A program made the translations under genes and the position numbers. 64,000 bases of DNA, taken from Diaporthe sp. PMI_573. Lineage: Eukaryota; Ascomycota; Sordariomycetes; Diaporthales; Diaporthaceae. Below are positions 1 to 64,000 of the stretch, one piece after another (within the stretch, counting starts at the first letter, position 1; every line of letters begins with the position of its first letter). Location: the NCBI GenBank assembly GCA_021399435.1, contig JAJTUP010000007.1:1116001-1180000 (forward strand), written 5' to 3'. Below the pieces are notes generated by a model, which saw only the letters and a program-made list of their open reading frames with translations, did not search any database and was not told the origin of the DNA.

Positions 1-2371
1 CAGCTCGGCCAACGATGCGAGGAGTGAGTACCAATCTTATCTACCTTCCGGGCATTCCATCTTCATGTATGCTGACATATCGTTCAGTGGGATCTCCTCC
101 ATCGAGCCAATGCTCCCTTCCTGTCTCAAGTACTGACACTGTCACAAATGTCTCTGCAAACTATCAGTTCCCGGATGCGGGGAGTACTGTGGATGAACTT
201 GATTACGGGTTCCCTTCCTACCCCATTTCAATAGTTGAGGACATCAACCTGGCTGGGGTCCTGCCTCTGGACATAAATCTCTTTGGAGACAGTATGAATT
301 GGATGAACGATCGAATAGACAGCCAGAACCAGCGCTGGCCACGTCAAATCAGCCTTCCAAACTCATACGGGGAACTACTGAGTCCACCACTAGAGGGCTT
401 GTTTCCATATGCAGACCAGGCATTGAAAGCGGACCCAGCTGAAACCGGTGTTGCTCACGAGGTCAGACCACCCGCCCCCAAAGCATGTGCGCCGCGTTCA
501 TTTACAACAAAAAAGATTCTAACATTTTTTTTTAAAGGGAAAGGATACATATGCTAGTGAGACTGCCCACCAACCGTGGCTTGAGTAAATTGGGGAACGT
601 TTGACTGAAGTTTGCAGATGAATCATCAACACTGGCGAGTATTGTCTGTTCCAACCTACACCATATCGCCGACAGCCCGCATCAATCTTCTATTCGTACA
701 CTATTGCAAGAAGTTGCTGCCAAAGCACTTGATGCTACACCCTTCCCGATCGTATCAAATGAAGACAGTTCAGCACCCGCTTTGCACCAACCCAGCTACG
801 AACGTCACGTCGTTCAGGAATATGTGGACGGTATGTGCTACCTCTAAAATCTTTACTTTCGAATGGTGACTAACGCCCATACTGTAGCATACTTTGACCA
901 ATTTTATCAGTATGTCCTTGTTATTTATGCTCATCATGATTGTCGTGCTGACTGTCGTAGGAGATTTCCACTTCTGCGTAAAGACCAGTTTAAATCTTCA
1001 ACAGAAGCTTTGCTCACAGGAAAGCTTCCAGAGGACAATCCTGCTGTTCCTCTCATCAACGCAGTCCTCGCTCTTGGTTGTCGACTTGTACAGAAGCGCA
1101 GAACAAATGATGCCAGGCTTGCTGACCAAGAAGCCCGACATTACTTTGCGGTAGCTTCGAGAGCCCGTGGCCATTTAGCAGGAGCTCAAGCTCAAGCTTC
1201 AGTTATTGCAGTCCAGGCCCTTGTTGCCATGGTAAGCACTGACCTTTACGGACAATTCAGAGTTTTTGAGCTAATTATTCGCAGACCATTTATCTTCAGG
1301 CTGGGGGCCTTCAGACAGCCAAATTAGCCCTGTCTCTAATAACGACAGCGGTGCAACACTGCTTGACACTAAAGTTGAATCGAATTAATAGTGTTCGAGC
1401 CCTGGCCGGCTCGGAACCAGAGAGCCAGCTCCTGCTTCGATTATTCTGGGTGGTTTATTCTTTAGAAAAGCCCCTAGCAATGCGATTAGGGCAATTCTCA
1501 GTAAGGCCTACCGATGACCCTGGACTCACTGAATCCTACTAATGAACTGGCCAGTCTATCGACGATGATTTGATTGACTATTCTCCGCGGATGGCTCAAC
1601 CCCCTTCAGAATCTGACACCAACGAACCGAGCCCCTTTATTCACTTCTGCGAGCACGCCAAGCTGTGTTCCATGGTCGTGAAACAGCTGTACGGAATCAC
1701 AAAGTCCAGAGTACTACGAAACGATGTCCAGGACTTGTTCCACTCGCTGGATACCCTGCTCCAATCTTGGAAAGATCAGAGTGGGCCGAGCCGGACGGAT
1801 CCAACATTCCCTGCGCCGGGCCGGGGGCCGATGCAGAGCGCTCAGCCTGAGAATAATGTTGAGCTGTTCTTGCGGTGGCACGAATTAAAAGTCACCATCT
1901 TCCACAGGTACGAAAATTCCCGTCATTCTTCGAAAACCCCCACCTAGAGGGTGTATTCGCTGACCGAAACCACAGAGGCAAGCCATGCGTGCAGTCAGCA
2001 CGCGAAGTCCTCTCCCAAGCGCACCTGCTGGAGCCTAGTAGCACCACGTGCTCGGACTGGTGAGATCCCAAGACCCCCAAGTCAAGCTTGCAATATCGAA
2101 TATCCTACACGGCACACTGATGGCTGACCTCTTACCTCCCGACCCTCGCAGGCTGATTGTGCAGGTACCGATCATGGCCTGCTGTGTGCTCCTCATCGAC
2201 GTCTTCAGCAAGGACCGGTCGGAGGACTTTCGGAGCAACATGGTGTTTCTCGGGATGGCGAGCGGCTGGCTCGGCCGTCTGGCCGCTGCGAACATGGACA
2301 CGGCTCACGACATTGCCTTTAACAAGATTATGGAGCTGATTGCGCTGGCTCAGCAGCAGTGCAAGCTATGA
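1..2371 (+). CDS. Fungal-specific transcription factor (fungal_trans regulatory domain), 5' end outside the window
   Basis: The reading frame is open to the left edge, so the N-terminus and any Zn2Cys6 finger lie outside. Downstream exons join cleanly with introns at 831-887, 910-960, 1232-1284, 1501-1554, 1908-1975 and 2060-2151, all GT-AG. An intron between about 490 and 610 is needed but its donor is not resolved. The spliced protein shows the fungal_trans pattern: AYFDQFYQRFPLLRKDQF, then PLINAVLALGC, then IYLQAGGLQTAKLALSL, then LFWVVYSLEKPLAMRLGQFS followed by IDDDLID. It ends at a TGA at 2369-2371. This domain is the regulatory part of Zn2Cys6 activators in the nucleus. I saw no disrupting mutation, so it is probably functional. 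It lies 3.1 kb upstream of the repeat-peptide precursor and could be the cluster regulator; that link is inference. Confidence 0.85.
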
Positions 2372-2634
2372 AGTGTTTTGTGAGAAAGACTCAAGAGTCA
2401 CTCTACTTGGGTATTTCTCAGCATGTGAGCCAGTGACCCTGTGAGGATCTTCTACGTACGAACTCTTGCTCAGTCTACGGAGAAGAAGAATTGATGTGCC
2501 TTCTCCATCACCTATATACACTAGACATGTTCCATCCATTATCTCTCGCATAGTATGGTGTCTAAGGTCCAGAATTGTCAGGAGAAGTGGCATTACACAC
2601 CTAGTCATGCATAGGCCAAGCAATATATACAAAT

Positions 2635-4092
2635 CTACATCCTCGCCTTCAGCTTCAACCCTGTTCTTGATATCCTGGCGGCGACCAGGAAGAGGCCTCC
2701 GATCATCAGAAGCGAGGCAGCAAACATCTCCATACTCAGGTAGTGGCCACCGTTAGCGCTAATCAGGGCGCCCGCAATAGGCGTGCCAGTTAGCGTCGCA
2801 AAGCTAATGACGGTGTAGACCATGCCCATACGCACCCCCATCTTTGTCATATCTGTAGTCAGCGCAGACAGGGCAGTAGGGAACAGACTATTGACGCCAG
2901 AGCTGAAGAGCCCATAGATGGTAGAGAATGCCCAGAGCCCGCCCGGGGTGTAGATGGCTGCCCAGCAGTACAGCGACACGGCGGACAGCACGACAAAGGG
3001 GATCATCATGTTGGTTGGGCCAGTCCACCTGTCAGACAGGTAAGGGGGTAGCAGCCGACCGACGATGCCGATGCCGTTCATAATGATGAGGAGGTTGATC
3101 GAATTGCCCTGGGAGAAACCAATAACACTACTTGCGTACTCGCCAATGTAGTAGTAGGCGGGATATATACCCCAGAAGCAGAAGAAGACGCCGATGGCGA
3201 AGAATAGGTAGGGCAACTCTGTGAAGGCTGAGAATTCCACTAGGGGTCCGACGGTTCTGGGCGGGACCCGAGTCTGCGACAGGACAAAGCAGAGCACCTG
3301 GAAGACCAGCATGATAAAACCGAGCACGCGGAGGGTCCATCCGAATCCCACGCGGGGTAGGAGCGCCTCGAAAATGCCAGGAATAATCATGCCACCCGTG
3401 GTAGTCCCCGAGGCAGCAAGCCCGACAGCTATAGCCCTCTTCTTGTTAAAGTAGGTAGGCAGGATAGCCAGCGTAGGGCAGAACAGGAGGCCGTTCCCAA
3501 TACCGGTACAGATGCCCTGGGCAAGGAAGAGCTGCCAGTACTCGGTACATATCGAGGTCATGAAGACGCCGAGGATGATGAGGACGGTTCCGATGACAAA
3601 GGTGTGCCGGAAGTAACCAGCGTCGGTTGCGCGGCCGGAAAAGGTTCCGATAAAGAAGAGCAGGAAGACCTGGACCGAGCCAATCCATGAGATCTGTGAG
3701 GGGGACTGGTCCAGGGTGCTGAGGTAGTACGTCTGGAACACGCCAAACGAATTGATGTAGCCCCAGGTGTTGAAGATGACCAGGTGAGCAATGAGCACTT
3801 GCAGCCAGGCCTGGAGACCCCCATCCGGCGGAGGACCTGGCACCACCTTGGTTGCACTTCCGCCGCTCTCGACGTCGGATGGGGGCTGCTCAGGCTCAGC
3901 TGGCACTGGCAGGGTCATTAGGGTGGATTCGTCCCTGCTCTTGCTAGTCGAGGTGGAAATGTCGTGGGCATCTTTTTCATCTTTTTCAGCCCTCCATTCG
4001 GGTTCTGGAATGTTGTTGGCAGCAGCACTGTCAATGGCATTGGAATTGCGATTGGGCGTGACAAGGTCGGTAGACTGTGTTGTGGGAGCCAT
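2635..4092 (-). CDS. MFS transporter, monocarboxylate-permease-like (MCT/SLC16 type)
   Basis: This is one uninterrupted exon of 485 residues from the ATG at 4092. An in-frame upstream ATG at 4161 would add 23 residues, but the MAPTTQS start fits the family better. The N-terminal cytosolic tail is about 100 residues, acidic and polar. It leads to PPDGGLQAWLQVLIAHLV, the usual DGGxGWxV-like opening of MCT helix 1, followed by about 12 hydrophobic segments. GINSFGVFQ-like, GIGNGLLFCP and FNKKRAIAVGLAASG segments are typical of fungal MCT homologues. Members sit in the plasma membrane and move monocarboxylates or small metabolites; the substrate cannot be read from sequence. It is convergent with the transcription factor (263 bases between stops) and close to the RiPP-like cluster, so export of the cluster product is possible but unproven. 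Confidence 0.88.
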   Translation of the reverse strand: MAPTTQSTDLVTPNRNSNAIDSAAANNIPEPEWRAEKDEKDAHDISTSTSKSRDESTLMTLPVPAEPEQPPSDVESGGSATKVVPGPPPDGGLQAWLQVLIAHLVIFNTWGYINSFGVFQTYYLSTLDQSPSQISWIGSVQVFLLFFIGTFSGRATDAGYFRHTFVIGTVLIILGVFMTSICTEYWQLFLAQGICTGIGNGLLFCPTLAILPTYFNKKRAIAVGLAASGTTTGGMIIPGIFEALLPRVGFGWTLRVLGFIMLVFQVLCFVLSQTRVPPRTVGPLVEFSAFTELPYLFFAIGVFFCFWGIYPAYYYIGEYASSVIGFSQGNSINLLIIMNGIGIVGRLLPPYLSDRWTGPTNMMIPFVVLSAVSLYCWAAIYTPGGLWAFSTIYGLFSSGVNSLFPTALSALTTDMTKMGVRMGMVYTVISFATLTGTPIAGALISANGGHYLSMEMFAASLLMIGGLFLVAARISRTGLKLKARM

Positions 4093-4199
4093 GATGGGCC
4101 TCGGAAAATGCTCTGGTCTGTACAACTGGAGGAGGAGGAAGTAGAGGTCGAGGTCGAGCAAACCAGCGAGCGTATGCTGTGGACGTGATTCTAGTCTAC

Positions 4200-5180
4200 A
4201 TGCGTGACTAGTCTGCGTACGAGTAAAAGATGGTTGTACGGAGATAAGTGTGTGGTGACTCAGTGACGGCAGAGCGGCTCAGGAATGTTTTCAAAACCAG
4301 GGACGGCCACCACGCCCTTCGCTTTGCAAAATGTGGACGCCCAATCACCCTACCTGTTTTCCTGTTCTCCCACTTTCCCCTATGCGGAATGTTACACACT
4401 GCTAGTCTGCAAGGAAGATGGATTTGCTATCACAACCGACCAACGAGGCTGCTATTGGTTCGCGCTACTTGAGGCACAGCGGCCCGTCTTGTCACATCCC
4501 GCGCTACCCTTGTACACAAGTACCCTGTAAGCCCTAGTCTGGAATAGAATCCTTTCTCCGAACCTCCTGCGGCCGCCTTACCGGTATGGAGCTCTCCGTC
4601 TTAGTCAACCAACAACACAACTAATGTACACTACACCGTATCTCGGATTCGATCCCCGGCTTTGCCCGGATTCCTTTTGAACCCTCATGACCCACCATCA
4701 ACGCAACAATGTTGATCCCTCGGACTTGTGCCAGATCCAACCAACCAACGCTGTCACCGACATCGGCCGAGCTGCATTCTTAATGGATCGCGAGAAAATT
4801 GGCAAACTCGGTTCAATGCTTGTTCCGCGAAGCTTCTATCCGAACTGTATGAAAGTGAGATACGACTTCTGTGTAGGAAATTCCGAAATGGGTACCAGGC
4901 ACAGTCCAACTACAGCCTTCTCCAACACAACATTCTTCGGAATCGCAACAGGGCCAATACCGAATCCTTCGTGGCCATCACTGTTCCGAGATCAAGGGCG
5001 AATGAGATGAACGTTTGAAAGCACTTCGCCAAGCATCTTCTCGCAAAGATCAATGTACCAGGTCCAAAGGTCAATCCGAACCTGAAGATGGCCTCTCATT
5101 CGGCGTATGCGCAAGGCTATGCTCCATTCTGGTGACTGCTATCCGCAGCCTCTGCTATCCGGAATCATGTGGACTGCCAA
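4200..5180. other. Intergenic stretch, no supported gene
   Basis: Short overlapping frames exist, such as 4687-5010 on the plus strand, but none shows a recognisable domain, signal peptide or spliceable continuation. It lies upstream of the precursor gene and holds part of its likely promoter. Confidence 0.5.
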
Positions 5181-5275
5181 CCGTCGAGGTAGCTCGGTAA
5201 TTGTGCTTGCGTGCCCCTCAATCGCTGGCAATGGCTGCTCAGCCGTCGAGATAGCTCGGTAATGTGCTTGCGTGC
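5181..5275 (+). promoter_or_regulatory. Two copies of a ~34-base direct repeat upstream of the precursor gene, each with a CCG-N11-CGG core
   Basis: Copy 1 starts at 5181 and copy 2 at 5243, offset 62 bases. Both contain CCG-TCGAGRTAGCT-CGG followed by TAAT, optionally T, then GTGCTTGCGTGC. Spaced CCG/CGG triplets are the usual contact type of Zn2Cys6 dimers. The copies lie 220-315 bases upstream of the precursor ATG. An operator role is inference. Confidence 0.4.
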
Positions 5276-5494
5276 TCCCGGCTTCCTGGCCGCGATTGCT
5301 CAGCCAGTAGGATACAATGCCTTTATCCAAAGACTTTGACACAGACAGGAAATGACGGACCAGTATAACATAAAGGACAAGCACCAGTCTTATTACTGCC
5401 TCCTCAATAGCCATTCAACCATTCGAGAACCACAGTCTACTCGGCCACCTACGCTCTCTCCGACATCTTTTGCAACAACTCAGCTACCGCCAAC

Positions 5495-6516
5495 ATGAAG
5501 TTCAACTCTGTTGTTGCCTACGCGACCTTGGCCGCTAGCTTTGGCCACTCCCTTCCCACTGAGAAGAGGAATGTGGCCACGTCTGGAGACATCTCCACCA
5601 GTGATGGCCTCCCGGCGAAGCGCTTTATCGCTTCTCCTAACGTCTTGCCCCTGATCAAGCGCAATGTTGCTACAAGCGAGGCTGAGAAACGCAATGTGGT
5701 AAGTCTAGAGCACTTGACCCCCTTCTTCGCACCACTTTCTCAAGATATCAAGGCAAATGGGTTCTAAACAGTACACAGGCTACCAGCGATGTTGAGGCCC
5801 GCAATGTCGCCACATCCGACAAGCGCAATGTTGCTACCTCAGACAAGCGCAATGTCGCTACTTCTGAGAAGCGCAATGTTGCTACGAGCGATGTTGAGGC
5901 TCGCAATGTGGCCACATCCGACAAGCGCAATGTTGCTACCTCAGACAAGCGCAATGTCGCTACTTCTGACAAGCGCAATGTTGCTACGAGCGATGTTGAG
6001 GCTCGCAATGTGGCCACATCCGACAAGCGCAACGTCGCCACCTCTGAGAAGCGTAATGTTGCTACTAGCGATGTCGAGGCTCGCAACGTAGCCACCTCTG
6101 ACGTTGAGGCTCGCAACGTCGCGACCTCTGACAAGAGGAACGTGGCCACCAGCGATGTCGAGGCTCGCAACGTAGCCACATCCGACAAGCGCAACGTCGC
6201 GACCTCTGAGAAGCGTAATGTTGCTACTAGCGATGTCGAGGCTCGCAACGTAGCCACATCCGACAAGCGCAACGTCGCCACCTCTGAGAAGCGTAATGTT
6301 GCTACTAGCGATGTTGAGGCCCGCAATGTGGCTACTTCCGACAAGAGGAACGTCGCTACTTCTGACAAGAGGAACGTCGCCACCTCTGACAAGAGGAACG
6401 TCGTCGATGGCCGCAATGTTGCTACTAGCGATGTTGAGGCCAGGAACGTTGCTACTTCAGAGAAGAGGAACGTGGCCACCTCTGACAAGAGGAACGTCGC
6501 CACCGCCGACTACTAG
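5495..6516 (+). CDS. Secreted Kex2-processed repeat peptide precursor (candidate dikaritin-type RiPP precursor)
   Basis: There are two exons, 5495-5698 and 5779-6516, with intron 5699-5778 (GTAAGT...ACACAG). The spliced protein has 313 residues. Residues 1 to about 21 form a signal peptide (MKFNSVVAYATLAASFGHSLP), followed directly by TEKR. The rest is almost entirely repeats of NVATSD or NVATSE: 30 NVAT units and one NVVDG variant. They are joined either by Lys-Arg, the Kex2 site cut in the Golgi, or by the linker VEAR. The intron splits one unit without breaking the repeat. Only two aromatic residues follow the signal peptide: Phe in a non-repeat KR-bounded peptide (FIASPNVLPLI) and the C-terminal Tyr of NVATADY. 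The design matches fungal KEP/dikaritin precursors, and two UstYa-family genes lie within 6.2 kb downstream. The core has no known homologue that I recognise. A structural or effector KEP without crosslinking is the alternative. Confidence 0.85.
5570..6513 (+). repeat. In-frame 24/30-base coding repeat array (NVATSD/E-KR and NVATSD-VEAR units)
   Basis: Units are 24 bases (8 residues, ending KR) or 30 bases (10 residues, ending VEAR). In exon 2 after the split unit I count 18 KR units, 8 VEAR units, one 6-residue NVVDGR unit and the terminal NVATADY. The higher-order order VEAR-unit, KR-unit, EKR-unit recurs. Synonymous codons vary between units (AAT/AAC, AAG CGC/CGT/AGG) while the peptide is conserved, which suggests selection on the peptide. 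The intron at 5699-5778 interrupts the array. Confidence 0.9.
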
Positions 6517-7473
6517 AGGAGCACTGCTATCAGCTGCATAGCTGCTTCCAGTGAGTGCGTCCGGATTCCTCAACAATGAACTTCATGTCTGCGTCTGCTG
6601 GCCCAGGGTATTGGCTTGGATAGCGAGGAATTCACAGTTTTCAAGATAGGTTGAGCCAGGTGCCGGGTTTTAGAGAGTATAAAGGAGGCGAGCAGAGAGA
6701 GACTGTGAATGCTGTGTTTCTTATCAGAATACATAGCGATGATGAGAATGGATTTTATGAGATTTATGCGAATACAGTTGATGGACTTGGACTCTTGCGA
6801 TACCATAAATTGTGAAATTTGGTCTTGTCCGACTTCAAGTTCGTGTAAAGCGCTGGCGGCTAGGCTGTGATGCATGGCAAAACAAGAAAAAAGATTGAGT
6901 GACAGTAGTACAACATGATGGTGATTCCGAACCTCATGCTCAAGTGCTACCTTTGGTTTTCTGACGGTATATTGGAAATCTTGGTAGAGTATTACTCAGG
7001 CTATTGAATCTCTGTAATGTTGTGAAGGGATGGACAGATGTTCACATGGAAGCTAGGGTGTGGAAGAAGGTCCTGTTGTGAGTAGAGACAGCGAGTTGAG
7101 GTGGAATCACTAGGGCACGTTGGCCAAAACTTCTGCTTAAGCAGTCACACGCAATATGCTTTGATGGTAGAGACAGAAAGTGGAAATCAGCTAGCAAGGA
7201 AGCCTGGGCACTTGTCCCAGTACTTAGGTATGCTATCCGTGATATTTCGAGAGCCCCACGTAAATCTCATGCATAATGTGATCTTGTTTGGAGGATCGAG
7301 AGCTCGAAACGTTGAAAAGTGCACACATTCTCTCAAGCACTAGTTAATGCAAGTCTATTCAAATGCTCAACTCTAATTAATGCCAGGAATCAACTCATGG
7401 TTCAACTTGGCTATGGGCTCTCTTCTACTAGAGTTCGGCAATATTTCGACGTTAGGCCCATTTCAGTTCATCC
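6517..7473. other. Convergent 3' intergenic region
   Basis: This region lies between the precursor stop and the transporter stop. I see no coding feature; the small frames on both strands show no motif. It should contain the two opposing polyadenylation regions. Confidence 0.5.
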
Positions 7474-9288
7474 TCAACTTCTTTTCCGCAATTTCAGAGT
7501 CATCCAAATAGCTGCGATAGCCGCCAGGCCTCCCGCTCGCAAAACCCAGGCTGTGCTCCTGCTTTCGTCCCCGCTTTGGCCATCAGTCCCGAGCAGGAAG
7601 AAAATGGCGCTGCTCCCCAGCGCCGCAATCAGCTGTGGGGCTGCGATGGACATATTATGGATGCCCATGACGATACCGGGCTGGATCTCGTAGTTGGCCG
7701 TAAACTTTTCTGTTGTGATCTCATGTGCAGCGTCCGAGGAAGGGGCGCGGTAGATGGCCTGCTCGTGGTGCCGCGAGAGTATGAGGCTGATGAGGGTGAA
7801 GGGAACAATCTGCGAGAGCGCAGCGCTTATGCCTACAAAGGCGACAATGACGGTGGCGCCGAAGACGCTGCGGCTGATTAGGAGCGTGCTGAACATGCAG
7901 GTTGCGAATATGGCGTGGGAGAGTATCCAGAGGCTACACAGAGATGACCAGGAGGTACTGAGTTGCCTGGCTAGGAATCGAGGCAGGGCTGTCGTCCGCG
8001 CGACAAGAGTGCTTGGGATTGACTGCAGGTCGTTCTCTGGCTTAGCGATAAGATAGGGGGCTATGATGCTGGCAAGGAGCTGAGAAAAGGCGAACAGCAG
8101 CAGTGCGAGCGAGCCGTGTTGGTTTGCTTTCTTTTGGGCTGTGACGTCCACAGGATGGATATCGCGCAAATCTGTTTCTTGTAAGTTTAGGTCAACTAGA
8201 AGAATGAAAGCGCAAGAGCTGCTTACATATTTCACCGATGTATCTATAATCGGTTAGAATCGACAAGTCAGTGGTCATGCCTAGGAAGATCAAGGCTAAG
8301 AATAGAGCTTACGTTGTGATGTAGTACATGAACGAGAACCACCCGAGCCAAGAACAAAGCTGTACCTTGCAGACCATGGCAACCTGTGGCGGTATCTTGG
8401 AAATGCTGCCGTATATGTGCTTGAACTTGCCAATCGTGCTTTTTAGTTCTCTACTCGGTGGCCCATCCTCGTTTGGATCTCGTTCCCGGATCGCACAGCA
8501 GCACACAAAGACCGTGACGGCCAAGCCGCAAGTTGCCAACACGGCAAGGGCCTTGAATTGTGCATGACCACCTCCAATATGCATCAGTTGCGAGAGGTCC
8601 ACGAAGCCGGAACCATAGCCTAGTAGGCTTCCTATGCTGATCATACGACTAGCCCACGCGTTGGCTGTGTCCATCTTCTCCGGGGGGCAAGTCTCGACAA
8701 TGAGAGCGCGAAGCCCACATTGAAGAGGCTGGATGGCGAAGTTCAAGACCCATATTAAAATAGCAGCGGTTATTTTGATTGTCGTTTGTAGGACATGATA
8801 GTCAAGGCTTTCACTGGCAATCCACGCAAGCGTGTGTACAATTTCTTCCGTCCACGCCAGCGCAGGCAGGGAAATTAAGATGACCAAGGCACCTCCTGCA
8901 ATGAACGCCTTTCGCCTGCCCCAGCGGATTCGGCATTGGTCGCTGCACAGGCCAAAGTATGGTTGCCCAACCACGCCAGCAAGTGGTCCGGCAAGCCAGA
9001 CGAAGGGGATCACCGGTTTGCTGAATCCCAGTGACATGAGGTAGGGCTTTTTGTTCTAGTTAGGGTCACGTTGGTTGGATGAGAAGAATATTACATGAAG
9101 AGACTTACTGACCCCATGGCCGTTTGAACTGAGAACACGCCTTGCAGACTATATTTCCCTTCATAATTAGAAAGGCTGTGAAAGAGCAGCAAGAGGCTCA
9201 CCTACCCTCCAAGACCCCCTGTAAGGGCTAGAAAGAATAATATCTTCCTCGCCCCTCTAAAGGGCGAGGTGTCCAAAAGCGACGACAT
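7474..9288 (-). CDS. GPH/sucrose-transporter-family MFS protein (SUT-like) inside the cluster
   Basis: Five exons join in frame: 9288-9206, 9148-9109, 9046-8313, 8243-8227 and 8171-7474, giving 523 residues. Exon 4 is only 17 bases, and the acceptor after AAACAG at 8172 is required to keep the frame open. The sequence runs LGGLQGVFSVQTAMGSPYLM (helix 1 region), GPLAGVVGQPYFGLCSD, then RIRWGRRKAFIAGG, the strong SUT signature after helix 2. About 12 hydrophobic helices follow, and YYITTYIGEIYLRDI is the family's mid-protein motif. Known members are proton-coupled sucrose or alpha-glucoside importers in the plasma membrane. It is divergent from the UstYa-1 gene with about 790 bases between starts, suggesting a shared promoter. 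Its substrate could be a sugar or the cluster product; the sequence does not decide. Confidence 0.88.
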
Positions 9289-10078
9289 CCGAGAGAAAGA
9301 GACCGTATTCTGGTGAGTAAACTGCGACCAAATTTTGATATGCGCAGGAGAAGAAAGGCAGACGCTGCTTTGTGTGTGTGTAAATTGGTGGAGGTTGTGT
9401 GCCGTCTCGAGTTGTAAATCAAACTGGCAGTGGGACACAACTCCAGAGTACCAGTATGCACTGAATCAAGAGTATTGCGGCCTACTTGCCCCCAAATCTA
9501 ATATTCCGAAATGTGTTTTCTGCTTGTTGCTTGTGCACCACGTTAGCTTGGTCCCACATTCTTCCACTGTCGCTTTCGCGGGGCGTCAACCGTAGCTGTA
9601 TGTGGACATCGCTCTCGGAACCAACTTGCAGCACCCCCCCACATCAGCTCGGAAATCCTACCTGGGTACGCTCGGATTTCAAAACACCTGCAACTCCAGC
9701 GGGTTTCTTGATTCGGTAATGCAGTAAACATGGTCAGATCCATGTACCATCTCAATCGAGAGTCGGACTCGGAACTCTTCGCGGGGCTTTCATCAAACCC
9801 ACTTTTCGCCAGATCCGTAATGGCCCTCGGACGCTACCGCACGTTCTGGTTGATGCCAGCTTTATCAATGTGATTGGAGCCTTGTTGTACCAGAAGTAGC
9901 CAGAATTAAGTTACAAGTATTGACAAAGCCCGTTGAGGCCCAAGAAACTTGTCATTCCTTCACGATTACCCCCCCCCCCTTTCCCTCGTTGATGAAGGTG
10001 AGCTCCTGCTTCGAACATGTGGTGAAATTGCGTGGCTAACACATGGACAGAACATACTTCACATTATTCAACTACCAT
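9289..10078. promoter_or_regulatory. Divergent intergenic region between transporter and UstYa-1
   Basis: Both flanking genes start here and read outward, so it is presumably a bidirectional promoter. A run of 11 C residues lies at 9969-9979, about 100 bases before the UstYa-1 ATG. No clear TATA box or second copy of the 5181/5243 repeat was seen, only partial AGCTCGG matches. Confidence 0.45.
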
Positions 10079-10894
10079 ATGTCGAAGTCAAACACATCCT
10101 TCCCCCTTCTCAAGCAGCTCGTCATGCAGAAGTGGAAGCCTGAGCGAATTTACGAGAAGGTTGGAGTCAGGGATGAGGAGTCACCTGATGGATTCCCACG
10201 GGCAGATGAGGGCCAGAGTGTTTCTCGGGGAACTAGAACCCGATCTCTGATCTCGGGAATTGTTGTTGCTGGGTTGACAGTGATGTGCATCGCCGGCATC
10301 ATCTGGTGGCCAGCCCGGATTCAAGACCAAGCAATCCAAATGGCAGCATACGACCACTCCCACGACGACCACCCCGTTCACCCAGCCCATGGCGGCTCAG
10401 ACTCGCATCTCTTTGAGCACCTGGGCCCATCCAGCAGCTCTGAGCACTCCCCTCACCCTCAGTCAGATGACAACGACACCGTGGCCACCTGTGGAAGCAC
10501 CCTTGAGGAAGCTCAGGCATTGGGTTGCCATTGGGATTTGCTGGCAGCAGCCTGGCTGCCGCCTGCGTGCATCGATCAGGAGCTCACCGAGGACTTCCGA
10601 GCCCAGGGGCCGTGGAGGTATTTTGCAGACAGAGAGGGAACACAAGAGCTGGTCGAGGAGGAGTTGCAGTACCGCGTCGGAAAGGGCAACGAGTACTACA
10701 CGTCGCTCAGATACCACAAGACGCACTGCTCTTACCAGTGGCGCAAGATGCACCGAGCGATGGAGAGGGGTACCAAGATCGAGAACAAGCTGGCTGACTA
10801 CCACCACACGATGCACTGTGGTTACGTTCAGATGCAGCAAGGAGATATGGAGGACTTGATGACGAAGATCACGGTTGAGCTCATGACCTGCTAA
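10079..10894 (+). CDS. UstYa-family (DUF3328) oxidative peptide-modifying protein, copy 1
   Basis: This is a single exon of 271 residues from ATG 10079; an in-frame ATG at 10043 would add 12. Residues 57-77 are one transmembrane helix (SLISGIVVAGLTVMCIAGII). Residues 91-127 form a His-rich stalk with nine His. A family core follows: CGSTLEEAQALGCHWDL, LPPACIDQEL and PWRYFAD. The diagnostic pair of HxxHC motifs is HKTHC at 10715-10729 and HTMHC at 10805-10819, 30 residues apart. UstYa proteins act in the secretory pathway and catalyse oxidative cyclisation, hydroxylation or halogenation of peptides such as ustiloxin and cyclochlorotine. The family assignment is firm. The reaction and the peptide acted on are inferred from proximity to the precursor. 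Confidence 0.9.
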   Translation: MSKSNTSFPLLKQLVMQKWKPERIYEKVGVRDEESPDGFPRADEGQSVSRGTRTRSLISGIVVAGLTVMCIAGIIWWPARIQDQAIQMAAYDHSHDDHPVHPAHGGSDSHLFEHLGPSSSSEHSPHPQSDDNDTVATCGSTLEEAQALGCHWDLLAAAWLPPACIDQELTEDFRAQGPWRYFADREGTQELVEEELQYRVGKGNEYYTSLRYHKTHCSYQWRKMHRAMERGTKIENKLADYHHTMHCGYVQMQQGDMEDLMTKITVELMTC

Positions 10895-12014
10895 AAGTTG
10901 AGCAAGATTTACGGTTGGAAATTCCCAAGGGTCGGTCATTTGGAGCCATGGACTAGAGACACTTAGCAGCACAGCACGTCTATCGCAAAATGCTTTAAAC
11001 ATGTTCAGTAATTTTCTGCAATGTCCATCACTATCCTATGAATATAGAGCATCAGATCGAAGTCCTAGACGCTGCTCGTGAACTTTTCTACCGTAACGGT
11101 GATTCATGTTCTCATTCCATAAAATTTCCATAAAGCCTGTTTGATGTTACGGCCTGGGCAGTGTGGCCACGGCGGTAAGCCAAGGCAGCATGACAGCATA
11201 GTGGTGTCGCCACGAGTTGCACAGGGTGCAGAGGACGACGGAATCGTCGACTTTCATCCAGTCCCATATTCGGCCGCACTCATTATCACCAGCCGGCGGC
11301 AAGTCTGTCCAGAGTATTCTACCGTAAGTGGCGATTTGAGTCCCGTCCTAATGAGGCCGACTCCGGACAGCCCACCGTTCCGTCCAATTCAGTCATCTTA
11401 CCGAATCTTGCAGGGTGAATGCCCCGCCCCACCCACCCGCATGACAAGGCGCATTCGGAATTCCTCTGATGGGGAATCGACCAGGCTGCCAGGCCGTCGT
11501 TAGCGCCATCGGTTCTCAGACCGAACAAGTCCGTTAGCGCCATCGGTTCTAGATTCGGGTTTGTGTAAGTGGGCTCGACCGACATGCTTAGGTGTTTTCT
11601 CGGACTTGACGGAAAACATCAACAGACTTTTGGGCTCACGTTGATCCGAGTCAATCAGGACTTTGCTGGAAGGGAATATGAACTGATGTACGGATAACGC
11701 GGCCTGATAGGGAAGCGTAATGGCGTGACTTGGGAGGAGTAAGATTCCGGGATGGAGACACCATTTACAAGATATAGGTGAAAAGAGCGCATACGTCAAG
11801 CAAATAGCCATCACGTTCTTTGCTTGAACCACCTTGCATCTATTTCACTCCAAGGGGATCTTTTAGCCACGCCTACTGTCCCGACCAGTGTGAGCCTCCT
11901 CCCCAACCACGCTCTAGGTTATCTGGTACGTATTCAAACTGCAAATACAATACCCCGAACAACTTGAGACATAGCATACTCACGAACCACGACAGAAACA
12001 TCAGCCCATTCGAC
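10895..12014. other. Intergenic region between the two UstYa genes
   Basis: No gene is supported. It holds the UstYa-2 promoter, including a short direct repeat at 11496-11550. A minus-strand frame at 11500-11832 has no recognisable domain. Confidence 0.5.
11496..11550 (+). repeat. Short direct repeat in the UstYa-2 upstream region
   Basis: GTTAGCGCCATCGGTTCT occurs twice with a period of about 33 bases, ending near 11516 and 11550. It lies about 465-520 bases upstream of the UstYa-2 start. It could be a regulatory duplication or neutral slippage. Confidence 0.45.
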
Positions 12015-12734
12015 ATGGCTTCAATGAAAGATGACGACTTGGTCGAGGAAGGCCTCCTGGCCTACAAGGACAACTCTTCCTCTTTCGAGAGCGATGAGAC
12101 CAGACGGCCAATCATCAAGCCTGCCTCAAGGCGATTCGACATCCTGTACACACTATGCTGCATATTCGCCGGCGTAACCTTCTCCCTCATCGTCCTCAGT
12201 ATAACAGCCAGCGTCAGGATGGCCGCCGTCAGGCCCACCACCCTCTACCACAACTGGCAGCTGGACACCCCACTGAAGCTGGGCGAGGAGCCGAGGGAGA
12301 ACGGACCCAACTGCGGCTCGTCGCCAAGGGAGGCGCGCGACCTGGGCTGCAAGTTTGACCTGGTTCTGTACTCGTGGGTGCCCGAGCCGTGCTACGACCA
12401 CGAGATCCAGGTCGCCTACCGGGAGCGCGAGTCGGAGTGGTGGCGGGAGCGGGGCGGCGTCGGCGGCGAGAAGATCTCGCAGGACCGCGCTGCGCTGGGC
12501 ATCGAGGAGGCCATGTGGCTCTCGTGGGACTATCATGACTACCACTGCCAGTTCATCTGGAAGATGATGACGAGGATACTGCGCAACACCAGCATGGGGG
12601 TGCCCGGTCGGCTGCTCGAGTACCACCACACCGACCACTGCATCGAGGTGCTTAAGGGCATAGACCCGGGCCCGAAGGAGGACATCAGCACCAAGGTCTC
12701 TTTGAACTACTCTACGTGTTACTCGCGGATTTGA
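12015..12734 (+). CDS. UstYa-family (DUF3328) oxidative peptide-modifying protein, copy 2
   Basis: This is a single exon of 239 residues. I chose the start MASMKDDDLV because the frame upstream has only a non-ATG opening. A short acidic cytosolic tail precedes a transmembrane helix at residues 41-67 (LYTLCCIFAGVTFSLIVLSI). Next come CGSSPREARDLGCKFDLVLY and VPEPCYDHEIQ, the conserved Cys-bearing family segments. The two HxxHC signatures are HDYHC at 12534-12548 and HTDHC at 12627-12641, 31 residues apart. It lacks the His-rich stalk of copy 1 and is clearly diverged from it, so it is unlikely to be a recent duplicate. Dikaritin clusters often carry two distinct UstYa proteins (UstYa/UstYb), which matches this arrangement. 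Substrate and chemistry are inferred. Confidence 0.9.
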   Translation: MASMKDDDLVEEGLLAYKDNSSSFESDETRRPIIKPASRRFDILYTLCCIFAGVTFSLIVLSITASVRMAAVRPTTLYHNWQLDTPLKLGEEPRENGPNCGSSPREARDLGCKFDLVLYSWVPEPCYDHEIQVAYRERESEWWRERGGVGGEKISQDRAALGIEEAMWLSWDYHDYHCQFIWKMMTRILRNTSMGVPGRLLEYHHTDHCIEVLKGIDPGPKEDISTKVSLNYSTCYSRI

Positions 12735-13086
12735 AGCGAGCCGGGCGCATATTACACACGGGAATTGCATTTCATATAGCCATTGTGTGTACGGGTTGGG
12801 AAGTGGTGTATCTAGCAGACGGATAAAACGTCTGGTCTCGCAGCCGCGTACTGGGAATAGATTGTGTTTCCAGGGCATCGAAACATACAGCTTAGCTAGT
12901 TAGTGTGGAATATGTATCTCATAGGCTTGCCATACTGTCTGTATGGAGGGACACCTCCTGTCCTTCATGATGACCTATATTGTAAAGTTTGCTAGAGCCG
13001 ATCAATGGAGGCATGGTGTGCAGTGCATCAGCAATATACCCGGTTCAATGATCTGGTACGAACAATGAGAATACATCCGAATTAGC
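12735..13086. other. 3' intergenic region
   Basis: No gene seen. It lies downstream of UstYa-2 and of the convergent peptidase fragment. Confidence 0.45.
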
Positions 13087-13430
13087 TCAACGCTCGCCGC
13101 TTGCAGTATCTGGACTCTGGGTGAGGAAACCACCGACGACTTTCAGGACTCTTTCCCTTAGCTCCCGTCCCTCGAGGTGACACATGTGGCCTGATGCGGG
13201 GAATGTGACCCAACGCACGCGAGGGATAAGCTCGAAAAACGGCTCTTGAGCTATGTCGTGCGACGTGTCGTACTCTCCGTTGTAAATAAGAGTTGGCGCG
13301 GTGATCCGTGGCAGCTTCGGGATGCTTGTCCATCCGAGCATCGAGCCGCTGGGCACATGGATGGACGGGCCGTTCCCAAGGACGAAAAGGCTTTGTGAGT
13401 AAACGAGCCAATTTGGAAGAGGAATAAATT
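13087..13430 (-). pseudogene. C-terminal fragment of an S33 (proline-iminopeptidase-like) alpha/beta hydrolase
   Basis: The frame reads NGPSIHVPSGSMLGWTSIPKL, then ITAPTLIYNGEYDTSHDIA, then PFFELIPRVRWVTFPASGHM. This is the C-terminal half of S33 peptidases and carries the acid (GEYD) and catalytic His (SGHM) regions. The nucleophile GxSxG half is absent. Reading upstream, the frame meets a TAA near 13440, and I found no spliceable continuation to about 13680. I therefore call it a 5'-deleted remnant. If an upstream exon were missed, it could be a short partial gene. It sits next to the RiPP-like cluster and might once have belonged to it. Confidence 0.6.
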
Positions 13431-14385
13431 CTACTAGTTATTCAGGCTGGTGTGTGTAGGACGGACAATGTAAATAAGAAATGACGAAGTGCGGAACCAA
13501 CTTTAACGGAACGAGCTGCCTGGAATAGCTCGACGCGTTCAAGAACGGTGCGAAAAGCTTCAATCAACGAAGAGGTGGGAGAGGACAGAAGGTTGAATAA
13601 CATACATCGTCTAATAGACTGTCTTATCGTCTCTCAGATTTTTGAAAGCCAGAAGGACAGAGCCAGAACTGCCTATTGACTAACTGGCCTAGGATAGGTA
13701 TGGCTCCAAGTAATCTTCCAAAGATTACTTGGAGCCAAGACTACCTCCGGCTGTTAGCCGCTTGTGACAAATGGCGTCTCGGTACAAATCTTGGCAGCAC
13801 AAGCACACTTAGCCACTCGTTTTCAAGACATGTTGTCCAGCACAGGTTACCATTATCGCAACTAACATCGCGCATCTCGGAACTTAACTATTTAACATTA
13901 TCCCACAACCTTTTTATGGGCGACCGGTATTGCAATTTTAAAGAAGTCTACTTGTTACCTATAGCCGGCGGAAGAACCTGGATATCGGCTTAGCAGTACT
14001 ATAATTGTGGCGTAGCTCGGCTTGGCTACATGTATACGCGTAATCTAACAGCTCTAATACCTGATCTAAATACGAATTATTTTGCCTGGCAATTGCCTCC
14101 TTTGGAATTCTAGAATACTTTGGGGATATTTAGGTCGGGAATTATAGATCAAGATTTGGATACTAATAGAAACATGCTGCTTATCCTGCAACATTCCAAC
14201 GGCCCCTTTGCTGTGTAGAGCAAGGACGAATATAGGAACGAGTTAGACCGTAGTGGCCTCAGCCAAAAGCCCTATACAAAAGTCTTTTGAATTCTGACAC
14301 CCTAATCTTGCCTGGCTGAAAGTAACGTTGCCTAACCCACGGCCCGACTCTAAGCCAGAGGAACCTAGTCTATTCGAACCCGAGA
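13431..14385. other. Transition zone, no gene recognised
   Basis: The sequence becomes AT-richer toward 14 kb. Apart from the hairpin at 13701-13737, I see nothing that I can name. Confidence 0.4.
13701..13737. repeat. Perfect 17-base inverted repeat with 3-base loop
   Basis: TGGCTCCAAGTAATCTT at 13701-13717 is followed by CCA and then by its exact reverse complement at 13721-13737. No coding or tRNA context is evident. It could be a foldback or MITE relic or an RNA hairpin. Confidence 0.85.
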
Positions 14386-14545
14386 CAACCCCTGTAGGAG
14401 AAGCCCCAGCCAAAGCTGCGCCGGTCAAAGACAAAGATGTCAAGACTACAAGCAAGTAAAGACCTGACGTAAGGTTTCGACTTTTCTCTAAGCACCTAAA
14501 ACCAGCGTCTCCTGTCTTTAAGGCCATACTAGACGGCAATTAGCC
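14386..14545 (+). pseudogene. BTB/POZ-domain-like remnant
   Basis: One frame reads KDKDVKTTSK, stop, then RPDVRFRLFSKHLKPASPVF followed by KAILDGN and another stop. This resembles the BTB hallmark in which a HL-xxSPVFKAML-G segment follows the first strands. Stops at TAA and TAG suggest RIP-type decay. The domain assignment rests on one short segment. Confidence 0.4.
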
Positions 14546-14832
14546 CCATGGCTTTTGTCTATTCAAATACCCTTTCTCAAAACCCTGGAACACTGTTTAT
14601 CTTACTCGCGCTGCAACTACTTCAGACCGCCGTACCTATGGTAGTTGAGTGTAGAGTAGGCGACACCCACACGGTGCCTCCTCCTATATACCGTCCTAAT
14701 AGCTTATTTATTTCTCGTCATTGTCTAGTATTGCCATTTTTGACACCAAGGCAGGTATTTGGAGCCCAAACAGGATTCCTTTAATCTAACCGCTAAACAA
14801 CAAGCCCAGCAGCTTGCACAGACTTAATCGTC

Positions 14833-16781
14833 ATGTCTCAAGCTGCCAACCAAGGCGGCCGGGCCCCCGCAAGTGGTGACAATGACAATTCCTCCGACTT
14901 TAAGCGCAGTAAGAAACTCTATCTAAATCTTAGCGAGAGGCTTGTAGCAAGATGGGGCCCTTGAGATGCCTTTCGTAAGTTATTGCAGAACTGGTATGTA
15001 CTAACTTGACTTTCCTTTTACGGCGTCTCTTATCCGCTACACTATAAATGACTAATAAAAGTGTACAGCTTTGACGGGATTATCAAAACGAATGGAATCT
15101 ACCAAACGGATCTCTACGTTACGCGTAAAGTAACGAGAAAGGCAAACGGCAAAGCGGTACTCCTAACAGGAAACACCGAGATTCTTTATAAAGTGTTTAA
15201 CTGTAATAATCCCCGCAATAACCCGATATGCCTGGAATATATCTGCTATAAAGGCAAAGACAGTTTTAGAACTATTGAGGTTACAAACTTTGGGGCCTTA
15301 CTAAGAGAAATAGACTTCTTGCTTAGCGGCTTAACAAAGAATAAAGACTAAAACCAGAGTAGACTCTATGGCGATAATCTAATGCTTGCTGCCTTGATTT
15401 TCTTGAGATGTCCCTAGAACTATAATGTAGTCTATAAGGCGTCCGGCTGTAAATTTAGCTTTAGCTTTAACAATAGAATAACTCTAAACAGTTTGGTAAT
15501 AAAAGTTCGTAATCCCGATATTACATGGCAGCCAACAGAAACTGCGTTTTAAACCCCTGGAGTTAAGGCAAGGGGAGATATCTAGTAGATTATTAGATAA
15601 GAGGCAAACTGCCAAGATGAGACGGCAGGAGAGTTTAAGCAAAGCCCTGTCTTACTAAAAGACTTTAAGAGTTAGATTAGGGTCTCGCTTCTCCTTATAG
15701 TCGCGGACAAGGATAAGGCCTGGGGCGTTATTTCTATACCTTACAGCAAGCTGCTTATATCCGGGGACTTGTGCAGCACTCTTTACCTAAAGAAGCTCTT
15801 GCTACGTAAGACTACCGTCTCCAAACCAACGAGTAATGTAGGGAAGAGCGTCTTGTAACGACATCCGCATAGAACGTTTTAGTTGGCAAGCCTTAGCGGC
15901 CATCCGCTCGAGTTTAGATACGATTTTGCCGATGGAGATTACAGTCTTGACACAGACAGGGTTTTTAATGGCCCTGAGGAGACAATAGCCATTTGTAAAA
16001 TATTGGTTGGCGCCTTGGTAGCCAGACTAGACTTGGTGGGGAGGGTCTGTAATCTGCTGAATTCTACCGAACCTACCGAAAATCAATCTATAGAGGGGAG
16101 GATAAAAGCAGACCTTTGGTATATACCTAAGGAATACAGTAGAGAGCTTGCGCCCATGCTAAAAACAGTTGCGGGCATATTCAAAGAATATCTTCTCGAG
16201 GGTAAAAACCAAAGGCATTGGCTTTATTTATACAATAGAATAACAAAGGTACCATTGCCCTCTAGACGTTTAAATACATTTACTAATACCTCTTGCTGTA
16301 GACTCGTAACCTTGTGGCCAAAGTCGAAAGACTGGGCCGGCAGCCCTTCGAGCTGACCCAAAGTCTCTGGGAGATCCTCCTATGGCACGGAATTGTGAAA
16401 ACTATTGATTAAGAGGCCGAGCGGCTCTCCGACAAGGCCAAGGTAGTACCCATACCGGATACTAGCTTTGCAAAGTCGGTAAACCGTGTCCTTAAAGCCT
16501 GTCTCCGTAGTTGTCCTGAGACGGAGGTAATGAAGATCGAGTTTGTCCAGTTCGTCGGCTCCGTCAACTCGGATAAGCTACACCTTAATCTGCATGTCTC
16601 GAGGTTTAAGCCCTTAGTACACATACACAAGCGATGGCTTCACATCGATTCTGCAGTTACAAAGCTTGGCTTTACCGAAGCCATGGCTAAGGTTGAGATC
16701 ATTAACTATTCTGTGAAATGGCTGTTTGACGACATACTACGCGACCTTCCGCTTCAGTATGTCCTTGGTGATGACCCGTAG
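14833..16781 (+). pseudogene. Decayed HATPase-like (GHKL/HSP90-type ATP-binding fold) fungal protein gene
   Basis: The start is MSQAANQGGRAPASG at 14833. WGP, stop, DAFRKLLQNW follows, then a probable intron at about 15000-15069 (GTATGT...GTACAG). Next come LEYICYKGKDSFRTIEVTNF and GALLREIDFLLSGLT, resembling the Asn-containing and lid segments of GHKL ATPases. LYLKKLLL and HPLEFRYDFADGDYSLDTDR follow. A clean intron near 16253-16302 with TACTAAT branch site restores the frame into NLVAKVERLGRQPFELTQ, and the gene ends at TAG 16779-16781. At least six in-frame stops are present, mostly TAG/TAA/TGA where CAG/CAA/CGA would fit. I recognise the layout from large uncharacterised fungal ATP-binding proteins. 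The family name is a moderate-confidence call; the pseudogene status is clear. Confidence 0.5.
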
Positions 16782-19498
16782 GTCACTCGTCAGAGTCAAA
16801 GATACTGCCAGAGGTTAGTTCAGGCAGAAGCGCTACCGAGTAGGAACCGACAGCCGGAAGGGTCCCAGGTAGTACAGTCAAGGAAGCGTCATATGGTAGA
16901 GTGAGCTATGGCATCAGTCTTGGGCAGATCTGCGAGGCTTATGGTATCATTGGTGGCCTTGTCCACAACGAAAACATCTTTTGATCGACGGTTTGAGTAC
17001 TTGAGTTCTTCCCTCGGATCGTCCTTATACATTTTTCTTTGAGAAGATACAAATAATGGCAGAGAGAAAAGAAAAACAAGAAGGGGAAAGTCATGGTGGA
17101 GGTGGAGGCAACAACTATGGACCAGTGTGTAGCTCTTGAATGTATTATTATCTCATGTATAGTGACAGTGTCTTTGAGTAAGGCCCCGGTTCCTTTGCTG
17201 CGTTCCACGACCCAACTATTTGAATACACAGAATCCTATAAAAAGTAAAGCAGAGCAGGGAAGTGTAAGCCTTAGGAAACAGGGAACAAGTCGCTACCAT
17301 ATGTGTCAGTATAGTAGATATTAACTACCACTGCCTGGAAGGGCGGCCAAATTATAACCACGTATCCCGTTGCCAATGAGCTAACTCTGAATTAAAAGTC
17401 AATACCTAAATTCTTACTGTATCACAGCACCCGATGAAATCCATTCAAAACAGTTTGAATTTTGTCAGACTAGCAACAGTGTTTGGACTTGCCAGTGCTG
17501 ATGACAGCCCAACGACGTGGCGGCCTACAAAAGGATAGTAAGAGCAAGGAGAAGAGACCAGGGACATTCTAAGGTTTAAAGCAAGGTCGTTTAAATGCCG
17601 ATAAGACCAAATACAACACCATAGTAAACTGTTACAGAGTTGCATGCCACCCGCCGCAACCAGTTGTTTGGCCAATTGTTATAGTCGGCGATTTTTATAA
17701 AAGGGCACCCAAGCCAAGAGTACTCTCTTTTCGAAACGCTGACCTAATTCCTGTTCCCATGTTCCCTTGCAGACTTGCTAGTATAGTATGGGTACGCTGT
17801 TTAGAATTTTAACAAGAAGGCCTTAAGTTTTGTATCCCGGGGCCATAAGTTTCAAGCCAAGTCCGACAAATATTAAAGCACTGCGAAGTATATCGAGGCC
17901 TGTTAGATTGATTAATGCCGGTGTGAATCAGCTTCCACCTGGATCGGCTTTCGAAGACAATGCCCCTTAGGCATGACCGTTTCTGTCCATAGTGTGGCTT
18001 ACAACATAGAAACAATCGAGCATTATGCCTTCAATTGAGTCCGGTAGGGTTGGCGGCGGCGGCTTGTCGAGCATCAAACTATCGAAGTCAGTCCCCTCCA
18101 CCGAGCAGCACAACAGGGCTTACCAAAGTTGTCGGACTTTCCCAGGATTAAGGCGGCCGAGAGGATAAAGCAGTCTGCCTTGCCGCCGTTATACAATACT
18201 TCTATCTATCCGGCAATCTCGGAGGTCGTACCAATGTATAGTTGTAGAATGCCATGCACATAGAATCGGACAATATTATTTGGCGTGAGGCTGTCGCCCT
18301 TAGACAGTAGGCAGACCACGTTAAACAGAGCCTGTAAATCAGGGACCCCAATCTACTCGACAGGGGCCTTAATATTATAGGACAATAGGTTATAGTTAGT
18401 AGGCACAGTAGAGTATAATAGGCCTAGAGACAGGATCCGCAAGCCTATTGTAAATACTTGTTTCTCCCTGGCATTAAAGCTTGCCTTGCCGACAAATTTA
18501 TACAAGGCCAGGATATTTACATAGCCAAGGTTGCGGCTAGTGTCTAAGGCAAGGCTCTTAATATTAGTATAATAGCAAAGACAATCTAAATTAGAATAAA
18601 ACCGGGCACCACTACAGTAAGGGCGATTATTAGGCAGCTTATAGTTAGCCATACCATATAGTAATTTAAGAGGACCCTCGAAGCCGCGATATTAGGCCGC
18701 GATAGCTACTATATAGTTATCTCAGTTGCCAATTAGGGCTAAGCCGACAAGGTATACTATAGGTTTTGTTGGAAGGTATTGGGTGAGGCCTCAGTACGGA
18801 ATAACCGAAGTAAAAAGGACTGCGTTCTCTAGCTATTCACTAGTCCATACAGACCAGTGGGTTGCTTATAAATAGCCGAATGGGCTGCTGACAAATACGT
18901 ACGAACCCATGTCCAAATGCTGTTCGGACAGGTTTAATATTATCCTGCCTAACTTATTTTGCTAAAAGAAAGCTATTATATAGAATAGAAATTTAACAGA
19001 CTAAATCTTTTATTTTTAGAAAAGAGTATATTAGCTATACTGTACTATACTATACTATATATATAATCTTAAGTTTTTCTTACTTTTACTTACCTTTCTT
19101 ATATAATTATTGTCTTAAATTTCTTAGTTACTTACTACTTTTTACTTATTTCTATTTATATACAGCTTTATTCTATACATAGTTTACTATATTCTTTATT
19201 ACTTTTCTTTTATTTCTTCTATATCTAAAATAAATATAAAAGATATACATTTGAAATATTATCTTTTATAGCTCGACATACTAAACTAGATAATACTAGA
19301 GACGCTATTAAAAATAGCTTATTTTTTAAAGAGCTGTAATATAAGTACTAAAAATGTCCACATCTAATACTAATATTATATTAGTACCTTATTAAGAGAA
19401 AGACTTAATAAGTTTAGTTTTACTTAGTCTAGATAAGTTAAAAGGCAGGCCAAAAACTTAAACTAATAATAACCAGAAGGTTTATATCTAAATATACT
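16782..19498. other. Degenerate, progressively AT-rich sequence without a recognisable gene
   Basis: Minus-strand frames around 17445-17675, 17809-18015 and 18353-18652 are short and match no family I recognise. From about 18.95 kb the sequence is strongly AT-rich with frequent TA steps, as in RIP-mutated repeats. Confidence 0.45.
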
Positions 19499-20940
19499 GT
19501 TAAACGGAAACGCTTATTAGGGCACTGCACGTAAGGAGTTACCCTAGACTTAGTGCTAGTGGCGTATACGCCGAAAGATAAGTTTAGTGGCCGCAAGTCG
19601 ATTTTTTAGACTATTTTAAGGCCTTAACTTCATGGACTATTTGTATTCTTTAAGTTCCTCTACTAAGCTGGAACGGCAATGAGTGTCCTATAAGGACAAG
19701 GAACAATGTGTCTTATCGACGATAACAGTAAGACTCGCTATGCAAGGCTTTAAACAATGACTTTCCAATCTTCTACACACCAGTGCTCTGTTAGATGCCA
19801 CTACTTCACACTATAAGTCTTAGTATTAAGCCATGCCCTAGTCTCCGCCGCTATTCGCGCCGGCACTATTGACAAGCTCTCAACCTTAAAATAGACCGGC
19901 CCGTCAAGATCGAAGCAACCTAGTCAGACGCCGTCAAGCACCGTCAAAATGCCTTTGCCATGTAACTCAGGCCTTTAACTTGCCCGAAAAGCACCATAAA
20001 AGCCGCCCTGTCCCAGAAGGATCCGGATCGGTTCTGCACAGACTTGTCCTTCAAGACCATTCAAAAACAATCATTCGGCCAAAACTAATACTACAATACA
20101 AGTCAACCCAGTACACGCGTCTAAGACCCAGGTAAGTTAACCACGATCTACTGTATAGATACATATTCTGATAGCCTTGCCAGAAACAGCCACAAAAATA
20201 GACTTTAACTATAACAAGCAAGTCTACCGCAAGGCAAGGGCAGCTCTTACATCAGAGTACCCCAACGAAAACCAATTAATAATGTCGACAAGAATAGGCA
20301 TATTTATCAATACGCTAAGAACCCACAAGATCTATTCTAAATAAATCGAGGAGCTTCTGGCTATTAAATTAAGAATTGATAACAAAAAGCTAATTAAGAA
20401 AAAGGAGTAAAACAATATAAGCAGATAGCTTAACAAAGTCTATTAAGACAACTAGTACAATAGCTTCTAAACATACATAGTAGCAGAGTACATACAGTTA
20501 AATAAAATTAGTTGGAAAATACAATGATAGGTCTTTTAACCTTATACTAAAGAGGGGACCTTAACTTTATATTTCTATATTACCCTTATTTCTTACCAAA
20601 AAAGCATATAACTTAGTTTATTAGATAGCCTGATTTCTAAAGTTTATCTGTATTTAGTTTGGTTACTATCAGGGTTAGGGTTGGCTGGTTATTTAAAGCC
20701 AAAGATAGTGGGTCTAAGGGCCGAATTTTCCGGCCTCCCTATCTGCGCACCAGAGCCAACCCACGCGTGCCCACGGGTAAGATGATGTCGGAGGGACTGT
20801 GAGGAGGGCTGACAGAAGCCCACTTGAATTCAATGCAAAGTTGTCCGAACCACTCTCAATCGTCCCAACTCGCCTCCAGGCACCCTGCTGCGACCCTGCC
20901 GTACACACACACACTGCTGAAGGCACTAACCTTTAGAAGA
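19499..20940 (+). mobile_element. LTR-like repeat copy A, split by a ~0.9-kb insertion
   Basis: It begins TGTTAAACGGAAACGCTT, runs to about 19635, resumes at about 20556 and ends near CACTAACCTTTAGAAG at 20940. The same sequence occurs at 33013-33548 and, inverted, at 34177-34687, so the repeat was originally about 510-540 bases. Copy A precedes the gag-like gene in the same orientation, as a 5' LTR would. Its relatives carry fewer changes. Confidence 0.65.
19636..20555 (+). mobile_element. Inserted repeat family shared with 45402-45840
   Basis: From ACTATTTGTATTCTTTAAGT the sequence matches 45402 onward for about 420 bases with scattered differences, mostly C/T and G/A. After it, a frame reads VYRKARAALTSEYPNENQLI and MSTRIGIFINTLRTHKIYSK before stops, suggesting the start of an element-encoded protein of unknown type. 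The segment interrupts LTR copy A, so it is the younger insertion. Confidence 0.55.
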
Positions 20941-21151
20941 CCAAATAAAACAAGGAAATGAAAAACCTTAAGAAGGAGGTTACCACCCTTAGGGCTGCCG
21001 CCGCTATTATTAATACCCTAATTCTAACTAAAGAAAGTATTAGGCTTAACAGCCTAACTCTATATAATAGTATCCCGGGCTAGCTACAGCCTTACCTTAC
21101 CCAAGTCAGGGCCTACTAGCATTTTAATTATATAGATAGTTAGGCAGATAG

Positions 21152-21470
21152 TAAAAACGTGGACAACAAGCCGAGCATATGTGCCTAAGTTCTGCTGGCT
21201 CCTTAAAGAGAGAGAGAAAACCACTCGAGGGCTCTAACGCGAAGAAAGAAGAGATAATGAAAAAGGGCCGGAAGGGCCACGAAAGCAATAAAAGCAGTAT
21301 TTAGGTTCTTATTAGACAATGTTATAGGTTATTAAATAATAATAATAGAAGAATGAGTTAAATTATTACTTTAGCCCTTGAGAGGGATAAAAGTATGTCT
21401 AGTACTTATAGTACGGATAGCCAAGAAAAATTCATTACACTAGTTATATAAAACACTATACCCTGTAACA
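21152..21470 (-). repeat. LTR of the nested element (left copy, 3' LTR in element orientation)
   Basis: It starts TAAAAACGTGGACAACAAGC and ends CCCTGTAACA. It matches 26094-26412 over its full 319 bases, with differences that are mostly C/T or G/A transitions. Confidence 0.85.
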
Positions 21471-21540
21471 TACCCCTCTCCAGCCCTTCGCTCCCCAGAG
21501 TAGAAGGGTCAACTAAACTATTTATCCACCATTCTAATTA

Positions 21541-22170
21541 GTTTCCTCTCGTGTCCCTGCGGTGCTTAGCTTGCTAGTCCTAGGCTGTTACCTAGTTGAT
21601 GTTTTTCCAAGTATTGCTTATATAATATACTTAAATAACACGAGTCTATTCATAAAACTCTGGCTATATAGTGGGTATTGGAACCCATTTTGTTACCCTT
21701 CTCGTGGTTATATAATGGTGAGCTTAAGTATTGTAAGCTCTAATCTAATTATACTGAGCTTTCTATTTATTATCTATCTTAGTGCTATTAGGCTCTATAC
21801 TTTAATGTCCGTTAATCTGGTAAAACCTTATACTCGTCTTTATAATAGGTGGTTATAATTTAACTATTTTGGTATAAATAAAGGACTGTTTGTCTCCTAT
21901 GCTTAGTTGTTTTATTATTGAGGAAAGTAGCTGCTTTAATTATATATAAGAGACTCTATGGTTAATTGGGTGGTGTAGATTAACATGTCTAACCTGGTTC
22001 TCTATTTCTTTTATAATCATTTTAGTTAGTAGTTACTTTATAGGTAGTAGAGGTAAATTTATATAAAGCTCTACATTATGAAGTCCCTTCTTAATAAGTT
22101 CTGGCTAGAAGATTAAACTATACTTCTTTTTTACTTCTCGAAAATTATTAAGGCTGATTAAAGGGTAGTT
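21541..22170 (+). repeat. 630-base repeat shared with the loop of the 33-kb foldback
   Basis: From GTTTCCTCTCGTGTCCCTGC to CTGATTAAAGGGTAGTT it matches 33549-34176 in the same orientation, with many transition differences. It starts 70 bases inside the left LTR of the nested element. Confidence 0.7.
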
Positions 22171-25100
22171 AATAGGCTCTTAAAGACTATATCTAAGTCT
22201 ATTTAGCTCTAATTGGATAGTGAACATCTATATCTAGATTACCGTCTCTTTAGGAGAGAGCCCTATAGGAGAATTTTGGGCTAAGTTTAAGCTCTTCTAG
22301 TTACTAAACTCCTAGTTATTCCTTCCCCTATTTTCTTAAAAGAAGAAAGCTATATAGTTGGCTACCTGCTAGCTATAATTAGTAAAGCTTGTCTGGAGTA
22401 AAATAGTAACTCTAATCGCTCTAGGCTTTTTTACCCCAAGATATTCTTCCTTGATAAAGCTCTTGTAGATAGTTACAATCCTCTTATAGTTATAGTTTTG
22501 CTCTCCTATATTTAGGTAGGTGTTAATAGACCTAAGGTAATTAGTAGTGTAATTGTAGATTCTAAGGGTAAAGTACCTAGGTGTATATACTGGCATGATA
22601 ATAAACCGGTGCTCTGGTATTAATCGTAACTATTTAAAGTTAGAGTAGGCTGGCTAATCATAAGAAATAACAAAGTAACTAATAAATATAATGTTAGTAA
22701 AGTTAAGAAGCTGCTATTTGATTAGGGCCAAGATATAGTTACTTTAAAGCTTTTTATTTTAAGCTAGGAGTGTTAGAAACACCTAGATTAAGGGCAGAGG
22801 GCTAAGGGTAGAGGGACATAGTAAGGCTGTAGTCAAGATATTCTTCAACACCTCACAGAGAACAAATTTAAGGAAGGAGGAGGCAAGCTAGGTGTAGGAG
22901 GGAAAAAGTTGATCTGACTGAAGAACTAACTATCTATCTGAGAGGAAAAGGCTAGGTATATATACATAGAAGGTTCGGACCTTCGGAGAGGTATATTCCT
23001 CCGACGGAGAGAATAATGACTCGAGAAAAACAGGGGCTAGAAAGAGAAATGGGAAAGGGCGGAAGGAATAACTCCGATAAGAAGATTCTACCAAGCTAGG
23101 CTAGCTGGTTTCTCCACTTATATCTAGAGGCTTGCATAGATAGCCTATTCTTTCTAAAGGAGGCGGATAGGGGCTGAGGGAGGCTGGAAGGGCTTTGAAG
23201 GGGCTGAAGGAGGCTGAAGGGGTCTGGGGGTCTGAAGGAGGCTATTTATAACAAGGAGTCCCTTAGCGTCTACTAGGTTTAGAGCTAGGCATACCTAATG
23301 TTTATTAAAAAAGTTTTACAACCTAGGTAATAATTAGAGCTTAGGGTATATATTAATACCTAAAAAGTAGTTAGCAACTATTTTTTATATCTAATTACTT
23401 GTAATAATATAATTAATGTTAAAGAATGGAGGCCTATTCTTATATTCTATTAGCTAAACTTGTCTAATTTTAAGCCTATATATAAGAATTTAAGTCTTAA
23501 ACAGGTTATAGGAAAGATTTACGCTAGCCTTATAGCTAAAGTCGTGATAGTTTTAGATATTAACTAGATTAGGGAAACAGATGCTAGATAGTTATATGCT
23601 AAAGTTGTTATAGAAAGGTAGTTATAATAGTTAGATAGTAGGGTCAACTTGATTAGTAATAAAGATAGGCTTGATTAATAGAATTAGGGTATCTAAGTTA
23701 AATATCTTTCCTAAAAAAATGCTGGGAGAGGCTCTAGGAGACCTATAATAGAAGGAAGCTACCTATAAAGTCTTAGTCATATAGAAGTTAGACTTAGAAT
23801 AATAGCTAGATCTGCCCCTTCTAGACTGCCTGTTGCTCATAGTAGCTTTCTGATTACCCGTAAGTATAGTAAGAAGTGTAAGGGAATTAAGTAGGTAATA
23901 AAAAGGAGGAGTAAAGTATAGGGAAAGTAGCGAGAAAGCTTGTACCTCTAGGGAATACTGTATAGATAATTAAGTAAAGAGGTTAATATTGTAAAAAGGT
24001 AGCTCTACTACTTAGAGGTTATAAGAAGGATAAAATGTAGTAGTAATATGTCTTGCCTAAATTAGTTCTTTAGTACTACTAAAGGCTTTAGATATAGTTA
24101 ATTAGAAACTAGAAAGTAGCTAAAAGAGGTTTATAGGTATTAGTTAGAAAGGTTTTAAGGAAAGGTTGCGTTAGGTGCTACAGGGTTTTTGTAGACTAGT
24201 AGAAGTACTGCTTTTTATAAATTACTTATATCTATTAGTTACTTTCTATCCCTTTTGCTTTCCTTTAGGTATTAGAATGGTTTAAGTGTTTATTTAGGTA
24301 AGTAGCTAAGGTTAGTAAATTACTAGGCCTCTTAGACACTTTTTTATATTCTTTAAAAACCTCCCCTCTCTTTTACTAATTCTGTTTAACCTTCTCTTAT
24401 AATACTAACTTTCTACTACTTAGGGTATTACTTTGTTACTCTAATTAGATACTAAATAAGCTTCCTAAACTAAATCTTACTCCTATACTACTATCTTCCT
24501 TCTCTTACCCCTTAAAATATCTTCTTATACTTCCTAGAATCTTGATAAAAAGAGAAAAGGAAAAAAGGAAAGTAAGCAAGAGCCCCTATATCCTTTATAT
24601 AAGGCTGATTACCCTAAACTAATTGTTAACTACAGTATTTATACTACCTTTATAAACTAAGGTATACTCCTGTAGAATATTATTCTTAAGTCTAAACTCT
24701 ATACTTTCTTTACCTAAAACATCTTTATCTATACCCTAATTAGCCGTGGTATAAACTAGTATATTATATAGCTTCTATCTAAGCCTATTGTTAAGAAGAT
24801 TCTAATTAACCTTTTTATTTTTTTTTTACTAAATAAAAATTACAAGTTCCTCTATAAGTACCTTTAAATATTAATATAAATAGGTATAAATAAGGTTTTT
24901 ATTAAGAAGATTAATAATAAGCTATATGGAAAGTATATATCTAACCTATACTAATTAGATAATAGGTATTATACTTTTACCCTCTTTATTATCTTTTTTA
25001 ATTATTAAAATACTTCTTTCTATAAGTACTGTTTTGTATATATGTCTTAGAACTTTAATAATAGGGTCCCTGTTATAGTTCCTTTCTTTAAATATTAAAG

Positions 25101-26093
25101 TATTCCTGGTTTTAAGAAGGGTATATATACTAACTATCTTTACTATATTAAAGGTAGTAACTATACTTTTAATAAGAATTTCTATATTTCTACTATTAAG
25201 GCTGCTACTACTCTACTTAATTATAAATTTAAAGGTACTCCTTAATTAAAACTTACCTTAGGTAAATATACCTAAGTTAATAAGGAATTTAACTTTAATA
25301 AAGTAAGGAAGGAAGTAATTAGAAAGGTAAAGGATTTTTAACCTAGATCTAAGAAGCTAAAGCCTAAAGAGAAGAGGTTCTAAGAGTAATTTAGGAAAAG
25401 AATAAGGGTAAAAGGTTATATAAGGTAATAAATATTGGGTTTATAGAACTACTACTCTCTACTCTTATAATAAGTAATTAATTTTAAATTTTATATATTA
25501 TATAATGGTAAAATAAATGTAAACTAGGCTCTAATTAGAGTAAAATAAATGTTGTAGGGTAATAAATAAAAGAAAAGGAGCCTAGTAAAAAAAAAAGTTT
25601 AGATGTAAAGAAAATAATTGGTCTATGGTAGACTGCTAGTCTTGGTATATTGTAGATAGAAGTATTAGGGTTAGGGTTGACAAATCCTGTAAAAGTCTAA
25701 TCTCCTTCTTAACTAAGCGTTTTATAAGTAAATATATTGCTCTGCTAGGGCTTTAGCTATTATTATAAAATAATCCTTGGTATGATGGCTGATGTTTATA
25801 CCTTAGGCGTGAAGCTTAGTTAAAAGGGTACCCTTTAGAATCTTGGTAAGAGAGTAGGTTTAAAAGCAGGGTTCTTCCTATATGCTTTAGTTATGCTTTT
25901 CTTGTCTTTAGTTTAGTTATATAACTCTTTTCCTGGCAAGGTGTTTTCTTGGTAGTTCTGATTAGGTATAGGTAAGACAATTCTGTATATAATTATGAAG
26001 AACAGGCAAGCTTTAGACTGACTCGTCAGTCGTAAGCTCTCTCTTCAGTCTTTAAAGGTTACGCAGTTAGCTTAGCCCGGGGTAGATCACTAG

Positions 26094-26412
26094 TAAAAAC
26101 GTGGACAACAAGCCGAGCATATGTGCCCAAGTTCTGCTGGCCCCTTAGAGAGAGAGAGAAAACCACTCGAGGGCTCTAACACGAAGAAAGAAGAGATAAT
26201 GAAAAAGGGCTAGAAGGGCCACGAAAGCGATAAAAGCAGTGTTTGGGTTCTAATTAGACAATGTCACAGGTTATCAAATAATAATAATAGAAGAATGAGT
26301 TGAATTGTTACTTCGGCCCTCGAGAGGGATAGAAGCATGTCCGGTACTTATAGTACGGACGGCTAAGAAAAATTCATCGCACTAGCTACGTAAAACACTG
26401 CACCCCGTAACA
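26094..26412 (-). repeat. LTR of the nested element (right copy, 5' LTR in element orientation)
   Basis: The 319 bases end CACCCCGTAACA. This copy keeps more C and G than the left LTR, so RIP hit the left copy harder. It is followed at once by the ATAG target duplication and the continuation of gag. Confidence 0.85.
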
Positions 26413-27120
26413 ATAGGAAACAAATTATATATACGGCCTTGTTTCTTAAGAGAAGAGCGCTTGCCTGGTTTAAACTATATCTTGCGGACTTTGTTAATGC
26501 TAAAGAATTTAAAAAATGTAAACAGGAGACTTAGGAAATATTTAGCAAGTACGAGAACTATGAGAACGCTCTTTAAGCCCTATTCTAGAATCTCGACAAA
26601 AAACGATAGGCTGAAAGAAAGTTGTTAAAACTACGACAGAAAGGCCTAGCCTTGGCCTATATAGCAGAATTTTAATAGATCTATGCCTAAATTAACTCTA
26701 TATATAAAATCAAGATCTTTATGTTTTATTAAGGGCTAAAAGAAGACATAAAGGACGAGTTAGCTAGATACGATAAATCTAATAACTTTTTATAGTATGT
26801 TAAGCTAGCTATTAAACTTAACAATAGACTCTATAAAAGATGCCAGGAAAAACGCGGTGTTAACTCTAAATTATTTTAACGCAACTAGAGAAACAGGCTT
26901 AATACCGGAAAGAAGTATAATTATAATAATCTAATCTAGTAGAGACAATATATAGGCTCTATAGAGCTTGATACCGTGTAACGTAAGGATAAGAAAGATA
27001 TTAAATGTTATAATTGCGGAAAGAAAAAATATTTTATATATAAGTACCATAATAGTAAGAGGAAGAACTGGAAGTCTATACCTAAAGGCTTTAGATAAGC
27101 CAATATAGCTTCTTAAACTA

Positions 27121-28640
27121 ATAAAAAACTACTATATTTTAAGACTTAGTAGGAGATTGTAATAATGTACTGCCTATATAACGCCGTAATATATAACTAA
27201 TGCCGGATCTACCTAGAACAAGACGTAGATAAAGGACAAATCTTATTTAGAATTACTAGTAATCCCTTACTAAAGAAAACCAAGAAGGAGGTTTACAACC
27301 TCTAGCCTATAAGCATACTATAGAACTCCCTCAATATATAGAAATTTACGCTAAGACCTAGAGAAATAGTCTAATAGAAGCTATCTGGCCTTGTTTAAAA
27401 TATGCTTAATCGCGCTAAAGAAAACAGGAAATATGCCTCGCTAAGCTGGACAGCATATTATAACAATAGCTGTACTATATATAGAAGCGATAAAGATAAC
27501 CAAGGGTGGTTTCCCAAAAGAATTACTAAAAGTAGAATGCTTGCCGTTACAAAATAGAAGCTTCTTTATATATTAGTAGGAACTAATACTATAGTACCTC
27601 TAGACTTAAATAACTGGGACCCCTATTAGTATATGGGCAAGGCACCTCTAGTAGCACCTAATACCAGTATTATACAAATTATAGTCTTAGAACGAGAAAG
27701 AGACACAGTGCTAGTAGTAAAATGAGATAGACTTTTAGTAATGTCTCTAGTGCGTTTTTTGCTAGACGACCCCTAAATGTACCCGCAATACTTACAATAT
27801 AAGGAAATTGTTGATAGGTCTATAGTGAATAGGTCTGTAAGTAAATAGTGGAGGGCCCGTAGCTAGCGCGGGGCCTGCACTATAAAGGGTTGTCGCCCTA
27901 CAGGCGTAGCTTCGCCACACCCTTTAAAGCAATAACTAGACCCTATAGACTTAATGGAATACCTATTCAGTCTATACTCTCCTTTTCTCTTCGCTAACAC
28001 TTCTTTCTATTATATACAATAAAGCCTAACTAATACTAATTAGTAATTGCTTAAGGCAATTATAGAGCAGCAAAGAAGAAAGAGACAGATCGCTATTAAC
28101 GACATTTAACAAGTCTCTAGATCTCTATCAAAACTCATTAACGGTCGGCAATATCTACGCTACAATTAAATATACTATAGTCCCTAGATTCTATATTGAA
28201 ACTACAATACAAGCAATTAGACCTATTAGTATAACTACTGGATCTCTATTAAAGCTATACTAACGAGGTTATGTCTATTACAAATCCTGTCAAAAAACGA
28301 TTACATTACGGGACAAAAGTTAAGATTAAAAAACACTAAGTCCTTAGATCTTATATCGAAACAAGGTGCCGACAATTAGGTTACAATAACACAAAGCCGT
28401 ATCGACAAGACTACGTTTTATTAATATAAAAACACAAAAACGTATAATTTCTTTATTAGACACTTTAATACTAAAGCCGATTAGACCTTGCGGTATAAAA
28501 AGAATATCTAAAAACGACTAAATACATTAAGAAAGAGCCGACAAGACTATTATGGCGTAAAAAGAATACCCTTATAAATACCCAAACAACCAATTACACC
28601 AGAAAGCAACAATTTATACGTAAATTTTGGTGATGCAGGG
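27121..28640. other. Degenerate transposon sequence with an LTR-like start near 27811
   Basis: After gag the frame can be followed loosely to about 27.5 kb. TGTTGATAGGTCTATAGTGA at about 27811 looks like an LTR start, with a GC-richer core at 27845-27925. It could be the 5' LTR of the element at 29.2-33.0 kb, but no second copy was found in this window. Confidence 0.35.
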
Positions 28641-28694
28641 TTATGTGCTTATTATTTAGCTGCGTGCTACCTGGCAAAAACACTATACAGAAGA

Positions 28695-29210
28695 GTTATA
28701 AAGAGAGTTACCCTAGACTTTTTGCAGAAATAGGGTACTTTAATTTACTTCGGCTTAACTACAAGTGTAAGTTACAGAGAGAGTTACTCTAGACGTTTTG
28801 CAAAAACGGGTTACTCTTAATTAAATTTACTTTGGCCCCCTGGCTATATAAGTTACAGAAGGAGTTACTCTAGACTTTTTACAAAAACGGGCCACTTCTA
28901 AACAAATCTACTTTAACTTAAACAATAAGTCTGAGTTACTAAGAGAGTTACCCTAGACTTTTTGCGAAAATAGGCTACTTTTAATTAAATTTACTTCAGC
29001 CCTAGTTACATATAAGTCTGAGTTACTAAACCTGCCTCAACCTTAACCAACTACTTATATAATTAACAATTACTACTTAGCATAAAAAGCGTAGTCTGCC
29101 GCAGACTACTTCCTAGCATAAAAAGCGCAGTTTACTATAAATTACCACCACCCCTTTAGCACCAAAAAGCACGGTTTACTATAGACTGCCATTAAAGGGA
29201 AAGCCGTGTT
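28695..29210 (+). repeat. Minisatellite: four ~80-base units plus three ~45-60-base units
   Basis: Units containing GAGAGTTACYCTAGACKTTTTG begin near 28701, 28779, 28859 and 28941. From 29075 to 29200 a second motif, AGCATAAAAAGCGYAGT, recurs three times with drift. GAGTTACCCTAGACTT also occurs in the LTR-like repeat at about 19540 and 33055-33090. Confidence 0.6.
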
Positions 29211-32200
29211 ATGTGCTATATAGTTACGTGCTCGCAACGATATAGCTGACGCCAGTAGCACTGGCGCCGGTAATATTAGCGCCAATAATAGCAATAAGGA
29301 TAATGATTATATTATTAAAATAAGCAACAATGAGGATCTACGACTTATAAAGTTAATAGTATAGGATACCAAAGAATATACCCTTTGTAATGAGTTTAAG
29401 GCAATAGCAGACAATATAAAGAACCGATTCTAGATTCCCTATAATCTTTACCTTTATATAAACTAGATAGCTTGGGGCATGTCTGTCTCAATTATCTACT
29501 CCTTTAAAGATGCTAACAAGCAAGGCTATTTATATAATGCATATATGCTTAAGTTTATAGATAATAATAATTCTGACGATATTATTAACAAAGAGCTATT
29601 TTAGGAATTCAAGAGAGTATTTAAGGACTAGACCGTTAATATATAGCTGACTATATTAGCTACCAAAAATCTTAAACGCTTCCTTTATATACAGAAGATC
29701 TATACTGGTTTAATATACAATATACCAGCAGATTAGATAATTGTACTTAATAAAGCCGAGTATTTACCGGAATGGCCAGATATAGCTATTACTAACACCA
29801 TTCTTGTTTCTAAATCCAAGCTTTACAGCTTATTAAAGGAAAGACGAAAATAAATACCCTATATTGCTAAGTACCCATCTCTCTCTTTCTCATCTAATAA
29901 AAAGGCAAGTCTACCGTTAGGAAACGCAGCTAAGACGGTAAGGCCAACGCTATTACAACCTGTTCAACAAGTAATGCCATTCCAACCTATTTAACAAATA
30001 CCAATTTCATTACCACAGATTAACTTGTCTTTATATAGACTAAGTAATTATACAAATAGTCCTGTAAAAGCTTTGCTATAAACACCGGCAAAGATAATTA
30101 ATAGAATTATACAAAAACTAGTACCTAAACTAATTTCTCAATCATAACAGCAGAAGGTTCCTGATTCTTAGCAATAGAAGGTTCTTGAATTATAATAACA
30201 AAAAAAGATTTCTAACTCTAAGATATATTTAAGCCGAGAACTAGAAGCCCTATAGAAGGGCAAGGTTTAAAAGATACGGCCATAGTAACAGAAAGATGAC
30301 ATCTAAGAGACTATCAAAGAAACTAAAGTTTTCTACTATTAGAAACTACCTGTAAAAACGGAAACTCGGACATAGAATACTTATATGCCCGGACTACCTC
30401 CCAGTTAGCAACTAATAAGACTACTAGAGGTGCCAGAAGTATTTAGACCGCTAGAAGTATTAAAACCGCCAGAAGTACTAGAATATAATAATCTAAGACC
30501 GTACAGTATTCCACCACTTTATAGCTTAACCTATAATGATAGTATATCTAAGCGGGTAGATAACTACACTATGCTTTTATTAAGACACTATATAAATAGT
30601 CTAATAGATTTTAATAAGATTAATAAGTTCCTTAAGGTATAGGCTAACCGAAACAAGTAGATAGGTAAATAGTATAATTTGCTAGATAACAAGATGCGGA
30701 TAATGTTAAATGTTTGTTTTATGTACTAAATACAACTAGATTAGTTCTATATAGTATTTCTACTTATTTTAAAAGGCCGGGCTAAGACTTACTTTATATA
30801 CTATATTAGCCTATAGAAGACGTTCCGGGAAACATATATAATACTCAAACAGCATTTTGAATACAATATTAACTATAGGTAATATTATGCTGACTTTGCT
30901 AATATTATATATATCGGCTTATAAAATGATCCGGCAAACGCAAACAAAGACTTACAAAAAGTGCTGCAAAAGCTATTTGATACTCTATAGCTAAGTTAAC
31001 AAGCACTCGGACCAGCATTTTAAAATAAAGAGGTTCTTTATATAGCCGTAATATAAGCTTGCTTAGAGGTACCTAAGTTTGATTATATACTATATATACT
31101 AGTAAAAGTATATAAATAACTATTCTAGGATCTTTAATTATTGCTAGATATGTCTATTTGTAATACCTCTATATAACAATTATATACTAGTAATAACTAT
31201 CTAGAGGAAGCCTACAATAAAGTAGATAGCAACAATAGCAATAAAGACAACGGTACAAATACTTACTATACTAACCATTAATACACAGATAACCGGCAGA
31301 ATTATAGATTTAGCCACGGAAGTTTTGGCCAAAGACATAGCAACTTTCGTAATAGGTATAGATTTTAAGGCAGAAGCAGAAGTAGAGGCAATAAGTATTG
31401 TTCTCATAGTAGCTACCTACAAAGGAGGTACTCCCGCAAAAGTTACCTATAGAATTAAGGGTTTAATTATAGATATAGCCATAACAATATATATCAATAG
31501 TTTAGGAAGTACTATATTTATTACAAGGAAGGCTGCTGGTCTATAAAGTACTTTTTGAAAGAACAAAGATGTACTAGAAATAGCTTTGTGGTATACACAG
31601 AGTAATACAGCGGAGATACATTAAATATAACATACGCAGCATTTCTTGCTAACATTAAAGGCATTAGAATCAAGGATAAAGAAGATGCATAAGACAACAA
31701 CAACTTTACTATAGCATAGTATTTAATGGATACCTCTTTTCTCTATAGTATATTTCCAGAAGAAAACAAGTATATAGAAGAAGACAATACTATCCTAATA
31801 TTATAATTTACGCTAAAAGGACAATACTCTTAATAAAAGTTTTAGGAAATTATACCAGATAATAGTACCGCCAAGGTATCTATAATAGGTTACAATTAGT
31901 TCCTTATACTAAAATATAAGGACCTAACTATTACCTTAAACACTTTATAAGCAAGCAAAGCTATGGTTTAGTTTAGTAAGGGTATAGAGACTACCTTAAT
32001 TAGAGCCATATATATTAAGACACTACTAGAAATAATTACATTTTATATTATGAAGATTAATATATTATTTCTATTCTATTTAGCAGATATAGATAAACTT
32101 GACGTATTTCTTAATAATACTCTTAACCTACTTGTTTAGAGAAAACTTAACAGTAATAATGTAACTATTTTTATTATGTATAAATAGGGATATATATGGT

Positions 32201-33010
32201 TCTTTCTATCTAAATAAGAGGTAAGTATATATATTATAGAAGCCAAGCTATAACGACTTTATTAATGGTTTAGATATTTGACTGTTAAATAACTTAGACA
32301 ACTGTTGAGAAATGCCGGATATAAAGACGTTAAGGATAGTACTTTTAAGGCAATCAACAAGATCTATTATTACTACTAGCTTTATAATTTGACACCAAGA
32401 TAATTTAAGTTCTTATTAAAAGATAATTATAACTTTAACTATAAACTTGTTGTAGATATTCTATACCTTAAGGGCAAGCTAGTACTTTATACAGTAGATA
32501 TTACTACCTTTTTTTAAGCAGCACGATTTCTAAAATCTTTATCTATAAAGGATACATAGGAGGCTCTATAGATGATATAGATAGACATATATCTTAGACT
32601 ACTAGACTGGCTGGTTTATAATATAGAAACTAACTTTATGTTAGTAGAGTTTTGATTAAAGGCGAAACTTATAGGGATTATATATAAATAAGTCTTTATA
32701 GAAGTATATTACGCTATAGACAAGGTTGAATAATATTACAGACTACTTTAGCAAGTATTTAAGATATTGATAAACAATCTTACTAGTATATATAGAGACA
32801 AAGCCATACTGTAGATAGTAGTCAAGGCTGTTAATAATACTACTAGGCCTAACGGCCTAGTCTCAATACTACTTGTCTTTGGCACATACCTATATATTAA
32901 TATAGACTTGCCTCTTATATTAACAATACTTTAAAGGGCTAAAGCCATCCAGAAAACAATAAAGGCACTATAAAAGCTTTCTACTAAGAGGCAAGTTAAC
33001 GGCACGCTAT
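29200..33010 (+). mobile_element. Ty1/copia-order gag-protease-integrase remnant, reverse transcriptase missing
   Basis: Near 30.8-30.95 kb the frame reads TYIILKQHFEYNINYRQYYA and DFANIIYIGL, a gag-like segment. A CWS-type zinc knuckle relic (YKEGCWSIKYFLKEQR) lies at about 31520-31570. The integrase region spans about 32.3-32.98 kb: KINKIYYYYQLYNLTPR, NYKLVVDILYLKGKLVLYTV, AVNNTTRPNGLVS and LLVFGTYLYI. These match fungal retrotransposon integrases. Dozens of TAG/TAA stops are consistent with RIP. The frame stops at the repeat starting 33013, so the reverse transcriptase and RNase H part is gone or displaced. Confidence 0.65.
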
Positions 33011-33012
33011 AT

Positions 33013-34687
33013 TGTTAAACGGAAACGCTTGTGTAGGCGCTGCACGTAAGGGGTTACCCTAGACTTCACGTAGGGAGTTACCCTAGACTTGGCATTTTTT
33101 CGGCTAAGTGCCTATGTGGCGTGCGCGCCGGCAGATGAGTTTGGTGGCCGTGAGTCGATTTTTTGGGCTATTGTAAGACCCTAACTTCGAACCTCTGCAT
33201 TCCCCTTATTTCTTACCCAAAAAGCATGTAACCTAGTTTATTAGATAGCCTGATTTCTGAAGTTTATCTGTATTTAGTTTGGTTACTGTCAGGGTCAGGG
33301 TTGGCTGGTTATTTAAAGCCAAAGATAGTGGGTCCGAGGGCCGAATTTTCCGGCCTCCCTATCTGCGCACCAGAGCCAACCGCAGCGTGCCCAGGGTTGA
33401 GACGATATCGGAGGAACTGTGAGGAGGGCTGACAGAAGCCCACTTGAATTCAATGCAAAGTTGTCCAAACCACTCTCAAGCGTCCCAACAAGACCTCAGT
33501 GCACCCTACTGCTACCTAACTCCCATTCGATCCACCAACCTTCAAAAGTTTCCTCTCGTATCTCTACGGCGCTTAGCTTGCCGGTCCCGGGCTGTTACCT
33601 AGTCAATAGTTTCCTAAGTATTGTCTTTAAAATATACTTAAATAACATAAGCTTATCCGCGAAACTCCGGCTGTATAGCAGAAATTAGAACCTACTTTAT
33701 TACACTTCTTGTAGTTACGTAACAATAAGCTTAAGTATTGTAAGCTCTAATCTAATTATGCTAAGCTTTACGTTTATTATCTATCTCAGTACTATTAGGC
33801 TCTATACTCTAATGTCTATTAATTTAGTAAAACCTTATACTTGTTTTTATAATAGGTAGTTATAATCTAATTATTTTAGTATAAATATAGGACTGCTTAT
33901 CTCCTATACTTAGTTAATTTATCATTAAGAAAAGCAGCTGCTCTAATTATATACGAGAGACTCTATAGTTAATTAGACGGTGTAGATTAATGTATTTAAC
34001 ACGGTTCTCTAGTCCTCTTATAATTATCTTAGTCAGTAGTTACTTTACAGGTAGTTAAGGTAGATTTGTATAAAGCTCTATATTATGTAGTTCCTTCTTA
34101 ATGAGTTTTAGTTAGGAGATTAGACTATACTTCTTCTTTACTTTTCGGAAATCGTCAAGGCTGATTAAAGGGCAGTTTCTAAAGGTTAGTGGATTGAATG
34201 GTCAGGTAGCAGTAGGGTGCACTGGAGGTCTTGGTGGGACGCTTGAGAATGGTTTGGACAACTTTGCATTGAATTCAAGTGGGCTTCTGTCAGCCCTCCT
34301 CACAGTCCCTCCGACATTGTCTCACCCGCGGGCACGCGTGGGTTGGCTCTGGTGCGCAGATAGGGAGGCCGGAAAATTCGGCCCTCGGACCCACTATCTT
34401 TGGCTTTAAATAACCAGCCAACCCTAACCCTGACAGTAACCAAACTAAATACAGATAAACTTTAGAAATTAGGCTATCTAATAAACTAGGCTACATGCTT
34501 TTTAGGTAAGAAATAAGGGTAATGCAGAGGTACGAAGTTAGGGTCTTAAAACAGCCCAAAAAATTGGCTCACGGCCACCAAACTTATCTGCCGGCGTGCA
34601 CGCCCCATGGGCACTTAGAGAAAATCCAGTGCCAAGTCTAAGGTAACTCTCTGCGTGCAGCGCCCACACAAGCGTTTCCGTTTAACA
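33013..34687. mobile_element. Foldback-like structure: two inverted LTR-like arms (~510-540 bp) around a 630-bp loop
   Basis: The left arm 33013-33548 begins TGTTAAACGGAAACGC. The right arm 34177-34687 is its reverse complement and ends GCGTTTCCGTTTAACA. The loop 33549-34176 matches 21541-22170. Both arms keep GC-rich stretches such as the GGCCGAATTTTCCGGCC segment. No target duplication is obvious. Left flank is integrase remnant; right flank is an inverted gag remnant. Confidence 0.7.
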
Positions 34688-34689
34688 AG

Positions 34690-35700
34690 TTATAATATTT
34701 AATATCTTTCTTATCCTTACATTATATTATATTAAGTTTTATAAGGCCTATATATTGTCTCTACTGGGTTAAGTTATTATAGTTATATCTTTTTCCGGTA
34801 TTAGATTTGTTTCTATTGTTATTTTATAGAAATTATCTAAAGATATTTCTGTGCTTTTTTTAGCGTCTTTTGTACAGCCGGTTGTTAAGCTTAACAGCTA
34901 ATTTAATATATTATAGGAAGTTATTAAGTTAGTTATATCTAGCTAGTTTGTCCTTTATTTCTTTTTTTAGTTTTTAGTAAAATGTAAAGATTTTAGTATT
35001 ATCTGTAGAGTTAATTTAGGCGTAGATTTTTCTAAATTCTACTGTAAAGGCCAAGGCTGAGCCTTTTTATTATAATTTTAATAGTTTCCGTTTTGCTTAT
35101 TATTTTTTGTTAAGGTTTTAAAATAGACTATAGAGTATGCTTTTATAGGTTTTATATCTGCTAAATATCTTCTAGGTTTCTAGTTTATATTTCTTAAATT
35201 CTTTTGTATTAATAAAGTCTGTAAGGTAAGGTTTAAACTAAGTAAGGACTCTTTCTTTAAGGAAAGATAAGGCATGTATAATCTATTTCTTGTCTAGTTG
35301 GTTGTCTAGATAATTAAAGCGTTAGTAGGCCCAAACCTATATAAGGTAGGCCTAGAGTTGTTCTAGAGTTTTGTTATAAAGAGTCAGGCTATTAAGTTTT
35401 ATACTTTCTTTAGTTAAAATAGAGGTATTAATAATATTAGTAGCGGCCTTAAAAGTAGTAACCTTTTTCTTAAGTCTTTTTATTTCCTTATTCTATTAGG
35501 CCTAACTATTAATAAAGATATAGAAGCAGTTAACCTTACTAACTAGCTCTTAAAGCTATTAATTAATTATTCTATTATTACCATTACTACTAGTAGTATT
35601 ATCTATTTTCTGCTAGAGATTATACTAAAAAGTATTACTTTTAAATCTAAATATTATAAAAGATTTTACGTATAATATTGCTTAAGGTCTGCATTAAAAT
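34690..35700 (-). pseudogene. Second, inverted gag remnant
   Basis: The minus strand reads LSFLKERVLT, stop, FKPYLTDFINTKEFKKYKLE, parallel to the plus-strand gag at 26.45 kb. Later segments align as well. It is heavily broken by TAG/TAA stops and is cut off by the foldback arm at 34687. Confidence 0.6.
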
Positions 35701-37235
35701 ATATAAATAAAAGTAGTTAAAATATAATAATTAAAACTTTTTAAGTCCTTTAAACTAGAGATTAGAGGTTTATATCTAAAATACATAACCAGGCAATAGT
35801 TAAGCAATATTAGTTCTAAATAATAATTACAAGCTGGTAAAAGCTATTTAGGTAAATACTTAGATTAACTGCTAAAAAGCTGTCCTAAGCTAATGCTATC
35901 TACTGGTAATAAGCGTGTCTATATAGTCTATCTCTTTAGTCTGGCTTAGTTAGATTATATCCTGAGCCGTCTAATCTACGGGTAGGATTAGGCTGGATCA
36001 GTGTTAAGCCTTACTGATCCTTGGATTAGGAGGGATTAGTCCTGATCCTCTCTGATCTATTAGGTAAGCAGGTTACATGCCTCGGGGGCTGTGTTTCTCG
36101 TGCCTCTCGCCTAGCTAGGAGCGCGGCCTAGTAGAACCTGTTTTACTAGAGAACCAACTGTTGGTCCTATTTCTGTCAGGGTCGTGACATCTAGGCACCC
36201 TGCTGCGACCCTGCTACACACACACTCCTGAAGGCACTAACCTTTAGAAGCCTAACTATAATTATAAAATATAATCCTTTTTATATAAGCATTACTTTAA
36301 TTACATAAAGAAATAATAGCTTAGCAAAGCTAGTACTACTTTTATTTATAATAAGAATATAAGTAAATTGCTGGCTAATTATCTATTAGATATTAATAAT
36401 CTATTACCTATATTAACTATATCTAAGTAGCTTAACTAAATACTTTTAGTATTAAAAGCTTTTAAAAAAGCCTCGTATTAAGATACGCTTTTTATATAGT
36501 TTAAAAAAATATACTAAAAGATTAACTAGTTGCTAAATAGCTTGCAGCCATCTAGCATAATTAAAATTTGTTTCTACAAGCTAGGCTAGGTTCTTTATAT
36601 TGTTCTTAAAAATAGTTATAGCAAGTAAAAGGCAAGCAAGCAGCTAATTAATATGTACTAAATAAGCTGCTATTTATATAGATCTAATCTAAACAGCTAG
36701 GACCGGTTTATATCTACCCAGGTGGGCGTAAAAAAGGTGCTTCAAACAAAGAAGAACTAAAAAAAACATGCCTGTCGAGCATATAAGAAGCGAAAACTCC
36801 TGGCCCTCGAGCGCCTGGCTGCCGCATTAAAATTGCAGCGCAGGCGTAACAAGTGTGCTAGGAGGTCTTAAAGATATAGGCTAGTCTTTCAACCGCAAAA
36901 TTTACTTATTAGGGTCAAAGCATAGCGGCGAAAGCCCGGTCAAGCTAGGTCCGCGACTACGAAATTCAATCAGGTAAATTAAGCAAACCAAATAAACTAC
37001 TTAGCTATCAAGTCGTGCCATAACTGTTAGAAACCATATTCCAAGTCATGTAGTTTAGATGTCACCTGACAGGACCGGAATTAGGGGTACGCACCAAATT
37101 TGTATATAAAACGTAAAGCCGAAAACGGGTACCAAGCATAGACAATGCACAAGCACGATTTCCGTCAATAACATGTAGAATAATTCTATGTATAGGTGAG
37201 GCTCTGCTTTACCACTGCAAAGTCGCCTGAGATGA
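35701..37235. other. AT-rich transposon debris with an LTR 3'-end fragment at 36184-36250
   Basis: GGCACCCTGCTGCGACCCTG through CACTAACCTTTAGAAG at 36188-36250 matches the end of LTR copy A (20880-20940). Palindromic GGATCAG/CTGATCC pairs lie at about 35995-36060. From 36.3 to 37.0 kb a plus-strand frame with basic clusters (KKRKLLALERLAAALKLQRR) could be a transposase C-terminus, but I cannot assign it. Confidence 0.4.
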
Positions 37236-38266
37236 CTACTTCCTGCGGTTTGCAAACTTCTCGCCAATTGTTCGTTTAACCTTGGCCGCCATCATCTTCA
37301 AGCTGGTCTTGTAGTCATTGGTGCCGTTGTTAGGGTCATTATCCTTGGCAGTGGTCTTGCACGTGGAACCAGCCTTAGCCTTGCCCTTGGGGCCGTCGAC
37401 GGCTTGCCATTTGCTCACGCTCGTGATGGTCTTGACCATGTTCTGCATGGCGGTAGGATCCCAGCCGTTGATGAAATCGCCGTGGAAGCACTGGCTGGTA
37501 CCACAAGCCAGCTGGATAGGCGGGTTGCCCTTCCAGCTGCTGAAGTACTTCTTCCAGTCGTAGCGAATGCTGAATCGGAGCTGCGGCATGCGTTTCATGC
37601 CGGACGGGCACTGCTTGCCGGTGTTCTTGCTGTAGGCCGTCTTCTTACCCGTGTCGTCAACACAATCGGGAAAGAAGAGAACAACTTGTAGCTTTTTTTT
37701 GCTAGGGCATGTGCTCTGCGGCCAGTCGCTGTAGTCCTTGCCGCCAGCATCGAAATCACCGCTCTCGCACAGCCAGATGAGGTCAGATCCGGGAACGAGG
37801 CCACTTTTGTCCTTGGCGAGCGCATTGCCGGCCACAGCACTGAAATCCTCAGGGATGGGGACCTCGACGGGGTCCTTTTGAACGACGTAGTAGGCCGTGA
37901 AGGAGTAGGGTTCCATGGGCGTGTACTTGTCGCCGTCGACATAGTAGAGGGTGGGAATCCCTGGGTTAAAGAAAATTAGTCCGCGAGGTAATGCAGCAGG
38001 GACGAATAATAGAAGCACGTACAGTAGACGGACATGTCGTTGGGGTTAGCGGCGGTGGCACAGCCATTTCTCAGGTCTGCCGACGTTGGCAGATTGACGG
38101 TAACGGCATCGGATCCGAAAAAGCTGTGCATATGGCTCTTGTACTCGCCAGGGTACACAATAGGGTCGATGTTCTTGCGCATAAACTGGTCGACGTGGGT
38201 GTTGGTAAAGGCCAGCGTTGCATCAGCCGCTGCTACTAGCAGAAACAAGGCTTCCTTGATCGTCAT
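37236..38266 (-). CDS. Secreted DUF1996 protein
   Basis: Two exons, 38266-38023 and 37960-37236, join across a GTACGT...ACCCAG intron to give 322 residues. Residues 1-19 form a signal peptide (MTIKEALFLLVAAADATLA). DUF1996 features follow: KSHMHSFFGSDAVTVNLPTS, GCATAANPNDMSVYWIPTLY, YVDGDKYTPM, then LQVVLFFPDC and MPQLRFSIRYDW, with many paired Cys. Family members are secreted or wall-associated fungal proteins of unknown biochemical role. The gene is intact and GC-normal although it sits at the edge of the AT-rich repeat block. Confidence 0.9.
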
Positions 38267-38934
38267 GTTGCAGCGATGATGTCGAATGGACTACGGTACA
38301 AGGACTCTTGAAGAATGAAAAAAGGGCTCGGGTTGCCGGACCAGAGGCACACAGAGAAACGAATGTAAAGAAAAAACGATTGTATTGGAGCACAACGAAA
38401 AAAGTGAGTGAAAGTGGTTGTTCAGCTTGCAGAGGGAAATAAAAATCCGTCTCGCCGACCAATATTTATAACAACGAGGTCTTTCAATTGGGACTCAGTA
38501 ATGCGCTCACCACCGATTACCCAAACAAGGCCAAGTTCGTATTTTCGGCTGGGCGTTCGAAAATGGAGACGACATCGGAAACAGAAACCGCATCTGGAAA
38601 TTGGAGGCCAGCCCAGGGATGGATGCATGTGTTAGGCCGGGGGGAGGTAGCCTATTGTAGTCGACGGAAACAAATCAATCCCCTTGTGTAGGCTTCAGGG
38701 CCGAGGGATTTGTCAAAGATAGATGTTTTCCTGGACCCGCTGGTAAAGGGCTAATTAGTTACGACCGTGGGTCTGCAGGACCAACAGCGCCTAATTCGGC
38801 CGCAGGAAAGGACAGGGTTTAAAGCTCTCACCTGTAGGCAGACTCATGGAACGGAAGAACTACGGAGGTCACGTAACAATAATAGATCGCAGACCCACCT
38901 CTGTGATCCCGTACCAAGGATTGCTGAGAACTAT
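38267..38934. other. Upstream region of the DUF1996 gene
   Basis: GC-normal intergenic DNA that should hold the DUF1996 promoter. No other gene is supported. Confidence 0.45.
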
Positions 38935-39545
38935 ACTATATAACTATTAAATATTAAGTAGTATTTAAGGTAGTTTTATAATAAGTTTAATAGATAAAGC
39001 CTAGCCTAGACATAAGGGTCTAAATATTATATAAGTAATTTATACTTATACTTATAAGTATATATATATGTATCTAAATAGGCTTTATTAGTAATTAGTT
39101 ATATATAGCCTATATATTTATATTTTTTAAAATTTAAACTTTATTGTTTTAATTTCTAATGCCTCTTTTCTTTAAATAAACGATAGTATTAACTTAACTT
39201 TAATTAATATTTTAAAAATAATTATCTTCTCTTTATATTCTTTCTTATAATAATACTATATTAATAAATAAAATATTTATAAATATATATTATCCTTTAT
39301 AATTTAATACTAAAAAATATAATAATAAAGTAGTAATTTATAATAGCTATATTACTATGTAGCTAGTACTATAAGATAGTCTAGATAAAACTTTTATAGC
39401 TTTTTAGTTATTAATCTAAATAATATTTTACTCTTGGCTTACTTAACTAAGTAAACCTTTATAATAATTATCTTAGTAGTACCCTTTGGTACCCTCTATT
39501 ACTTACTACTCTTAAGACTTACCTTAGCTTTTATTAATAAACTTA
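38935..39545. other. Sharp AT-rich island (~610 bp)
   Basis: This is almost pure A/T with TA-rich runs and abrupt boundaries to GC-normal sequence on both sides (TGCTGAGAACTATACTATAT at the left, CGTCGGCGTG at the right). It is probably a RIP-erased small repeat. No coding capacity seen. Confidence 0.6.
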
Positions 39546-39954
39546 GTTTTCGTCGGCGTGCGACCACCGTGGCGGGAAGCTTGCTTTAATGCCCGCCATC
39601 CTCCACAGAATCCACAAGATTTTGATATTATGGGGGGGTGGGTCTTTATTAAAAAGGATTAGTTTCTGGGCCTGAAACTCGATCTCTTTGAACAGCGAAT
39701 CCACTTACCAACAGCCAATCTCGGTTGGACAGCCTTTTGTCAGGGTTGTGCATCTTCGCCAAAGTTCCATTTGCTAGTGGCTGCAAGACTTTCTTGAAAC
39801 CCTGGCGTAGGTATAAAGACAGTGCGTGGACTTTGATCGCACCGCCTAGCCCTTTGCAAGTAAATAAACATCCCTCTTCGCGCCTTGCAACCGGCCTCCT
39901 AATTTAGTTTTTGCTTCATTGCCTCTTTTTTTATACACCCGACGCTCGTTTAGC

Positions 39955-41380
39955 ATGTATCCTTCTACCTTTCTTGCTGCCATTTTGGCGTTGTCTCCTT
40001 CCCTGGCTGCCGCGCAGGTTGTTGGTAAAGCCTACGGATTCGCCACCGGCGTTACGGGAGGCGGTTCTGCAAAAGCTGCTGCGCCATCTGACATTGCCCA
40101 GTAAGTCGAGTAAATTCTTGACATCTCAGTTGTACAGGAACGTGGGTCGAAAAATACTAACGTCTCGTTCAAAGACTCAAGGCCTGGCTGTCTGACAGCA
40201 CCCCGCGCGTTATTCTAATCGATAAGACATTCAACTTCGAGGGTAGTGAGGGAACTGTGTCCGAGAAGGGCTGTCGCATGAAGTCCGGATGCAACGCTAG
40301 CAATGACGGACAAGACACCATTGGCAAAGCGAGCTGCGACGCCAACGAGAGGGTGGTTGATGTCAAGTACGACAAGGCTGCTAAGACGCAGTTGACCGTT
40401 GGCAGCAACAAGAGTATCGTGGGCGTCGGCAGCAAGGGTGTCATTCAGGGCAAGGGATTGAAAATTCCCAAGGGCACCAAGAATGTCATCATCCAGAACA
40501 TTCACATCAATGTCAGTCTCTCGTTCGAACCTCCGTAGGCAGGCGTTTTACTGAAACGGTTCCCAGGACCTCAACCCTCAGTACGTTTGGGGCGGCGATG
40601 GTATGAGTATTGAGGGCGTAGACGGCCTCTGGATTGATCACTGCAAGGTACCTGCATTCGACCCAATGATGTTCTGACTCTCGATGTTCCTGTACTTACG
40701 CTTTAATGCAGTTCAGCAAAGCAGGACGAATGTTCATCGTGTCTCAGTAAGTCGGGTTCGGCTCGTAAATCCCATAGCCCCTCGCACCCTTGATGTGTTC
40801 TCAGCTAACCCTGGATTCCTAAAGCTTCAACCCTAGTCGCTTCACTATTTCCAACACCGAATTCGACGGTGTAACCTCCTATTCTAACTCATGCAACGGC
40901 GACCAGTATTGGACCACGATGTTCGTCGCCGACGGCGATAAGCTCACCCTCGACAGAAACTGGTACCACGACGTCTCCGGCCGTGCCCCGAAAATCGGCG
41001 GTTCCGGCACAACCGTGCAGGCTGTCAACAACTACTTCTCCAACAATCAGGGCCATAACTTCGACATCACCTCTGGCACCAGTGTGCTCCTCGAGGGCAA
41101 CCGCTTCGAGAGCGCCAAGACCCCGATTACCTCCGATTCGAGCAAGAGCGGCGCCCAGATTTTCAATGTGCCTGACTCTGGTTCCATCTCCACCTGCAGC
41201 TCCCAGCTCGGTCGCAGCTGCGTCGCTAACTCGCTTGTTTCGAGCGGAGCTTGGCCCAGCTTCAAGAGCACGGCAGCACTTGATAATTTGGCCAGGTACA
41301 AGTCTAACTTGGTGACCCCTATCCAGAGCGGGAACGTCAAGAGTACTGTGAGTGGCAGCGCTGGCATTGGCAAGATCTAA
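39955..41380 (+). CDS. Pectin lyase, polysaccharide lyase family 1 (EC 4.2.2.10)
   Basis: Five exons join in frame: 39955-40100, 40175-40511, 40567-40647, 40712-40746 and 40825-41380, giving 384 residues. A signal peptide (MYPSTFLAAILALSPSLAAA) is followed by GKAYGFATGVTGGG. Pectin lyase hallmarks appear in order: LKIPKGTKNVIIQNIHIN, QYVWGGDGMSIEGVD, LWIDHC, and the catalytic Arg segment WYHDVSGRAPKIGG. A parallel beta-helix continues to the end. It cleaves methyl-esterified homogalacturonan outside the cell. WIDHCK replaces the usual WIDHV of pectin lyases, so pectate lyase activity is a smaller possibility. The gene is intact. A plant-cell-wall role fits a plant-associated fungus. Confidence 0.92.
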
Positions 41381-44057
41381 ATAGGTGGCTGGATATTGCT
41401 CTGTGCACATAGCCTAGGTCTGCGGGGCAGACCATATTTTTTTCTCATTTTTCATGTATTTGTTTTGTTACTTTTATGTACATACATACATACATCAACC
41501 ATCAAACGTCGGAGCATAGCTAAATTCATAATTTCGTCCCCGGGTGGATCTCGACAAACATCATTTCCTTCATAATGCGACTGACGACATCATTCAAGAG
41601 TAGAGGCGATTCCGTGGTTCTTGTTTTAGTGCGCAGCTACCCGTCAAAATTATCACGATATACGTCGCCCGTCCTGCTCTGTTCCGCCAAGCGGATCTCT
41701 AGGGCCACTACTTTTAGCAATGGCCTGTGTATGTGACAAGCTTCGCAGAGCTGACTTTTCCTCAATAACACCTGCAGAGGCTAGTTGTCTCCCACTCTAG
41801 CGGGAACGATCCTGTGGAATGGGTATTAGTCAGCCATATGGGCACTATATAAGTAGGGCCCTTCGGCCCTCTTGGCGATAGCTTCTTGCTTCCTTCGGTA
41901 GCAAGAATCGAACCCGTACCCAGAATAGTACGGCTTTTGCTCGCCCCTATTTGCATGTGCAAAGACCCCTGACCTACGGCATCAGGGCCGTACCAACAGA
42001 TCCGCTAATTTATCCGGAGACCGAGCTTTTGAAAAAGGCATACAACCAAGCAGCCCATCTCTTCACTGATTCCGAGCCACGCAGCATCCACGAGAAGAAG
42101 GCACCGAACCTAGGGGCAGTGCTGTCGACGCCTGCTGCCCAATGCTCGAATTCGAGTAGACAACTTGAGCTATTCTCTCAAATAAAGCAGGTCAACGAGC
42201 TTGAAAGCTTGTATCTGTGTTAAAGCTTACAGCAAATATTCTACGTAGGGCGGCCAGCAGCTCTGTCTTGGCTAAATTGGAAACCGTATCTGGGCACTTA
42301 GAAGCAAAGCATTGGATAGCCGGCTTCCGGCATTGGCTTATATATCTATAATCTCTTGTCCTCTGTGATGCGGTAGTAGCAACATGCAATCATGCACCTT
42401 TTCGATGCCGCGATAACTTGTCTTCCCGGAACGACTGTATGTAAGTGGGATCTTGGTTCGAAGTTGCTAATCTGCAATGAGCTCAAACTTTCTATGCCGT
42501 TGAGACCTCGAACAAATTGGGCTTAGCGGGCTTTGGGGCGGACCAGTAACGGGCGCTTGTATGTAGGCCTACCAGCCTCCATTGGAGGAAACACACCACG
42601 CCCTTAGGATTACATGTGGGGAACGCTGGTAATGTACAGGCGCATTATCCCACCTAGAAAGAATCGCGGGCGGCAATATGCTCAACAGGGCCTCGCAGGT
42701 CCGTAATATTACCAACCCACTTCGTTTGTGCTCTTTGACTACTGGCCCATCGGATTAAGCCGTACCCACTTGGAAGCACTGTTACCCGCCTAACTCACCC
42801 CCGGATGCAAGGAATCATGTGCATCAATGTTGGTGGGCTGCTTGGTAGCCTGATCAAGTAGCTTAGCTTTCTCCATCACCAATAACTCATCTAATGATAC
42901 TAGGCTGAGTATACATTGACTTACCGAAACTTGGTGGGACTGTCTGCCACTAACGACCTTCTGTATAATGAGGCGGCGGCACGTTGCATGTGGTGTGTTC
43001 TGTTGCTAATTGATCGGGTTGGAAGACCTGAATAGCAAGTATAGCAAGAGAGCAACCAACAGAGCATAGGGCGGAAAAGCCGGCAACCTGAAAGAGACTG
43101 GTTTATAAATACGGCCGCATTTGCAACTGGTCAAAAATTCTCAAGGCACCACAAAACTGATCGTTTTACACTGATATTCTAACATTGAAGTCTACGTTGT
43201 CCACTTTGGTATTACCGCCGGCATTATGCGCAAGAAATACGTTGCTACAACTATCTATACCTGTGGTACACGTGTTTCCTCAGATTTCAAATTCGATCCT
43301 TGCGGGAACCTGACCGCGGCGGACCACAATGGGTTCTACTCGGGCCAGGACCGCCTGTGGACGGCACGACTGCTCTGTTTGCAATCCTAGTTAAATGATA
43401 AGCTGGGTCACCCCCTTTTGCAGGTTTGGTCATTTGCTTATCAGGAAAGGTCTCGTCTTCAAGAATTGGACGTCTGGGCATGTGGCACGGGCCGCGGTGG
43501 CTGACTTAGGTCCACCCCGGCTAGACAATTCTACCATCATTCCCGCTTAAACCCCGAAGTTTTATGTCAACCTTGCAAATAAGAAGCAGCAATGTTAGAC
43601 TGTGGCTCAACAAGCATCATCGAGCGCATTTCTACTGGAGTCGCCTTGAGGAAACCGATAGTATACTTGAACCAAACAACAGTCGATGCGTGAATCGCGA
43701 ATTGTTTCTCTATCGAGCGACAAATCTCTATTACCATAACTAGAGCTCGGTCTTGGCGTTTACGGGTAGCGTGTTAGTAGTTTTACCCCGTAAATACCTA
43801 TAACGTGGCTTTCTCCTTAACAATTAGTTATGGGTATACGCTCTTTCTAGCCCTCTACACTAATACTTTTTATACACAGCCTGTTAGTACCTATTATATA
43901 CCCCCTTTTTTTTCTACTCTTATAAAACTCTTTTAGCTTATAAAAACCCTTTTTATTACTTCTTTAATATCTTTTTTATTTGTTTTATTTTATTTTTATT
44001 TATAAATATCTTTATATCGATCTTAATGTTTTTTAAATTAATTAATAAATTAATACA
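41381..44057. other. Long intergenic region without a recognised gene
   Basis: Small frames at 41951-42223 and 43287-43481 show no family features. The last 250 bases, from about 43.8 kb, turn AT-rich and lead into the satellite. Confidence 0.45.
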
Positions 44058-44268
44058 CTAATAAAACTAATAAAACTAATAAAACTAATAAAACTAATAA
44101 AACTAATAAAACTAATAAAACTAATAAAACTAATAAAACTAATAAAACTAATAAAACTAATAAAACTAATAAAACTAATAAAACTAATAAAACTAATAAA
44201 ACTAATAAAACTAATAAAACTAATAAAACTAATAAAACTAATAAAACTAATAAAACTAATAAAACTAA
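44058..44268 (+). repeat. 9-base satellite (CTAATAAAA)n, about 23 copies
   Basis: Perfect tandem copies of CTAATAAAA cover about 211 bases with no visible interruption, ending in ACTAAACCCTAAAAG. The perfect identity suggests recent expansion. Confidence 0.95.
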
Positions 44269-44317
44269 ACCCTAAAAGAATCCAAATAGAGAGATAGAGA
44301 GATAGAGAGAGAAATAA

Positions 44318-44462
44318 AGAGGGAGAGATAAAGAGGGAGAGATAAAGAGGGAGAGATAAAGAGGGAGAGATAAAGAGGGAGAGATAAAGAGGGAGAGATA
44401 AAGAGGGAGAGATAAAGAGGGAGAGATAAAGAGGGAGAGATAAAGAGGGAGAGATAAAGAGT
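44318..44462 (+). repeat. 14-base satellite (GAGGGAGAGATAAA)n, about 10 copies
   Basis: Near-perfect purine-rich tandem array, preceded at 44285-44317 by shorter GAGAGATA units. It lies 50 bases after the 9-base satellite. The purine/pyrimidine strand bias could favour triplex or non-B DNA. Confidence 0.95.
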
Positions 44463-45401
44463 GTTACGGTTCCAACACAGGCAAACGTATATATTGGCCG
44501 TAGCTAAGCTAGGTTTGATGAAGAGAAAGAGAAAAGTGGGAATTCGGGCAGAATGCCACGGATTCCTACTTAAAATATCTAAAATCCCTACTAATCTGCC
44601 GAGAGGCAGATTCTCTACTTAATTATGGCTGCCTTCCGCTCCTTAGAAAGTGCTATCACCTCCGATCAAGTATAAAGAGGTCGGGCTTCCCCTTGGTCTT
44701 CGTCCATGGCAATGCATGTTGTCTCTCCTCGCTTAACTTGCTCTTTCTTGTGCCTCAAGACTTCATCATAATGTCATACACGGAGGAGGAAGCCGCTCCT
44801 GTACGCGACCTATAGACTTACCGTAAGTATCCGCCGTCAATACCTCGTTAACACAACTGATCCGAGACAGAGGGGGAGTGTCGCGATGAGATGTTCGCTA
44901 TAGTAGGGCAGTCAGTCAACGACAGACGGACTGTAGTTCGACCCTCGAAGCCTAAGGGACTATGGGAAACGTTGGAGGACAAGACCAGGGCGGCGCTCAG
45001 AGCTATACGCAGGGTTCTCAGGAGACGTTAGGCGTAGTCGACACCGGGAGCCACATACATGAGCCCGTGTTTAAATTCAAGTCGGTAGCGGCTAGACCTT
45101 CTCACTTCGGGACATCGTGACAGACCGTTTTATGGTGATGTTAATTAACTCAGCCCGCGGGCCCTCGTCGTTGTAAAACACGATGTCGCGTCGAAAGATT
45201 TCGATCGCGGTCGCGCGTTTCTCTGACACCCCTCTAACGGCAGACTTGCACTGGCTGGGGTTGGACATATCAAGTGGTGATACCGTGCATAGCTAACACC
45301 TTCTAGTTGGTGTCGGCCAGGATCTGCCGGGTGCTCCGCCGCCGAGCCGGCCCTCCCATCCTCTAGCGCAGGGTAGATGGCACAGCCGGGCGGGTCATTA
45401 C
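44463..45401. other. GC-normal stretch starting with an LTR-like TGTTACGG
   Basis: TGTTACGGTTCCAACACAGG at about 44462 could be an LTR start; no partner copy was found in this window. An ATG at about 44771 (MSYTEEEAAP) soon meets a stop. Nothing else is assignable. Confidence 0.35.
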
Positions 45402-45840
45402 ACTATTTGTATTCTTTGAGTTCCTCTACTAAGCTGGAACGGCAATGAGTGTCCTATAAGGACAAGGAACAATGTGTCTTATCGACGATAACAGTGAGAT
45501 TCGCTATGCAAGGCTTTAAACAGTAACTTTCCAATCTGCTTCTGCAAACCAGTGCACTGTTAGATGCCACTCTTCGCACTATAAGTCTTAGTGTTGAGCC
45601 GTGCCTAGTCTCCGCCGCTATTCGCGCCGGCGCTCTCAACCCGTCAAGGTCGAAGCTATCGCGAGACACGAGCTCTAGTCAGACGCCGTCAAGCACCGTC
45701 AAAGTGCCTTCGCCATGTGACTCAGGCAAATTGCCCGACATGGACCATAAAAGCCGCCCTGTCCCAGACTGAGGTTCCGGATCGGTTCAAACGCACAGCA
45801 TCACAGACTTGTCCCTCAAGATCATTCGAACTCCCCGACT
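45402..45840 (+). mobile_element. Second copy of the repeat family inserted at 19636
   Basis: It starts ACTATTTGTATTCTTTGAGT and follows 19636-20055 closely, with this copy keeping C and G where the other has T and A. Copies diverge after about 45840. It is a less RIP-mutated fragment, perhaps a solo LTR. Confidence 0.6.
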
Positions 45841-47430
45841 TATCAGGACACAATCGAGATCTGTCAAGCCGCGACCGCAGGGAGCGAAAAAATTGCCGTA
45901 AGGGCTCTCCTCAGCCCGGTCACTATAATATTGTATCTCTCTTGCGACATGCGCTTAGATCTGGTGTCGGCTAGGAGAAATTGTAGGTTCTCGTATCGTG
46001 GAAACGCCGGCTCGACATTCGCAGATGCCGCTGAAATCCTGGTTTCGGAAGTCACGGTTGCATAGCCGAGAATGCGTCGTGGAGGCAAGCCCGTGGGTAG
46101 AGATGCTCAGAGGCTCGCTTGATCGTGGAGAAGGGAGTCTAGGACAAGGGGCACGGCAAGTGGTTCAAGCGGGGCTTCAACTGGGCTCATATCAGGATGA
46201 CAACGGACGTTGGCGGCGTGGTTCGCTGGCGACGAGGTCCACTAGCGGGATATGACGGAGTTGAGAGATCCTACGGTCACCAAGTAAGCGCTCCAGGAGC
46301 CGTCTTCAATTCCCCCCTTGGGCTCGGCGAACGCACGTTCTGGCTTTTCAATGACACAGGTCACCCAGCAGTAGCCGTCCAGCACCCTAAGCAGCCATTT
46401 CTGGCTGTCGCAGGTCACATGCCACTTCAAAGCCACTTTAATCGCGTTGGGAACCAGGGTCCTGAAGTCAATAATGGCGCTCCACATTGAGAGTCCTTTC
46501 TTGCCCTCTCCAATTTTAGGCTAGATTCAAAACTGGCTGACCCTCAAGGACACTGGAAAGCGGTTCGGCTGCTTCAGCACCTGCCGCAAGACGCGACTAC
46601 GCCGTGGTATTGGCGACTCGACGTAGGAGCATTTGCCATCTGAGATGTGTTGCCTGGGGCCACTATGTGACCATCCTGACAGTACAGGGTGAGGACGGGT
46701 GTACCAGTGGGCAGTAGGTAGGGTGTGAATCTATTGATCCCTGGCCTCCCAAATTGTGGGCTATGGCCTCCTTTAGCTCGAGGGCGCCGGGGGCCACCCA
46801 GTGCCTGGACCTATAGCTTTAACTGTGTTTATCCAGCCCTGCCGGCGCCCCCTGGTGCCCTGACACACCGCTCCCCATTACATACTCAACTAGCTTATTA
46901 TCACGCAGCAAGGCGTGTCGGCACTCCTGGCGCTTCTACAACATCATGATAGCTAGGATATCCTGATTACTATAGTTGTGAACAACTAGCCGTCGTGTTC
47001 ACTAATAGAGATTATGTAATTCAGGTTGTTTAAAAAAGAAAAACGCTCAAGTATTTAAGGTTAATATCGATTGCATTAAGGGAACCTCTTCCCTGACTCG
47101 GTCTTCTCGTATCCATAACTTCCCGCGTTCTAAATTACTAGAACTATGTATACACTGTATTTTAGTCGTGGAGATAATAATTACATCTCTCTAGGATGGA
47201 GACTGAAGGTTGTGTCTAGTAGAATAAGCTTTCGTTAAGGAAATTTGGTGAAAACCACAGAGTTGGAAATAGGAGTCATGTAAACGAGGGTTTGTATCCG
47301 TTGGCTTTTCAGTCCCCCCGACGGCGCCCTTTCCCGAGCCCTGTTTCTAAGAGGCTTTATTATCGACTTCAGCAGTATCTCCTTTTGCGTTTACAACAGC
47401 TCCTCGTCTTAATTTTCGATCTTACTCAAG
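45841..47430. other. Intergenic, no recognised gene
   Basis: GC-normal. Overlapping frames on both strands at 45998-46490 give no motif. The last 300 bases should hold the promoter of the aspartic-protease gene. Confidence 0.45.
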
Positions 47431-48974
47431 ATGAAAACGTTTACTCTCGCCTTAGCGACTGCAGTCATAGCACTGCCTGTTGAAGCTGTTCCCGGGGTTG
47501 TCAATATTCCTGTAACGCTTCGAAATGGTCGAGATCTTCGTCGACGGGGTGTTACAGTCCCGGCGGGCAACCTGATGCACAATCAGGATGATGTCACATC
47601 GCAGTCTTACGATATAGAAGTGGAGGCCGGGACCCCGCCGCAGAAAATGAGGTTCACGTTGGTATCCGCCTCCTCGGAAACTTGTAGGTCCCGTCTTAGG
47701 TGTGTTAATCTTCTGGGCTGACATCACTAGGGGTTCCTCCGTGTCACCCTGACCGACCTTGCAACGAATATCATTTTGGCGCCAACCTGTCCAGCACCTT
47801 CTCCGGCACGTCGTTTGGGCCTGGTGAAGTGAGCTTCGGGGATCCAACCACCTACCCCCCGAGTAATGTGACCTTCTACTTCAACTCCTATGAGGACGTC
47901 TTCTCGGTTGCAGGCGTTACAATCCCCAAGCAGCGTTTCGGCATCCAGATTCCGGACGCCGACGGCGCCGATGCAGGTATAGGCGCTCTCGGCACTGGCC
48001 CGCACCTACATCATGGATACGAAGCTGGCAAGCCATACAACACTTTGATTGATAACATGGCTGCACAAGGAACGATAGCAAGCCGCACTTACAGTCTTGA
48101 CTTAGGGAAGTATGGGGATAAGACAGGTGAGACGCGGCACTTGGATTCACTCTGTCGAGGTTCCACGCTGAGAGGACTTATAGGCGCTATTTTGTTTGGC
48201 GGTGCCGACACAGGGCGTTTTAGCGGCCAGCTGGTAAAACGGCCCTTGGTCAAGGATGAATTAGGTACATGGGGGTGAGTAACTCCGGTCTTCCACTGGC
48301 GATTAGTTCTCACGAGCGAAACTGATATGGCTTCTAGGACTTCCGTCGTTCTCACAGGCTACGGGCAGACAATCACCAATGGTTCCCAGTTTGGGTATGC
48401 TGTAGCCGATGCGGATTCTGTTTTCCTTTTGGATACCACCAATCAGTATATGCGTCTTCGACATTCCTTTGTTGACCCTCTGCTCCGGGACATGGGTGCG
48501 GTCAACGACGGTAATGACGCATATTACGTGCCGTGCGCTTGGCGAGAACAGCCGGGTTCTTGGGACCTTCAGTTCGGGGATGCGAAGATCAAAATTCCAT
48601 ACACCAGTCTTGTCACAGAGATACCAACCGACGATGATGGGCAGTTTTGCTGGCTCTCTATCCTTGTGACTTGGAAAGGGCAATTGGTCCTAGGAGGTCA
48701 GTTGTAGACTCTAAACAGCAGCATCAGTATTTGCTAATTGTTTCAATAGCTCCCTTCTTCCAGGCTGCCTACGTCAGCTTTGACTATGATAATCAACAAG
48801 TCGGACTCGCTCCTTCGGCCGCCTGTGGTAGCAACATTGTTGCCTTCGGGGCGGGGACCGATGCTATTCCCCAGCTGACTGGTTGTAACGATGTAAGTCA
48901 TTAACTATCTCCTGCCAGACTTGACAACGATAGAATTAATACAGGTGTGTATAGGCTGGTCTCGCGCGGACTGA
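47431..48974 (+). CDS. Secreted pepsin-like (A1) aspartic protease homologue lacking the first catalytic Asp
   Basis: A signal peptide (MKTFTLALATAVIALPVEAV) precedes a pro-region and the mature start SYDIEVEAGTPPQKMRF. Exon 1 is 47431-47683 and exon 2 starts at 47731. Further introns at about 48128-48188, 48276-48338, 48693-48750 and 48894-48944 restore the frame each time. The first active-site motif reads LVSASSETW where active enzymes have an Asp-Thr-Gly/Ala-Ser-Ser pattern, so Val78 (codon GTA, 47662-47664) replaces the Asp. The second motif LLDTTNQYMRL keeps its Asp. The rest of the fold (GIGALGTGP, GAILFGGADTGRFSGQL, YVSFDYDNQQVGLAPS) is intact. The gene therefore looks maintained but is probably not a normal protease. 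Confidence 0.82.
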
Positions 48975-49149
48975 AGGAGTCAACTAGACAACAGGTAGGG
49001 GGTCGTTGTGTCAAAAGGGGTCAAATGCTCCCGGCCCCCAAGGTTCGAGATAATTTCGGCTACCCGGTGGGAAATACCAAACGGGTTAGAAAAGCCTGTT
49101 GAGGTGAGGGATAAGATCTGTCAGAACAGTATATATTAAAGAATAATAA

Positions 49150-49450
49150 GTAGTCAAATACTTTACTGATAGAAATTGTCTGGACATAGTGACCCGACGC
49201 TACCTTTCAAATCTTAACCGTCTTGTCGTACGACACTAATACCAGCTGCATGTCATCAAACGAGAAGGCCACCAAGTAAATACCGTCTTCATAGCCCTCG
49301 AACGTCCGGACACAATGGCCGAACGCCGTATGCTATATTTTTACAATGCTGTTGTCCGACCCTAATACCAGCTGCATACCATCGTCCGAGAAGACTACTA
49401 ACCTGACCGAGTCACCATGGCCCTTAAACGTCTGGAAACTCCATTCATCT
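49150..49450 (-). pseudogene. WD40-repeat fragment (NLR/HNWD-type C-terminal remnant)
   Basis: On the minus strand two and a half WD40 units are legible: TFKGHGDSVRLVVFSDDGMQ, then FGHCVRTFEGYEDGIYLVAF with a SFDDMQLVLVSYDKTVKI tail, then SGHYVQTISI. The Trp after VKI in each unit is TAG, where TGG would fit. Near-identical WD40 units like these are typical of fungal NACHT-WD40 incompatibility genes. The NACHT part is not in this window. Confidence 0.65.
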
Positions 49451-49858
49451 TTTATAATAGGTTTATTTATTATCTATTATCTATTTTACCTCCTCTCAAC
49501 AAAATAGTCCTCTTATTATACTATATGCTGGACTAAACACAAGTATAGAACTATTGCAATGGGCTGGCGAGCCTGAACTGTTGGCACCGCACCGCAGAAA
49601 CACAACCCACACCTAAGAACCCAGAGGGCCCTGGAAGTGCGAATCGGACTGAGCTTCAGTGCCATTTTTGTAGACCTCAAAGTGCTTTGCTTTCCGTCTG
49701 TGCTCCTTAGACCCATCCTGTTGCTGCATGCACCACTACAAATACACAGGTGCTATCCTTTTCCCAACATGCACCACCATTTATTTCGCCAGTCGACGCT
49801 TGCATATTCATGGGGGAAGGAAGGTTGGATGACTCAAAGCATGTAGCTCTGCGATAAT

Positions 49859-51949
49859 GATACTTTACTTCTTTGCTGTTTTGCCATCTTGCTTCTCCAT
49901 GATCCGCCAGTGTTGCTCCACGGCCCCTGTGCTTCTACCCATCTTGTTCGCAATCCAAGCCCAATTTTTCTTCTCTTCAACGCGTGCGCGGAGGCATGAG
50001 TCTTCCAAATCTGACCAACTGCGGCGCTGAGACTTTTTGTTTTTGGCCTCAGGAATTTATGGGCTGTCGACGTGATCGGAATATGCCTCATCGCTCTCGC
50101 TGTCGCTATTGTAATTGGCACTGTCGTCTGAGCCTTCATCATTAGCCGTATTGCTGCTGACAGTGGCCACCATTGTGTGATCTTGCCCGGTCATTTCATA
50201 GGGACCAGTGTGGCCCGTGATTGCTTTGTCGTGCGGGGACGTCTTTTTAATATAGTCCAGGACCACGCTGCCAATGTAAGCCTCAATAGCGGCGAACATG
50301 AGATCCGAATCTGCTGATGAACGACCAGAAGTATTGCATAGGCCTGCGCGTAGATCCACGGCGGCGGCAACAGGCGGAATTCGTCCAGACCACTAAGTCA
50401 AGCCAGGTTTCCCTACAGCAAGGACGGGGCGGGGTGAAGGGACCTTGCGTGGCGTGGGCGATGATCTCCATCTTGCCCTCTTATGTTTGCCTTTTTTCGA
50501 GGTACTATTCAAGTCAAGAGGGTGCGACTTGGTGCTGCCAGAGAGTACGAAACTGGCAGGGTCATCTGCGTGAGACCGTGGACGACGAATACGTCTTTCG
50601 TACTTGCTTGTAGAGCCCTTTACCGGATCATCTACCGAGACGCGAGGTGGAAATGGGCGTAAAACCCTCGCTGATGTGGTGGGGTTGGTTGGTAGGGCCT
50701 GTAGCGTCGTACCATCATCGATATCTCGCGGCCTCCTTCGTTCAGTCACGCGACGTTTATGGTACTCCCGGCCATCGTCAATTGCTCCGCGACCTCGTCT
50801 CTTCTTGCTGGTAACGATATCACCACATTGTCCTTAAGCGGAGGCGTAGTCTGATGATGGGGTAGGCAGCCCGACGATATTTTCTGGATGCTTCACTCCC
50901 ACACCGCCCGAAGGAGCGGCGGGAAGCTCAACAAAGAGGCGGGAGGTGGGACCTCTTGCGCCGGATGGGATCCAAAACCGCGGAGCTAGGTGTGGGGGAA
51001 TTGATTTTGGAGATGTGTGCTGCGGTAGTGCTGGCTGGAGCTTCGTCCAAGCGTTGAGGTCTTGGAACCGCTTTCTCTGGACGTCTCTCGGCATCGGTAC
51101 CTTCATCGTCGGGGCATCTATCATCATCGGACTTCTCATCATCGGAGCTCTCGTCACTGCAGCGGCTGTCGTCAGTGTCATGACTGTCACTGTCACGGCT
51201 GTTACTGTCGCTACTCTACCCGCTACCAGCTTCAATGATAACTGTGCAACAAATGTCAGTCCCAGATCCGCGTTACCAGCTTGCGCTTCGGTTACTCACC
51301 TTTGCTAATGGTGTCAGTACACCCTGCTGGGCGTAGGTGCCCCGTTGAGTGTCTAGTGAGGTCAGAGGCTAGGGGCAGGTTCTCAGATGAGAGATTTACC
51401 TCTCCCTGGGATGTTTGTTGTGCAGGATGCTGGGAAAACTGGGTTGTGCAAGACGGCCAGAATGCTGAGTCTGGCTTGATCTCATCTAGTGGAGGTATGA
51501 GTTCGGTTGTTAACGTTGTACCGCCACCGATCTCAGGTGATAACAGGGACTCCAAGGAATACGTAGTATTGTGGCTTTTGTTGCCGTACTGGTCGGTCAT
51601 CTCTATGTTCTCGTTGAAATTGAAGTCGACGTCCAGTATGCGAGGGTGGGTGCATACGTGACGTGCAGCTTACGGTCTGGGCCTCTGTCGCAACCAGAGC
51701 TCCGAGACCTTGTCCAAGTGGTATCGAGAGCGTCGCGGGTAAGAGATGTGATTGTTGCTGTCGCTGCTCGTCGCGTTCCCGTTGGTGTTTCTGCAGTTCG
51801 CGCTTCTTTGCTCCACGCTCCTTCTTTATACGCTCCTTTTCTTGGTAGGCTCGTTCCATGGACTGCGGATCATGCATCTTTCTGAACTTTGGTTGGGACA
51901 TTGTCGGGGAAAGAATAATGGCAAGGTTGGACGGTTTGAGAGAAGCCAT
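49859..51949 (-). pseudogene. Myb/SANT-like DNA-binding protein gene with several nonsense mutations
   Basis: The start is MASLKPSNLAIILSPTMSQP at 51949, followed by a charged helix (EKERIKKERGAKKRELQKHQ). After an intron beginning at GTAAGC near 51670 comes MTDQYGNKSHNTTYSLESLL. A low-complexity Ser/Asp region follows (SDSNSRDSDSHDTDDS), then a basic stretch (TSKKRRGRGAIDD). The C-terminus carries a Myb/SANT-like domain: RRSWSDLEDSCLRARVEEKK, NWAWIANKMGRSTGAVEQHW. In-frame stops occur near 51208 (GGG TAG AGT), 50838 (GCT TAA GGA) and 50058 (CCA TAA ATT). At least one frame change lies near 50.9-51.0 kb. The TAG/TAA sites are consistent with C to T change at Gln codons. Confidence 0.55.
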
Positions 51950-54464
51950 CCGGCGCCATGGTGGCGAAGGAGGGCGTTATATGCGAGTTGGGTGACCCCC
52001 TAAATTTGAGGTCCGCTGGGCATGACCGCCTAACCGAAATAGACACCCGTCAATCCGTGGGAAGGAGGCCTGCCATTTCCACATCCAACGCTAGCATCAC
52101 CAGGCCCACTGCCGTTTCGTCTCGCCCAAAGATGGCTGTGATGACGGAGTTTCCGGGCCAATCGTTGGCCATCGACGCAGCAGGTTGCAGTTCTAGATCA
52201 CGCCTGGGCGGCCTCCGTCATTAGGGCCGATCCTGGCGATATAAGCCATGATCTCAGACTGAAATAGGCATCTACTAGCTTTACGAATGCTCTCGGACTT
52301 GTAGTTGTGCCGCGCGAGGCCTTTTCAGCGGAACCCTCTATCAAGCCAAGTCATTGTTGTAGCCGGCGTCATCAACCGCTCCCTGGGCATGGATGAAAGA
52401 GGTCATCCGTTCCCTCTTGTATGACCTCCCCCCTTAGTTATTCGGGTCAACCGCACAATCTGTCGGCGTGGCTCCCTCACAAGCCATGCCATATTAGGTC
52501 CACATTGATAGCACATGAGGCAGGACTTGTGACGGAGCTGTTGATTGTCTTGGGAACATTGGGCTGGCACTTTAGACTTTGCTTGGTGTAAATTAAGGTC
52601 CTACACGCTCCATGAGCTGCCAGGAGCCTTCCAACTCCTACATGTGAGGAAACCGACGTTACGCCACCTCGTCAGTAGCCAAGGTCAGGCAGAGTTAGAC
52701 GTCTAGCACCATTTACCCAAAGAGATAATTTTGTTGGCCGAGGAAGTCGGCCTGGCGGCAGGACCAAGGGCCAATAGTTCCGTCCATGGCTTGGAAATAC
52801 CCCAAAATGGCAGTTCGTATATTGTCTCTCGCTTTTTATCATCAGTCTTGTGGCGACCAACACGCTATACCCTGCTAGAGGGATCCAGAGATGCCGCCAT
52901 GAGCTGATTCTCCGGTTCTTCGCGAGCCGTATATCAGGTCTGCGCCGATGTTGCATGAGCCACCCCCTGGAGGGGTAAGGCTATTGTCTCGTCGTCTTGC
53001 GCGTGTGCCTTTAATTGTCGTTTAATGGCAGAATCATGGTGCGACTGTGATCCAGCTAATGTGCTCTATCTCGTATATGCGAGGCCATTACCGTTGATGC
53101 CACCTCGTTGCGGGCCAAGAGCAGGCAGGGCCGGATATGCAGGCTATAGCCGAGACGAAAACTACCCAAGGAGGCAATTCTGTTGGCGCCAGCCAGCATG
53201 ACCCCTAATCAATGCGTAGTAGGTGGTCAGGAAACCTCAACAAAGCAAGACCCGTCCTCTATAGTCTATCTGCACTTAGCTTGACGCTAACTGCATTATG
53301 CTGTATCTTTCTCGCCATCTTTTGTAGATTGACAGCTCTTAACAAGAAAGAGAGCTTGGGAATTCCCAAACATAGTAATTTCGCGGCCAAGCCTTGCCGC
53401 TGCCTGGCCCCTGGTGGAGTGGTAGACCGGAGGCTTCGCCCCTGGACGCCTACAACGCCAGCATCACGATACCAGGCACGGCACCTTAGACAACCCACTA
53501 TCTATCCCGCAATCCTCCGTCTTAAATAACTACAAGATGTAATTTTAGTCTGGTGGCACGGCAAAGCCGACACTACTGGGTAGTAGGGGAACCCTTAAGG
53601 ATAGGTCCGTTGGTTGTTTCATTAAAACACTCGGCCGTTGGTTTACACATCGACAATTAACAAGGTCGGCAAGGCGCGAGGCCACCTGCAAGGGGAAATG
53701 GAATTGTTATATGCGGCAAGTCTCTGGGCCTGTTAGCAAGTACTATTGTAGCAAGATAACCTTGGAGCTTGCTGGGCGGGGCCTACTGCTCTAGGCATCG
53801 GTTAGATGTTTAGAAAAGCTGTGCTATAATACGGCAAGTTGAAGGCAGACCGACGATGGGAGAACATTGTGATGGCATGTGGGCGTGGATGAGGCTGATG
53901 GTATGTAAGTGTGGCGGGGGGCACTTGCTAGAAGAAAGGAGGTATAAAGAGAACTTTGAGGTACTTCGGCGCCCTGGGCGGGGCGAGGCGCCATTTATGG
54001 GTGGCCAGAAAACAGCGAGAGGTGAGATGGCTGAGAATTTCCCGATGTGTCAACTACTAAAAATGGTATGTTAGGGCCGCCATTTCTGAAGGCGGGCAAG
54101 CCGTTGCATTTTTTACTAAAATGTCAGTATGTATATATACTTCCCAAGTCGAAGAAAATCAGGCACTTAACATATCGGAGGATAGCATACCGACCCTAGA
54201 TACAATAGATGTGGCAATCTAGTCGGGTGTAACTGGTAAGCCGGTAGATAATGTTTTGCGGTAAACATCTTGGCCCGACTGTTGAGATTAGCCATAGTGG
54301 TCGATAAACTAGCTGCTGAATTCAACCGCGCTCCGGGGAAACAGAACTGAGTATCTTAAAGGGAGCAGCACCCACAACTGGCTGGTCGATAAATCGCCAT
54401 CGTCCATCGACTTGGTCACCTCAGTTCCAGTTACTTTGGAGGGATTATCTACACGTCTTGCAGA
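51950..54464. other. Intergenic, no recognised gene
   Basis: Mixed composition. Frames such as 52672-52956 and 53212-53529 show no domain. The last 250 bases should carry the promoter of the beta-propeller gene. Confidence 0.45.
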
Positions 54465-55367
54465 ATGCTCTATTTAACAACTCTTATGGGCAGCTTGTCC
54501 CTTGTATTCTCTGTATCAGCCCAGCGCTTCGCTGCTACGGCTTTTCTCAATTCCCGTCAAACAGCCCCAACGGAGATTGTGAAGCTAGCCTCACTCGAGA
54601 ACATCGCGGTGCGCTCCAATGGCCAACTTCTCGTGACCAACATGAACAGTCCCAACCTCTATGCCGTCGACCCCATTGCCAAGACGTCCTCAACGGCCGT
54701 TGCTGTCAGCGGGGCAGCCGGCTTGAGTGGGATCGGCGAGATCGCGCCAGACGTTTTCGTCGTCATCGGCGGCTCTCCCCAGGGCACGGCGGTGCACCGG
54801 GTCGACTTCACAGGTGGTACACCCAAAGCGACCCTCATTAAGAAAATCCCGGACGCGAAAAACATGAACGGCTTAGCCGTGTTCAACAACGACACAGTCC
54901 TGCTCGGTGACGCGGCCAAGGGCAACATCATCAAGCTGATCGTTTCGTCCGGCGACTCTTCCATCGCTCTCAGTGACCCGACCATGGCTCCCAGTGGCCC
55001 CATCCCGTTCGGAATTGATGGACTGAAGTACGACAGCGGCATTGTGTGGTACACAAACATATTCAAGAACAGCTTCCACAAGGTGTCGGTCGATACGACA
55101 TCCAAACCAAATGGCGCGGTCTCCACTCTCTGGTCGAACTTAATGGGCGATGACCTCTGCTTCGGAAATAACGGCAAACTCTACATTACTACGAACAGTG
55201 GGGCTAATCAAGTTGTTGAATACGATCCTGCCGGCTCTGCTAGCAAGCCTGTCGTCGTTGCTAAGCTAAGCGCGCCGACGGCTTGCGCTGCTGGACGAAC
55301 CGAAAAAGACAAAGACGTGGTTTATGTCACATCTGGTCAAGGTGTTTTTGCGTTTACTGTCAAATAA
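54465..55367 (+). CDS. Secreted six-bladed beta-propeller (SMP-30/gluconolactonase-like) protein
   Basis: A single intact exon of 300 residues with signal peptide MLYLTTLMGSLSLVFSVSAQ. Blade-like repeats follow: LENIAVRSNGQLLVTNMNSP, NLYAVDP, GTAVHRVDF, MNGLAVFNNDTVLLGDAAKG, FGIDGLKYDSGIVWYTN and DDLCFGNNGKLYITTNSGAN, ending VVYVTSGQGVFAF. The pattern matches SMP-30/LRE-like propellers common in fungal secretomes. Some family members are calcium-dependent lactonases; the metal ligands were not traced, so no reaction is assigned. No introns are needed. Confidence 0.85.
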   Translation: MLYLTTLMGSLSLVFSVSAQRFAATAFLNSRQTAPTEIVKLASLENIAVRSNGQLLVTNMNSPNLYAVDPIAKTSSTAVAVSGAAGLSGIGEIAPDVFVVIGGSPQGTAVHRVDFTGGTPKATLIKKIPDAKNMNGLAVFNNDTVLLGDAAKGNIIKLIVSSGDSSIALSDPTMAPSGPIPFGIDGLKYDSGIVWYTNIFKNSFHKVSVDTTSKPNGAVSTLWSNLMGDDLCFGNNGKLYITTNSGANQVVEYDPAGSASKPVVVAKLSAPTACAAGRTEKDKDVVYVTSGQGVFAFTVK

Positions 55368-55879
55368 TTTTCATTTGTTAGAGTAGGGGCCTTCTCATTC
55401 TCTTGGGGTAACACATTGCACGTAGGCACAATACACCTCAAATGCCATTCCAGCGGTGGTGAATTCATATGAAGGAATGGACCATTATTACGATGAAAAG
55501 TGCACATCCTTAATATTCTTTGGCAGTAGATACTGAGTAAGACCTATTTACCATTTCGCTCAACGAGGGGTGATTCTCATAGCCCCATGTTATATCCCAA
55601 GCATTTTGGGAATTTTAAATGTGCGTAATATCTTTTAAGCTACAAAGAGTTTTCAAAATGGTGATATTAGCTTCGTCCTGATGCCACAGCCAAAGAAAAA
55701 GGACTTAACTGCGCTCTAGTGTATAGAGATGTGATCTGACAGCCTTGGTACAGACAGCTACGCTTTGACAGATATAGTAGCATTTAATTCGAAACTACAA
55801 TTACCACCTTCCCAATATAAACTCTCTCCACCTAAGCATTTATGCGCTTCACGATCTTCTTCTAGGGTATAGACTCTAT
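55368..55879. other. Intergenic, no recognised gene
   Basis: Convergent 3' region between the propeller gene and the MDR pseudogene; nothing coding seen. Confidence 0.45.
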
Positions 55880-56795
55880 CTATAACCGGATGGACATTAT
55901 GCAGCGCCACAGCTTTGGGGAGGGCTTCAAAATTTGGTCGCGGGCCAATAGTCCCAGCGAAAATGATGAGAGACGCCAGAGTACATCCACTGGTGCGAGG
56001 CTACCACCAAGGACGCTCATAGCCCCAACCAAGGCAATCTCACCCCGGACTCTCGCCGCCGCCGCAGACTTTTGGATAGTCATCTCCCCAGCGATGTCAA
56101 TAATCTTGTCGACTCCCGGTCCGTCCGTGAGAGTCAAAATCTCTGAATCCCAATCACGACAGTCGGTATAATTCACCACAGCCTCAGCGCCCATCTCTTT
56201 CAGTTTTGCAGCTTTTTCGTCTGAAGATGCAATCGCAAGCATACGAGCACCAAACATCCTCGCAATCTGCAGTGCGAACAGGGAGACACCACACGTGCCT
56301 TGGATTCAGACCATCTGACCGGGCTGCAGCGGCGAAGCCAAGTTCAAGTTGAGAGAAGTCCAGGCGCATGGCAGAGAGACGGCCTCGATGTAGTTCAAGT
56401 AGCTGGATAAATGAATGAGCGCGTTCTCGTGGACAGTGACAAATTGAGCCAACATTCCGTCCGCCCGTGCCCAGCCCACTGGCCTGGTATTCTGGCCTGT
56501 AGTCTCCACCAATCCAGTGGGGCGAAACAATGGGCGGCAAGACGATCGCCAACCTTGGGCCGAGAGGCATCCCTACCAAGCGAGATGACTTCGCCAGCGC
56601 CATCTGATAAAGGAATGCCGTTTTACTTATGCATCGCTCCATAGGGTCCTTCCAACATGCCTCTGTCGCGGAAATTGAGCGCTGCTGCATGCACGCGAAC
56701 AAGGGCCACATGGCGACCAGGTTCTGGTACCGGCTCTCCGAAGAGACCAAGGGTTGTCTTTCCTTCTTCGGCTGTGAATCTGATAACGCAGCATT
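55880..56795 (-). pseudogene. Broken MDR-family (zinc-type alcohol dehydrogenase-like) reductase gene
   Basis: The family order is legible across frames: GRHVALVRVHAAALNFRDRG, MLEGPYGAMHK then TAA, NGIPLSDGAGEVISLGRDA and GDRLAAHCF. A frame change follows near 56525. The next frame gives GWARADGMLAQFVTVHENAL, LQPGQMV then TGA, IQGTCGVSLFALQIARMFGA, AIASSDEKAAKLKEMGAEAV and DKIIDIAGE. Two stops plus one frameshift mean no intact product. Such enzymes reduce alcohols or enones with NAD(P)H. The copy at 57725 is a different, intact MDR, not a close duplicate. Confidence 0.75.
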
Positions 56796-57724
56796 ATAAC
56801 TGATCAGAGCCTTTACTACCTTCTGCCTAGTGCTTTCTATAACCTCTACCTGCAAACATTAGCCCAACTACTAACTACCAACGCTTTATCAAATCGATTA
56901 AATATAGGCTACAACCAAATTTAGTCTCAAATATATATCCTAGCTAGTTAGAAATTATTTTTTCGGTGTTATAGTTATAGTATAGGTCCTTAATTACTTG
57001 GGTCTTATAAGCTAATTGTGGCTAAAAGAAATTATATGGCATCTGATTTTGGTTATACGAATATCCGGTTTCTTCATTTTCAACGTTGCTGCCCCAGACA
57101 AAGATGGAATGCGGATGGTCTTCGTACTCAATGTTGCACACGATGTCAATCTGAGATGATACTTATATTATGTACGATGGGAGAAAGGTTTGGGGGTGTC
57201 TTAGGTCTACGGAGTACTCTCGTGGATGAGATTGCAGAAGTCTCATACTGGTATCGGGCGTAAATGCTTACCCTATGTCATGACTGATGTCCTCATGGTT
57301 CTGTATAGCTTGCAGCCGGGTTGGTAATCAAAGTCCCCTCTTCTTACTAATTATTGCGAGCAATACAGTGGGGACCAACGCAGTACGTACCTTTTTCTCT
57401 GCAGAAGGTGTGTTTTGTTTATTGGTTTGACCACGGTGTACTATACCACTTGTACCCGCAGCTTAGTATACAACTGAGATCTAGCTTGTGTCCAAGCTCT
57501 TGTCGGTGTTGGTAGATGTGCCGCCCCCCGGGATTCCCGCCCCATCTAAAATTACTCGGCCGAATTCGGACCAATTTCGCGCTCTGTCTTGCCTGTCGTG
57601 ATCCAGCGTTGTGTCTTATAAATCTTCAGTTCCTACACCGCACACTTACCAGACTCCTGTTGTTACTCGACATCGACTCGAATTATCCCCCTCCACACAT
57701 TCTTCATCATTACCAAGACTTGTC
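56796..57724. other. Intergenic; upstream region of the intact MDR gene
   Basis: No gene is supported. About 100 bases near 56.9 kb are AT-rich. The MDR promoter and a pyrimidine-rich leader lie in the last 200 bases. Confidence 0.45.
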
Positions 57725-58825
57725 ATGTATCTGAACACCAGTCCGACGACCGATCAAACGGGCCGATGGGTCGTCTCGACCTTTGGAGGCCCATCGGTGT
57801 TGGAGTGGAAACCTTGTAGTTTCAACCGCGAACTGGCTCCACAGGAGGTACTCGTCCGAATTCTTGCAGCCGGAATTGCAGGATCTGACAACATGCAACG
57901 TGTGGGTGGATATCCTGATCCGCGCTGCGTTGAGCCGGGCTTCACACCTGGGTATGACTGTGTTGGCGAGGTCGTAAGCCTTGGATCTTCTGCCACAGCT
58001 CTCGGCGTCTTGAACCCTGGCGACAAAGTCGCTACATTATGTGTAGTCGGCGCACACGCTAGTCACATCATTCTACCTGCCTCGGAGCTCATTCCCATCG
58101 ATGCAACGGCCGACACAGTGAAAGTCGCAGCATTACCCTTGAACTACATGACCGCTTGGGGCATGTTGAAGAGGTCCGGAGTCGATCTTCCACCTGGGTC
58201 TACTATCTTGATCGGCTCCGTCAGTGGCGGAATCGGCACTGCAGTAGCCCAACTGGTCCATGCCTTTGATTTACAACTGAACATGATTGGTACCTGCTCT
58301 CCTTCGAAATTCGAATACGTTCGATCCCTAGGCGTCACTCCCGTGGATCGCAATGCTCCGGATCTTGTCGCTCAGATCAAATCTCTCACCGGCGGAGTGG
58401 GAGTGGATGTAGCGTACGATGCCGTGGGTAGTGAGGAGAGCTTGCTGAAGAGTTATCAAGCAACAAAGGAGAATTCTGGTCAAGTTCGGGCCATTGGCGT
58501 GATGAGCGAAGTGAAGAAGGATGGATCAGCCCTACAAGAAGGAGAGATCAACATAGCTCAGATCTTTGCTACTCGACTGCAACCAAGAAGCAGGCCCTTT
58601 GCTGTTACCTTGCACTACTACGACAAGGACAGAAGTCAGTTTATCGAGGACTTCCTTGCAATAGTCGAAAAAGTACGATCAGGCGTCCTCAGTCCAAGCA
58701 TCTCTCGCCTTCTCTTGTTGAGAGACGCTGTTGAAGCGCACGAGTCTCTTATCTCTGGGAAAGATATCAAGGGAAAGATGGTTTTTATTGTTGATAGTGC
58801 TCTAGCAAAAGAGCATGGCCTCTAG
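57725..58825 (+). CDS. MDR-superfamily quinone oxidoreductase/enoyl reductase-like protein
   Basis: A single exon of 366 residues from ATG 57725. The frame is open further upstream only from a GTG, so the ATG is preferred. Features in order are VLVRILAAGIAGSDNMQRVG, GFTPGYDCVGEVVSLGSSAT, NPGDKVATLCVVGAHASHII, and PLNYMTAWGMLKRSG leading to the nucleotide-binding loop GSVSGGIGTAVAQLVHAFDL. Then come SLGVTPVDRN and GVDVAYDAVG. The structural-zinc Cys cluster of classic alcohol dehydrogenases is absent, as in quinone oxidoreductases. It is a cytosolic NAD(P)H-dependent reductase; the substrate is unknown. The intact frame contrasts with the neighbouring MDR pseudogene. Confidence 0.88.
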   Translation: MYLNTSPTTDQTGRWVVSTFGGPSVLEWKPCSFNRELAPQEVLVRILAAGIAGSDNMQRVGGYPDPRCVEPGFTPGYDCVGEVVSLGSSATALGVLNPGDKVATLCVVGAHASHIILPASELIPIDATADTVKVAALPLNYMTAWGMLKRSGVDLPPGSTILIGSVSGGIGTAVAQLVHAFDLQLNMIGTCSPSKFEYVRSLGVTPVDRNAPDLVAQIKSLTGGVGVDVAYDAVGSEESLLKSYQATKENSGQVRAIGVMSEVKKDGSALQEGEINIAQIFATRLQPRSRPFAVTLHYYDKDRSQFIEDFLAIVEKVRSGVLSPSISRLLLLRDAVEAHESLISGKDIKGKMVFIVDSALAKEHGL

Positions 58826-59094
58826 ACGGTAGTTGATCTATCTTGATACTTGGAATATTTACACTCTCGCTAGGCTGGCGCTTTGTCTTGCTATTTTGAA
58901 GAGTAAGTACTGATGCTGCCTGTTGCTATGATAAAGCTGTATCAATTATACTAATACGCGACGTTTCAATCCGCCCGGTATAGCTAAGACAGGCAGCTCT
59001 GTATAAGTAATTAGTATCAGTCTATCGACTATAATGATAGATTTATGTACTTGTGATCATTTTTCTCTGTTTCCGAATGTTGGCGGGCCTTGTC

Positions 59095-59540
59095 GTGTTT
59101 TTATTGCCAGAGCTGTCATGGCTGTTGAGGTCATGAGACGCAAACTCGTCCCAGGCGGGACGCTCGCATTGTCTGTATGGGAGAGCAGTGATTGATAAGA
59201 TCTCATGTATTAACCGAAGAAAGTGTGGCCGGGCCTCGTGATGCCAACACCGTCTATCAAATGGACACAATCCTGATGGTGTGCGCAAGTGTCTTGTGCA
59301 AAACCGGCATCACAACATCGTAGTTGACCCAATAGAGGGTACTGGGAATTCACGGACCATGACGAGATCTGTCGATTGACTTTGACCAAGATACCGCTGG
59401 CTGCACGAGTCACGACGCACATGTCAGATGAGGAGCTTCGCCAGACTCATGAACTCATGGTGTCATTTCTCAAGGCCAAGTATCCTAGAGTTCTGGCTGA
59501 ATTGGTGGGCAAGGCGACGGTGCTGTATGACCTAAAGTAA
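59095..59540 (+). pseudogene. Class I SAM-methyltransferase remnant
   Basis: The plus strand reads MAVEVMRRKLVPGGTLALSV, then WESSD and a TGA. The LxPGGTLALSVW pattern is the post-I/motif III area of class I methyltransferases. A later frame reads MSDEELRQTHELMVSFLKAK and AELVGKATVLYDLK, ending TAA at 59538-59540, and could be its C-terminus. The two parts are in different frames with stops between. The family call rests mainly on the first motif. Confidence 0.4.
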
Positions 59541-59753
59541 ATAAAACCGTACATGCTGGGGTTTTCAATTGCTATGCACATTTCATAGGGCTTGATAATC
59601 CTATGTAGGCCAATTTATATAGGTACTACGAGACGACAACGCCCCCACAAGCTTTCTAAAACTGGTTCTATCTATTATTAATGTAACTAGATAGTTTTGA
59701 TCGTTGTGCTATTCGAAGTACGTAACCTAGCCAGTAGACTAATGTTACTATAA

Positions 59754-61419
59754 CTAAGCCCGCTCCAGGTTGCATATGTCTTTAATATCAGATGCCGTTT
59801 CTAAATGCGCTGATGAGACCTCTTTCTTGCCTGGCATCTCCCGAACCCGGGACGCCTGCTTCCCGTCAAAAATCACGGCAATCTCTTCCAGGCTGTGGCC
59901 TCTGGTCTCCGGGAACAAGACCCACACCACAGCCAGGAACACAACGAGCAAAGCACAGAAGACGATGTAGTATTTCCAGCCGATGTTTTCCATGCCCAGG
60001 GGGTTACAGAATGCGGCAACAATGAGCGACGCATAGATGGAGAAGAGCTCTAGTGCGATGCCCTTGGATCGGAGCGAGTAGGGAAGGATTTCGGTCGGGT
60101 AGCCGAGGAGCAGCGGCGTCCACGCGATGTCATAGTGAAAATAGTAGACAAATAGACACACCACCACGATGATGCCGGCGGTCCTGGAGCGGTTTTCCGA
60201 GTTCAAGGCTGAGCAGGCAGTCCAGACGATGTATGAAACGAGCATGCCGACGCTGCTCCAAAGGAACAGCGTCCGGCGGCCCAGCCGGTCAACCAGCACA
60301 GCTGCCATGAGCGCCGCGCCGAAGTTGAAGATCTGCAGTAGGCCGTTTATGAGCGTCTGGTCGAAAGTGTCGGTGATGCCCACGGAGTTAAGGACGAGGG
60401 TCAGGTAGTACGACACGACACCGATGCCGTTCCACTGCGCAAAGCTGCCGACGCAGACGACGATGAGGGTGCGTCTGCGGTTACCTGGGGTCTCCACGAG
60501 GGATCTCCACGACGTGCTGCGCGCCGTGTCTTTTTCCGTCTGCAGTGTCTGCACGATCTCAGAGATCTCGACCTCGACGAGCGGGGTGTATGAGTGCTGC
60601 TCCTCGGCCTCGTCGGCGGCTGTCCGTCCCGAGTGGTATTTGGACAAGATGATAGAGGCCTCCTCGGTCCTATCGTTGGCGATCAGCCACCTTGGCGACT
60701 CCGGGACCGCCCACCAAAAGGCGAGCTGGACGAGAGGCAGGCCGGCTTGAACGATTGAGGGGATCCGCCACGACCAGGTACCGTCGAAGTCTTGTGTTCC
60801 AAAGGTCGTCCAGCTTGCGAGGATGGCGCCCAGGTAGTACATGGTCCAGAAGGCGCAGGTGTACTTCCCTCGGTGGGTTGGGTACGCCAGCTCTGCGATA
60901 AGCATCGGGCTCGGCTGCACTACGAACATGCCTCCGAACCCAACGATCACGCGCGAGACTACAAACATAACATAATTGACTGACGCCGACTGTATAATCG
61001 TGGCGATGATAATGAGGATGATACCAGTGAGCAGGGTCGGCCTGCGACCAAATCTATCGGACACACTTCCAATCAAGGGAATCGAGAGGACGGAGCCGAT
61101 GGATTGCGCAGCATTGACCACACCGAGCCGAGTGCCCGTGGGATTGCCGAAGTAGCCGTTCCATTGCTTCAAAGACTGGAGCCCGTTCATAAGAGAGCCT
61201 GTCCGAGGATCGTGTGAGTTGGGCACTATGGGTCATTCGGTGGCACGGCCAACCCTGAGTTTGAGCTGACTCACCATCATACCCAGACACAGAGGACGAC
61301 AGGAGGGGGACAAGAAGCACTAGGTTAAGTTTGAGTAGGTGAGGCTGTTGGAACCACCACTTATCTGTTTGAGGGAGCACCTGGGCGAGGGCGTCACCGA
61401 CAATTTGGGATTCCTTCAT
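59754..61419 (-). CDS. MFS sugar transporter (sugar porter family)
   Basis: Exon 1, 61419-61275, joins exon 2, 61198-59754, across a GTGAGT...GGACAG intron inside SGYDGSLMNG, giving 529 residues. Family signatures are all present: GYDGSLMNGLQ in helix 1, VSDRFGRRPTLL after helix 2, AELAYPTHRGK after helix 4, PESPRWLIANDR after helix 6, DRLGRRTLFL after helix 8 and FPETRGHSLEEI after helix 12. About 12 hydrophobic helices are visible. It is a plasma-membrane sugar or lactose-permease-like importer; the substrate is not readable. It faces an SDR of the sorbose-reductase type about 1 kb away, which fits sugar or polyol use, though that link is inference. Confidence 0.92.
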
Positions 61420-62453
61420 GGTGTCTTGGAATTAACCTGGAATAGACAGACGTCAAGGAAACGGTAGCAAGGAACCGATGGGCTACATCCTAAGAGAGGG
61501 GGAAGACTGGCGTTCGCACTGGACTTTCACACTGAATGCGCTCGTCTCATTTATACATGTAACGTGGGTGCATTTAGCACGAAAGGAGAGGCGTCGTTGG
61601 AGTTCGTTGATCCGACTAGTACCACCCCGTCATCTCCAGGTTATACCCGGTTCCTTCCCCACAGGGATGTGGATACCAACCATAGACACAGCGGATTGGT
61701 TTCAAGGGAAAGGTCTCCGTGTGTGCGTCCTTAGTGTGTGCGTCCTTAGTGTGTGCGTTTTGTTAGACCCGGAGTACTGTCCTCCGTCTGGACGGAGTCC
61801 TTGGCATAATAAGGCCAAGAACCTTGTCATCGTAGAGCCTTCTCGAACGGTCGTAATTGTTCTATGACCTTGGTAGCGACACTGCTGGAGGATGCCTTTC
61901 CATCACAAAACACTGCAGACTGGCACAGTCTCTGTTTTGATGTCGTCTCTCATACTCGATATAAAGAACCCATTTTTAACCGAGTTTGTGTCTCCTGTAC
62001 CGGCCTTGCAACATCTTAGTCCAAGGAGTAGAGAACGAGGCGGGAGAACAAGCCGAGTATAGTGTGGAGCATCAACTTTATGCTTGCAAGATGTACAATG
62101 TCAAATTTGCGCACACCTCCGACAATCAGCGTAATTGGGATGATCAATTTCGAGATGAGCCGGTGGAGACCCATGTTAATGGTCACAGTAAAAAGTGAAC
62201 AGCTTCTACACAGGCAAGATGGAGACAGAGTGAGGCGAAATACTTATTCGATAATCTGCACTGGCCCAAGTAGCGTGAAGACAAGCCAAATAGATTTAAA
62301 GGATACATTATCTCCTCTCGGGCGCACACGATTTATACTGTTTTCACCCCACTTTGGCGGGCCCCGGCTCGATACTGGCAGTAATTCTCTATTGGACGAA
62401 ATGTGTGCCAAACGACGATTTAGGTCTGGCAGCTTCTATATAACATGGGGTGG
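61420..62453. other. Intergenic region between transporter and SDR
   Basis: No supported gene. A short run of tandem GTGTGCGTCCTTA units lies at about 61718-61760. It holds the transporter promoter. Confidence 0.5.
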
Positions 62454-63466
62454 CTACCGGGCGGTATAGCCTCCATCCACCACAAAGTCCGCACCAGTCG
62501 TGTACGAGCTCGCATCGCTCGCAAGATACAGGTACACACCCTTCAGTTCCCGAGGATCCGCATCTCTCCTCATGGGTGTCAAACTGAACCATTCCTCCTT
62601 CATCTCAAAGGGGCAGTCTCTCGAAATTTCCGTGTCTATGTAGCCTGGCGATACTGAGTTGATACGTCCTCCCCATTTGGCCCACTCCACAGAAAGGCTC
62701 TTGCACAGGTGTATCTGGAGCACAACATATTAACTTAGATCGCTGATCAAAAACCTTCGGCGACCTCCGATGTGTACGATATGTAACACAGTACATGGGA
62801 ATACAGTGTCTGTACGTACCACACCAGCTTTGCACGCATTATAACAACTTTGCTCTTGAGGCACGTTGGCAGCATGACCGCTCATTGACGCCGTGGCAAT
62901 ACCCACACCGTGACCCTGTCTGCGGAAGACCAGACCCGCGGCACGGAAACAGTAGTACGCGCCATCAAAATCGACTGCCCGGACGTGGTCCCAGTCTTCC
63001 ACCTGGTCATCTAGTCCGCCAGCCTTAGATGGGATCCCAGCGTTCGCGATCATGACGTCGAGACGGCCAAAATCTCGGACAACTTGGTCCACGGCCTTCT
63101 CGATAGCCTCGTACTGGCGCACATCCACCTTGTATCCCCGGACCTTGACACCGAACTCCTGGGCAATGACAGCAGCCAGCTTCTCAGCCTTCGATGAGGA
63201 ATTGTACCAGATAGCTATCTGAGGACACGACGAATCAGCAGTGTCAGAGGGCACGAATCACCATGGGCAGGGAGAATGGGTCTGGGGGCACTCACATTCG
63301 CACCTGCTTCTGCAAGGCCTCGAGCTACTTCGTGCCCAATGCCGCCTGCGCCACCGGTAATGATAACAGTACGTCCATCAAGTTGAAACTGCTTGAACAC
63401 ACTGTCTTGGATGAATGGGTTCGGAGCCCTGATCGATGTTCTCCCGTGTGTGCCGTTTGAAGCCAT
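62454..63466 (-). CDS. Short-chain dehydrogenase/reductase, L-sorbose reductase/NADP-mannitol dehydrogenase type
   Basis: Three exons, 63466-63296, 63218-62820 and 62714-62454, give 276 residues. I chose the ATG at 63466 ([10 protein letters not shown]) because the frame further upstream opens only from a TTG. Features: [20 protein letters not shown] (TGxxxGxG cofactor loop), [29 protein letters not shown] (NAG motif), ATASMSG with the catalytic Ser, YNACK (YxxxK), [15 protein letters not shown] and [17 protein letters not shown]. This is the SOU1/mannitol-dehydrogenase-like SDR group, cytosolic and NADP(H)-dependent, interconverting ketoses and polyols. All catalytic residues are present and splicing is clean. 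Confidence 0.92.
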
Positions 63467-64000
63467 GTCGTCAGTTGGAGTGTCGAGACCCGGGACTGCC
63501 GGTGCCAAATTGCCCTATGATTTTTCCAAACTCTCAACGCCTCATTTCTCGTGAGCCAAAAGTACATATACGTATTTCTTTGCTATGCAGTTATCCCACA
63601 GACGGTCCATTGCCGGCGGATCTCGCCGGGGTGGGTACGGACGGTGTCGTCCGACGATCTGGACTCGAACATGCTGGCTTAGGCACAGCTTATCCCTCAT
63701 ATAGAGAAGGTGCAGTACCAGCAGCTTTGGCAATTGAATGTTAAAACAGCACAACACATGAGGCTTTTTTTGCCTAGTCCAGGCACTGAAGGAAGTCCTC
63801 ATACGCAGAGACGCATTTCGCATTTCATCTCCTCAATATAGTGAGCAACCACGTGCTACTCTACGCTCTGAACAAGTAGATTGAACTGCCCTATGCTGCT
63901 ACTATGTTTCGTCATGTATTCCTCGTCAAAGAGGTCGATGTAATGCCTCTTCGTGAGGGCCAATCTCTTTAGTAGGCTCGAGGCGCCCTGTCAGATGCCG
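63467..64000. other. Right-edge intergenic sequence
   Basis: It should contain the SDR promoter. No gene or element recognised up to the window end. Confidence 0.45.

What the first reader, a model, noticed from the sequence alone, without database searches (positions are those of the whole stretch)
5495..12734. Candidate new RiPP (dikaritin-like) cluster: NVATSD/E repeat precursor plus two UstYa proteins
Seen: a signal peptide, 30 NVAT units largely bounded by Kex2 sites, and two membrane-anchored proteins each with paired HxxHC motifs within 6.2 kb. Known: Kex2-processed repeat precursors with UstYa enzymes define dikaritins (ustiloxin, phomopsin, asperipin types). Inference: these enzymes modify NVATSD/E peptides. 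I recognise no described family with this core, so it may be a new class.
Basis: partly seen in the sequence, partly recalled or inferred. Interest (0 to 1): 0.92.

Follow-up and report, generated by a model that had tools for sequence, protein, structure and literature searches.

The report
Fungal repeat peptide with two oxidases
This fungal gene cluster most likely makes a small secreted peptide, NVATSD or NVATSE, cut from a protein with 30 repeats and then chemically altered by two membrane enzymes; the plan is a known one, but the peptide lacks the aromatic residues that its known relatives use to close their rings, and the enzymes belong to a branch that the standard family model does not recognise.

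Summary
A spliced 313-aa repeat protein (exons 5495-5698, 5779-6516) carries 30 NVAT units; 28 are NVATSD/E. These 28 use 20 different DNA words and differ only silently or as D/E, so the peptide appears to be under selection. UstYa1 (10043-10894) and UstYa2 (12015-12734) each have one membrane helix and two HxxHC motifs. Neither matches Pfam's UstYa model. They belong to a separate HxxHC subfamily: 15 of its 22 genes in this genome lie within 10 kb of a Pfam UstYa match (background 1.2% of the genome), one near tyrosinase, S41 peptidase and UstYa genes. The pair is kept in Cytospora mali, one named lichen fungus and four unnamed contigs. Best reading: a Kex2-processed repeat peptide modified by dicopper-type oxidases. 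The NVATSD/E units have no Tyr, Phe or Trp, so the aromatic cross-link of ustiloxin, phomopsin, asperipin and victorin is not available; desaturation or hydroxylation is likelier. 'New class' is not shown: in one survey about a third of the repeats of comparable precursors lack Tyr. New variant of a known kind. Product, expression and the precursor-enzyme link in other species are untested.

The parts
5495..5698 (+). Precursor exon 1: leader (MKFNSVVAYATLAASFGHSLPTEKR), NVATSGDISTSDGLPA-KR, FIASPNVLPLI-KR, first repeats
   Evidence: Spliced translation; hydropathy. Signal peptide by eye.
5699..5778 (+). Phase-0 intron of the precursor (GTAAGT...CAG)
   Evidence: 9 acceptor choices tried; 5778 alone leaves every repeat unit whole. 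No transcript data.
5779..6516 (+). Precursor exon 2: bulk of the 30 NVAT units; linkers KR (18), VEAR (9), AEKR (1) over the whole protein
   Evidence: higher-order units of 78 and 102 bp
5186..5263 (+). Direct repeat upstream of the precursor (GAGRTAGCTCGGTAAT at 5186 and 5248), possible regulatory element
   Evidence: no other match on the + strand of the window; function not tested
7474..9300 (-). MFS transporter gene (reading frames 8309-9055 and 7474-8253, further 5' exons likely; 5' end approximate), between precursor and UstYa1
   Evidence: PF07690 35.7 bits on 8309-9037, cut-off 33.4; no match on 7474-8253
10043..10894 (+). UstYa1: 283 aa, one TM helix near 69-87, CG..EA..GC..D...W.P..C.D region, HKTHC(225) and HTMHC(255)
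   Evidence: 20 homologues besides itself; AlphaFold2 blocks 151-240 at pLDDT 88-96, mean over all 68
12015..12734 (+). UstYa2: 239 aa, one TM helix near 43-61, same lumenal signature, HDYHC(174) and HTDHC(205)
   Evidence: 16 homologues besides itself
2635..4092 (-). Second MFS transporter (flank; membership in the cluster uncertain)
   Evidence: PF07690, 96.3 bits
863..1947 (+). Probable fungal transcription-factor gene in several exons; membership uncertain
   Evidence: PF04082 matches of 16.7 and 16.5 bits on two frames, below the cut-off of 23; no match on 1546-1947
13087..13437 (-). Alpha/beta-hydrolase C-terminal piece at the downstream edge, perhaps a fragment; membership uncertain
   Evidence: PF00561 23 bits, below the cut-off of 25.8; 4 further matches in the genome

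Best explanation
A fungal KEP-type RiPP cluster. The precursor enters the secretory pathway (inferred from the leader). Kex2 cuts at KR (inferred); if it cuts only there, the 22 pieces after the leader are 6 NVATSD, 4 NVATSE, 6 of the 16-mer NVATSDVEARNVATSD and 6 single odd ones (counted from the listing); a cut also after AR would split the 16-mers into NVATSDVEAR and NVATSD. Trimming removes the basic residues (inferred). UstYa1 and UstYa2, single-pass membrane proteins with the paired HxxHC motif, act as dicopper-type oxidases on the repeats in the secretory pathway (inferred from the motif shared with CctR). Because the repeats have no aromatic residue, the likely chemistry is desaturation or hydroxylation at Val, Thr, Ser or Asp, as reported for the phomopsin proteins PhomYc and PhomYd, rather than a phenol ether ring. 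The MFS gene may export the product. Shown: repeat gene, silent-change pattern, enzyme motifs, enzyme pair kept elsewhere, association of the subfamily with UstYa genes. Not shown: expression, cleavage, any modification, any activity.
For: Precursor anatomy and silent-change pattern. Two neighbouring HxxHC genes with one TM each. Subfamily tied to UstYa clusters: 15 of 22 genes within 10 kb of one of 81 PF11807 matches, background at most 1.2% of the genome (several of the 15 share a cluster, so 12 of 17 loci other than the window's); one (C112:901673) lies near PF11807 matches, two tyrosinase genes and an S41 peptidase. Repeat precursors near 3 of the 12 other loci that I read. If the genome had the ascomycete average of 5.25 KEPs (PMC7329392), one would fall within 10 kb of a given place with a chance of about 0.1%. 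Chemistry: PMC12435403 (dicopper HxxHC enzyme; parts 1 and 2 of 3 read), PMC10880069 (PhomYc/d/e desaturation; passages).
Against: Neither enzyme reaches PF11807; the similarity of the paralogue set to Pfam UstYa ORFs spans 48 columns around the motifs. No PF11807 match within 459 kb. No aromatic residue in the NVATSD/E units. No tyrosinase or S41 peptidase match listed on the contig. Shared promoter words are few: one 9-mer in all three upstream regions (shuffles mean 0.025, maximum 1) and three 8-mers (mean 0.76, maximum 3). No precursor homologue found, so the link of precursor to enzymes rests on this one genome. 9 of the 12 other loci read held no repeat precursor, and 5 of 17 were not read. 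One of 11 paralogue ORFs listed has neither motif in full (L040:4013-4723). The UstYa2 model is poor (pLDDT 48).
Confidence: 0.62

Rival explanations
1. A plain KEP: linear, unmodified NVATSD/E peptides are secreted as a signal, effector or surface peptide, and the two HxxHC proteins act on something else.
For: 78% of KEPs have no DUF3328 gene nearby, and pheromone-type KEPs almost never do (PMC7329392); no aromatic residue to cross-link; an MFS gene lies between precursor and enzymes.
Against: The neighbourhood is unlikely by chance (about 0.1% under the average KEP number); repeat precursors also occur near 3 of 12 other subfamily loci read, one of them (L044) also without aromatic residues in its repeats. 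Pfam UstYa genes near those three could be the real partners.
Confidence: 0.22
2. The conserved pair makes a shared modified peptide whose ancestral precursor differs from NVATSD/E; this genome has swapped in a new, lineage-specific repeat.
For: In five paired contigs outside Cytospora the enzymes keep 41-47% (UstYa1) and 55-63% (UstYa2) identity, while no relative of the precursor was found.
Against: The precursor search is weak: only 7995 candidates were scored, repeats may be penalised, and repeat genes may be missing from predicted proteins. Neighbouring DNA of the other pairs could not be read here.
Confidence: 0.1
3. A silent or decaying cluster at the edge of an AT-rich block, with no product.
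For: AT-rich block from about 14 kb (27-45% GC); the downstream hydrolase may be a fragment; no S41 peptidase or tyrosinase match on the contig.
Against: Precursor and both enzyme frames are intact; the repeats hold the peptide sequence while silent sites drift.
Confidence: 0.06

Closest known systems
Phomopsin cluster (Phomopsis leptostromiformis; five DUF3328 proteins)
   Same: Repeat precursor and several HxxHC-type proteins; PhomYc, PhomYd and PhomYe are reported to desaturate Ile, Asp and Pro (PMC10880069, passages)
   Different: Core has Tyr cross-linked to Ile and needs a tyrosinase (PMC7329392, passages); its DUF3328 proteins are PF11807 members
Ustiloxin and asperipin-2a clusters (dikaritins)
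   Same: KEP precursor plus UstYa-type genes close by
   Different: Tyr-based ether rings (PMC7329392); here no aromatic residue in the NVATSD/E units and no Pfam UstYa match; unlike ustiloxin, no tyrosinase found on the contig
Victorin
   Same: Multi-core precursor, oxidised product
   Different: Ring through a C-terminal Phe (PMC9233826, passages); none in NVATSD/E
CctR and the DUF3328 dicopper enzymes
   Same: One TM helix, lumenal C-terminal domain, HxxHC(x)nHxxHC (PMC12435403, parts 1 and 2 of 3 read)
   Different: CctR acts on a non-ribosomal cyclic peptide; UstYa1/2 carry a conserved CG..EA..GC..D...W.P..C.D region and are not recognised by PF11807
Kex2-processed repeat proteins (KEPs) at large
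   Same: Leader, short repeats, KR sites
   Different: 9 of 28 linkers are VEAR, not dibasic; 30 copies is high (in PMC6339444 the maximum is 129 and the next 38)

Membership tests
KEP (Kex2-processed repeat protein) | Secretory leader | tested here: inconclusive
   Hydrophobic N-terminus by hydropathy and eye; no signal-peptide program
KEP (Kex2-processed repeat protein) | At least three near-identical repeats bounded by dibasic sites | tested here: met
   30 units; KR after 18 of 28 NVATSD/E units and AEKR after one
UstYa / DUF3328 (PF11807) | Match over Pfam's curated cut-off | tested here: not met
   0 families for both proteins at E 0.1 and at E 10; no PF11807 match in the window in the genome search
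UstYa / DUF3328 (PF11807) | Two HxxHC motifs in the C-terminal half | tested here: met
UstYa / DUF3328 (PF11807) | Single N-terminal membrane helix | tested here: met
   Hydropathy and predicted helices 65-104 and 43-70; no topology program
UstYa / DUF3328 (PF11807) | Detectable homology by profile comparison | tested here: inconclusive
   hhalign 10% (UstYa1), 20% (UstYa2), 56% (ten paralogues) against six Pfam-type UstYa ORFs; reversed controls 0.1-0.2%
UstYa / DUF3328 (PF11807) | Dicopper centre, oxygen-dependent | not testable with these tools
   needs protein
Dikaritin RiPP | Aromatic residue in the core, used in a side-chain cross-link | tested here: not met
   No Y, F or W in the 28 NVATSD/E units; one Y in the last unit NVATADY and one F in the spacer FIASPNVLPLI
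Dikaritin RiPP | DUF3328 gene beside the precursor (class-defining enzyme in PMC12048977, section 23) | tested here: inconclusive
   HxxHC subfamily present, Pfam DUF3328 absent
Dikaritin RiPP | Tyrosinase and S41 peptidase in the cluster (in some, not all) | tested here: not met
   None of 57 tyrosinase and 2 S41 matches lies on contig C185 (lists are lower bounds)
Ascomycete alpha-pheromone precursor | STE13 dipeptides (XA or XP) after the Kex2 site | tested here: not met
   The repeat units start NV after KR; rule from PMC6339444, section 4

The most novel reading that the evidence does not exclude
A separate branch of HxxHC copper oxidases, missed by the Pfam model and so by surveys that use it, works as a conserved pair from Diaporthales to lichen fungi on KEP peptides that need no aromatic residue, giving a RiPP type defined by oxidation of aliphatic and acidic side chains (dehydro- or hydroxy-residues) instead of phenol cross-links.
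Probability: 0.3. Interest if true: 0.65.

Novelty: new variant of a known kind. Interest (0 to 1): 0.45.

Why it matters
PMC7329392 counts KEPs as with or without DUF3328 by domain match. If this HxxHC subfamily is a peptide oxidase, some KEPs now listed as unaccompanied may be modified, and the substrate range of these enzymes extends to peptides without aromatic residues. The conserved pair gives a simple two-enzyme system in which to test it.

Tried and rejected
Precursor homologues in the protein collection: none at E 1 (the 7995 candidates sharing most words were scored). Precursor paralogues in the genome: 6 weak matches to repetitive frames (L011-L016, some listed). Pfam hits of the precursor (FAM69 and three others, all below cut-off) judged composition artefacts. 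Viral contigs: 16 stretches matched a pattern, none encodes a relative of UstYa1. Solved structures by sequence: for UstYa1 two allantoinases at E 0.84 and 0.88; for UstYa2 one designed repeat protein, 4yxx, at E 0.0015 over profile positions 51-116, judged a chance match. Foldseek with the UstYa1 model: 16 matches at E up to 10, none at E 0.001 or better. The UstYa2 model was too poor to search. Shared promoter words: weak. Looser repeat scan: besides frames of the precursor itself (one antisense), two low-complexity frames in the window (10284-10856, 61436-61864) and one in L037 (8457-8618), not taken as KEPs. A repeat ORF at L048:8010-8234 (KYRKQGSQSGMIEP) shows no leader and was not counted. 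Literature: 'NVATSD' occurs in one held paper, PMC1464399 (search listing only, title on host-targeting signals), taken as an unrelated stretch of sequence. Searches for precursor-UstYa fusions: none seen in titles or abstract starts of the 20 and 15 papers listed. Rows left out of the profile comparison: P0017 and P0038. Not tested: signal-peptide prediction, expression, DNA beside the pair in other genomes, Kex2 cleavage at AR, five further subfamily loci (C112, C2, C57, C46, C18).
Full report
Setting. The window is bases 1116001-1180000 of contig C185 (1.81 Mb) of an 83.7-Mb genome in 217 contigs. Close relatives of the enzymes are in Diaporthe amygdali (UstYa1, 87%) and Cytospora mali (75% and 74%), so the organism is probably a member of Diaporthales (inference, with the placing of these genera recalled).

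Precursor. The gene starts at 5495. Reading straight through meets a stop; removing the intron 5699-5778 gives 313 aa with 30 NVAT units. Of 9 acceptors tried three keep the frame open, and only 5778 leaves every unit whole with an intron of normal size. 28 units are NVATSD (22) or NVATSE (6). The linker after these is KR 18 times, VEAR 9 times and AEKR once. If only KR is cut, the listing gives 22 pieces after the leader: six NVATSD, four NVATSE, six NVATSDVEARNVATSD and six single odd pieces. The array contains higher-order units of 78 and 102 bp. The 28 units use 20 different DNA words; over all pairs, 1350 differing codons are silent and 132 are D/E, nothing else. Array homogenisation may contribute, but DNA drift with a fixed peptide argues for selection on the peptide. 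The NG86 estimate (mean dN 0.10, dS 0.91) rests on 177 of 378 pairs; the others gave no usable value. A script for repeat ORFs found no other KEP in the rest of the window or in 20 kb upstream; a looser setting listed three low-complexity frames there that I did not take as KEPs. Shuffles gave none. The genome search shows no second copy, and the protein collection no relative at E 1, a weak negative.

Enzymes. UstYa1 (283 aa) and UstYa2 (239 aa) are single-exon genes, each with one strongly hydrophobic stretch and two HxxHC motifs, 30 and 31 residues apart, start to start. Their families (A2, 21 proteins; A1, 17 proteins) keep both motifs with few exceptions (P0024 lacks the Cys of the first; the C-terminus of P0017 does not align) and keep a CG..EA..GC..D...W.P..C.D region. 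UstYa1 and UstYa2 are related to each other (hhalign 99.4%) and to ten paralogues of this genome (100% and 99.9%), but only weakly to six Pfam-type UstYa ORFs (10% and 20%; paralogue set 56%), with reversed controls at 0.1-0.2% (P0017 and P0038 left out). Of 11 paralogue ORFs listed, 10 have two HxxHC motifs and one has none. None of the ten paralogues given to Pfam reached the UstYa cut-off; one had 10.5 bits. UstYa1 models well only between about residues 151 and 240; UstYa2 does not.

Neighbourhood of the subfamily. together give 22 genes (24 and 22 matches, exon pieces merged; the two window genes included). 15 of 22 lie within 10 kb of one of 81 PF11807 matches, and the stretches within 10 kb of those matches make up at most 1.2% of the genome; the seven others include the two window genes. 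Counted by locus, by hand, that is 12 of 17 loci other than the window's. One paralogue, C112:901673 (27% identity, E 4e-11), has PF11807 matches (889126, 897168, 916428, 920993 and others), two tyrosinase genes (about 893000 and 895000) and an S41 peptidase (918993) within 18 kb: the make-up of a canonical dikaritin cluster (joined by position). I read 126 kb around 12 of the 17 other loci. Three held a repeat precursor: C144 (EAGTTNGIGVIKR, with a leader, no aromatic residue in the repeats), C142 (YEGDTEDDIKKR, no leader in the frame found) and C66 (repeats fused to a UstYa domain); nine held none in the stretches read. The control, 75 kb of this contig outside the cluster, had none; 3 of 12 against none in that small control is not significant by itself, and the Pfam UstYa genes near C142, C144 and C66 could be the partners of those precursors.

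The pair elsewhere. UstYa2 has 16 homologues besides itself and UstYa1 has 20. Six UstYa2 homologues share a contig length with a UstYa1 homologue; two of these have consecutive locus tags (VM1G_07808/07809 of Cytospora mali; Q9164_003672/003673 of Protoblastenia rupestris, a lichen fungus by recall) and four are unnamed. The two distance matrices over these six and the window correlate (r 0.68, permutation p 0.008).

Mechanism. PMC12435403 (parts 1 and 2 of 3 read) shows that CctR, a DUF3328 protein, is a membrane-anchored, copper-dependent, oxygen-dependent hydroxylase with two coppers per monomer and that the HxxHC residues are needed. PMC10880069 (passages) reports that PhomYc, PhomYd and PhomYe are probably responsible for dehydro-Ile, dehydro-Asp and dehydro-Pro in phomopsin. 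NVATSD/E has no aromatic residue but has Val, Thr, Ser and a final Asp or Glu, so desaturation or hydroxylation is the likeliest chemistry; a ring would need a link without an aromatic partner. This is inference.

Known or new. PMC7329392 (abstract, sections 6 and 7, passages) reports 7878 KEPs, 22% with DUF3328 genes nearby, and Tyr in 65.6% of the repeats of those. So a KEP beside UstYa-type genes is expected in an ascomycete, and a Tyr-less one is not rare; how many lack every aromatic residue is not stated in what I read. PMC6339444 (sections 4 and 16) names conserved KEP cores in its text, none of them NVATS; its figures and tables were not seen. PMC12048977 (abstract and section 23) reports HXXHC-bearing DUF3328 genes widely in lichen fungi. 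What is new here, as far as these searches show, is the core, its lack of aromatic residues together with an enzyme pair outside PF11807, and the conservation of that pair. I rate it a new variant of a known kind, not a new class.

Noticed in passing
L048:4300-6100 minus (G000:C66:53300-55100): One gene carries a signal-peptide-like leader, four repeats (xNNAEDIREETYxRxGAMTYPKTxDQR) and, in the same reading frame, a UstYa domain with YHKLHC and HAMHC (PF11807 28 bits, cut-off 25). A precursor fused to its own oxidase would parallel the fused BURP cyclases of plants (PMC12186524, passages). One match in this genome; none seen in the listings of two paper searches.
   Followed up: partly
G000:C112:884000-925000: Looks like a canonical dikaritin-type cluster: PF11807 matches, two tyrosinase genes, an S41 peptidase and a distant paralogue of UstYa1/2. 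Its DNA was not read and its precursor not looked for.
   Followed up: no
L044:9523-9906 plus (G000:C144:409523-409906): A second KEP without aromatic residues in its repeats (EAGTTNGIGVI-K, six copies, clear leader), 1.1 kb from a UstYa1/2 paralogue at L044:7847-8440.
   Followed up: partly
L039:2564-2920 minus (G000:C142:60564-60920): KEP-like frame with seven YEGDTED(D/E)(I/F)K units near several PF11807 matches and a UstYa1/2 paralogue.
   Followed up: partly
window 5186-5263: Direct repeat GAGRTAGCTCGGTAAT upstream of the precursor, two copies.
   Followed up: partly
window 14000-36000: AT-rich block (27-45% GC) with few long reading frames beside the cluster; may be a repeat island altered by RIP (inference).
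   Followed up: no
window 44042-44503: Long simple-sequence tract read as ISFISF and LSLPLY runs.
   Followed up: no
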